This document shows, piece by piece, positions 1 to 38,996 of a stretch of 38,996 nt of DNA. The translations under genes were made by a program, and so were the position numbers. The notes under the pieces are model-generated. The model made no database searches. It saw only the letters and a list, made by a program, of their open reading frames with translations, and was not told the origin of the DNA. How positions within the stretch are numbered: the stretch's first letter is position 1; the number at the start of each line of letters is the position of its first letter. Source of the stretch: Thermosipho affectus (GTDB taxonomy: Bacteria > Thermotogota > Thermotogae > Thermotogales > Fervidobacteriaceae); assembly GCF_001990485.1 (NCBI RefSeq), contig NZ_LBFC01000016.1:1-38996 (forward strand), in the 5' to 3' direction.

Positions 1-58
1 CCTTTTTTTGTACATTTTTATTTTCCCTTTTTTATACATTTTTATGTTGACTTTTACA
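1..58 (-). mobile_element. IS-like terminal inverted repeat at the left edge
   Basis: Read on the minus strand from 58, the sequence begins TGTAAAAGTCAACATAAAAA and contains two further AAAATGTAYAAAAAA motifs, so repeats are nested at the end of the element. The same end, inverted, closes the right edge at 38959-38996, and diverged copies lie at 10277-10331 and 8751-8780. The terminal TGT and the nested internal repeats resemble ends of IS21-like elements. The 30-bp flanking duplication would instead suit a family with long target duplications such as IS1202. No transposase is visible, so the family is open. The element body lies outside the window to the left. Confidence 0.7.
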
Positions 59-827
59 CCCCTAGAAAATTGTACCCATTGTACCACTTTTTCATCTCTT
101 CTTTGTCTACCCCTTCTAATAACTCTTTAAATCCTTCTTCTAATTCTTTTTGCGTTATACCACATATGCTCGTATACCTTGGATCAAGTGTTATATCGTT
201 TAAATTGTTCAACCCAGAAAATATCGATACTTTCGAAAATTTGGTTACCCCTGTTATAAATACAAATTTTATATATTCATCTGCGTCTTTTATCACCGAA
301 TAAAAGTTCTTAAGGCTTTCTCTCATCTCTTTTGCTATCTCTTTTTCTTCTATGTTGTCTAATATCAGCTTGTCATATTCGTCTACTAATATTACTACTT
401 TTTCTTTCTCTTTTTTGTATACCTTTTCTATTAGTTCTATAAATCTATTCTTTATACTTTTCTCCTCTAGTTTTATATCGTATCCTTCTGCGTGTTTCCT
501 TAATATCATATCCTGTGTTTCTCTTAGTTCTTCCTCTGTTTTATGTACCCCTGCTCCAAAGGATATATAAATAACAGGATATTTTTTACTCCAATCCCAA
601 TTCTTCTCAAGGTATAACCCTTTAAATAGTTCCTTTTTTCCCAAAAATGCTTGCCTTAATGTGTCTAAAAATAAGCTCTTTCCAAACCTTCTTGGCCGTG
701 AGAGAAAAAAATATCCCGATGTCTCTTCACTTAACATCTTTATAAATCTCGTCTTATCTACATAATAAAAACCTTTATCCTCTCTCAGTTTTGCAAAACT
801 TTGTATCCCTATCGGTAATCTCTTCAT
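54..827 (-). pseudogene. N-terminal half of DUF1703-type AAA-ATPase gene, cut by IS end
   Basis: This 257-residue fragment is the ATPase half of the AAA-ATPase_like (PF09820)/DUF1703 family. Walker A is RRFGKS (about residues 46-51), Walker B is VVILVDEYD (about 140-150), and a sensor-like FVFITGVTKFSKVS follows. It ends at WYNGYNFLG, the family's hinge before the PD-(D/E)XK domain, where the IS end supplies a Val codon and the TAA stop. The start at ATG 827 is preceded by GGTGG, and the GTG starts upstream are less likely. The missing nuclease-like half is at 38156-38958. The family's role is not established; these genes are often multicopy in thermophiles. The fragment alone is probably not functional. 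Confidence 0.85.
59..88. repeat. 30-bp direct repeat, left copy
   Basis: The 30 bases directly inside the left IS end are identical, in the same orientation, to 38929-38958 directly inside the right IS end. They encode SGTMGT/WYNGYNFLG-region codons of the DUF1703 gene. Position and orientation are those of a target-site duplication around a single insertion whose two flanks are now at opposite ends of the window. Confidence 0.8.
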
Positions 828-839
828 ATCTTCCACCAC

Positions 840-1368
840 CTATTTGGTCTTTACGTATATATTCTAACACTTAATAGCAGTATAGATAAAATAGGATATT
901 TGATAATAGATAAAGATGTAGTAAATATATTCTTTCAACTAATCTCAAAAAATATTATCATCTTTTTTTATTTAACTTCTTTAATTTCTTTCTTCGATTA
1001 TAAAGCTTCATATTACTTCATCTATAATTATATGGCAACCACCATAATGTTATACATAATAACGGTCAACAAACATATTAATTTTTGTAAACCTTATAGC
1101 ACTATATTTTCTAATATAACTTCAAATATCTTCAAAGAATAAGTTTGATTTTAGAGTCATCAAACTTAAATAATACTTCTCAAGTTTATAAACAAAACTA
1201 CTAACCATTGCCAGAGGAATCTTTCTCCGTCATTTTGAGGATGTAGGCTCCTTTGTTACTATGTTACTCAGAATGACAAAAAGAGGAAGTGTTATTCAAG
1301 ATTCTTCAGCGCTTTACACCTTTCAAATGACAAAAAAATTTCAACACTTGCCAATCTCACTAATCTTT
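840..1368. other. Intergenic region with stem-loop and decayed repeats
   Basis: No convincing gene is seen. A short hydrophobic plus-strand reading frame (900-1142) has no ribosome binding site or recognisable features and was rejected. A 9-bp perfect inverted repeat, AAGTTTGAT...ATCAAACTT, lies at 1141-1167 with a 9-base loop and no clear T-run, so its role as a terminator is uncertain. From about 1209 to 1368 there are degraded copies of the GAGGAATCTT/AAGATTCTTC...CAGAATGACA interspersed repeat, followed by a short CTTGCCAATCTCACTAATC tract like the tandem repeat at 10389-10476. Confidence 0.5.
1209..1335. repeat. Interspersed GAATCTT/AGAATGACA repeat, two degraded copies
   Basis: GAGGAATCTTTCTCCGTCAT opens one copy and ACTCAGAATGACAAAAAG closes it; a second reads CAAGATTCTTCAG then TTTCAAATGACAAAAAA. 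The motif recurs near 2060, 3590, 10350, 10480, 11300, 11350 and 11460. It looks like a non-coding mobile repeat with complementary outer arms (GTCATTC / GAATGAC). Confidence 0.6.
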
Positions 1369-1911
1369 CTAAGCTTCTTTTTTCTTATAATCCTTATACA
1401 AAAGTATAACAAGAACAATTAAAAAAGCTATCATTAATGCAGGTACAACCCATAAAGTATCCAAAGCTAATTTAAGACTAACAAGTAAAATTGATACTGA
1501 CATAAAAACTGACATCACCATAAAAATTTTAGTGCCATAATACCAGCCATATGGAAAAAAGTGTGCGCTCGTTATCATGGCAAGAAAAATTATCATTTCT
1601 TCGGGCCTTTTTATCATAGCCCATATCACTATTGGATAATATATAAGCTGTGCTATGTTTAAATAAAATCCCAAAATAGAAAGAGGATTATCGTCTATCT
1701 TCCATTGTGCCTTAAAGATTTTCGAAAAAAACATTGCAAGCGGAAATAACAAAGCCGTAGACCATAAAATCAATGAATTTTTTGTTTCTAATGAAAATGG
1801 GGATAACAATATAACAAGCATAACTCCCCAAACCACAGAAGCAGATAGTAAAAACGCTATCCCATTTTTACACTTTACAGACAACTCTTCCTTCCAAACC
1901 TTTAAATCCAT
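1369..1911 (-). CDS. DUF7010-like integral membrane protein
   Basis: A protein of about 180 residues with roughly six hydrophobic segments: GIAFLLSASVVWGVMLVILL, then stretches around LILWSTALLFPLAMFF, ILGFYLNIAQLIYYPIVIWA, IIFLAMITSAHFFPYGW, MSVFMSVSILLVSL and VPALMIAFLIVLVILL. The short Lys/Glu-rich tail KDYKKKEA would be cytoplasmic. LLFPLAMFFSK and the AHFFPYGW signature resemble the small uncharacterised DUF7010 membrane family of Firmicutes, recalled from memory. ATG at 1911 is favoured because GGGGGGA lies 6 bases upstream; ATG 1914 or GTG 1929 are possible. No transport or enzyme motif is visible. It is flanked by repeats and decayed genes and stands alone. Confidence 0.7.
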   Translation of the reverse strand: MDLKVWKEELSVKCKNGIAFLLSASVVWGVMLVILLSPFSLETKNSLILWSTALLFPLAMFFSKIFKAQWKIDDNPLSILGFYLNIAQLIYYPIVIWAMIKRPEEMIIFLAMITSAHFFPYGWYYGTKIFMVMSVFMSVSILLVSLKLALDTLWVVPALMIAFLIVLVILLYKDYKKKEA

Positions 1912-1929
1912 CATCAATCCCCCCACCAC

Positions 1930-2234
1930 TATTTGTTATATATTTCGCACACAAAACAAAATATCACACACATTCTAACATACCATTATAAGAACGTCAA
2001 TTAAAGTTAGAATTCTCTTAAAACAGAAGAAACAAGTATTATAAAAAGCGTATTCAATGGGATGTCATCTAAGATCCTTTGAGCATATGCACTTAAAATG
2101 ATTAAAAAGTTCAATACTTACCAATCTTTCCAACTTTTTTTTCATTATTTTCTGAACATATTCATTAACTATTATCATCTGGAATATTCCAATAAATCTA
2201 AATATAACTTTTCATTCTTGATATAATTTAGGTA
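1930..2234. other. Intergenic region, one decayed repeat copy
   Basis: No gene was found. A degraded copy of the interspersed repeat is at about 2053-2101 (GATGTCATCTAAGATCCTTT, then GCACTTAAAATGATT), followed by TACTTACCAATCTTTCCAAC, a trace of the same tandem tract that accompanies this repeat at 10.4 and 11.4 kb. Confidence 0.45.
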
Positions 2235-3504
2235 TTAAATAATGTTGTTCATTTAAATACAGAAGAAATTATTCAAATCTTAAAAACTATACACAAAAAA
2301 ATAAATAGCGGTAAGCTTTCAGATTATTGGGATAACTTTAAACCACTTTCCATAGCTTTTTATGACAATTCATATGTATACATAATAGGTTTTGACAATC
2401 CTCCTAAAAACTTTATAGAAGAACAAGGGATTTTCATAGGAAAATGGATAGAATGAAAACTTTGTAGGAAATACTGCCATCAATTTCAACGGAAAATATA
2501 TGGGAATATGGAATATCTCAACAATGGATAAGCTCGAAACATTTCCATTTTTTTATTCGAAAATAGTACACGAACCCTTCCATGGTTTTCAATTTCTAAA
2601 TAAAGATAAAAGATTTGCAAATGAATTTCTTGCCTTTCAATATCCATTCACCTTGGAAAACATTGCCCTGAAAATCTTATAAAGAAAATACCTTTTAAAA
2701 AGTATTTTTGAAACAAATAAACAATTAAAAACAGAATATGTGAAAAAATTCATATCCTTTAGAGAAAAAAGACGACACTTAATAAATAACTTCCTAGATT
2801 ACGAGCTTGGATTAGAAAGTACAGAGGGAACTGCAACGTATGTAGAATATAGAGCATTATTAGATGAAAGCAAGTTTCCAAAAAGCTTCTTAATTTCATT
2901 GTTTGATGAAAATTTAATAAAAATTAAAGATTTAAAAAACTTTAGAGCCAGTTGTTACTCAACAGGCATGTACATCTCACTCCTCCTTGATCAAATAACT
3001 CCCAATTGGAAAATAAACTATACAACCTCAAAAAAATATCTTTATAACTTTTTGCTTGATATTGTAAAATATCAACCATCTGACTTAAAAGATTTACTTG
3101 CATATGAACAAACTAAAAAACTAGCGCAAATACTAATACAAAAACGTCAAAATGACATAGTCCAAGCATTCGAAACGTCTGAAAAAAACAACGGCTACAA
3201 AATAGTGTTAGAAGGAGAATTTAATCTATCGGGATTTGATCCCATGAACATTCTCAAAAAAAATAATTTGCTGCTACACAAAACATTCTTGAAAATTAAA
3301 TTTAAAAAGAAAGAGTTGTTTATAAAAGGTCCTGCTGTATCTGAAATGGATAATAATGTATGGAAATACAAAAAAATTATTTTCTTTTCAAATCAAAAAA
3401 CAAAAATTGTAAGAGGAAATACGATTGAAATTGACGATGTAATTAAAATAGAAGGCACACTGTATGAAAACAAAGCAGGATTTTTCATAAAAAATAGTGT
3501 ATAG
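2235..3504 (+). pseudogene. Broken HExxH (zinc metallopeptidase-like) protein gene
   Basis: Three consecutive plus-strand pieces read as one protein of about 420 residues. Piece one (about 2235-2455: VVHLNTEEIIQILK...GIFIGKWIE) ends at TGA 2454. A frameshift leads to piece two (about 2458-2682: NFVGNTAINFNGKY...LENIALKIL), which ends at TAA 2680. Piece three (2689-3504) is in the same frame. Piece two carries HEPFHGFQ, an HExxH zinc motif, and piece three opens with GLESTEGTATYVEYRA, placed like the downstream glutamate helix (ExxxA) of gluzincin peptidases. The C-terminal ~120 residues look like a beta-rich domain. No start codon with a ribosome binding site is seen at the 5' end. The metallopeptidase role is inferred from motifs only. 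The final 254 residues could still be translated alone but would lack HExxH. Confidence 0.65.
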
Positions 3505-3805
3505 ATAATGACAAGGTTTTGAGTAATCTACGTAAAAAGAGAGCACGTAATGCAAAGGGAGCTTACACACTCGAAAAAACATTCAAGATTCTTTGTGCAT
3601 ATACACTCAGAATGACAAAAATCCAATACTTGTCTTGTTAAATACCCTCTACTTTTCCCATATGGATGGTTTATTTGAAAAAGTGAACTTATCTATATTA
3701 TTTTGTCTTATTTAAACTTTCTACCTTATTTTCATAATATTTGTGCAGATTAACAACTAACTTCCTACTTCTATAAAAATATATAACAGTATCTACTTTA
3801 CTACC
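3505..3805. repeat. Intergenic region with one interspersed repeat copy
   Basis: A fairly well preserved copy lies at about 3580-3622: CATTCAAGATTCTTTGTGCA then CACTCAGAATGACAAAA. The rest of this 300-base gap is AT-rich and shows no gene or clear promoter. Confidence 0.5.
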
Positions 3806-4828
3806 CTACACTAAACTTTCCATAGCTATTTCTAACATTTCTTTTGCAGAATACTTCCCCGTGTCATATAATTCTCCATAAATTCTTAAATACTTATCCG
3901 ATTTAAATTGGATTAAATCATAAGTAAGCTCTTTTGCAAGTACCATAGTATTGTAAAATTGTGGCAAACATTCATATGCCATATAAAACTGTTGAAATTG
4001 CTTTACCTCAGCTTGGGTTTGCAATCTATCATTGGAAATAAATTTTTTTATCATAGGAAGGCCCAAATCTATCAATATATGAGTACCAACCTCATGACTT
4101 ATAAAATCAAGCAACCAATCTAACCTGGAACCAGAATAAAAAACATTTCTATCATACCCTAAGGAATTAGCATTTGGACCATTTTCTATGGAAAATACCA
4201 AAACTATCTGATATTCCCCAAACTTAAAATCAATCCCAGTTACCTCTTCCCAAGACCTGATAAGATCCAACTTTTCTAACTCTTGATTTACAACTTTTGC
4301 TTTTTCCTCAAGTTTTCTACTCACATCTGGCCACACCATCGATTCATAAGACGAGAAATTTTCCTTATAAATTTTTCCCACTTTTTCAATAAGCTCTGCT
4401 TTATCTTCTATATTCTTAAACCACTCATCATTTATTTCTGGAAACCAAAACCTTCTCTTTTTAACATAATCAGCATACTCTCTTAAAAAATCCTCTTTTG
4501 TTCTTCTCTTTAAAGCCTTTAGCAATAAATAAAAATACTTTTGCAGCTTTTCTTCTGAGTCAAGATTGAGGTATGCTGGAAAAAAAATTAATGGATCTAC
4601 AAGCTTTGAGGCAGTCCCATTTTGAAAACTAAGAATCTCTCTATTCATTTTAAGAAACTCAAGGTCCTCTTTTCTCAAAAAACAAGAATAGTCTTTAGTA
4701 TAATCATTTTGAAAATTTACACCAGAAGCCGCAAAAACATGAAATATATAATTTACCCCCTTTTCAACTGTTGCAACCACTTTCTTCAAAAAATCACTCC
4801 CTGCCAAATAACCTGCCATAATCTTCAC
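3806..4828 (-). CDS. Hypothetical protein with HExxH motif (putative metallopeptidase)
   Basis: A 340-residue soluble protein with no signal peptide or membrane segment. Around residues 240-250 it reads LLDFISHEVGTHIL, an HExxTH motif in a helix, followed by QFQQFYMAYECLPQFYN, whose Glu could be the third zinc ligand. Thirty residues before the motif is a predicted strand FGEYQIVLVFSIENGPNANS, as in minigluzincins where an edge strand precedes the active-site helix. I do not recognise the family, so peptidase activity is an inference from the motif. The GTG at 4828 has no good ribosome binding site; ATG 4819 is equally plausible. It lies downstream of the DUF2202 gene (55-base gap) on the same strand and could be cotranscribed with it. 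Confidence 0.7.
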   Translation of the reverse strand: MKIMAGYLAGSDFLKKVVATVEKGVNYIFHVFAASGVNFQNDYTKDYSCFLRKEDLEFLKMNREILSFQNGTASKLVDPLIFFPAYLNLDSEEKLQKYFYLLLKALKRRTKEDFLREYADYVKKRRFWFPEINDEWFKNIEDKAELIEKVGKIYKENFSSYESMVWPDVSRKLEEKAKVVNQELEKLDLIRSWEEVTGIDFKFGEYQIVLVFSIENGPNANSLGYDRNVFYSGSRLDWLLDFISHEVGTHILIDLGLPMIKKFISNDRLQTQAEVKQFQQFYMAYECLPQFYNTMVLAKELTYDLIQFKSDKYLRIYGELYDTGKYSAKEMLEIAMESLV

Positions 4829-4883
4829 AGCTTGTATACAGTCGTTACACTAGTCACAGAAGGTAATATTCTAGATGCTAAAT

Positions 4884-5558
4884 TTATTTTACCGGTCCCC
4901 TTTCAATAGATGTAGAAATCATTTCTTCAAACTCTTCTTTTGTTATATGTTGTGGTGTGTAATCTCCTCCTATATTCTTGAGATTTCTGTAAAAAGACCT
5001 CATGTGATTCCTTGAACCTTTCATTAAATTGCTATATACAGCTTTTATATCTTCGTTGTCAGCCTTTTGAATCCAAGATTGAAGATCAGCTATATCAAGG
5101 TCTTCTATTATCATCCCCACTATTAAAGCATCCTTGTAGGATTTTGAACCAATCTCAATAAGTTCATTATAAAGCTCCTGGATTTCTTGATTTACAAATT
5201 TTCCTTCTACATCTTCTTTCACGGGATCATCTATATTGTATTTGTCAAGTAATATCTTTACAGTATCCATATGTGTTTGCTCAGATTTTGATATATTCAA
5301 AAATATCTGTACTTTCCAAAGTTCATAAAGCTTGAAATACACATCTCTTGCAAGTTTTTCTTCCTCTCTCATAATCAAAAGCCCACTTATTTCATCTGAT
5401 GAAAGTGCTTGTTTCGGCATAGAAACAAGCTGATCTTTTACAGAAACAAAATCAAAACCAGCATTCATCCCATTATTTAAAGGCACGTTAGGCCCAGCTG
5501 CCATGAATAAAACCAAAACAATCCCCAAAAATATTACCACACTAAGTTTTTTTAACAT
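4884..5558 (-). CDS. Exported DUF2202 ferritin-like protein
   Basis: A 224-residue protein. The start ATG 5558 is fixed by TAGGAGGTGATAGT just upstream; the longer frame would add 10 residues ahead of the signal peptide. Residues 1-25 (MLKKLSVVIFLGIVLVLFMA) are a classic signal peptide without a lipobox Cys. The mature part matches DUF2202 (PF09968): REEEKLARDVYFKLYELW, then SEQTHMDTVKILLDKY and SRNHMRSFYRNL, which supply Glu and ExxH-type ligands for a ferritin-like four-helix di-metal site. Family members are of unknown function; export suggests a role outside the cytoplasm. The neighbours give no pathway. It reads as intact. Confidence 0.8.
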   Translation of the reverse strand: MLKKLSVVIFLGIVLVLFMAAGPNVPLNNGMNAGFDFVSVKDQLVSMPKQALSSDEISGLLIMREEEKLARDVYFKLYELWKVQIFLNISKSEQTHMDTVKILLDKYNIDDPVKEDVEGKFVNQEIQELYNELIEIGSKSYKDALIVGMIIEDLDIADLQSWIQKADNEDIKAVYSNLMKGSRNHMRSFYRNLKNIGGDYTPQHITKEEFEEMISTSIERGPVK

Positions 5559-5615
5559 ACTATCACCTCCTAGATAAATAATACACAAATAACCTTAAAA
5601 CAATCTTAAAATACC

Positions 5616-7160
5616 CTATTTTATATCAATTTCCAAAATCTCTCCCACTACATACGGATTTTTTTTTGTTCATCAATTGGACGTTTATCTGTTGCTATTA
5701 CATACGAAATTTTTCTTCCAAAATTTAATTTATGCGAAACTTCTTTTACAATATACCCCAAAAGAGTTGTTCCACCTGTTAAGTTAACTACAATACTTCC
5801 AAAGCCTTTCAGAAATTCTTTTGCTTTATCAATTGCACTTTTAAGTTCATCAATCCCCTCAAATGGATCATTTATTAAAATCTTTTCACATTCTCCTCTA
5901 AAATTTGCTTCCTCTTTAATTTCATCTAAAAGCTTTTCACATTCCCTTGAGGTTATTACTACAAGTTTTTCTGCACTGTATTTTTTAACACAGTAAAAAG
6001 TGCTCCTTGCGTTGTACCAAGAGGTGATAGTATAGCTGTCTTTGAAACATTTCTTCTTAGACACTCTTTCATAAAGTTGTTATTTTTAAATTCATCTAAC
6101 GGTGTATCTATCAACTCTTTAACTCTTTCACACAAGGTACTTTTAGAAAATCCAAAATGGGAAACATAATTACGTGCTTTTCTAATACTTTCATCTATAC
6201 AACCTTGAAATTCTCTTGTTTGTGTATCAAAAAATTTATCACTTAAATTTTTTTCATAAAGAACAATATTTATGTAAAATTCCCTTGCAAGTCTTAAGGC
6301 CATACCTATATCTTCTGTTTCATAGTAAAACTTTATAAGTTCTTTTTCAGATTCTAGCTCATCTTTATTTAAAATTACTTTTCCTTTATTTGCGTCAAGT
6401 TTTTCATACCTTTTGCGGTGAAAGTTCAGGGATAAACTCTTCTATCTCATATAAAAATTCCCTATTATTCAAACACTCCACAAGATTGTTTATATTCTTT
6501 TTTAACTCTTCAACTGAACCAAGCCTTAAATAAAAACTAAGTCTTTCTAAATTTTTTCTTAAATCATTTAATTTTTTAATATCTTTTTTAAACTTACCAT
6601 TTTTTGATTTTTCTTCTTTAATTTTTACTTTAATCAAACTTGCTAAACTCTTTGTATAAGCATACTCTTTAAACAACTTTGCCGCATACAACCATTCTGT
6701 AAATTCTAAAACCTCTACTTTATTTAAAGCCCTTGTTTCATCTTTATCTTTATAATATTCCCCATACCAAATTCCTGTAATTTTTGAATTTTTCGCCTCT
6801 TTTAAATACATATCCGCTACAAGTAAAACCATTGGAAACCATCTAAATGCATGGGTAATATCTATTTCAACTTCATCATTTTCATCTATAACCCTTAAAA
6901 TCTCTTTCAAAAAATCTTTTATTGATATTTCTTCTGATATATCAATTACATCATAATGTACGTTCTTTCTCTTCAATTCAGGCTTTGCATGTTTTATCCA
7001 ATTTTCATTACTTTTTGCATCTTTAGTTAAAAAGAAGATGATTTCCAAATTTTTCGAATCTTTTTTTTAATACTCAAAAAGTGCTAATGGAAAAATTCTC
7101 TGTCTTACTTGAACTTTCACTATATCTTCCCGTACCCAAAAATGTTAAAAGTTTTTTCAT
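5616..7160 (-). pseudogene. Decayed CARF-HEPN (TM1812/Csx1-type) type III effector, plus CARF tail
   Basis: Read through its lesions, this is a TM1812-like CRISPR ancillary nuclease. The N-terminus MKKLLTFLGTG starts at ATG 7160, 5 bases after GGGGGA. A CARF core EIIFFLTKDA...EIDITHAFRWFP carries the DxTHxFR hallmark. The HEPN segment has RNYVSH (Rx4H RNase motif). A second CARF-like part reads TAILSPLGTTQG...VVNLTGGTTLLGYIV. Lesions: a frameshift near 7090, a stop at 7067-7069, a frameshift near 6420, a frameshift in an A6 run (5981-5986) and one in an A9 run (5659-5667). Correcting the last gives NPYVVGEILEIDIK and a stop at 5616. Such proteins bind cyclic oligoadenylate and degrade RNA. 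The second CARF may originally have been a separate protein. Five lesions argue against simple sequencing error. Confidence 0.75.
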
Positions 7161-7212
7161 AAAATCCCCCATGTTTTTTTATAAAGGTTATAAAAGATGG
7201 TATAATTTTTTA

Positions 7213-7542
7213 TTATTCATACTCTCCTTGCATCTCTTTAAAAATTTTGCTTTTTTCATCATCTCCTGAAATATAATCCATTTTTAATGGTGTAAATGGG
7301 AAATTTTTACAATATGGTGGTTTTCTGTTATATTTTAATATCGAAATCAACTTATTTTTTACAAAATTTAATACAAACATCCTCTCATTTCCTCTTCCAT
7401 CAAACTTTTTTAGCGCGCATAGTAATATATACCATATAGTTTGTTTTAAGTCTTCATATGACTCACATTTATAACCATACCTTTTAAAATACCTCCCTGC
7501 TATCATATCAACCTCTTTTTTATACTTTTCATATACATTCAT
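7213..7542 (-). CDS. Small sigma-70 region-2-like protein
   Basis: 109 residues from ATG 7542, preceded by GGGAGGG. The centre, YEDLKQTIWYILLCALKKFDGR...FVLNFVKNKLISIL, resembles sigma-70 region 2 (the -10 recognition and core-binding helices, typically EDLxQEGxxGLxxAxxxFDxxRG). No region 3 or 4 helix-turn-helix is present. Region-2-only partners exist (RsoA of the Bacillus SigO pair), so a split or auxiliary sigma role is possible but not shown. It follows the three-gene DUF1659/DUF2922 cassette, separated by a terminator and its own conserved upstream element. A partly deleted homologue on the opposite strand is at 10969-11256. Conserved Cys and KPPYC near residue 80 are unexplained. Confidence 0.65.
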   Translation of the reverse strand: MNVYEKYKKEVDMIAGRYFKRYGYKCESYEDLKQTIWYILLCALKKFDGRGNERMFVLNFVKNKLISILKYNRKPPYCKNFPFTPLKMDYISGDDEKSKIFKEMQGEYE

Positions 7543-7580
7543 TAAAAACCCTCCCACAAAAAATTAAGAATATATAAGAA

Positions 7581-7599
7581 TATATACATAAGTATACCA
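7581..7599 (-). promoter_or_regulatory. Conserved upstream element of the sigma-like gene
   Basis: On the minus strand TGGTATACTTATGTATATA lies 38 bases before the sigma-like start. The inverted paralogous cassette has TGGTATACTTATGTGTATA (10892-10910) in the same place, right after the terminator. Conservation of 18 of 19 bases in a decaying non-coding region suggests a promoter or operator; TATACT fits a -10 box. Confidence 0.5.
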
Positions 7600-7607
7600 C
7601 ACATACC

Positions 7608-7637
7608 AAAAAAACAGGAGGGGACATTCCCCTCCTG
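7608..7637 (-). terminator. Rho-independent terminator
   Basis: On the minus strand CAGGAGGGG...CCCCTCCTG forms a 9-bp GC-rich stem with a 5-base loop, followed by seven T. It closes the DUF1659/DUF2922 operon just after the 62-residue gene. An equivalent hairpin is at 10854-10883 in the inverted copy. Confidence 0.9.
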
Positions 7638-7652
7638 CAAAACTTTATTTAA

Positions 7653-7841
7653 TTAAAACATCACATTTGTAAGATAATCTATTGCAGGAGATAAAATCAA
7701 GTGCAGCATTTCCCTTGATATATCAATGTTTAAATCATCGAATATGTTATCAACAAGTTCAATAACTTCTTTCTTTTTGTTTTCTCCATCTCCTGGTCTT
7801 TCTACAAGAATCATAAAAAGTTTAACCACATCCCACAACAT
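7653..7841 (-). CDS. Unknown 62-residue protein of the DUF1659/DUF2922 cassette
   Basis: Starts at ATG 7841 with TAGGTG upstream, overlapping the end region of the DUF2922 gene (13-base gap). It has an N-terminal hydrophobic stretch LWDVVKLFMILV, a charged PGDGENKKKE loop, and an amphipathic helix around ELVDNIFDDLNIDI, ending LILSPAIDYLTNVMF. I do not recognise the family. Its place, third after DUF1659 and DUF2922, is the one held by YvrJ-type small proteins in Firmicutes, but it is not obviously a YvrJ. The C-terminal 46 residues survive fused to DUF2922 in the inverted copy (10685-10839), which supports this being a real gene. Confidence 0.7.
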   Translation of the reverse strand: MLWDVVKLFMILVERPGDGENKKKEVIELVDNIFDDLNIDISREMLHLILSPAIDYLTNVMF

Positions 7842-7854
7842 ATTAATCACCTAC

Positions 7855-8067
7855 TTACTGAATTAAATCAAGAACAACGTTTGTGTTTGTTTCAATAACA
7901 CGTGCTTCATCAAAAACATATCCTGCTGGTACAAGCCCATTGTCTATTAAACTTTGTGCGTCTGTCTCAAGTTCTGCCGAATCAATATTTTCTATTGGTT
8001 CAGGAATGTTAATTCTTAAACTTTTTCCCTCTGTTTGATTTCTAAAAACCAAAGCCAACCTTTTCAT
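7855..8067 (-). CDS. DUF2922 family small protein
   Basis: 70 residues from ATG 8067, with AAGGGGTGATAGG upstream. MKRLALVFRN, KSLRINIPEP and SAELETDAQSLIDNG match DUF2922 (PF11148), a small beta-strand/helix protein usually encoded next to DUF1659. Function is unknown. It is the second gene of the cassette (29-base gap to DUF1659). A near-identical N-terminal copy lies inverted at 10546. Confidence 0.8.
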   Translation of the reverse strand: MKRLALVFRNQTEGKSLRINIPEPIENIDSAELETDAQSLIDNGLVPAGYVFDEARVIETNTNVVLDLIQ

Positions 8068-8107
8068 CCCTATCACCCCTTAATATTTTTTCATTCAAAT
8101 ATCATTA

Positions 8108-8299
8108 TCACTCAACTATCTCATAAGTAACAACCATAGCACTATCTACGGAATAATTTGTGTATTTGTCAATAATCTGGACAATAGCATTTGCCTTAAC
8201 AACATCCACAGTATCCCCAACATTTAATGTTTGTCTTTTAAAAACTGGTTCTCCATTTGCATCTGTGCCTGTAAGATACTTAATAGAAAGCTTTTTCAT
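8108..8299 (-). CDS. DUF1659 family small protein
   Basis: 63 residues from ATG 8299, preceded by TTGGGGGGTATTGAT. KLSIKYLTGTDANGEPVFKR and a following helix-forming VVKANAIVQIIDKY fit DUF1659 (PF07872), the usual neighbour of DUF2922 and YvrJ genes. The fold is probably a small beta sheet plus helix; function is unknown. It is first in the leftward cassette. The inverted copy near 10.5 kb has lost this gene, its place being taken by an interspersed repeat. Confidence 0.75.
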   Translation of the reverse strand: MKKLSIKYLTGTDANGEPVFKRQTLNVGDTVDVVKANAIVQIIDKYTNYSVDSAMVVTYEIVE

Positions 8300-8323
8300 A
8301 TCAATACCCCCCAAAATTTTTTC

Positions 8324-8343
8324 TGCACGCTGCCGGCCGCGTA
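8324..8343. other. GC-rich imperfect palindrome upstream of DUF1659
   Basis: GCACGCTGCCGGCCGCGTAC stands out as 16 of 20 G/C in DNA that is otherwise about 70 percent A/T. It contains ACGC...GCGT arms around a CCGGCC core. It lies about 25 bases before the DUF1659 start, so it may be an operator, a 5'-UTR hairpin or a scar of insertion. Confidence 0.45.
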
Positions 8344-8439
8344 CATATAAATATATCTACACAAGAAATTGGATTTAACGTAATATATACAAATGTATAG
8401 AGATTGTTACATAAAAATTTTTGTAGTGTTCTATCAAAT

Positions 8440-8545
8440 GTACGAATGACCAAGAAAGGGAATGGGGAAGACCAGAGAAATGGTATTTAAGCTCAAATAG
8501 ATTTGACAACATGAAATCTGTTGTTGACTTTACTGAAACATGAAA
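8440..8545 (+). pseudogene. Remnant of an IS4-like transposase C-terminus
   Basis: One plus-strand frame reads WGRPEKWYLSSNRFDNMKSV then VDFTET before a stop. EKWYLxSN is typical of the C-terminal part of DDE transposases of the IS4/IS1634 type. No ends or start are visible. Only about 35 residues survive, so the family call is tentative. Confidence 0.4.
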
Positions 8546-8750
8546 AACATTCAACAATAACAATAACAATAACTAATACTCCGTTCTCAGAATAAAGCGA
8601 TATACTTGTTTTTCCTATACTATATCAAACAATATTAAATAGATTATTGCACCATTCTTACGTAATTTTAATTAAAGGAAAAATTTGAATTTTTCTCTAA
8701 TTCTTCTAAACAATAATATCCAAATAACAATAATGAATCTTATTTTTCTT

Positions 8751-8780
8751 TTTTTGTATATTTTTATCTTGACTTTTAGA
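8751..8780 (-). mobile_element. Decayed solo IS end
   Basis: On the minus strand TCTAAAAGTCAAGATAAAAA then TATACAAAAA matches the outer 30 bases of the terminus at both window edges with a few changes. It cuts the Schlafen-like pseudogene exactly at its downstream boundary. No transposase sequence adjoins it. Confidence 0.6.
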
Positions 8781-9070
8781 TACACCTCAACTACAAGTAA
8801 ATCTTTACCATCTCTATTTTTAACATATATCAAGTATAATCATCTATCACGTACCATATTATTTATTCTATCCATTAAATGAACTAGTTCTTTATCTGGC
8901 ACACCACCTATTTCCTTTGTTCCGTCTTTTATTACAAAAATTACATTTCCACCTAAACCATTTGCAAATGCAACAACAGTTTTTAAAAATGACTTTTTAT
9001 TTCTACTAGAAAGTTTTTCTTTAAACTCAAGATTTTTATTTTCACCTTTCTTAATTTCATTAAGTATTAT
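8781..9070 (-). pseudogene. Fragment of Schlafen/AlbA_2-domain protein
   Basis: The minus strand reads IILNEIKKGENKNLEFKEKL, then KTVVAFANGLGGNVIFVIKD, then EIGGVPDKELVHLMDRI, the hallmark of the AlbA_2 (PF04326) domain found in Schlafen-like regulators and divergent AAA proteins. A stop (TGA, 8840-8842) follows NNMVRDR; reading through gives IYVKNRDGKDLLVVEV before the IS end truncates the gene. No proper start codon is present. About 95 of several hundred residues remain. Its original role is unknown; AlbA_2 proteins occur in nucleic-acid-related and defence loci. Confidence 0.7.
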
Positions 9071-9229
9071 TCAATCACCTTAGAGTCCAAAAACAAATTT
9101 AAAAACTTGGCATAATTCTTTTCTAATTTATAAATCTCTTTGTTCATTATCGAAAGTAGTTTTTTTTAGTTTCTTTTATTACCCAAATATGATTCTTTTG
9201 AAAAATATCATCTTTATTTATTAAAGTTT
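9071..9229. other. Short gap between two gene remnants
   Basis: No complete gene. A 22-codon minus-strand frame (MNKEIYKLEKNYAKF...) and a fragment QKNHIWVIKETKK, slightly reminiscent of ATPase C-termini, are visible but too short to assign. Confidence 0.3.
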
Positions 9230-9507
9230 TTATTTCAAAAATTTTTCAAGTTCAATAACTAATTTATAAACAAGAGTAGAAGGATTTTTTGAAGAAGGTT
9301 TTGTATTACCTTGCTTTTTGTGCTCATTTTCCATCCTTTTTGCATTTTCAATAGCTACATATTTTTTATCAACAAATCTATAATAAACATCACCAAAATT
9401 TTTCCTGTATACAGGAAATCTATCTTTTAGTTTTTTTATACAATCTTTAGTTGTTAATGGTGTATTATAATAATCAAAATGCAACAAAAACCAATATTCA
9501 AAGCAAA
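9230..9507 (-). pseudogene. C-terminal remnant of RloB-like protein
   Basis: The minus-strand frame CFEYWFLLHFDYYNTPLTTK followed by KLKDRFPVYRKNFGDVYYRF and IENAKRMENEH matches the C-terminal part of RloB (PF13707), whose signature is NPCFExWFLLHF. RloB is the small partner encoded after an RloA/AAA15-type ATPase in restriction-linked and retron defence loci. The N-terminal half is deleted, and the join is to the ATPase gene at about 9507, in another frame. It has no start and is certainly non-functional. Confidence 0.75.
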
Positions 9508-10276
9508 GAACTCGACTACTGCTTTTAATAACGTGGGATGAAGCTGGGTATCTAATTCATCTATAAACAATATTTTTTCCTCTTTTAATGCATAAATAAT
9601 TTCACCAATTATATTGAAAAGTTTTTTTGTTCCAGCAGATTCTTCTTCAAAATTAAATTTTTCTACATCAATAACATTTCCATTTTCATCGTATATATTA
9701 TGATATGTATAAAGTTTTACATTAAATAGCTTATCTTGTTCTCTAATATTAGCATCTACAATCGTATTTTTTACCAAATCAGGCAACTTCGATATATCTA
9801 TTTCACTTTTTGTATATTCGAAATCTACTATATCAAAGTCTGCCTTTTTTAAAAAACTAAGTATTTCTTCCTTTGTAATTTTTCCTTTTTCAAATAAATT
9901 TAGAGTTTGAGCCGGAGAAGAAAAATAAGGAAATTCCCACATTATAACGTTAATCTTTTTGAAAAAACTAACTATTTGTCTTGCAAGCTTACTATTCCAT
10001 TGAGCAAGAGAAGAAAGAAAAAGTGTGTTTTCACTTGTTTTCTTTTCCACACCTTTTGATTCAGAAAAATTGCCTCTTTCTATCTTTTGGTCTATTCTTT
10101 CAAATATTTTAGCTTCTTTTAATCTTTTGTTTTCAAGATTTGCGCGAAACAATCATTCGCTTTTAATTTTTTTACCATCAACTTCAAATCCATATCTATA
10201 TATGAAATTTCCATTGATAAACCTATTCTCAAATATAGTATATAGTTTAGGAATAGAAGAAGTATCACCTGGGACA
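9508..10276 (-). pseudogene. Truncated AAA15/RloA-type ATPase
   Basis: The minus strand reads SSIPKLYTIFENRF...FIYRYGFEVDGKKIKSE, then a stop (TGA 10153-10155, Trp expected), then LFRANLENKRLKEAKIFER...ENTLFLSSLAQWNS and Walker B ILFIDELDTQLHPTLLKAVV. This is the body of an AAA15/RloA-like ABC-type ATPase (PF13304). The N-terminus with Walker A is missing, cut at the IS end at 10277. The C-terminus after LHPTLLKAVVEFF is lost by a deletion that joins it to RloB at about 9507. RloA-like ATPases pair with RloB, so the two remnants were probably neighbours in one defence operon. Confidence 0.75.
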
Positions 10277-10331
10277 GTTTTTGTACATTTTTATTTTCCC
10301 TTTTTTATGCATTTTTATCTTGACTTTTACA
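10277..10331 (-). mobile_element. Solo IS end
   Basis: On the minus strand from 10331, TGTAAAAGTCAAGATAAAAA followed by TGCATAAAAAAGGGAAAATA and TGTAC repeats the left-edge terminus over about 55 bases with two changes. It is oriented like the left-edge copy. One side is the truncated ATPase, the other a block of interspersed repeats, so the element body has been deleted. Confidence 0.75.
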
Positions 10332-10342
10332 TTCGAAAGACA

Positions 10343-10382
10343 ATCCAAGATTCTTCGTCACTTCGCACCTCAGAATGACAAA
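10343..10382. repeat. Interspersed repeat copy
   Basis: CAAGATTCTTCGTCACTTCG then CACCTCAGAATGACAAAAA: one arm of the GTCATTC...GAATCTT element, here immediately beside the solo IS end. Confidence 0.6.
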
Positions 10383-10388
10383 AAACTT

Positions 10389-10476
10389 CAATCTCTCCAA
10401 TCTCTCCAACCTCGCTAACACTTGCCAACCTTGCTAATCTATCCAACCTATCTAATCTCTCCAACACTTGCTAATA
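10389..10476. repeat. Degenerate 9-10 bp tandem repeat
   Basis: About nine units of the type CTCTCCAAT / CTCGCTAAC / CTATCCAAC / CTTGCTAAT run end to end between two interspersed repeat arms. Shorter versions follow the same repeats at about 1340-1365, 2115-2130 and 11398-11425, so tract and repeat travel together. Confidence 0.65.
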
Positions 10477-10477
10477 C

Positions 10478-10512
10478 TGTCATCCCGAGCACATACGAGG
10501 AATCTTATTTAA
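10478..10512. repeat. Interspersed repeat copy (left arm)
   Basis: CTGTCATCCCGAGCACATAC then GAGGAATCTTATT. It sits where the DUF1659 gene would be expected in the inverted cassette and directly precedes the DUF2922 copy. Confidence 0.6.
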
Positions 10513-10545
10513 AAAAACAATAAAAATAAATAAGGAGAGATAAAG

Positions 10546-10839
10546 ATGAAAAGGTTGAGTTTGGTTTATAGAAATCAAACAGAAGGAAAAAGTTTAAGGA
10601 TCAATATCCCAGAACCAATAGACAACATTGATTCTGCTGAATTAGAACAAGACGCACAAAGTTTAATAGACAACGGACTTGTTCCAGCAGGGTACGTATT
10701 TATGGAGAAAATAAAAAGAAAGAAGTAATAAATTTAATAGACGAAATATTTGACGACTTAAACATCAATATTCCAAGAGAAATGCTTTATGTTATTTTAT
10801 CTCCTGCGATAGATTATCTCTCTGGTATTTTATTTTGAT
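10546..10839 (+). pseudogene. DUF2922 copy fused by deletion to the 62-residue gene
   Basis: ATG 10546 is preceded by AAGGAGAGATAAAG. The first 52 codons are nearly identical to the DUF2922 protein at 7855-8067, up to PAGYVF. A deletion then joins it, out of frame, to the cassette's third gene, whose remaining frame reads GENKKKEVINLIDEIFDDLN and IPREMLYVILSPAIDYLSG to TGA 10839. The fused frame ends early as MEKIKRKK (10728), giving a 60-residue product. This is the eroded, inverted paralogue of 7653-8067. A short translated product cannot be excluded, since the ribosome binding site is good. Confidence 0.75.
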
Positions 10840-10853
10840 TAAATAACATTTTG

Positions 10854-10883
10854 CAGGAGGGGATTATCCCCTCCTGTTTTTTT
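10854..10883 (+). terminator. Rho-independent terminator of the inverted cassette
   Basis: CAGGAGGGG...CCCCTCCTG with a 5-base loop and seven T, the same stem as at 7608-7637 on the other strand. Its preservation amid decay supports a real, once-selected element. Confidence 0.9.
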
Positions 10884-10891
10884 GGCACACA

Positions 10892-10910
10892 TGGTATACT
10901 TATGTGTATA
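10892..10910 (+). promoter_or_regulatory. Conserved element upstream of the sigma-like copy
   Basis: TGGTATACTTATGTGTATA matches 18 of 19 bases of the element at 7581-7599. Here it is followed by two looser TATGTATAT / TATGGTATAT repeats up to about 10940. It probably contains the promoter for the sigma-like gene. Confidence 0.45.
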
Positions 10911-10968
10911 TCTATGTATATTAATCTGTATGGTATATGCTTTTCATATTTTACCGGGGGCGTCATGG

Positions 10969-11256
10969 ATGGAGATATATAAGAAATATAAAAAAGACGT
11001 TGAAATGGTAGCGGGAAGATATTTCAAACGATATGGTTATAAATGTGACTCTTATGAAGACTTGAAACAAACCATATGTTATATATTACTATGCGCAATA
11101 GAAAAATTTGATGGATTGATTTCAATCGTAAAATACAACAGGAAACCACCATATTGCAAAGAAACCCCATTTACGCCATTAAAGATGGAATATATCTCGG
11201 GAGATGATGAAAACAACTGTGCATTCAAAGAATTCCAAGGAGAATACATAGTATAA
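10969..11256 (+). CDS. Sigma-region-2-like protein, internally deleted copy
   Basis: 95 residues from ATG 10969, with GGGGG 8 bases upstream. It is a paralogue of the 109-residue protein at 7213-7542: YKKYKKDVEMVAGRYFKRYG and YEDLKQTICYILLCAIEKFD match, as does the tail KPPYC...FTPLKMEYISGDD. An in-frame deletion removes about 15 residues (RGNERMFVLNFVKNK in the other copy), the helix corresponding to the -10-reading part of sigma region 2. It may be non-functional or a dominant-negative variant; neither can be told from sequence. The longer frame starting at 10882 runs through the promoter-like repeats and is unlikely. Confidence 0.6.
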   Translation: MEIYKKYKKDVEMVAGRYFKRYGYKCDSYEDLKQTICYILLCAIEKFDGLISIVKYNRKPPYCKETPFTPLKMEYISGDDENNCAFKEFQGEYIV

Positions 11257-11297
11257 AACACATTATTAGCATAGTTAATGGGAGTGGCATCTTCTCC

Positions 11298-11495
11298 TTT
11301 CTGTCATTCTAAACGAAGTGAAGAATCTTGCTCTTTCCTTCCGACAGTCATTTAAAGATTCTTCGCACAACACGCGTTCAGAATGACAAAAAGCTTCCAA
11401 TCTCGCCAACCTCTCTAACCCTCTCTAACACTGTCATTCCGAGAGGTCCCCTCCTTTTGTCATTCCGAGCGCATGCGAGGAATTTTATCCCTTTG
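11298..11495. repeat. Cluster of interspersed repeat arms
   Basis: Alternating GTCATTC...GAATCTT and AAGATTCTTCG...CAGAATGACA arms in both orientations, able to pair into long hairpins. It lies at the boundary between the decayed cassette and the polysaccharide locus. Confidence 0.6.
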
Positions 11496-11529
11496 TCATC
11501 TTAAGCCCCATAGGGCGATAGTACCAACA

Positions 11530-11556
11530 AAACAAAAAACACAGAATACTCTGTGG
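11530..11556 (-). terminator. Possible terminator of the polysaccharide operon
   Basis: On the minus strand CACAGAGTATTCTGTG is followed by TTTTTTGTTTTG, a short stem with a T-rich tail about 140 bases after the flippase stop. The stem is only 6-7 bp, so the call is moderate. Confidence 0.5.
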
Positions 11557-11697
11557 TTTTTGAGTATTAACACAAAAGTAATTCCCGAGCTATCTGATAA
11601 AATGCTAAACTTGTGCAAAAAGTTCGGCTTTTTATTTGAATTTGCAAGAATTTTACAATTATTACTAAAATTCAAAACAAGAAAAGAAGTACACATT

Positions 11698-13122
11698 TTA
11701 TCTACCTGTTTTGGAAATAATCGCTACTTTTATTTTTAATAAAATTGCTTTAATTTCCTTTCTATTTATCAAAATGAAAACTATCAATGTTGCTATTTGT
11801 ATAGTATACATAATAAAGATTTTTTGAATAAAATTTACAAAAAGCGACAAAGAAACCAATAAAAAGCTTAAAACCAACTTTATCCAATTATTCTTTATTC
11901 TAAAATACTTCCTTGTTTCAAATATTCTCATTATCCACATAGCTAAAAATGCCATCATCGTTGAAATTGCTGCTGCTTGCGCTCCAATTATTGGTATAAA
12001 CACTATATTTATTCCTATATTTACCATAGCTCCTACTACCGATGTTTTAAACGCTCCTACCGTCTTTTTTGATGCTATATACCCCACTCCAAAAAAACTT
12101 GAAAATGCTGAAAATATCGCTCCTAAAAACAAAAATAGTACGTATCTCCATGCTTCATAAAAGCTTGCTCCTACCATTATCCTCATTATCGGTTTTAATA
12201 CTATCGAAAATACCATTACTATTAGTAACAAAAACGTTGACAGTATTCTAAATATTTTAGAGTAAAATTCATCTTTATTTCTACTTTTATATTGCTCTAC
12301 CGCTGATATTTGCCATGCTTGATAAAATATCCCATTTAATATCGTTATTAGTGACATAAATTTATACGATACTGAATAAATCCCATTTGCCGCAAATCCC
12401 AGGTAAAATATTATTAAATATCTATCCGATACATTCATTATCCACCAGGAAAGTCCATTTGGTATTAAAGGAATTGAATATTCTAACATATTTCTTATCT
12501 TTTGTAATGACACATTTTTTAATGATATGTCTTTGTATATCTTTCCAAATATTAAAAGAAATAACACATCTACTAAACTTGAAAGTATATATCCTAGAAA
12601 ATATCCTTTTATTCCATACCTTAAAACCACTACAAACACTATCCCAAGCGTTGCAAATGAAATTGTGTGTATTATATCACCTAATGCAAATATCAAAAGC
12701 TTTTGTTTTGCCCTAATATATGTCTTAAAAATTGAAAGAACAGAATTTATCGCAAATGCAAATACCATATAAATTGTTAATTCGGATATACTTTCTATTT
12801 TAGATATTATTGGAACAAATACTAAAAATACTAAAATCCCCCAAAAAGAAACCATTAACGCCGAAGAAAGTACCCCCGATTTTTCTTCTTCACCTGTTTT
12901 TTCCATTGTAAAACGAAACACCGCATCAACAATCCCTAATGTAAGAAATGGCAGTAATAGACTTATCGTTGTAGCAAAAAAATCTATTTTTCCATAATCA
13001 GCTTTGGTAAGAACCCTTGTAAAAATTGGTAATAAAAAAAAGGAAATTGCTCTTGAACCAAATGTTCCAAGTGATATTATAACTGTATTTTTCGCAAGTA
13101 CTTTATACTCTTTTTCCAGAAT
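11698..13122 (-). CDS. Polysaccharide flippase (Wzx/MATE-like)
   Basis: Membrane protein of the polysaccharide biosynthesis (PF01943) / MVF group, expected to flip undecaprenyl-linked repeat units across the membrane. A GTG start at 12921 would give 407 residues and lose the family's N-terminus. The frame is open upstream to 13122 and encodes YKVLAKNTVIISLGTFGSRA, FLLPIFTRVLTKADYGKIDF and LLPFLTLGIVDAVFRF, the usual first two helices. The full protein is about 474 residues with 12-14 helices. No ATG, GTG or TTG exists in this extension before the upstream TGA. GGTTGGTG precedes ATT 13122 and CTG 13119, so initiation is at a rare codon. It is the last gene of the locus. Confidence 0.85.
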   Translation of the reverse strand: MLEKEYKVLAKNTVIISLGTFGSRAISFFLLPIFTRVLTKADYGKIDFFATTISLLLPFLTLGIVDAVFRFTMEKTGEEEKSGVLSSALMVSFWGILVFLVFVPIISKIESISELTIYMVFAFAINSVLSIFKTYIRAKQKLLIFALGDIIHTISFATLGIVFVVVLRYGIKGYFLGYILSSLVDVLFLLIFGKIYKDISLKNVSLQKIRNMLEYSIPLIPNGLSWWIMNVSDRYLIIFYLGFAANGIYSVSYKFMSLITILNGIFYQAWQISAVEQYKSRNKDEFYSKIFRILSTFLLLIVMVFSIVLKPIMRIMVGASFYEAWRYVLFLFLGAIFSAFSSFFGVGYIASKKTVGAFKTSVVGAMVNIGINIVFIPIIGAQAAAISTMMAFLAMWIMRIFETRKYFRIKNNWIKLVLSFLLVSLSLFVNFIQKIFIMYTIQIATLIVFILINRKEIKAILLKIKVAIISKTGR

Positions 13123-13170
13123 TCGTCACCAACCTTAAAAATATTCTATTATTCAAAAATTCTGTTAATA

Positions 13171-14310
13171 TCATTTCTTTCTCTCGGAATTTTTTATATT
13201 TTTCAATAAAAGCCCTCTTAATTTATATATAAGTTTTTTTACCAGGGGATATTTTGAGAAATTTCTGTACATATACTTTAAAAACTTAATTTGCTTATTT
13301 ACTCTTTTTCTATTAAAATATTTTAAAGGATAACCTAATGGTTGCGATTTTTTTAGTTCTTCAATACCCAAATTAGATACACTAATCAGTTTATTTTCTT
13401 TTATTATTTGCAACCCCTTTTTTGTGTTTGCTGTAAAAATTGCTATTTTTTCCTCAGTATCAATTCCCCAATTATCTCCAATAGAGATATCTGAAAATTC
13501 TAATCCAAATAATTTTTTACAATTTAGACAACCATCAGGAATAAAAAAGTAATCTTTACTAACAAGATAATCCAAACAATCAATTGTAATCTTTCTTCCA
13601 TCTTCTAGAGTTATAATAATATTCCCGGGTCTTTTTAAACCGTATCTTGATTTATAACTTTTAACATTTTTTTCAAGTACATAAAGTAGATTATTTTCTT
13701 TCAAATATTCTTTCATTCCATTTTTCATTCTTCCAATTGTACAAGTCAAACTAATTGTTGCATAAACATTATTTATATTAAATTTTTGACAAAATTTTTC
13801 AAACGCTATATTATGACAAGGAAGTCCTACAAATAAAACTGATTTATATTTTTTTATTTTTTCTATGTTTAAAAGCTGTTTTGACGTATGATAAAATGAA
13901 CCTGAATGCTGCAAAACCTTATTTTTTGAAGTCAAAAAATCGCCATAAATATTCAAATGCCTATCAAAAAACGCTACTAAAGCTGCATCTATTCTCTCTT
14001 TATCGAATAAGTCAATAATTATTGATGAGACAATTCCGCCCGAAGATGAGTTTTTAATAATTTCCTTATTTTTTGATTTTCCAACAAATATTTCTTTAAC
14101 ATCATTAAGATTTTCTTTTTTGCTCATTAAATCCGTTGGACAAACATCAACACAAAGCCCACAAGAAGAACATTTTTTACTATCAACAAAAGGTAATATA
14201 CCTTTATTTGAAACCTCATGTATATTTATACATTTCTTAGGACATATTCCTTCACAAAGTCCACAACCTATACATTTAAACTTTATTTTTTCAAAAACGT
14301 TATTTTTCAT
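13171..14310 (-). CDS. F420 hydrogenase/dehydrogenase beta-subunit-like Fe-S protein
   Basis: 379 residues. The N-terminus has two 4Fe-4S ferredoxin motifs (CIGCGLCEGICPKKC; CSSCGLCVDVCPTDL), followed by FrhB/FdhB-type domains (PF04422/PF04432) with SSSGGIVSSI, GLPCHNIAFEKF and FSDISIGDNWG. In glycan loci such proteins regularly accompany polysaccharide pyruvyltransferases; the true substrate is unknown, and a redox step on the sugar or its carrier is an inference. The ATG 14310 overlaps the end of the upstream pyruvyltransferase gene by 11 bases, with GAAGAGGGA as ribosome binding site, so the two are translationally coupled. The product is cytoplasmic and reads as intact. Confidence 0.85.
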   Translation of the reverse strand: MKNNVFEKIKFKCIGCGLCEGICPKKCINIHEVSNKGILPFVDSKKCSSCGLCVDVCPTDLMSKKENLNDVKEIFVGKSKNKEIIKNSSSGGIVSSIIIDLFDKERIDAALVAFFDRHLNIYGDFLTSKNKVLQHSGSFYHTSKQLLNIEKIKKYKSVLFVGLPCHNIAFEKFCQKFNINNVYATISLTCTIGRMKNGMKEYLKENNLLYVLEKNVKSYKSRYGLKRPGNIIITLEDGRKITIDCLDYLVSKDYFFIPDGCLNCKKLFGLEFSDISIGDNWGIDTEEKIAIFTANTKKGLQIIKENKLISVSNLGIEELKKSQPLGYPLKYFNRKRVNKQIKFLKYMYRNFSKYPLVKKLIYKLRGLLLKNIKNSERKK

Positions 14311-15457
14311 GTTTTTCCCTCTTCAATTTTAATTCTATTTTTTTCAATGCTTCCACTAAATATTGTTTTGAATTTTCTATTACTTTACTAATTTCTTTAT
14401 TTTCTAAATTAGAATAAGCTTTTTGAGTTTTTTTCAAAATTTCTTCCACAATTTCAAAATTATTCAAAGTATTTTTTATCTGAACATTTTCCAATTGATA
14501 TAGACTCAATAAATTCTCCATTCTTGAATTTACTTTAGAATGTGCAAACGATATAAATGGTTTATGAAAAATCAACGAAAAAGCCGTACCATGGAAAGAA
14601 TTTGTTAATATATATTTAGCTTTCAAGAACAATTTAACAAAATCTATAGGACCAACATCATGTAATTTTTTTATTCCAAAGTTTTTACCAAAAAATCTTA
14701 TGAAAGGTATTTCAATACTTAAAACAGGAATATTATATTTTTCAGATAAATATCTTGCTGTTTTTAATAAATTAGGGTTATATTCTAACATATATACTAG
14801 AACATATCCGTTTCTTGGAATTTTATAGTTACTATTTTCAGATATTTTTTTCCATTCATTTGAACTTATAAGAAAAACTGGATCTATACATAAATTATAC
14901 TTTTTTCCCTTACAGATTTTATTTACATAATCTATCGAAGTTTTTTCTCTCAGTGAAACAAAATCAAACTTTTCTAAAGATTCGCAAAATAAATCGACAA
15001 GTTCTCTTTTTATTTCATTTTTGCCTAAACTTGCAGCATAACTTATTTTGTTACAATTAATGTTGTATAAAAGATAATCCCCAATATACTCTTTTGTTAT
15101 ATCATAGTTCCAAACTTGGTCACTACCTACAATAACTAAATCAAATTTATTTATTATCTTAGATAACTCATTCCTATTTTTTGCTTTTTCTGTTAAAAGC
15201 ATGTTTTCATTAATAAATTTCTCAAACTTTTTATATTGTTCGAATTTTATAAATTTCTCCATTAATTTTTTAATTGCCGTCTTAAAACGAATTTGTGTAT
15301 AAAAAATCCTTTTATTATACATATTAGCAAAATAATCTGGAACATAGTTTATAACATAAACCTCATTGTCTTTACTTAAATATTTATATTCCGCATACAT
15401 CTGTAACACAGCTCCATAATTGATGGCCCAATTAAATGTTAATATACCTATTTTCAT
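14300..15457 (-). CDS. Polysaccharide pyruvyltransferase family protein
   Basis: 385 residues of PF04230. The N-terminus MKIGILTFNWAINYGAVLQM, the GSDQVWN motif near residue 113 and the hallmark NSFHGTAFSLIFHKPF near residue 290 are all present. Members transfer pyruvate as a ketal from phosphoenolpyruvate to sugar residues of cell-surface glycans, or catalyse related transfers. Its ATG overlaps the TGA of the upstream glycosyltransferase (ATGA), and its own end overlaps the Fe-S protein gene by 11 bases. The pair of pyruvyltransferase plus Fe-S FrhB-like protein is a recurrent unit in bacterial polysaccharide loci. Confidence 0.87.
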   Translation of the reverse strand: MKIGILTFNWAINYGAVLQMYAEYKYLSKDNEVYVINYVPDYFANMYNKRIFYTQIRFKTAIKKLMEKFIKFEQYKKFEKFINENMLLTEKAKNRNELSKIINKFDLVIVGSDQVWNYDITKEYIGDYLLYNINCNKISYAASLGKNEIKRELVDLFCESLEKFDFVSLREKTSIDYVNKICKGKKYNLCIDPVFLISSNEWKKISENSNYKIPRNGYVLVYMLEYNPNLLKTARYLSEKYNIPVLSIEIPFIRFFGKNFGIKKLHDVGPIDFVKLFLKAKYILTNSFHGTAFSLIFHKPFISFAHSKVNSRMENLLSLYQLENVQIKNTLNNFEIVEEILKKTQKAYSNLENKEISKVIENSKQYLVEALKKIELKLKREKHEK

Positions 15458-16857
15458 AATTTTTCCTCCAATAAATTTTTATAGCAAAGTATAATTTCAT
15501 TTACATGATGCTTTAAAGTATATTTAAAACCAATTCTTTTAATTTCTTTATTCATTTCTTGCAACAAATATGGATTTTCTAAAATAGCTATTATAATTTT
15601 TTTCAAATGTTCATTTTCACTATCTTCTTTATAAATAAACCCTGTTTTACCATCTTCTAACAAATCGCTAAATCCAACATTTTCAGAAGCTATAACTGGA
15701 ATCCCGTAAGAAAAAGCCTCTAACCCAATTAAACCAAAAGTTTCTTTCCATTTACTTGGAATTATTAAAACACTTGAATTTGAAAATATATCAATTAAAT
15801 CTTTATAACTATATTTACTATAAAACTTGAAAAAATTATTATCAAAATTATCTAAATTTATCCCAGAATAATTACCATAGATATTTATTTGCCAATTTGT
15901 ATGAGTTTTCTTTATTTCATTCAAAATACTTACTAAATCATAAAAACCTTTTCCCTTAACCAAACCTCCCATAAAAAGAAAATTAACTTTCCCATTAATT
16001 AAAGGTTTGTAATTTATAACATTTCTATTGTCTTTTATACTTGAATGTGTTACAGGCAAAATTTTATATTTTAATTTATTTAAATTGATATATTTAGAAA
16101 ATTCATTCTTGGTTACACTACTATTGAAAATTATAAAGTCAAAACTTTCCAGAATTTTAATATAATATCTTCTAAATTCCACAAATTTTATTGCTTTATT
16201 TTCATTAAACACTAATTTTTGATAATATTTTTTCTCAGCATATTCTTTTTTGCTTTGTCGACTTGATCTCTTAAACAATTGATATGTTTTTCTAAGTATT
16301 CTATAACCTAATGGAAATACTATTAATAAATTTCTTGACTTTATAGCTCTATTTGAAGCTTCATAATTACACAAAACACACGATTTTCCCTCATTAAAAT
16401 CATTACATAAAGTACCATCATATTTAAACAATCTATACTTAGGACAAAGCCCAAAATAATCATGAGCACTAAATATTGTTTTTATTCCCAGATTTTTTGC
16501 TTCATCTAATAATTCTTTTGGAAAACCCATTAAAGAATGAACATGTAGTATTTCAATATTATTCTTCTTTAAAAAATCTCTATAGTTATTTTCTTTTTTT
16601 TCTTTGATAAAATCACTTGGATTACCTATTCCTGAAAGGTTTACAGGATGCGAATTTATTATTTGATATACTGGCAGTTTTTCCTGAACTTTAAAAAATT
16701 TTATTTTACTTTTCCCTTTTCCATTATAAATCCCTGGCATTAACATTATAACGTTATGCCCCATTTTTAATTGTTCTTTCGATAAATCAGTGGCATAAAC
16801 CATAAGTCCTCCATAATGCACTGGAGGAAACCCCAAAAAATAATGTGCAATATTTAT
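15454..16857 (-). CDS. GT4-family glycosyltransferase
   Basis: GT-B fold enzyme (about 467 residues) that adds a sugar to the growing repeat unit. It has an N-terminal FPPVHYGGLMVYATDLSKEQ, a central HVHSLMGFP and AHDYFGLCP followed by a Cys cluster (CxLC region), and a C-terminal KWKETFGLIGLEAFSYGIPV, the nucleotide-sugar site. A TTG start at 16836 begins in mid-motif. The frame continues upstream as INIAHYFLG, and a perfect AGGAGGTG lies 6 bases before ATA 16857, where an ATG is expected. Initiation at ATA (or ATT 16851) is likely; it may be a mutated ATG. Its stop overlaps the next start (ATGA). Confidence 0.85.
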   Translation of the reverse strand: MNIAHYFLGFPPVHYGGLMVYATDLSKEQLKMGHNVIMLMPGIYNGKGKSKIKFFKVQEKLPVYQIINSHPVNLSGIGNPSDFIKEKKENNYRDFLKKNNIEILHVHSLMGFPKELLDEAKNLGIKTIFSAHDYFGLCPKYRLFKYDGTLCNDFNEGKSCVLCNYEASNRAIKSRNLLIVFPLGYRILRKTYQLFKRSSRQSKKEYAEKKYYQKLVFNENKAIKFVEFRRYYIKILESFDFIIFNSSVTKNEFSKYINLNKLKYKILPVTHSSIKDNRNVINYKPLINGKVNFLFMGGLVKGKGFYDLVSILNEIKKTHTNWQINIYGNYSGINLDNFDNNFFKFYSKYSYKDLIDIFSNSSVLIIPSKWKETFGLIGLEAFSYGIPVIASENVGFSDLLEDGKTGFIYKEDSENEHLKKIIIAILENPYLLQEMNKEIKRIGFKYTLKHHVNEIILCYKNLLEEKL

Positions 16858-16882
16858 TTCTCACACCTCCTAATGTATATCT

Positions 16883-17980
16883 TTATTTTTTATAACTTCT
16901 TTTAAAGACAACAGTTTTATTGCTCTTTCCATAATGTTTCTCGTAAAACTCCATATACTCTCCAGATATTACCCTTTTTACCCATTCAAGATTATTTAAA
17001 TACCATTCTATTGTTTTTTCTATCCCTTCTTCAAACATTATTTCTGGTTTCCAGCCAAGTTCTTTTTTTATTTTACTTGGGTTTATCCCATATCTTCTAT
17101 CATGCCCCGGTCTATCTTTTACATGTTTTATAAGGCTTTCACTTATCTTTTTATCTTTTGTCTTTTCCCTTAGTATTTCTATTATCTTTTTTACTATTTC
17201 TATGTTTTCTTTTTCGTTATGTCCTCCTATGTTGTATACTTCTCCTATTTTTCCTTTTTCATATACTATGTCTATTGCCCTGCAATGGTCTTCTACGTAT
17301 AACCAGTCTCTTATTTGCCTGCCATCTCCGTATATTGGTAATTCTTTGTGATTTAGCGCGTTCCATATCATTAAAGGTATTAATTTTTCTGGAAATTGGT
17401 ATGGTCCATAGTTGTTTGAACATCTTGTTATGTTTATTGGCATTTTATATGTGTCATGGTATGCTTTTACTATAAGGTCTGCAGATGCTTTGCTTGCTGA
17501 ATATGGGCTGTGTGGATCAAGTGGTGTTTTTTCTGTAAAATACCCCGTTGGTCCTAAGGATCCATATACTTCGTCTGTGGATATTTGTAAGAATTTTTTC
17601 CCACTTTTCCAACTTTTCCCATCATACCAATATTTTTTTGCTACATCAAGTAGTGTTTGCGTCCCAAGTACATTTGTCTTTAAGAATACTTGTGGCTCAT
17701 ATATTGACCTGTCTACGTGTGATTCTGCTGCAAAGTTTATTACCCCATCTATATCATATTCTTCAAATATATATTCTACAAGTTCTCTGTTACAAATATC
17801 TCCTTTTATAAATTTAAATCTTTTCTTTTGCTCTTTTGTAAGATTTTCAAGGTTTTCAAGGTTCCCTGCATATGTTAGCTTATCCAAGCCTATTATTTTT
17901 CTATCTTTGTATTTGCCAAGATAGTAATATACAAAATTGCTCCCTATGAAGCCTGCACAGCCTGTGATTAATAGTGTCAT
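16883..17980 (-). CDS. rmlB: dTDP-glucose 4,6-dehydratase
   Basis: 365 residues, an extended short-chain dehydrogenase. NAD-binding LLITGCAGFIGSNFV is at residues 3-17, the catalytic STDEVYGS near 125, YSASKASAD (YxxxK) near 155, and NNYGPYQFPEKLIP is typical of RmlB. It converts dTDP-glucose to dTDP-4-keto-6-deoxyglucose, step two of dTDP-rhamnose synthesis. AAAAGGAGG precedes ATG 17980. The other three steps are encoded upstream (rmlA, rmlC, rmlD), so the set is complete, though in the order A, C, D, B with a GT2 gene inserted. Confidence 0.95.
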   Translation of the reverse strand: MTLLITGCAGFIGSNFVYYYLGKYKDRKIIGLDKLTYAGNLENLENLTKEQKKRFKFIKGDICNRELVEYIFEEYDIDGVINFAAESHVDRSIYEPQVFLKTNVLGTQTLLDVAKKYWYDGKSWKSGKKFLQISTDEVYGSLGPTGYFTEKTPLDPHSPYSASKASADLIVKAYHDTYKMPINITRCSNNYGPYQFPEKLIPLMIWNALNHKELPIYGDGRQIRDWLYVEDHCRAIDIVYEKGKIGEVYNIGGHNEKENIEIVKKIIEILREKTKDKKISESLIKHVKDRPGHDRRYGINPSKIKKELGWKPEIMFEEGIEKTIEWYLNNLEWVKRVISGEYMEFYEKHYGKSNKTVVFKRSYKK

Positions 17981-18054
17981 AACAAAACCTCCTTTTGGCT
18001 AACGGCATATAGCTTATAGATAAATTTTTTTGGCTATGTGTTACTTTTTATCAT

Positions 18055-18915
18055 CTATTCACCAAACAATTCTTTCAAAAATCTATCTACTGCATCTTTC
18101 CAATGTGGCATTTCAATGTTCAACGTCTCTTTTAAACCAAAATTATCAAGTTTTGAAAACTTAGGCCTTTTTGCAGGAAGATTGAAATCTTCCTGTTTTG
18201 CTTCTTTTAATATTCCTTTCCATCCAGTCTTTTCAAGAATGTATTTTGCATATTCATATCTTGAACATATCCCTTCGTTTGAAACATGGTACAATCCTCG
18301 TACCCTTTCTTTAACAATTTCCAATGTTACCTTTGCAAGGTCAACGGTATATGTTGGAGCAGATATTTCATCTGTAACCAACCGTAATTCATCTTTTTTC
18401 CTTGACCATTCAATTACTTTTTTAGCAAAATTAATATTTCCAGTTCCAAATACCCAGCTTGTTCTAATAAGTGCATAATCATCAAAAAATTGCGAAAGTA
18501 ATTTTTCTCCAAGATATTTACTTTCTCCATATTTTGATAACGGATTTGGTGAATCATAAATGGTATATGGAGAACCTTTTTGTCCATCAAACACATAATC
18601 TGTCGAATAATGCACAAGAAAAGCCTTAACTTCACTTGCTGCTATTGCCAGATTTCGTACAGCAAGTCCGTTTATGTTATACGCTAACTTCCATTCTTCT
18701 TCTGCTTTATCTACTGCATTGTACGCTGCACAATTTATTATAACATCTGGTTTTGTTTGTTTTACAAGTTCTCGTACATCTTTTAAGTTAGTTATATCAA
18801 GCTTTGTATAACCTTCTATAAAATCAGTTGCAATATATTCTATATTCTCTTTTTCAAATAATTTTTGTAAATCCTGCCCAAGCTGCCCAGCAGCACCTGT
18901 TATAAGAATCTTCAT
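18055..18915 (-). CDS. rmlD: dTDP-4-dehydrorhamnose reductase
   Basis: 286 residues. NADPH-binding ILITGAAGQLGQDLQ is at the N-terminus, with VHYSTDYVFDGQ and YGESKYLGE (YxxxK) in the active site and IRTSWVFG after it. It reduces dTDP-4-keto-rhamnose to dTDP-rhamnose, the last step of the pathway. AAGGTG precedes ATG 18915, and the gene starts 16 bases after rmlC. Confidence 0.95.
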   Translation of the reverse strand: MKILITGAAGQLGQDLQKLFEKENIEYIATDFIEGYTKLDITNLKDVRELVKQTKPDVIINCAAYNAVDKAEEEWKLAYNINGLAVRNLAIAASEVKAFLVHYSTDYVFDGQKGSPYTIYDSPNPLSKYGESKYLGEKLLSQFFDDYALIRTSWVFGTGNINFAKKVIEWSRKKDELRLVTDEISAPTYTVDLAKVTLEIVKERVRGLYHVSNEGICSRYEYAKYILEKTGWKGILKEAKQEDFNLPAKRPKFSKLDNFGLKETLNIEMPHWKDAVDRFLKELFGE

Positions 18916-18931
18916 TTTATCACCTTATCCT

Positions 18932-19501
18932 TTACCATTCAAGCTTTTCTACTATCTCTTTTAATTGTGGTAGTTTTTTATCTTTTTCCGATAATATTGG
19001 CTCTTTTATACCATATTCTTCAAATGGCCATTTTATGTTTATATCAGGATCATTCCATATTACTCCAGCATCATATTCAGGATAGTAATATTCTGTTGTT
19101 TTGTAAAGAAAATCAGCCTCATCACTTAAAACAAGAAAACCATGTGCAAAACCTTCTGGAATATAAAACATTTTCTTGTTTTCTTCAGATAATATTACAC
19201 CATACCATTTTCCAAATGTTGGTGAATTTTTTCTAAGGTCTACTGCTACATCAAATACAATCCCTCTTACAACACGAACAAGTTTTCCTTGTGGATATTT
19301 TACTTGGAAATGTAATCCTCTTAATACATCTTTCTTTGACCTTGAATGATTATCTTGAACAAAGTCTATATCAAGTCCTATTTCAGAAAATTCTTTTTTA
19401 TTCCAGCTTTCCATAAAAAATCCACGGTTGTCCCCAAAAACTGTCGGTTCTATAATATACAATCCTTCTATAGGAGTTGATACTTTTTTAAATTTTGACA
19501 T
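18932..19501 (-). CDS. rmlC: dTDP-4-dehydrorhamnose 3,5-epimerase
   Basis: 189 residues from ATG 19501, set by AAGGAGGAAGTGTTT; the longer frame is not needed. It is a cupin with FVQDNHSRSKKDVLRGLHFQ (catalytic His), RKNSPTFGKWYGV and FYIPEGFAHGFLVLS. It epimerises C3 and C5 of dTDP-4-keto-6-deoxyglucose. Length and motifs are normal for RmlC. Confidence 0.95.
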   Translation of the reverse strand: MSKFKKVSTPIEGLYIIEPTVFGDNRGFFMESWNKKEFSEIGLDIDFVQDNHSRSKKDVLRGLHFQVKYPQGKLVRVVRGIVFDVAVDLRKNSPTFGKWYGVILSEENKKMFYIPEGFAHGFLVLSDEADFLYKTTEYYYPEYDAGVIWNDPDINIKWPFEEYGIKEPILSEKDKKLPQLKEIVEKLEW

Positions 19502-19590
19502 AAACACTTCCTCCTTAATTAAAATTGAATCTAACAACATTTCCAAAAAAAAGTAACATTTTACCCTTGATTCATTACTTTTTCTTATTA

Positions 19591-20331
19591 TTAATTAATA
19601 ATATCTAAAAAACATCGTTTAATAATTCCAAAATTTTTCTTTAATAACTGATACCTAAAAAGGAATTTATTCGTATACCATATTCCCATCGTAGTAGGAA
19701 TCTTTTTGACATTCTTATATTGTTTAACAATTTTACTAAGAGTATAAAAATATGATTTATCTAATTTTCCTTGTGATTTATGATGTATACTCTCAATAGG
19801 AAGTACCCAGATAGGAATATTTTGTTTTGAAGCCCTAAGACACATTTCTACCGCATATAAATGATATCCACCTATTAAGTCAATATTAAATTTCAATTTG
19901 TTAAAAGTTTCTCTATCAACTATAATAACACATTCATCAAGTGTTTTTACACGAACAGGAAAATCAATAGAATATCTTCCCGCTGGTTTTAAATCATCTC
20001 CATGCTTTATATTTGTAATTGTTCCTTTATCTTTTACTCCAGCAACTCCATATATCCCTTTTCCCATTTTTTCAACATAGTTTTTTATATCATTTAGTGT
20101 ACTTGAAGAAAGAAATCTAATATCTTGATGAACAAAAACTAAAACCTCGCCTTTAGCTTTACTTGCCCCCTCATTTAAAGCTACTGCAGCTGATTCATAT
20201 CTGTTATTTTTGTTATTTAAAAGTATTAATTCATAATCAATTCCTTTTTGCATTTTTAATGATGAAAGTAAAAATTCATTTAAAATTTTTTCATCATTGT
20301 ATACACATATAATACTTATTAATTTGATCAT
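19591..20331 (-). CDS. GT2-family glycosyltransferase
   Basis: 246 residues, a GT-A fold. MIKLISIICVYNDEKILNEF forms the first nucleotide-binding strand, LNEGASKAKGEVLVFVHQDI carries the acidic DxD-equivalent (HQD), and the C-terminus IWVLPIESIHHKSQGK resembles enzymes that glycosylate lipid-linked acceptors. GGGGTGAAATT precedes ATG 20331. Donor and acceptor cannot be read. Its place inside the rml set suggests a rhamnosyl transfer. Confidence 0.8.
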   Translation of the reverse strand: MIKLISIICVYNDEKILNEFLLSSLKMQKGIDYELILLNNKNNRYESAAVALNEGASKAKGEVLVFVHQDIRFLSSSTLNDIKNYVEKMGKGIYGVAGVKDKGTITNIKHGDDLKPAGRYSIDFPVRVKTLDECVIIVDRETFNKLKFNIDLIGGYHLYAVEMCLRASKQNIPIWVLPIESIHHKSQGKLDKSYFYTLSKIVKQYKNVKKIPTTMGIWYTNKFLFRYQLLKKNFGIIKRCFLDIIN

Positions 20332-20400
20332 AATTTCACCCCATAATTTTAAAAATTGCTATATAAATTTTTCTCACAACTTTCTCACATACTATAAATA

Positions 20401-21261
20401 TCATTCAACTTCTAATAAATACCTACCATATTCTGTTTTTTCCATAGGTTTTGCAAGATTAAGTAATTGTTCTTTTGTTATATAACCAAGTCTGTATGCT
20501 ATTTCTTCTATTGCTGCAATATAAAATCCTTGTCTTCTTTGTATTGCTGCAATAAAGTTACTTGCTTCTAAGAGTCCTTCTGGTGTTCCCGTATCAAGCC
20601 ATGCAAAGCCTCTACCAAAAAGTTTTACTTTCAACTTTCCAATTTTTAGGTATTCTTTATTTAAATCTGTTATTTCAAGTTCTCCTCTTGCAGAAGGCTT
20701 TAGATTTTTTGCAAGTTCTACTACCTGTTCGTCGTAAAAATATAATCCAGGAACAGCATAATTTGATTTTGGATATTTTGGCTTTTCTTCTAATGATATT
20801 ACATTTCCATTTTCATCAAATTCTACTACACCATATGCTCGTGGATCTTTTACATAATATCCAAATATAACTGCCCCTTCTTTTAATGAAGCTGCGTCTC
20901 TAAGTATTTTTGAAAATCCCTGTCCATAGAAAATATTATCTCCAAGGATAAGGCAAACTTTATCACCAGCGATAAAATCTTCTCCTACAATGAATGAATC
21001 TGCAAGTCCACGTGGTTTTTCTTGTACTTTATATGAAAATTTTAAGCTTAATTGTGAACCATCTCCCAAAAGCTTTTTGTACAAATCAATATATTCTGGA
21101 TTTGAGATAATGAGTATTTCTCTTATACCTGCAAGCATTAAAACAGACAAGGGATAATAAATCATTGGTTTGTCATATATAGGAACAAGTTGTTTTGAAA
21201 CAACCTTCGTCATTGGATATAGTCTTGTTCCTGAACCTCCTGCAAGGATTATGCCTTTCAT
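20401..21261 (-). CDS. rmlA: Glucose-1-phosphate thymidylyltransferase
   Basis: 286 residues, family-typical. [20 protein letters not shown] is the nucleotide-binding signature, followed by [33 protein letters not shown] and [20 protein letters not shown]. It makes dTDP-glucose from glucose-1-phosphate and dTTP and commits sugar to dTDP-rhamnose. GGAGGTG lies 5 bases before ATG 21261. It is first in the rml segment, just downstream of the IS256-broken csaB-like gene. Confidence 0.95.
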
Positions 21262-21367
21262 TTTTTCACCTCCAAATGAATCTTTAGCATAAAATTGAAT
21301 ATTGTTATCCTTTAATTATTTACAACTTACTCTGTGATAATTTCACGAAACACTGAAAAAGAATTTT

Positions 21368-21782
21368 TTATATTAAAAATTCAATATTATTTTCTTTTGC
21401 AAAAGCTTCTATTTTACTATTGTGTGCTACTGCTATATAATGTACTCCTCCATAATAAGAAATTATAAGAGGGCGTAATCGCATAAATGTGAAAAATTCA
21501 TTCTTCCAAAGATATTTTACAATATCCTCAAAAGATTGTTTTTTAAATTAAAATGAATTACATCTCCGTTTCCGGAAAGAGAATTTATAAATTTTTTGAT
21601 AAATTCCAAGTCCCACTCTTTTTCGAAAAATATGTAATACTCTATCTCATACCCCAATTCTACATAAGAATTAATTAATGTTTTAAGTTTCGAATAATTG
21701 AAATTTGTAGTTTTCATCAATACTATACCAATTCTTTTTGTTTTTGGATTGAAAACTCAAAGTTTTTAGACTCTATCCAATA
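21368..21782 (-). pseudogene. C-terminal part of CsaB-like pyruvyltransferase, split by IS256
   Basis: The minus strand reads WIESKNFEFSIQKQK, then a frameshift to RIGIVLMKTTNFNYSKLKTL and LGYEIEYYIFFEKEWDLEF. A second frameshift near 21530 leads to FEDIVKYLWKNEFFTFMRLR, PLIISYYGGVHYIAVAHNSK and IEAFAKENNIEFLI with TAA at 21368. This is the C-terminal half of a CsaB-type polysaccharide pyruvyltransferase, RLxxLIxxxxxGV being its usual motif. The other half is at 22625-23057. Besides the IS there are two frameshifts, so decay is advanced. Confidence 0.7.
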
Positions 21783-22632
21783 GGTTCTGTCAAGAAAATG
21801 CTGTAAAAATACCCCTGTACCCTAAAACAGATTAATAATCCATATCTAACTATCTCCTTTAAAGTAACCATTCTTCGTTAATATTAAGCAAAATTGTTAC
21901 ATTTAATCTTAAAAGTGATCCTTCATTTGGAAAAGCTCCTACTACTTTAGTTTGTCTTTTTAGTTCTTTGTTTATTCTTTCTAACATATTTGTTGTTTTT
22001 ATTCTTCTCCAATATCTTTTTTGATATTTTTGATAATTAAACAAGTCAAATATAAATCTTTCACACACCTTTACTGCTTTTTGTAACCCTTTTCTTTCAA
22101 GTTCTTCGTTAAGAAATTCATTTACTTCTTTGGCTATATTAGAAACTGTTTGCCTTGAAAGTTCTTCTACTCCAAGTGTTGAAATTATTTCTCTTATCTT
22201 TCAAGTCTATACTCCTTGAAGATACGATTCAACAACTGCATTCTTTAACGCCTTTTCTACTCTTGAACATCTTTCAAATACTTTCATTTCAAAAGAAAAT
22301 TCTCTAAATTGTGGTTTTCTTAATTGTAATTTTCCTAATCTTGTGTTCAAGCTTCTTTTCCTATAACCATTGCGATGCGCTCTTCTATTCCTCGTTCTTT
22401 CGTAATGTTCTGCCCCTGCTTGCAAATATGCTTCATATTCCATTACTGTGTTCAAAAACCATGTGAAAAGATTTCTTATTCCCTCTTCATTTTCTGTAAG
22501 AAATTGTAGTATAATATCTTTGATTTCCATGGCCCTGTATCCCTCCTTTGTAATAAGTTTTCTCACTTATCTATTTTAGAATACAGGACCTTTTTTGTTT
22601 TTATAGCTTTTATTTTACACTGCCATCCAATC
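21775..22632. mobile_element. Defective IS256-family element with target duplication
   Basis: The element spans 21783-22624 (842 bp, against about 1.3 kb for a full IS256). Imperfect terminal inverted repeats are GGTTCTGTCAAGAAAATGCT on the left and, reversed, GGCAGTGTAAAATAAAAGCT on the right, with about 18 of 27 bases matching. It is flanked by ATCCAATA (21775-21782) and ATCCAATC (22625-22632), an 8-bp duplication with one change. The transposase inside lacks its catalytic centre, so the copy cannot move itself. Confidence 0.8.
21859..22530 (-). pseudogene. IS256-family transposase, internally deleted
   Basis: The N-terminal piece (ATG 22530 to 22207) has LFTWFLNTVMEYEAYLQAGA, RAHRNGYRKRSLNTRLGKLQ and VFERCSRVEKAL, the mutator/IS256 N-terminus. 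After stops at 22207 and 22201, the same frame continues IREIISTLGVEELSRQTVSN to about 22085. The C-terminal piece (to 21859) reads RRIKTTNMLERINKELKRQT and GAFPNEGSLLRL. The segment in between, which carries the DDE catalytic residues, is deleted. Confidence 0.85.
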
Positions 22633-23057
22633 TATTACATAATCTTTTTCTATAACTATTTTCGTTGAAAATTCTGGTAAATACCTTTGTATCATGTTAA
22701 AAGATTAAAAATCTCTTACAGATACATAATCGGCTTTTTAACAATTTTCTTAAAGAGTATTCTATTTCACTCTATAATAAGTTTATCTGATAATAAAAGA
22801 TTCAAAAAAAGCAAAAAAATTTTTTTACTAAAAGAAGCAACTTTGTGAATCTTTGATGTTTGATGTGGATTATTGCTTAAAACAAAGAAAATTTTTTCGT
22901 TACGATGTTTCTGAATGAGAGAATGCAAAATAAATTCATCACCAATATTATCATAACCAAAATAACCTACCACGGTTATTTTGGTTTTATTAAAAAACAA
23001 TTTGACTTTTTTGCTAATTAAATTAATTGAATTTTTTACAAACGATATGCAACACAT
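22625..23057 (-). pseudogene. N-terminal part of CsaB-like pyruvyltransferase, split by IS256
   Basis: From ATG 23057 (AGGGGAG upstream) the frame gives KITVVGYFGYDNIGDEFILH, the glycine-rich GYxGxxNxGDE start of CsaB/pyruvyltransferase proteins, and stops after LLSDKLIIE at 22767. In another frame the conserved region continues as ADYVSVRDF, a stop, SFNMIQRYLPEFSTKIVIEK, DYVIDWM up to the IS256 end. Joined with 21368-21782 it makes one decayed gene. It probably once modified the same glycan with pyruvate; an intact pyruvyltransferase remains at 14300. Confidence 0.72.
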
Positions 23058-23089
23058 TTCAAAAACATCTCCCCTATAAATTTTCCATA

Positions 23090-24334
23090 CTAATTTCTAA
23101 GTTTACTTGCAATTAAATTGGCATCTATATAAGCAATCCAAAACCATATCGCAGTTGTTTGAAAAGGTCCTAAAGAAATAAAAGCATACGTAAATATTCC
23201 TAAAATAACTGATTTAATTATCTTTTTATTTTTTAATGTCATAATATTTTCACTTCTTTTCAAATTTATTAGCAACTTTTTTATAAGAAAAAAAATCATC
23301 CCTATTCCAATCAAACCATCATAAATAATAATTTTACTCCAAAAAGATGTTAAAAAATTCTTAAATAACTTAACTTGAATAATTTTACTTAGAGATTCTT
23401 GCGGTAATATTTTCGCTACGTTTAAATACTCCATTCCAAGACCATATCCAAATATAGTATTCAGATTAAAGTGAAAATTTTTCAAAATCAAAAAAAAGCT
23501 AAACCTATCAATAAAAGAAATAGTACCAACGTATATATCCTTTTTGATAAAAACTGCTTCTATAGTTCTATTTACTTGGTATACAATATAAGAGCTACTA
23601 AAATAAAATTTAATTATTGCAATAAAAATCGAAAAAATAATTATTGTAATCAAAATTGATTTGATACTTTTTCTAAAAGATTGAAAGAAAGAAAAATACA
23701 TAAGAAAAATGAAAAGCGCAAAATAAGTTGTGAAACTAAAAGTCAAAAATATTAAAATACCCAATATAAATAATAATAAAACTTTTTTCTTAATTTTGTA
23801 ATTCGAAATAAGAATGGCTGGTAAAATTACGAAAACTAAATAAACACCCAAGTGACTTGGTTCAGTAAAAGAACCATGAATTCTTATAAAGTTACCTGTC
23901 ATAAAACTTTCTAATACCACAAAAACTATAATTATAACTAATGAGCTCGAAATAATTAAATCAATTACTCTCTCCTTTTCTAAATCTAAAAATATATACC
24001 TTAAAAGGAAATATTCACTTAAACCTACAGTCAATCCCGACACCTGTCTAAAAATTGGTACAAAATCATACAAATTAGGTGAAAAAACAATGGCAAACAA
24101 AGAATTTATTATAGTTATAAAAATACTATAGAAATAGAAAATAAATAAAATTTTAGAGACTGATGTAATTTTTATACCTTTAGCAAAAAAAAATGGAATA
24201 TAAAAAATTGAAAACAAATGAAACAAAGTAAAACTTTGAGCTATCAAAATATTATACTTCCTTAAATACAAAAACAAAAATTCTGTCGGAAGCAAGAATA
24301 AAAGCCAATTTTTTTTACTAAATTTTATTCTCAT
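23090..24334 (-). CDS. O-antigen polymerase/ligase-like membrane protein (Wzy-like)
   Basis: 414 residues with 10-12 hydrophobic helices. A mid-protein loop has FIRIHGSFTEPSHLGVYLVF, where the GxFxEPxxLG motif is characteristic of O-antigen polymerase/ligase proteins (PF04932-like). It likely polymerises flipped repeat units on the outer face of the membrane. GGGAGGAATT precedes ATG 24334. Primary sequence is poorly conserved in this family, so the call rests on topology, the loop motif and its place between glycosyltransferases and the flippase in a Wzx/Wzy-type locus. Confidence 0.75.
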   Translation of the reverse strand: MRIKFSKKNWLLFLLPTEFLFLYLRKYNILIAQSFTLFHLFSIFYIPFFFAKGIKITSVSKILFIFYFYSIFITIINSLFAIVFSPNLYDFVPIFRQVSGLTVGLSEYFLLRYIFLDLEKERVIDLIISSSLVIIIVFVVLESFMTGNFIRIHGSFTEPSHLGVYLVFVILPAILISNYKIKKKVLLLFILGILIFLTFSFTTYFALFIFLMYFSFFQSFRKSIKSILITIIIFSIFIAIIKFYFSSSYIVYQVNRTIEAVFIKKDIYVGTISFIDRFSFFLILKNFHFNLNTIFGYGLGMEYLNVAKILPQESLSKIIQVKLFKNFLTSFWSKIIIYDGLIGIGMIFFLIKKLLINLKRSENIMTLKNKKIIKSVILGIFTYAFISLGPFQTTAIWFWIAYIDANLIASKLRN

Positions 24335-24515
24335 AATTCCTCCCTACAAAAACATTTTTACATTTATGTATTCATATTCATTAGTTAGCAATTTCCTTAA
24401 ACAAAAACATATTTTTTTACATTATCATTGCTAATTAAAGTTAAAACCAATCGATTTTTAATAAAATTTATATATTTTTTTATTTCACAATGAAATTTTT
24501 CAACTCAACAAAATA
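24335..24515. other. Short AT-rich gap in the polysaccharide locus
   Basis: 180 bases of very AT-rich sequence between the GT2 gene and the polymerase gene. No gene or clear hairpin terminator was found; it may hold an internal promoter. Confidence 0.3.
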
Positions 24516-25439
24516 TCAATTCTTTTTCATAATTTTTTCAAAAAAACTCCAAAAAATATTTCCTAAATAATTTACACCATTTAACATTCTAACTATAGTT
24601 TTTTTTATAAAATATCTATATCTTAATGTTAGAATTAAAGATTCTCGCCAAAAACTATCCTTGTAAAAAAGTCTTATTATCTCCAAGTTACTTTTAATAA
24701 AATATGGTATATTGTTTATATTCTTTTCCAATGGTTTATGGTAATGAAGAACCTCAATAAAAGGAACGTAATATATATTCCAGTGGTATTTTTTTGCTAA
24801 CAATCCCATTATTCTTTCTTCTTCGTATAAAAATACATTTTTGAAATATTTATATATTTCAATAAACTTATTACTATTTACTAACATAACAGAGCCTTCT
24901 ATTGCAAACACTTTCTTTGAAGAACCTAAAGCTTTTTTTCTTTGGATTTCCTTATAAACAAAATAACTAAAAGGATACGCAATGTTGTAAATCACATTAA
25001 CAAATGGAGCCATGTAAAGCAAAGGTGTAGAAGGATACCTACTTGAATTAATAATCTTTGGCCCAACCAAAAAATCATTATCGTTTTTTAAAAATAATAA
25101 CAAGTTTTCTACTAAATTACACCAATTTTGAGAACTTACATCAGGATTCAAAATCAATACTTTATTAATTTTAAAATGTTGTTTTAAATAACTTACACCT
25201 ATAAAATTTCCTTTAAAATAACCCAAATTTTTTTTTGATAGGATATATACGATATTTAAAATACCAAAAAAATTTTTAATTAATTGCTTTACTAACAATA
25301 TCTCTTTTTCATTATTCGAATTATCAACTACCACTATAGGAAATTTTATATTATCACGAACAAATTCCTTTAAAAGTCTCTCTAAATCATTAGATGAGTT
25401 AAAATTCAAAATACATATACCTATATTATTATCTTTCAT
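24516..25439 (-). CDS. GT2-family glycosyltransferase (rhamnosyltransferase-like)
   Basis: 307 residues from ATG 25439, with GAGGAGGTACA upstream. GICILNFNSSNDLERLLKEF starts the GT-A fold, LILNPDVSSQNW supplies the DxD-equivalent, and EGSVMLVNSNKFIE with FLYEEERIMGLLAKKYHW is typical of WbbL-like transferases (motif EDxxL, here EEERI). It adds one sugar of the repeat unit at the cytoplasmic face. A rhamnosyl donor is plausible because the dTDP-rhamnose set is encoded downstream. Confidence 0.82.
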   Translation of the reverse strand: MKDNNIGICILNFNSSNDLERLLKEFVRDNIKFPIVVVDNSNNEKEILLVKQLIKNFFGILNIVYILSKKNLGYFKGNFIGVSYLKQHFKINKVLILNPDVSSQNWCNLVENLLLFLKNDNDFLVGPKIINSSRYPSTPLLYMAPFVNVIYNIAYPFSYFVYKEIQRKKALGSSKKVFAIEGSVMLVNSNKFIEIYKYFKNVFLYEEERIMGLLAKKYHWNIYYVPFIEVLHYHKPLEKNINNIPYFIKSNLEIIRLFYKDSFWRESLILTLRYRYFIKKTIVRMLNGVNYLGNIFWSFFEKIMKKN

Positions 25440-25534
25440 TGTACCTCCTCGCAATAGTTTAAATGTTTTGCTGCATTTGTAATATTATATTTGTAAGATT
25501 CTATTATTAACAAAAATCATTCCCGAAAACATTT

Positions 25535-26734
25535 TTATTTAAATAATTTTTTACCAGACATTATTATAGAATTTAATCCCCATAATTCTATTTTATCACT
25601 TTCTTTGTCGCCAATCATTATAGATTTTTTTATTCTTATTCTAAAATCTTCACTTGCTTGTAAAATCATCCCAGGTTCAGGTTTTCTTGCCAAAGATATT
25701 TTTTTATAATTAGGGATAATACCATCAATATGATAAGGACAATAATAAAAAGCATCTATTTTGAGCCCTTTTTCTTCGTACACTTCCTTTATATAGTTAT
25801 TTGTTCTTATTACTTCATCTTCACTAAATTTTCCCCTTGCTACTCCTGCTTGATTTGAAATAACAATTGCAAATTTTTCTTCTTTGTTGGCCTGTTTCAC
25901 TAGATCAAATGTTTTTTCAATAAAGTTCAAATTTGTTCCGTGTGGATAACCTGTATCTTCAATTATAACTCCATCTCTATCCAAAAACAATGCAGGCTTT
26001 CTTTTTTGCTTAATACAATTAGGAATCTCATTTTGTGCTTTTTCATAATCCTTTGGTATTCCTATGTCAATGAATTTTCCTCCCATTGGGATTCCAAAAA
26101 GTTTTTTAGAATTTACCAAGTCGGGAAATATTTCATTTTCCAATGAAATAAAATTATTTCTCTTAAATTTATTTAAATACTTCTCTAACGTTTTCTTTTT
26201 AAAATAATATATTCCTCCATTTATGTATCCATCTACTCTATTTGACGGAAGTGTCCCTTTTTCAATAAACTTTTTAACATAATATAAATCATCAATTTCT
26301 ACAAATCCATACCTTGACAAATCTTTAGTATATCTCAAAACTATTAGTGCCTCTGGAGATTTTTCATCAACAAAATCAAAGAGTAAATCATATTCTATAT
26401 CAAAAAAAGTATCACCATTTAATATCAAAAATTCATCTTCAAGTTTATCCCAAGCACTTATAACAGCTCCACCTGTTCCTAAAGGCTCTTTTTCTTCAGA
26501 ATATGTAATACTTATTCCAAATTCTCTTCCATCTTTAAAGTAGTCCTTTATAATAGAACCTTTATATCCTATTAGTATAAGTATGTTGGTTATTCCAACT
26601 TTTTTTAAAAGATAAATTTGATATTCCAAAAATGGCCTTTTACCAATCTTTGCCATTGGTTTAGGTACATCTTTTACAATACTTCTTAAACGAGTTCCCA
26701 ATCCTCCAGCTAAAATAACTGCTTGTTTTATCAC
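25535..26734 (-). CDS. Fused heptose-1-phosphate guanylyltransferase and heptose bisphosphatase
   Basis: 399 residues in two parts. Residues 1-235 are a nucleotidyltransferase like HddC: AVILAGGLGTRLRSIVKDVP, KPMAKIGKRPFLEYQIYLLK and LILNGDTFFDIEY. Residues 240-399 are a HAD phosphatase like GmhB: LFLDRDGVIIEDTGY (motif I), VISNQAGVARGKF, and ARKPEPGM...SIMIGDKESD. The GmhB zinc loop is incomplete: YCPYH is kept but the later CxC before RKP is SLA. Together with hddA and gmhA this supplies two steps of GDP-D-glycero-D-manno-heptose synthesis. GTG 26734 overlaps the gmhA stop (GTGA). Confidence 0.85.
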   Translation of the reverse strand: MIKQAVILAGGLGTRLRSIVKDVPKPMAKIGKRPFLEYQIYLLKKVGITNILILIGYKGSIIKDYFKDGREFGISITYSEEKEPLGTGGAVISAWDKLEDEFLILNGDTFFDIEYDLLFDFVDEKSPEALIVLRYTKDLSRYGFVEIDDLYYVKKFIEKGTLPSNRVDGYINGGIYYFKKKTLEKYLNKFKRNNFISLENEIFPDLVNSKKLFGIPMGGKFIDIGIPKDYEKAQNEIPNCIKQKRKPALFLDRDGVIIEDTGYPHGTNLNFIEKTFDLVKQANKEEKFAIVISNQAGVARGKFSEDEVIRTNNYIKEVYEEKGLKIDAFYYCPYHIDGIIPNYKKISLARKPEPGMILQASEDFRIRIKKSIMIGDKESDKIELWGLNSIIMSGKKLFK

Positions 26735-27315
26735 CCTTTAATACCTCCAAATAATTCATCTTCTACTATTTCACAAATTATGTGTCCAATCATTATGTGT
26801 GATTCTTGTATACGTGGAGTATTATTTGATGGAACATCTAACAATATATCAGAAAATTCTGCCATTTTTCCACCTGTTTCACCAGTTAAACCAATAGCAA
26901 AAATACCATTTTCTTTTGCAAACTTCATCGCTTCAATCACATTTTTTGAATTTCCACTTGTGCTTATCCCAACTAATATATCTCCTTTTTTTCCTAAACC
27001 TTTTAATTGTCTTACAAAAACTTCATCATATGAAAAATCATTCCCAATAGCAGTTAACACTGATGTATTAGTTGTCAAAGAAACTGCTTGAAGTGGTGAT
27101 CTATTTAAATAAAATTTTCCCATTAGTTCTGCTGCCAAATGTTGTGCATCAGCTGCACTTCCACCATTTCCGCAAAAAAGAATCTTTCCACCATTTTTTA
27201 AGGATTCTATTATTTTTTCTGCGGCTTTTTCTATTTTAAAAATAAAATCTTTGTCATGCAAAATTTTAATTTTTAAATCTATACTCTCTTTTATTCTATA
27301 TTCAACTCTTTCCAC
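26731..27315 (-). CDS. gmhA: Sedoheptulose-7-phosphate isomerase
   Basis: 194 residues from GTG 27315, chosen because AAGGAG is 8 bases upstream. It is a SIS-domain protein with LFCGNGGSAADAQHLAAELM, NDFSYDEVFVRQLKGLGKKG and VGISTSGNSKNVIEAMKFA, all typical of GmhA. It converts sedoheptulose-7-phosphate to heptose-7-phosphate, the first step of the heptose pathway. It sits 12 bases downstream of hddA and overlaps the fused hddC-gmhB gene. Confidence 0.92.
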   Translation of the reverse strand: MERVEYRIKESIDLKIKILHDKDFIFKIEKAAEKIIESLKNGGKILFCGNGGSAADAQHLAAELMGKFYLNRSPLQAVSLTTNTSVLTAIGNDFSYDEVFVRQLKGLGKKGDILVGISTSGNSKNVIEAMKFAKENGIFAIGLTGETGGKMAEFSDILLDVPSNNTPRIQESHIMIGHIICEIVEDELFGGIKG

Positions 27316-27327
27316 CGCATTCACTCC

Positions 27328-28350
27328 TTATTTTTCAACCTTCCAAGTTCTTAATCCCTTATCTTCAAATGAATAATTAATTACCTGAGTTCCAAGATTC
27401 TCTAATTTTTTTATAACATCATATCGTCTATCAAGCTCTGTAAAGAAAAACATGAATCCTCCTCCACCAGCTCCAGAAATTTTTCCTCCCAGAGCACCTG
27501 CATTTTTAACTTCTGAATAAATCTTATCAATTTTTTCATTAGTTATACCTTTAGCCATTTTTTTCTTGTAATTCCATGCTTCATCAAGATACAAACCAAA
27601 CTTACCAAGTTTCCCCATAACAAGTGCGTTCTTCATATTTATAGCAAGTTTTTTTAAACTATGTAGCGATTGTAATGATTCTTTATTCTTAGTTTTAACA
27701 TTTTCGATTTGTCTCGATAAAATTTTTGAACTATCATGACTTCCACCAATATATGCAAGGATTAAACTATAATGCAATTCATTTACTATATTCTCATTTA
27801 ATTTTAATGGATTTACAATTGTTCGATTATCATAGAACTCCATAAAGTTAAATCCTCCAAATGCTGCAGCATACTGATCTTGTCTCCCGCCTTTTATACC
27901 AAGCTCAATTCTTTCAATTTTGAATGCCAATTCAGCTATATCATAAGGTGTTAGAGGTAAATTTAACCATTCTTTAAACGCTCCAATTAACGCCACACAA
28001 ACAGCTGATGACGAACCTAATCCAGAACCAGGAGGAGCATCATTGTGTATGTAAACTTCAAAACCGGTTGGAAAATTATTTTCATTTTTAAAATAATTAA
28101 TAACTCCTTTAACAAGGTCAAGTTGCCCATCGTATGCTAAATATTCATCTATATCATAGTTTACCGTTAAATCATAATCTATACTCTCTATTACTATACT
28201 TCGACTTCTTGTAGGAATAAGAGTTACAGTCGCGTATCTATCGATAGTGGCATTTAATACCATTCCACCATATTTATCACAATATGGTGAAACATCTGTT
28301 CCACCACCTCCAAAACTTATTCTTAATGGAACTCGTGAGCGAATAATCAC
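27328..28350 (-). CDS. hddA: D-glycero-D-manno-heptose 7-phosphate kinase
   Basis: 340 residues, a GHMP kinase. The N-terminus RSRVPLRISFGGGGTDVSPY is the HddA signature, PPGSGLGSSSAVCVALIGAF is the ATP loop, and GGKISGAGGGGFMFFF is motif 3. It phosphorylates heptose-7-phosphate at C1 in the GDP-heptose branch (alpha anomer), distinct from the ADP-heptose branch that uses HldE. GTG 28350 follows AAGGAGTGAAAAA. Confidence 0.9.
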   Translation of the reverse strand: MIIRSRVPLRISFGGGGTDVSPYCDKYGGMVLNATIDRYATVTLIPTRSRSIVIESIDYDLTVNYDIDEYLAYDGQLDLVKGVINYFKNENNFPTGFEVYIHNDAPPGSGLGSSSAVCVALIGAFKEWLNLPLTPYDIAELAFKIERIELGIKGGRQDQYAAAFGGFNFMEFYDNRTIVNPLKLNENIVNELHYSLILAYIGGSHDSSKILSRQIENVKTKNKESLQSLHSLKKLAINMKNALVMGKLGKFGLYLDEAWNYKKKMAKGITNEKIDKIYSEVKNAGALGGKISGAGGGGFMFFFTELDRRYDVIKKLENLGTQVINYSFEDKGLRTWKVEK

Positions 28351-28373
28351 TTTTTCACTCCTTCTTTTATTTA

Positions 28374-29564
28374 CTATTCAATTACTTCATATATATAATT
28401 TCTAAATTTATTTTCAATTTTTTTCCAGGTATAATTTTCTTTTATGTAATTTCTAGCATTTTTACCTATTTCCAATCTTAGGGTTTTATTTTTTAGCAAG
28501 GAATTTATAGCCTTTGCAAATTCTTCCGAAGAATCAACAGCAAAAATATCCTGAAAATTTTTAATATTTTCAAAAGGTTTAATACGTTCCTTAAAGGTCA
28601 CAACTGGTTTTCCAAGCGCCATTCCTTCTAAAATTTTATTTTGAATTCCTGCGCCTGTTCGAATAGGGGCAATTACTATTTTAGATTTAGCCATTAACTC
28701 ATAAGGATTTTCTATATAACCAGTCACAAAAACATTAGAATACTTTTTTTGTAAATTCAAAACTGCTTTATTAGGATTCGTTCCAATAATATATAATTTT
28801 ACATCATGATTAATTTCCGGAAGAATTTCTTTTGTAAAATAAACAACAGCATCTACATTTGGTAAATAATCCATTTTTCCAATAAAAGTAATTATATCTT
28901 CATCAGACTCATCATTTTTCATTCCTAATAGTGATTGTGAGACTCCCATAGGGATAATTTTTATTTTATTACCATCCGGTTCTATGAAATACTTATCGAC
29001 AACAGATGTGATAAATGCCATTTTATAATTGTTTAGAATTTTTTTTTCGTATTTCAAAAGCCTTTTACCTTCTATTTTGTAAATTGATTTCCAAAGAAAA
29101 TTACTAATTTTATTATTTCCACTCAAATAATGATAAGCTAAAGAATCGTGATAATCTATCAAATGGATCGCAAAATCATTAAAAATATATTTTCTATACT
29201 CATGTGCTCTAATATGATTCCATAAAATTAAGTTGTAATGGTTCTTAGAAATTATTTCAGATAATTTTCGAGCAATTCTATCTGAATAATATAGATGACT
29301 TTGCAAAGGTTCATTTTTAAAAACAGCTTTTGACATTCCGAAAATTTTTTGAAAATTGGTTAAATAAAACGGAAATATGTTATCATATAACTTTCTTACT
29401 TTTTTAATTAGTTGATTATTTAAACTATCACTATGAAGAAATGAAAGATCTACTTGAAACTCCATATTTGAAAGAAATTCTGAAAACTTTAGTATTCTTT
29501 TCTTGAAACCGGCAGTTGGTGGATAAGGTAATCTCGTTGAAAATATCAATACTTTTTTTTTCAC
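28374..29564 (-). CDS. GT4-like glycosyltransferase
   Basis: 396 residues, GT-B fold. VLIFSTRLPYPPTAGFKKRI at the N-terminus, IDYHDSLAYHYLS in the middle, and a C-terminal nucleotide-sugar site IVIAPIRTGAGIQNKILEGM then ALGKPVVTF are typical of GT4 enzymes of the sugar-transferase PEP-CTERM/EpsH-associated type. The GTG start at 29564 overlaps the last base of the upstream sugar transferase stop. It probably adds the second sugar after the priming step. Donor not readable. Confidence 0.83.
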   Translation of the reverse strand: MKKKVLIFSTRLPYPPTAGFKKRILKFSEFLSNMEFQVDLSFLHSDSLNNQLIKKVRKLYDNIFPFYLTNFQKIFGMSKAVFKNEPLQSHLYYSDRIARKLSEIISKNHYNLILWNHIRAHEYRKYIFNDFAIHLIDYHDSLAYHYLSGNNKISNFLWKSIYKIEGKRLLKYEKKILNNYKMAFITSVVDKYFIEPDGNKIKIIPMGVSQSLLGMKNDESDEDIITFIGKMDYLPNVDAVVYFTKEILPEINHDVKLYIIGTNPNKAVLNLQKKYSNVFVTGYIENPYELMAKSKIVIAPIRTGAGIQNKILEGMALGKPVVTFKERIKPFENIKNFQDIFAVDSSEEFAKAINSLLKNKTLRLEIGKNARNYIKENYTWKKIENKFRNYIYEVIE

Positions 29565-30814
29565 TACTTCGCTCCCCTCTTCCAGAAAATAACTTCGAGT
29601 GTTTGAAGTATTATCTTTAAATCAAGGAATATGTTTCTATTTTTTACATACCATAAGTCATAGCTAAGCTTTTTTTTCACTTCGTTTAAATCGGATGCAT
29701 ATTTATACATTATCTGCGCCCAACCTGTAAGGCCTGGTTTTACATTGTGTCTTTGAGAATAAAATTCTATTTCTTTTTCAAATTGCCTGACAAATGGTAT
29801 TTGTTCTGGTCTTGGCCCTACAATGCTCATATCTCCTTTTAGGATGTTTATAAACTGCAAAGATTCATCTATCCGCACAGGCCTTATTAACCTACCTATT
29901 TTCAAAATCCTATCTTCCTCCTGATCTGCAAATTTTGCTTTATCTTCTTTATGTTTTTTCATGCTTCTAAACTTTACAAGCATAAAATGCTTATTATCCT
30001 TCCCTACCCTCAATTGTTTAAATATAACTGGCCTTCCGTCTTCTATAAGTATGGCAATTGCCGTTATAAGCATAAACGGGGAAAATATAACTAGCCCTAT
30101 TATTGAACCAAATATATCGAGTATTCTTTTTGCAGGTGATTCTTTTGTATTTTGAAAAGCTATTTCATAATAATCTTTGAACTTTATTGCAACTTCTATT
30201 GGAATTCTTTTTAGTATTTTTTCAACAAGATTTGGAAGATATTCTATTTCGTATTTTTCCTTTAGCTCGTTTAACTGATTTTTTACGTATTTTTCTAGTT
30301 CCTGGTCAGCAACTAATACAGCATCATATTGTGCAATTTTACTTTTAAGCACTGCTGGAGATGGATTTAAAAACTCAGAAAAAACAACTTTTCCTTGTGT
30401 TTTTTTCTCAATCTCCTGTAGAATATCTTTTAATTCATCTTTTCTCCCTATTACAAGGTATCTTTTCTGAGAAGTATTTTTTATTAATATTAGATATTCT
30501 ATTTTATGCAATATCGGAATAGTTAAAAGTAAGATTATAAGGTTATAGATGAAAAACCAACGGTTTAATATTTTATCCATTAATGGATAAAATATTAATA
30601 TTCCAATAAATCCTATTACTATCCCTGCAAAAACCCTTATCAATTGTTCGTTGTAATCTTTTAGATAATCATAATCATAAACCCTAAAGGCATATATTCC
30701 CATCCATATTATAACAGAAAGGAAAACAGAAGAAAACACAGAAGAAGTTAAAAAGTAGTTAAAAACCATTATTAAGAAAAGGTCTATTAAAATTATTATT
30801 CTTGAAAAATTCAC
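29564..30814 (-). CDS. Polyprenyl glycosylphosphotransferase (priming sugar transferase)
   Basis: 416 residues. Four hydrophobic helices lie in the first ~110 residues, then a CoA-binding-like region (YLVIGRKDELKDILQEIEKK), then the catalytic bacterial sugar transferase domain (PF02397) from about 225: KRILDIFGSIIGLVIFSPF, LVKFRSMKK, RIDESLQFINILKGDMSIVG, PRPEQ, and VKPGLTGWAQIM. It transfers a sugar-1-phosphate to undecaprenyl phosphate and starts repeat-unit assembly at the membrane. GGAGGAATTGAG precedes GTG 30814. It is the first gene of the polysaccharide operon, with a promoter candidate about 40 bases upstream. Confidence 0.92.
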   Translation of the reverse strand: MNFSRIIILIDLFLIMVFNYFLTSSVFSSVFLSVIIWMGIYAFRVYDYDYLKDYNEQLIRVFAGIVIGFIGILIFYPLMDKILNRWFFIYNLIILLLTIPILHKIEYLILIKNTSQKRYLVIGRKDELKDILQEIEKKTQGKVVFSEFLNPSPAVLKSKIAQYDAVLVADQELEKYVKNQLNELKEKYEIEYLPNLVEKILKRIPIEVAIKFKDYYEIAFQNTKESPAKRILDIFGSIIGLVIFSPFMLITAIAILIEDGRPVIFKQLRVGKDNKHFMLVKFRSMKKHKEDKAKFADQEEDRILKIGRLIRPVRIDESLQFINILKGDMSIVGPRPEQIPFVRQFEKEIEFYSQRHNVKPGLTGWAQIMYKYASDLNEVKKKLSYDLWYVKNRNIFLDLKIILQTLEVIFWKRGAK

Positions 30815-30850
30815 CTCAATTCCTCCAAATCATACAATATATGCAATCCA

Positions 30851-30879
30851 ATTATATCACAATAAAAACGCGTTTTCCA
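30851..30879 (-). promoter_or_regulatory. Candidate sigma-A promoter of the polysaccharide operon
   Basis: On the minus strand TGGAAA (30879-30874), 17 bases, TATAAT (30856-30851). The -10 box is perfect and the spacing ideal; the -35 is weak. It lies just ahead of the first gene of the locus, after the end of cmr6. Confidence 0.6.
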
Positions 30880-30992
30880 TATAAAAAAATGGATGTTTAT
30901 ATAAATTTTAAAACAATTTTAAAAAAATAAGTTTCTAAAATTAACACACATTTCTATTTAATATACGATTTTTATCATCAAAAATGGACATT

Positions 30993-31787
30993 TTATTTAA
31001 AATACCCATATCCCACAGAAGTTTTTGCACCCACACCATGGTTTTCCAAGGCCTTTTTAAATAATTCTAAAAGGCTATTTTCCATAATCTTATAATTTTC
31101 CATATTTTTTTTAGAACCTATTACAAATTTAAATTTAGTATTTTCTACTGTATAGAAAAATATAGGCTTAGGATTTAAATTATCACACGGTGCACTTTTT
31201 CCCTCGTAATATTCTTTGTAATGAACATTTATAACATCACGTTTTATATTTATCCTATCAATTGGAAATGCATCGAAAAATAGTACTTCACCCTTATTCT
31301 CTTTATCTCCAAAAATTTTACAAAATTCTTTATCTTTCAACGCTTCATCTTCTGATGAAAAAAAGTTTAAAATAACATAATTTCTCAACATACCTTTTAG
31401 CGCCTGACCAGGTATGTATGGCAATCCATATATATGATGCAAAGTCATAGACGTTTCACACACAGATGTTTCACCTAATCCAACTATCATTCTCCACTGA
31501 ATTTCCTTTTCAAATGATTTTAAATCCAAAGAAAGCTCTTCTATTTTACCATAATAATCCTTTTTTAATTTCTTTATAAGCTTGCTAAACACTGTAAAAT
31601 CAAAATTATTTATTATTTTCTTATCAAATTTCTTTTCTTTTGAATGTTTTTTTGATATGATGAACTTATTCATTAACAAATTAAAATTATCAATCTTTTC
31701 ATTATTTAATTTAAAAATTTTTAAAGTATCTATAGGTAAAACAAATTCTCCTTCCTCTTTGTTATTATTTTTTTTATTATTCTTCAT
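30993..31787 (-). CDS. cmr6: Type III-B RAMP protein Cmr6
   Basis: 264 residues from ATG 31787, 9 bases after AGAGGTG. A longer frame would start at 31820, with more overlap of cmr5. GLGETSVCETSMTLHHIYGL and PYIPGQALKGMLRNYVILNF are the Cmr6 signature, and the glycine-rich HGVGAKTSVGYGYFK closes the protein. Cmr6 caps the Cmr4 backbone near the 3' end of the crRNA in the effector complex. It is last in the operon, overlapping cmr5 by 11 bases. Confidence 0.92.
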   Translation of the reverse strand: MKNNKKNNNKEEGEFVLPIDTLKIFKLNNEKIDNFNLLMNKFIISKKHSKEKKFDKKIINNFDFTVFSKLIKKLKKDYYGKIEELSLDLKSFEKEIQWRMIVGLGETSVCETSMTLHHIYGLPYIPGQALKGMLRNYVILNFFSSEDEALKDKEFCKIFGDKENKGEVLFFDAFPIDRINIKRDVINVHYKEYYEGKSAPCDNLNPKPIFFYTVENTKFKFVIGSKKNMENYKIMENSLLELFKKALENHGVGAKTSVGYGYFK

Positions 31788-32229
31788 TATTTCCATCACC
31801 TCTATTTTTATCTTCCTCATCCTCTATAAGTCCTTCTGCAAACCTTCTAAGCCAATTAAAAAAAGCCAAAACTTCATTGGAAAGGGCCATGTATTCAGAA
31901 GACTCCAACATTGTAACGGTCTTAACTAATCCATCAAAATTTTCTATTTTACTTGCGTCTTTTAATATCCTTTTTTCATCTCTTTTTAGCCAATTTAAAA
32001 TATTTTCTCCAATTATTTCATATGCCTTACTTTTCGCCTTTTTAGAAAGTATAAAGGCAAATGTTAGTCCCAATCCGTTTGTTTTTATAAGCATGGGAAT
32101 CTTTTTTACATAGGATTTATACTCTCCTTTTTTATTGCCAAGAACATTTATGGCATTTTCCACACATTCAAATGCAAAATGTGCCCTTCCATGCTCAAGT
32201 GTTTTTAAACTTTTTTTCTCATTACTCAT
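31777..32229 (-). CDS. cmr5: Type III-B small subunit Cmr5
   Basis: 150 residues, all-helical. EHGRAHFAFECVENAINVLG, YVKKIPMLIKTNGLGLTFAF and a final YMALSNEVLAFFNWLRRFAE are typical of Cmr5. It forms the minor filament that contacts target RNA. ATG overlaps the cmr4 stop (ATGA). The C-terminal tail is acidic. Confidence 0.92.
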   Translation of the reverse strand: MSNEKKSLKTLEHGRAHFAFECVENAINVLGNKKGEYKSYVKKIPMLIKTNGLGLTFAFILSKKAKSKAYEIIGENILNWLKRDEKRILKDASKIENFDGLVKTVTMLESSEYMALSNEVLAFFNWLRRFAEGLIEDEEDKNRGDGNNEE

Positions 32230-33176
32230 TGTTTATCACCTTCGGTTTTCCATACTTTTAATTCAGAGATTCCCTTTCCAATAGTTGCATTTCCACCTAT
32301 TTGTATTATCTTTGGTAGGTTTTCTTCAAAAAAATTCATCACAAATTTTTCTTCTGAAAACTTTTCATTTTTCATTAATTCTTTTAAAATTTTTTCCTTT
32401 TTATCCTTTTTCAAAAAAATCGGACTTGCCATGCAAAGAAAATACATTACAGTTTCAGAAGGCAAATATTCTTCTGTAAATAGCGCACTACCCTCTACTG
32501 TACCCGTTTCAGGGTTAATCTTTATCCTTGTTATAACCTCTGTTGAAAGATTTACAAAATCCCCAAAAACATCATCTGGAAGTATAACAAGTTTGTCTTT
32601 TATCTCCTCTATTCCAAGTAATGCTGAAAGCCATTCTGCAAATCCTTTTGTATCTTCACTAAATTCAACTTCAAAGGCGTATTCTTCAAGAATTACTTTT
32701 TCTGAAATACATAGTTTTTCACGATTTGAAACTGTTAATTTTTTTAATTTCCTCTTTTTATCAAAAAAGTGTTTTTTAATACCATCCAATGTTTTTGATA
32801 TTTCCAAATCCTTTTTAAACCTTTCCAAAACCTTTGGAGATGTAATATATGCATATACTCCCTTTACCGATTTTACGGGAAATAGTAAAATTCTTGCATC
32901 TGTAAATGCAATAGAGCTTGCATGTACATCTCCACTTTCTGGACCAAAAACCAAGGATATAATATCATCTACTCCATATTTTTCTAATTTATTTTCTTTT
33001 TCCAAATCCTCAAAGGATTCTCTAATACATCCCTTTATAGATGATGATTCAATTTTAGGAAAATTTGTATGTCTCTCACGCTGGATAGGCAAATCAACTA
33101 TTCCCAAATCTTGTCCACTTCCCGCATGAAGTGGTGTAACAACTTTTAAAAACACAGGTTTTGCAATTTTGTACAT
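32226..33176 (-). CDS. cmr4: Type III-B backbone ribonuclease Cmr4
   Basis: 316 residues. PLHAGSGQDLGIVDLPIQRE holds the conserved Asp (D28 here) that cuts target RNA at 6-nt steps in characterised Cmr4 proteins, followed by SSSIKGCIRESFE (RAMP loop). The C-terminus has IIQIGGNATIGKGI, the usual Cmr4 glycine-rich motif. The catalytic Asp is present, so RNA cleavage should be intact. GGAGGAATAAAG precedes ATG, inside the end of the CARF gene. Confidence 0.93.
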   Translation of the reverse strand: MYKIAKPVFLKVVTPLHAGSGQDLGIVDLPIQRERHTNFPKIESSSIKGCIRESFEDLEKENKLEKYGVDDIISLVFGPESGDVHASSIAFTDARILLFPVKSVKGVYAYITSPKVLERFKKDLEISKTLDGIKKHFFDKKRKLKKLTVSNREKLCISEKVILEEYAFEVEFSEDTKGFAEWLSALLGIEEIKDKLVILPDDVFGDFVNLSTEVITRIKINPETGTVEGSALFTEEYLPSETVMYFLCMASPIFLKKDKKEKILKELMKNEKFSEEKFVMNFFEENLPKIIQIGGNATIGKGISELKVWKTEGDKQ

Positions 33177-33178
33177 CT

Positions 33179-34291
33179 TTATTCCTCCTTTTTGATTCTT
33201 CTTAATTTTGACAAATTTTTATAACTTTCTTTGAATTCATTTGTAAATTTCTCACTATTTAAATACTTTTCGTATTTATCGTGATCTTCAAACACTTTAT
33301 ATATGTATATTTCATCCCCATCTTTAAAATAAAAAATGCGATTCTGGTTATTTCCATCATCATACACCAAATGTCCTGACTTATCTTGTGTCTTTGAATT
33401 ATAATTTTCAAAAAACTTACTTTTTAATATGCGCATTATTTCTTTTTTGTTTTTTATATCTTTATAAATTTCATCTGTAGCATAAAAATATACAAATTGA
33501 CCCTTATACCTATTAAACAATATCCTACCTATTGGACTTAAAAAGGCAATATCATCAACTATTTCCACTAAACCACTTTTTTCCAATTTCTCACAGGCTT
33601 TATAATTTTCAACCTTTAATTTTTGATAACTTTCTATACCATTTTCAAGTTTTATTATTAATTCTTCATATTTTTCAAAAAGATTATAGTCAATCTTCAA
33701 AGGAATTTGAGGAATTCTTATTAATTTATTAGACTCTTCGTGAATATAGTATATTTCACACTCGTTAACAACGGCCATAATGGTTAAATATGGTATTATT
33801 CCCTTATATCCCCCTGTTATATTAAAAATTAAATTCTCATAATAACCTCCTGCGATATTTTCAATCTTTCCTATTAAATTATTAAGTCCTTCTACAAAAT
33901 TTTCATTTACATTAAGTGATTTAACCAAGTGAATTTTAATTTCAATATCACTATTCTCAACATACTCTTCAAATATAGTTTTTATAATTTCTGCAGATAA
34001 ATATGATAAAATCGTATCTGTTGTTAACAAATAAACTTTTTTATTTTCATCTTTATACTTTTTTGATATTTCTAAGATACTTTCAATTTCTGCAGAAGCT
34101 TTTTCAAAATTTTCGTCGTCTTTCAAATACTCTAAAACTCCATCTTTTATCTTTCTTATTTTTCTCTCATAATATTCCCAATCAGAATAGCTCTTATCTT
34201 TTAATTCATCATAATAATTATATAATCCTTCTTCTTCCTCTAATACATTGGTAATAATAGATGTCCCCACCATTGAAATTACCTTTTTCAT
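33179..34291 (-). CDS. CARF-wHTH-RelE-like protein (Cami1-like)
   Basis: 370 residues. Residues 1-195 form a CARF domain of the APE2256 type: ISMVGTSIITN, VYLLTTDTILSYLSAEII, and ENLIFNITGGYKGIIPYLTI (ligand-binding loop). Residues ~200-265 look like a winged helix (ACEKLEKSGLVEIVDDIAFL). Residues ~275-365 resemble RelE: NRIFYFKDGDEIYIYKVFED followed by a helix-rich tail. Cami1 proteins with this layout are cyclic-oligoadenylate-activated, ribosome-dependent mRNA interferases. The C-terminal assignment is by pattern; catalytic residues of RelE are not strongly conserved even in the family. The gene lies between cmr3 and cmr4, 2 bases from cmr4, so it is made with the complex. Confidence 0.78.
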   Translation of the reverse strand: MKKVISMVGTSIITNVLEEEEGLYNYYDELKDKSYSDWEYYERKIRKIKDGVLEYLKDDENFEKASAEIESILEISKKYKDENKKVYLLTTDTILSYLSAEIIKTIFEEYVENSDIEIKIHLVKSLNVNENFVEGLNNLIGKIENIAGGYYENLIFNITGGYKGIIPYLTIMAVVNECEIYYIHEESNKLIRIPQIPLKIDYNLFEKYEELIIKLENGIESYQKLKVENYKACEKLEKSGLVEIVDDIAFLSPIGRILFNRYKGQFVYFYATDEIYKDIKNKKEIMRILKSKFFENYNSKTQDKSGHLVYDDGNNQNRIFYFKDGDEIYIYKVFEDHDKYEKYLNSEKFTNEFKESYKNLSKLRRIKKEE

Positions 34292-34310
34292 ATCGTTCCC
34301 CCTTTCTAGC

Positions 34311-35345
34311 TTAAATCTTAGCTAAATACGATATTCCAAACCCCTGTTTTTGATAAATTTCTGAAATTGCCTTTTTATGAAATTTCCTGATTAAATCTTT
34401 AACATCACCTTTTAACAACTCAAAATAATACACACTTCCTGCAGGAACAGCTTTATACAATGGTTTGGCCCTTCTTTTTTTCATATCAAAGCCGCCCACT
34501 ATTAAAGGTCTTCCAACAACTGCAGCTAATAATTTTAAATGAATATTTTCACTCTTATATTCAAAGTTTTCTTCACTTATAAAAGAAGGAATCCATCCTT
34601 TTTTAAATATTGCAGGAGTAGTTAAAACAACCTTAAAAAATCTATCAATTTTTACATCAAATTTTTCCAAATTGTTTTCAACTACTTTATATTCAGCTGC
34701 TTTTGATTCACCACCAAGCTTTAAAATCCCCTTTTTTGGGATAGATAACCCTTCAAATTCAACCACAATACTTACATCATTCAACCTTTTCATATCTATC
34801 CTATACAGTGCACTCTCAGCACTAACATGGGTTTCTTTTGAGCGGGCAATACCTATCTTTGGTTCATCCATTATACCAAGTTCACTATAATAAATTTCTT
34901 TTTTTCCATTTATATAATCTTTAAAGTACTCATCAGATAAATATAGATTTTTTTTATTTTCTACCTTACCTTTTGCAACCAAAATTTTTGACAAATTTGG
35001 ATAATTTGAAAAAAACATATTATTTACATCTTGCAAATCTAAAACTATCGCTTTTTTATCATTTGAATCTTTTGAAACAACACAATCCAAAGGCATTGGA
35101 AAAAGTAAATCACGCTTATTTTTTAAAATTATGTTTGTTATTTTCAAATTTTTGGTTGGGTCATCTTCTTTATTTGCATACTCAAAGGTATCCATATTAT
35201 TTGCAAAATATAGTGTTCTTAAGGCACCGTATATTACAGAAGGATACGGAGGAAAAATTCCCTCTCCCCATGTATCTTCACCTTTAAAAAAAGTCTTTGA
35301 ATTTCTAAAAAAAAGTGTATCTAAAGGTGTTATTTCAATTATCAT
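34311..35345 (-). CDS. cmr3: Type III-B RAMP protein Cmr3
   Basis: 344 residues. ITPLDTLFFRNSKTFFKGED, IFPPYPSVIYGALRTLYF and THVSAESALYRIDMKRL are Cmr3 hallmarks; the C-terminal GRPLIVGGFDMKKRRAKPLY contains the conserved glycine region. It binds the 5' tag of the crRNA and Cas10. It overlaps cmr2 by 11 bases. Confidence 0.93.
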   Translation of the reverse strand: MIIEITPLDTLFFRNSKTFFKGEDTWGEGIFPPYPSVIYGALRTLYFANNMDTFEYANKEDDPTKNLKITNIILKNKRDLLFPMPLDCVVSKDSNDKKAIVLDLQDVNNMFFSNYPNLSKILVAKGKVENKKNLYLSDEYFKDYINGKKEIYYSELGIMDEPKIGIARSKETHVSAESALYRIDMKRLNDVSIVVEFEGLSIPKKGILKLGGESKAAEYKVVENNLEKFDVKIDRFFKVVLTTPAIFKKGWIPSFISEENFEYKSENIHLKLLAAVVGRPLIVGGFDMKKRRAKPLYKAVPAGSVYYFELLKGDVKDLIRKFHKKAISEIYQKQGFGISYLAKI

Positions 35346-37059
35346 TTAATTCACCTACCTCTTTTGAAAGAAAATTTATAATGTTTAGAGTGGATATAAA
35401 GTTTTGTAAAGAATAAGATTCTACAAATAAGTCTAATAATTTATCACTTAACTCTTCAATTTCATTTGATTTTAAAGATACCTCATTGGGATTTGAAGCT
35501 CTCTTTAACAATCTTTTACATTCTGATTTGATGAATTTCTCGTTTACATCGTATTTAAACCTCCTGAGTTCATCAGCTAATACTTTTGTAAAAGTGCTTG
35601 AAAAATTTTTATCAATTATACTTTTGACAATACTTTTTATGATATCAACTGTGCTTTTACCATTTAAATACCATTTATACTTAATTTTGTGTATTTCACC
35701 AGAACGTTTTAATACTGCTATGGCAAAGGCATCTTTTTTATCTTTTTTATCTTTTTTATTTTTATCTTTTTTATCTTCTTTTGCTTCCTTTTCCATTTTT
35801 CTTGCCCACTTTATTACCTCAGAAAGTGGCATTTTATAATGTGCAATAACAACTCCCATAGAAGCAGAAGATTTATTTCTGTTTTTTACATTTTTAATTT
35901 CTTCAAATTTTGGAAAAAAATCCCTTAGATTTTTCATAACAAAAAGAAGATGATCAATGTTTACAAAAGAAAGCACATCATCTCCTCCAGCATAAACTAA
36001 CTCGCCTTTTCCTTCAATTATTTCTTTTGTCTTGTCTGTATATTCTCCCAACTTTTTTGAAAGTTCCAAATGAAAATCTCTAAGATGTGATTTATCAGAC
36101 AAAAACTCTCCTGATAACCACTTCCCCATTGAATCTCCATCAAGCATAACAATAGCATAATACTTTGATGGAACACCGTATTTTTTATAAAGGTTATTTA
36201 GGTATTTTTTGGCTTTTTCTAAATTTTCGTCGTCTTTATAATGATCATATTTTATTAAATGCTCTTTTCTTAAATTCTCATCAAAAAAAAGTTCTTCGCC
36301 AAAATTTTTGAAAAAATCTTTGTATTCTTTTATTTCAACTTGTGTTAATTTTTCTACCCAACTTAAAGAAGCTATTTTGGCAGTTGAAGAAAATGAAGAG
36401 CTTTTGGTTTTATAAAACCTCTTAATAAAACATATACCACATAAACTTTCTCCTTGATTTAATCTAAATTCATTTATTTCCTGTGCCTGAAAACTTATAT
36501 TTCTTGGCTTTTTATCACTTTTTCTGTAAAATAAAGCTTCTCTTTGACCACACACAGAACATTTTCTATAACTTTCAACGCAATCTAAAGAGTTTTGTCT
36601 AAATCTTTTAATATTCTTTATTGATCCTAAATAACCCTCTATCTTTCCATACAATTCAGAATAATCACTTTCCTCATACGGTAAAATAACCCAATATATC
36701 TCAAGAAAATTTTCTATCTGCTCAAAAAAAATCTCAGAAATATCAAAATTTGCATATTTTTTCACTATATCAAAAGAAAGTTTTTTTAATTGATCCTTTA
36801 CCTTATTCTCTATATCCATTCCTATCCCCTTTGGATCATCACTTTCGATAATAGCTATAAACCTATTGGGTTTTGATTTTATTTCCTTGTGGGGGAATAT
36901 TATTTTACAAGTTTTAACTTTTTCTTCTAAAGCATATATTGCATATTCTATTAAATCTGAAAGAATTTTACTTCCTGCCCACAAATCATGGGTTTTCCTA
37001 GCTTGTGCTATAAAAGATTGAACAGGTCCTATCGTAAAAAGAAAAAGATATTTTTTCAT
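35335..37059 (-). CDS. cmr2: Type III-B Cas10/Cmr2, HD-less, cyclase motif intact
   Basis: 574 residues. The N-terminus FLFTIGPVQSFIAQARKTHD starts directly in the first palm-like domain with no HD nuclease domain, making it shorter than typical Cmr2 (about 700-900). Zinc finger cysteines CSVCGQ and CGIC are near 168 and 204. LDGDSMGKWLSG and ELVYAGGDDVLSFV (GGDD, near residue 363) mark the cyclase palm that makes cyclic oligoadenylates from ATP on target RNA binding. A low-complexity KEDKKDKNKKDKKDKKD linker follows the palm. No DNase activity is expected. ATG overlaps the cmr1 stop (ATGA). Confidence 0.93.
   Translation of the reverse strand: MKKYLFLFTIGPVQSFIAQARKTHDLWAGSKILSDLIEYAIYALEEKVKTCKIIFPHKEIKSKPNRFIAIIESDDPKGIGMDIENKVKDQLKKLSFDIVKKYANFDISEIFFEQIENFLEIYWVILPYEESDYSELYGKIEGYLGSIKNIKRFRQNSLDCVESYRKCSVCGQREALFYRKSDKKPRNISFQAQEINEFRLNQGESLCGICFIKRFYKTKSSSFSSTAKIASLSWVEKLTQVEIKEYKDFFKNFGEELFFDENLRKEHLIKYDHYKDDENLEKAKKYLNNLYKKYGVPSKYYAIVMLDGDSMGKWLSGEFLSDKSHLRDFHLELSKKLGEYTDKTKEIIEGKGELVYAGGDDVLSFVNIDHLLFVMKNLRDFFPKFEEIKNVKNRNKSSASMGVVIAHYKMPLSEVIKWARKMEKEAKEDKKDKNKKDKKDKKDAFAIAVLKRSGEIHKIKYKWYLNGKSTVDIIKSIVKSIIDKNFSSTFTKVLADELRRFKYDVNEKFIKSECKRLLKRASNPNEVSLKSNEIEELSDKLLDLFVESYSLQNFISTLNIINFLSKEVGELNDN
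35727..35780 (-). repeat. In-frame 9-bp repeat in cmr2
   Basis: On the minus strand units of AAAAAAGAT (Lys-Lys-Asp) repeat about five times with one AAT variant, encoding KKDKNKKDKKDKKD. As the unit is 9 bases, slippage would change linker length but not frame. Confidence 0.7.
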
Positions 37060-37946
37060 CCTAACACCTCTCTTATAAATTCTTCGCTTCTATCTATACC
37101 TTCAACATCTTCAGACAATTCTAGCCGAGTAACAACAGGTATAAACTTATTATCTTTTTCCACAACACTAACGTACACAGGGGATGCAAGTCTTTTTCCG
37201 TTTTTTGCATACCCTGTAAAATCTGAATTGTGATTATGAGAAGCTGTACTGATCTTTTTCAAAAGCTCATCATAATTATCATACTCTTTTCCAAATTCGA
37301 TAAATCTTATATATGGATATTTATCTTTACCTTTTTTCTTATAAAAATTTGTTTTTATTCCTGCGCCTTTATCGTTTTTTTCTACACTAAAATGTTCACT
37401 TTTGCTTATTTTATTCATCAAATTTGCCATTTTTTCTAAATCAACATATTTTTCATAATCAAAATTTTCTCCATTAATTTCAATTATCTTAAAACTTCCA
37501 AATCCTCGTCTTGTTCTTCTACCAACTCCCCCCAAAATTGATATTAAAATAAACAAGTCTTTTATTGTATCCATCAATTTTGTATCTTTAAATATAAATT
37601 CAACATTAAAACTACCTGAAACAAACGCTTCTAATTCAACTTTTCCGTTTTTTTTCTCATTTCTATTTCTATGTGGCAGAATATTATAACGTTTTGATAC
37701 TACATATACATCGGTAACTCTCATAAAAAATTTGCTTTTACCTTTTCTTGCCCCTGCACCCCCAAATATTTTCGCTTCTTCTTCTCTCAAAATATCAATG
37801 GGTAAATGTTCATTTAAAGCACGCCACCAAAAACGCATTACTCCTTTAAGAGATTGTGCTCTAATCTCTAACCCATATTTTTTATCAGCACCATAACACA
37901 ACATGGGTGTTACAACCATACATTTGAAATTCAGATTTTCATACAT
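37056..37946 (-). CDS. cmr1: Type III-B RAMP protein Cmr1
   Basis: 296 residues from ATG 37946 (GGGGTAGGTG upstream; GTG 37952 is an alternative). TPMLCYGADKKYGLEIRAQS and LKGVMRFWWRAL are the Cmr1 signature, with GGVGRRTRRGFGSFKI as glycine-rich RAMP loop. It binds the 3' end of the crRNA-target duplex in the complex. It is the first gene of the operon. Confidence 0.92.
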   Translation of the reverse strand: MYENLNFKCMVVTPMLCYGADKKYGLEIRAQSLKGVMRFWWRALNEHLPIDILREEEAKIFGGAGARKGKSKFFMRVTDVYVVSKRYNILPHRNRNEKKNGKVELEAFVSGSFNVEFIFKDTKLMDTIKDLFILISILGGVGRRTRRGFGSFKIIEINGENFDYEKYVDLEKMANLMNKISKSEHFSVEKNDKGAGIKTNFYKKKGKDKYPYIRFIEFGKEYDNYDELLKKISTASHNHNSDFTGYAKNGKRLASPVYVSVVEKDNKFIPVVTRLELSEDVEGIDRSEEFIREVLG

Positions 37947-37987
37947 AAACACCTACCCCTTTCAATGTTTATATCCAATACTTTGTA

Positions 37988-38016
37988 AGTATAACAAAAA
38001 AATAATTTTTTAATAA
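37988..38016 (-). promoter_or_regulatory. Possible promoter of the cmr operon
   Basis: On the minus strand TTATTA (38016-38011), 17 bases, TATACT (37993-37988), about 40 bases before cmr1. The -10 is good and the -35 poor; the region is very AT-rich, so chance matches are likely. Confidence 0.35.
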
Positions 38017-38079
38017 TAACTTACTTTAAAAAAAGTTCTATAAATTAATTTTTTCACAAGAAAATAAATTATCCTAACA

Positions 38080-38124
38080 CTTACAAATAAAACTAAACTA
38101 ATCCTAATCATATTATCAGGATAT
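38080..38124 (-). terminator. Possible terminator after the right-edge gene fragment
   Basis: On the minus strand ATCCTGAT...ATTAGGAT gives an 8-bp stem with one G-U pair and a 6-base loop, followed by TTAGTTTAGTTTTATTTG. The T-run is interrupted, so efficiency is doubtful. It would separate the DUF1703 fragment from the cmr operon. Confidence 0.45.
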
Positions 38125-38155
38125 ATAACAAACTCACTTCTTAAATTATGTACCT

Positions 38156-38958
38156 TCAAACCCTTTCCCATTCAAAATATGCTATATTCCTTTCTTCCTT
38201 GTCAAATTCTACTCCTATTATGTATATCTCTTTGCACTTTCCTTTATACTTTTCATGATATCTTTTTTCTTTTAGCTGCTCTAGTGCTCCCTTTTTCTCT
38301 TTCCCTTCTATTACTTTAAATTCAAATATATAACATTTTTCTTCAAACCTTACCGTTAAATCTATCCTTCCTTTATTTGTTACATCTTCTGCTTTTACCT
38401 CTATCCCTAGCGCTGCAAAGTATTCATAAAACACGCTTGCATAAAATCCTTCGTATTTCTCTATGTCATTTTTCCTGTACCAGTCACTTGGTATCGATGC
38501 AAAAAATCCGTAAAATATCTCTTTCATCTTCCCTATCTCTGCTTTCTTTATCGCTTTTATTAATCCTATCATGTTTCTGTCCTTTGATCTTAGATCTGTA
38601 AAGTAATTTAATATATGTCTGTTTATTGCGCTTTTTACTTCAAGGTTGGGATATGTTAGATTGTATATGTTCATCCCTATTTCTCTTTCAACACTCTTTA
38701 TCGTTAAATATCCAGTTTGAAATAATAATACTTCTGGCTGGATGGTTTCTATTTCAAAGCTTTCTATTATCTCTTCACCCGCCCTAAGATTCTCTATTTC
38801 CGGTAGATAGTATCTTTCTTTCATTAATAGCTTTATCAAAAATGTTGGGGTCCCCGTCTCAAACCAATATGGCCTGTATATCTTTTTATCCAAAAATAAC
38901 AATACATCAAATGGATTGTATACCTTTTCCCCTAGAAAATTGTACCCATTGTACCACT
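38156..38958 (-). pseudogene. C-terminal half of DUF1703-type gene (PD-(D/E)XK part), cut by IS end
   Basis: The frame runs from the IS end as KWYNGYNFLGEKVYNPFDVL, then YWFETGTPTFLIKLLM and a C-terminal PD-(D/E)XK nuclease-like domain (PF08011): GRIDLTVRFEEKCYIFEFKV carries the D...ExK residues, followed by ALEQLKEKRYHEKY. It is exactly the part missing from the gene at 54-827, and the first 30 bases duplicate 59-88. No proper start codon with a ribosome binding site is present. It may still be translated from an internal TTG (38902), but would lack the ATPase. Confidence 0.85.
38929..38958. repeat. 30-bp direct repeat, right copy
   Basis: Identical to 59-88 in the same orientation and directly next to the right IS end. 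Confidence 0.8.
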
Positions 38959-38996
38959 TGTAAAAGTCAACATAAAAATGTATAAAAAAGGGAAAA
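38959..38996 (+). mobile_element. IS-like terminal inverted repeat at the right edge
   Basis: TGTAAAAGTCAACATAAAAA then TGTATAAAAAAGGGAAAA is the exact inverted counterpart of 58-21 at the left edge. The element body would lie to the right, outside the window. Confidence 0.75.

What the first reader, a model, noticed from the sequence alone, without database searches (positions are those of the whole stretch)
7213..8299. Small-gene cassette: DUF1659, DUF2922, unknown 62-residue protein, terminator, sigma-region-2-like protein
Four short genes of unknown function are arranged with excellent ribosome binding sites, an internal strong terminator and a separate conserved promoter-like element for the last gene. 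The sigma region 2-only protein recalls split sigma systems such as SigO/RsoA, whose Bacillus neighbourhood also contains yvrJ. The cassette exists twice here. It may be an undescribed regulatory or mobile unit.
Basis: partly seen in the sequence, partly recalled or inferred. Interest (0 to 1): 0.66.

Follow-up and report, generated by a model that had tools for sequence, protein, structure and literature searches.

The report
Polysaccharide-linked cassette with sigma-like protein
Nearly every heat-loving Thermotogae genome examined carries a set of four tiny genes, usually beside its surface-polysaccharide genes; the last gene encodes a stripped-down promoter-recognition (sigma-like) protein, and the set has its own unusual promoter, so it looks like an undescribed regulatory unit.

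Summary
The four genes are real, on the minus strand: DUF1659 (8108-8299), DUF2922 (7855-8067), a 62-residue protein (7653-7841) and a 109-residue protein (7213-7542), with a terminator and a promoter-like element before the last. The second copy (10546-11247) is a decayed remnant. In 61 related genomes DUF2922 occurs in 53, DUF1659 in 44 and the 109-residue family in 44, mostly in this order. The 109-residue family is sigma-70 region 2: Pfam in 28 of 30 members, invariant D of the DLxQ motif, AlphaFold three-helix model, dN/dS about 0.1. Region 4 is absent from the window's order; at least one outer-family member keeps a C-terminal helix-turn-helix. DUF1659 and DUF2922 are homologous to each other. 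The 62-residue protein resembles holin tails weakly; it is not YvrJ. A sugar transferase of the exopolysaccharide locus lies within 50 kb of a cassette part in 28 of 31 testable genomes, within 5 kb in 17. Cassette promoters share a -10-type block, mostly without a conserved -35, followed at the predicted start by a GC-rich palindrome whose sequence changes while its symmetry stays. Best reading: an undescribed cassette with a region-2-only sigma-like factor that probably drives its own promoters. Function is inferred.

The parts
8386..8400 (-). E1 element CTATACATTTGTATA upstream of the cassette
   Evidence: same type of element upstream of cassettes and stand-alone sigma-like genes of relatives
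8344..8360 (-). E3 element GTAGATATATTTATATG, -10-type block of the cassette promoter
   Evidence: GTAGATA invariant in 10 non-redundant family members; only genome site of its longer form
8327..8342 (-). GC-rich palindrome ACGCGGCCGGCAGCGT (one mismatched pair) at the predicted transcription start
   Evidence: symmetry conserved across the class, sequence variable
8108..8299 (-). DUF1659 protein, 63 aa
   Evidence: Pfam PF07872 E 1.9e-8; homologous to DUF2922
7855..8067 (-). DUF2922 protein, 70 aa, predicted beta-beta-alpha-beta fold
   Evidence: Pfam PF11148 E 1.2e-11; AlphaFold pLDDT 84
7653..7841 (-). 62-residue protein X with ERPGDGxxKKxEV motif, weakly holin-like
   Evidence: PHROG 6918 holin in 12 of 21 family members, best E 8.5e-5
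7614..7638 (-). intrinsic terminator between X and the sigma-like gene
   Evidence: conserved in copy 2
7581..7598 (-). E1-type promoter element of the sigma-like gene (TGGTATACT, extended -10-like)
7213..7542 (-). 109-residue sigma-70 region-2-only protein
   Evidence: dN/dS 0.11-0.14 against close relatives
10546..10835 (+). remnant of a second cassette: truncated DUF2922 and frame-shifted X
10853..10877 (+). terminator of the remnant copy
10893..10910 (+). E1-type element of the remnant copy
10969..11247 (+). second sigma-like gene with an internal deletion of about 15 residues
   Evidence: 80% identity to copy 1; alignment
29564..30814 (-). PF02397 sugar transferase; reading by eye, the minus-strand genes from about 11.7 to 30.8 kb form its polysaccharide cluster, the usual neighbour of the cassette
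   Evidence: PF02397 confirmed here and in relatives

Best explanation
This is a conserved cassette of the Thermotogae that accompanies the exopolysaccharide (EPS) locus. Its last gene encodes a minimal sigma-like factor made of region 2 only. Proposed mechanism: this protein docks by its DLxQ helix on the beta-prime clamp helices of core RNA polymerase and directs it, without -35 contacts, to promoters with a long -10 block (GTATACATnCGTATACTATATnnTGG, or in the window's family GTAGATATATnTATnTG) that start at a GC palindrome. These promoters lie before the cassette itself and before split-off parts of it, so the factor would be autoregulatory. The outputs are two homologous small beta-rich proteins (DUF1659/DUF2922) and a weakly holin-like protein, which I infer act in assembly or release of the surface polysaccharide. 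Shown: gene set, order, conservation, fold, promoter block, EPS linkage. Inferred: polymerase binding, promoter recognition, the role in EPS.
For: Co-occurrence and order. Region-2 identity: 28 of 30 members, PDB profile hits are sigma factors with FliA best at 6e-8, PHROG sigma families, AlphaFold pLDDT 85 with three long helices, sigma region 2 prominent among PDB fold matches. D31 invariant; L32, Q34, T35 nearly so. dN/dS 0.03-0.14. Promoter consensus without conserved -35 in 18 non-redundant E1-type promoters; the same block and nearly the same palindrome precede the split DUF pair and the split X-sigma pair in one genome (G028, G030). EPS linkage. Horizontal transfer of cassette with EPS cluster.
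Against: Foldseek E-values are not significant (best 0.67), as expected for three helices but still weak. The E1/E3 elements were not found before the EPS operons in the loci examined, so direct control of EPS by this factor is not supported; where the cassette precedes EPS genes in the same direction, read-through is possible. The window family's E3 promoter has a partly conserved GTTAA about 17 bp upstream of GATATA, so the housekeeping sigma factor may use it. The holin match is weak. Some genomes (G024, G039, G056) have cassette and sugar transferase far apart.
Confidence: 0.42

Rival explanations
1. Split sigma factor: the region-2-only protein works with a partner that replaces region 4, most simply X, as T4 gp55 does with gp33 or RsoA with SigO.
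For: X and the sigma-like gene overlap or adjoin in many genomes and stay together when the cassette splits (G028, G030, G032, G034). The literature describes gp55 plus gp33 as a split sigma (PMC2988020) and SigO-RsoA likewise (PMC8103513).
Against: In genus g3 the sigma-like gene stands alone and X stays with the DUF pair. X resembles holin tails, not region 4. E1-type promoters show no conserved -35.
Confidence: 0.17
2. Not an initiation factor: the region-2 protein sits on the clamp helices as an anti-sigma or elongation regulator, like specialised NusG paralogues of polysaccharide operons (recalled from general knowledge).
For: It is linked to EPS loci and the EPS operons lack the E1/E3 promoter; clamp helices are also the NusG site (general knowledge).
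Against: Region 2.3/2.4-like segments are kept in the family and the cassette has its own unusual promoter block.
Confidence: 0.18
3. A domesticated phage lysis or late-gene module: late sigma factor, holin, and in Thermotoga-like genomes an adjacent glucosaminidase, now used for release of surface material, like the sigma/holin pairs of clostridia.
For: Holin PHROG in 12 of 21 X proteins, phage sigma PHROGs, glucosaminidase next to the cassette in L110 and by sequence in L107 and L130; holin-mediated non-lytic secretion is known (PMC9527704).
Against: No relative of the sigma-like protein in phage or plasmid records, none of X in viral contigs; the holin match is weak; the glucosaminidase is confined to a few genera.
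Confidence: 0.15

Closest known systems
SigO-RsoA of Bacillus subtilis
   Same: Region 2 and region 4 on separate proteins; the region-2 protein is very small; it transcribes its own operon (PMC8103513).
   Different: No region-4 partner seen here; X is not YvrJ; DUF1659/DUF2922 rang only in T. maritima among the control genomes.
Phage T4 gp55 (late sigma factor)
   Same: Small region-2-only sigma that docks on the beta-prime coiled coil (PMC2988020); from general knowledge its promoters are -10 only.
   Different: Cellular, EPS-linked and kept across a bacterial class; no gp33 or clamp partner known.
Group V sigma/holin pairs (TcdR/TcdE, UviA/UviB)
   Same: Divergent sigma-like factor next to a holin-like gene.
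   Different: Those keep somewhat recognisable region 4; here no toxin, and the holin likeness is weak.
Pfam DUF1659 (PF07872) and DUF2922 (PF11148)
   Same: The first two genes are members over the cut-offs; also paired in Petroclostridium (L133).
   Different: No function known; in L133 they stand alone without X or a sigma-like gene.

Membership tests
Sigma-70 family (region 2) | sequence match to Sigma70_r2 | tested here: met
   28 of 30 family members, best E 9e-9; the window protein alone is just under cut-off
Sigma-70 family (region 2) | three-helix region 2 fold | tested here: met
   AlphaFold pLDDT 85; sigma region 2 prominent among PDB matches, TM 0.48-0.64 for SigE NTD, E-values weak
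Sigma-70 family (region 2) | DLxQ clamp-helix motif of region 2.2 | tested here: met
   D31 invariant, L32 and Q34 at least 90%
Sigma-70 family (full factor) | region 4 helix-turn-helix | tested here: not met
   absent in the window's order; HTH significant in one outer member (L122) and suggested by eye in L117 and L119
Sigma-70 family (full factor) | binds core polymerase and initiates | not testable with these tools
   needs biochemistry
SigO-RsoA split sigma | cognate region-4 protein encoded nearby | tested here: not met
   none seen in the cassette loci examined; the whole genome was not searched for one
SigO-RsoA split sigma | YvrJ neighbour | tested here: not met
   X and its relatives do not match YvrJ in Pfam
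Holin (Holin_LLH) | family match over the cut-off | tested here: not met
   Pfam best E 0.013, window protein 0.037, in 8 of 21 members; window protein 14.9 bits against cut-off 24.9; PHROG holin 8.5e-5 at best
Holin (Holin_LLH) | transmembrane segment | not tested
   by eye only a short hydrophobic N-terminal helix
DUF1659 / DUF2922 | Pfam cut-off | tested here: met
   34.5 and 44.8 bits
Self-mobile element | own transposase or integrase and defined ends | tested here: not met
   none recurs in cassette neighbourhoods

The most novel reading that the evidence does not exclude
The Thermotogae have an uncounted sigma factor, consisting of region 2 only, that uses -35-less promoters defined by a long -10 block and a start-site palindrome selected for symmetry rather than sequence; the same promoter-palindrome block has spread as dozens of intergenic elements in one genus (g6), forming a non-coding regulon.
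Probability: 0.25. Interest if true: 0.82.

Novelty: new variant of a known kind. Interest (0 to 1): 0.63.

Why it matters
Thermotoga maritima is described as having four sigma factors, and no promoter motif was found for the three alternative ones (PMC3636130). A conserved region-2-only protein with a ready-made candidate promoter would add a fifth factor that can be tested at once, would be a cellular counterpart of T4 gp55, and gives a first context (surface polysaccharide) for DUF1659 and DUF2922, for which the paper library holds no functional work.

Tried and rejected
RNA hairpin reading of the palindrome: left as unproven, because centres are self-complementary and G-U against A-C mismatches are 9:6, p 0.6; an earlier count by eye favoured G-U and did not survive. 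DUF2922 fold match: nothing significant in the PDB. Rfam: no family at the g6 elements. Standard promoter scan: 19 sites against 25 expected, uninformative. Control of EPS operons by the same promoter: E1/E3 not found before EPS genes. Intergenic g6 elements as promoters of neighbouring genes: orientation looks random.

Full report
OBSERVATION. The window (28% G+C) belongs to a genome of the Thermotogae; one relative's DUF2922 (G050) matches Marinitoga lauensis at 84%. On the minus strand lie DUF1659 (8108-8299), DUF2922 (7855-8067), a 62-residue protein here called X (7653-7841) and a 109-residue protein (7213-7542). A terminator (7638-7614, 11 pairs then a T run) separates X from the last gene, which has its own promoter-like element. 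The plus-strand copy at 10546-11247 is a remnant: no DUF1659, DUF2922 cut at residue 49, X frame-shifted, about 15 residues missing inside the last gene. Its remaining codons still give dN/dS 0.13 against copy 1, so decay is probably recent.

DISTRIBUTION. In 61 genomes of the class the 109-residue family is found in 44 with a single-sequence query, DUF2922 in 53, DUF1659 in 44. Gene-order tables show DUF1659, DUF2922, X and sigma-like gene in this order in most genomes of several families. In genus g3 the sigma-like gene stands alone; in g10 and g11 the unit is often split into DUF1659-DUF2922 and X-sigma. In Petroclostridium (L133) only the DUF pair is present, beside the ATP synthase genes by reading.

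THE SIGMA-LIKE PROTEIN. Pfam Sigma70_r2 matches 28 of 30 members; a profile finds sigma factors in the PDB, FliA best at 6e-8; two PHROG sigma families match 14 and 5 members. AlphaFold gives three long helices, pLDDT 85; sigma region 2 is prominent among the PDB fold matches, though E-values are poor. D31 is invariant and L32, Q34 nearly so, the DLxQ motif of region 2.2, which in sigma-70 contacts the clamp helices (general knowledge). The proteins of the window's order stop about 35 residues after region 2 with a conserved P..C...PFT segment. L122 of an outer family has a significant C-terminal helix-turn-helix (HTH_28, E 2.4e-6; Sigma70_r4, 1e-4); L117 and L119 have similar tails by eye. 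Loss of region 4 in the window's order is therefore the simplest history. dN/dS is 0.03-0.14.

THE OTHER PROTEINS. DUF1659 and DUF2922 profiles match each other (probability 95.6%, E 1.2e-8), so the pair probably arose by duplication. DUF2922 is predicted as beta-beta-alpha-beta, pLDDT 84, without a significant PDB match. X has an invariant G..K core and a nearly invariant second K, and matches a holin PHROG in 12 of 21 members (best 8.5e-5) and Holin_LLH in 8 of 21 weakly.

POLYSACCHARIDE LINK. Clustering of neighbours finds glycosyltransferase, sugar transferase, flippase and polysaccharide export families as the commonest neighbours. Comparing positions by hand, a PF02397 sugar transferase lies on the same contig within 50 kb of a cassette part in 28 of 31 genomes where this can be judged, and within about 5 kb in 17, in four families. 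Exceptions are G024 (82 kb), G039 (235 kb) and G056. In G003 two cassettes in opposite orientation bracket a polysaccharide cluster of about 14 genes; in G027 a decayed cassette at the far end of the cluster is closest, in all four genes, to genus g6 and not to its own genus. Cassettes thus move with polysaccharide clusters.

PROMOTER. Upstream of DUF1659 (or X), 18 non-redundant promoters of other genera share GTATACATnCGTATACTATATnnTGG with no conserved position further upstream; ten of the window's family share GTAGATAYAT..TAT.TG with a weaker GTTAA 17 bp before it. GTAGATAYAT occurs in the examined loci almost only before DUF1659 or the sigma-like gene. Directly after the block comes a GC-rich palindrome: 20 of 47 promoters have a perfect 12-mer, against a mean of 0.03 and a maximum of 1 in 100 Markov-resampled sets. 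Sequences differ (GGGAGCGCTCCC, GCCTGCGCAGGC, GACAGCGCTGTC, GGAAGGCCTTCC, GAGCCGGCTC) but in the palindromes found the central four bases are self-complementary (partly a consequence of how they were picked). In T. maritima starts lie 7 bp after the -10 box (PMC3636130), which puts the start at the palindrome. In G028 and G030 the separated DUF pair and X-sigma pair carry the same block and nearly the same palindrome, which argues for a shared trans-acting factor.

DISPERSED ELEMENTS. In genus g6 the same block occurs away from the cassette: 24 matches in G022 with at most one mismatch against 3 for the reversed pattern. Most are intergenic elements of about 80-190 bp with varying palindromes and no following gene. 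Their nature is open.

MECHANISM. The most likely reading is a region-2-only sigma-like factor that recognises an extended -10 block and drives its own cassette. Conservation of promoter, fold and co-occurrence is shown; binding and recognition are inferred. The link to polysaccharide is shown as gene neighbourhood only; the E1/E3 promoter was not seen before EPS operons. Rivals are a split sigma with X as partner, an elongation or anti-sigma role, and a domesticated phage module.

LITERATURE. No paper in the library treats DUF2922, and DUF1659 appears once in passing. T. maritima is described as having four sigma factors. The library is open-access only, so absence there is not proof.

LIMITS. 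Distances to PF02397 were read by hand. Trees were not built, so losses are not dated.

Noticed in passing
L178-L210 (G022, G024, G030, G020): Dispersed intergenic elements of about 80-190 bp that carry the cassette promoter block, then two or more palindromes differing from copy to copy, many ending in CATAGGTCTAATCTTTTGG; no Rfam family.
   Followed up: partly
L130:17905-18736 (G027): Decayed cassette at the far end of a polysaccharide cluster whose four genes are closest to another genus (g6): horizontal transfer of cassette plus cluster.
   Followed up: yes
L093 (G001:C16): A second, different DUF1659-DUF2922 pair close to the Marinitoga type (84% to G050), followed by a 70-residue hydrophobic/coiled-coil protein instead of X.
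   Followed up: partly
L100 (G005:C1:330000-349000): Several fragmentary sigma-like genes spread through one genome's polysaccharide region.
   Followed up: no
window 5648-7048: Small proteins with weak CARF-like (Card1 E 0.0021) similarity downstream of the cassette, frames apparently broken; a type III CRISPR Cmr cluster lies at about 31-38 kb (Cmr2 and a RAMP protein confirmed).
   Followed up: partly
window 4887-5588: DUF2202 protein (E 1.4e-64).
   Followed up: no
window 22207-23057: Fragments that look like a transposase, inside the polysaccharide cluster (by eye).
   Followed up: no
L133:5719-6219 (Petroclostridium sp. X23): DUF1659-DUF2922 pair beside ATP synthase genes, without X or a sigma-like gene.
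   Followed up: partly
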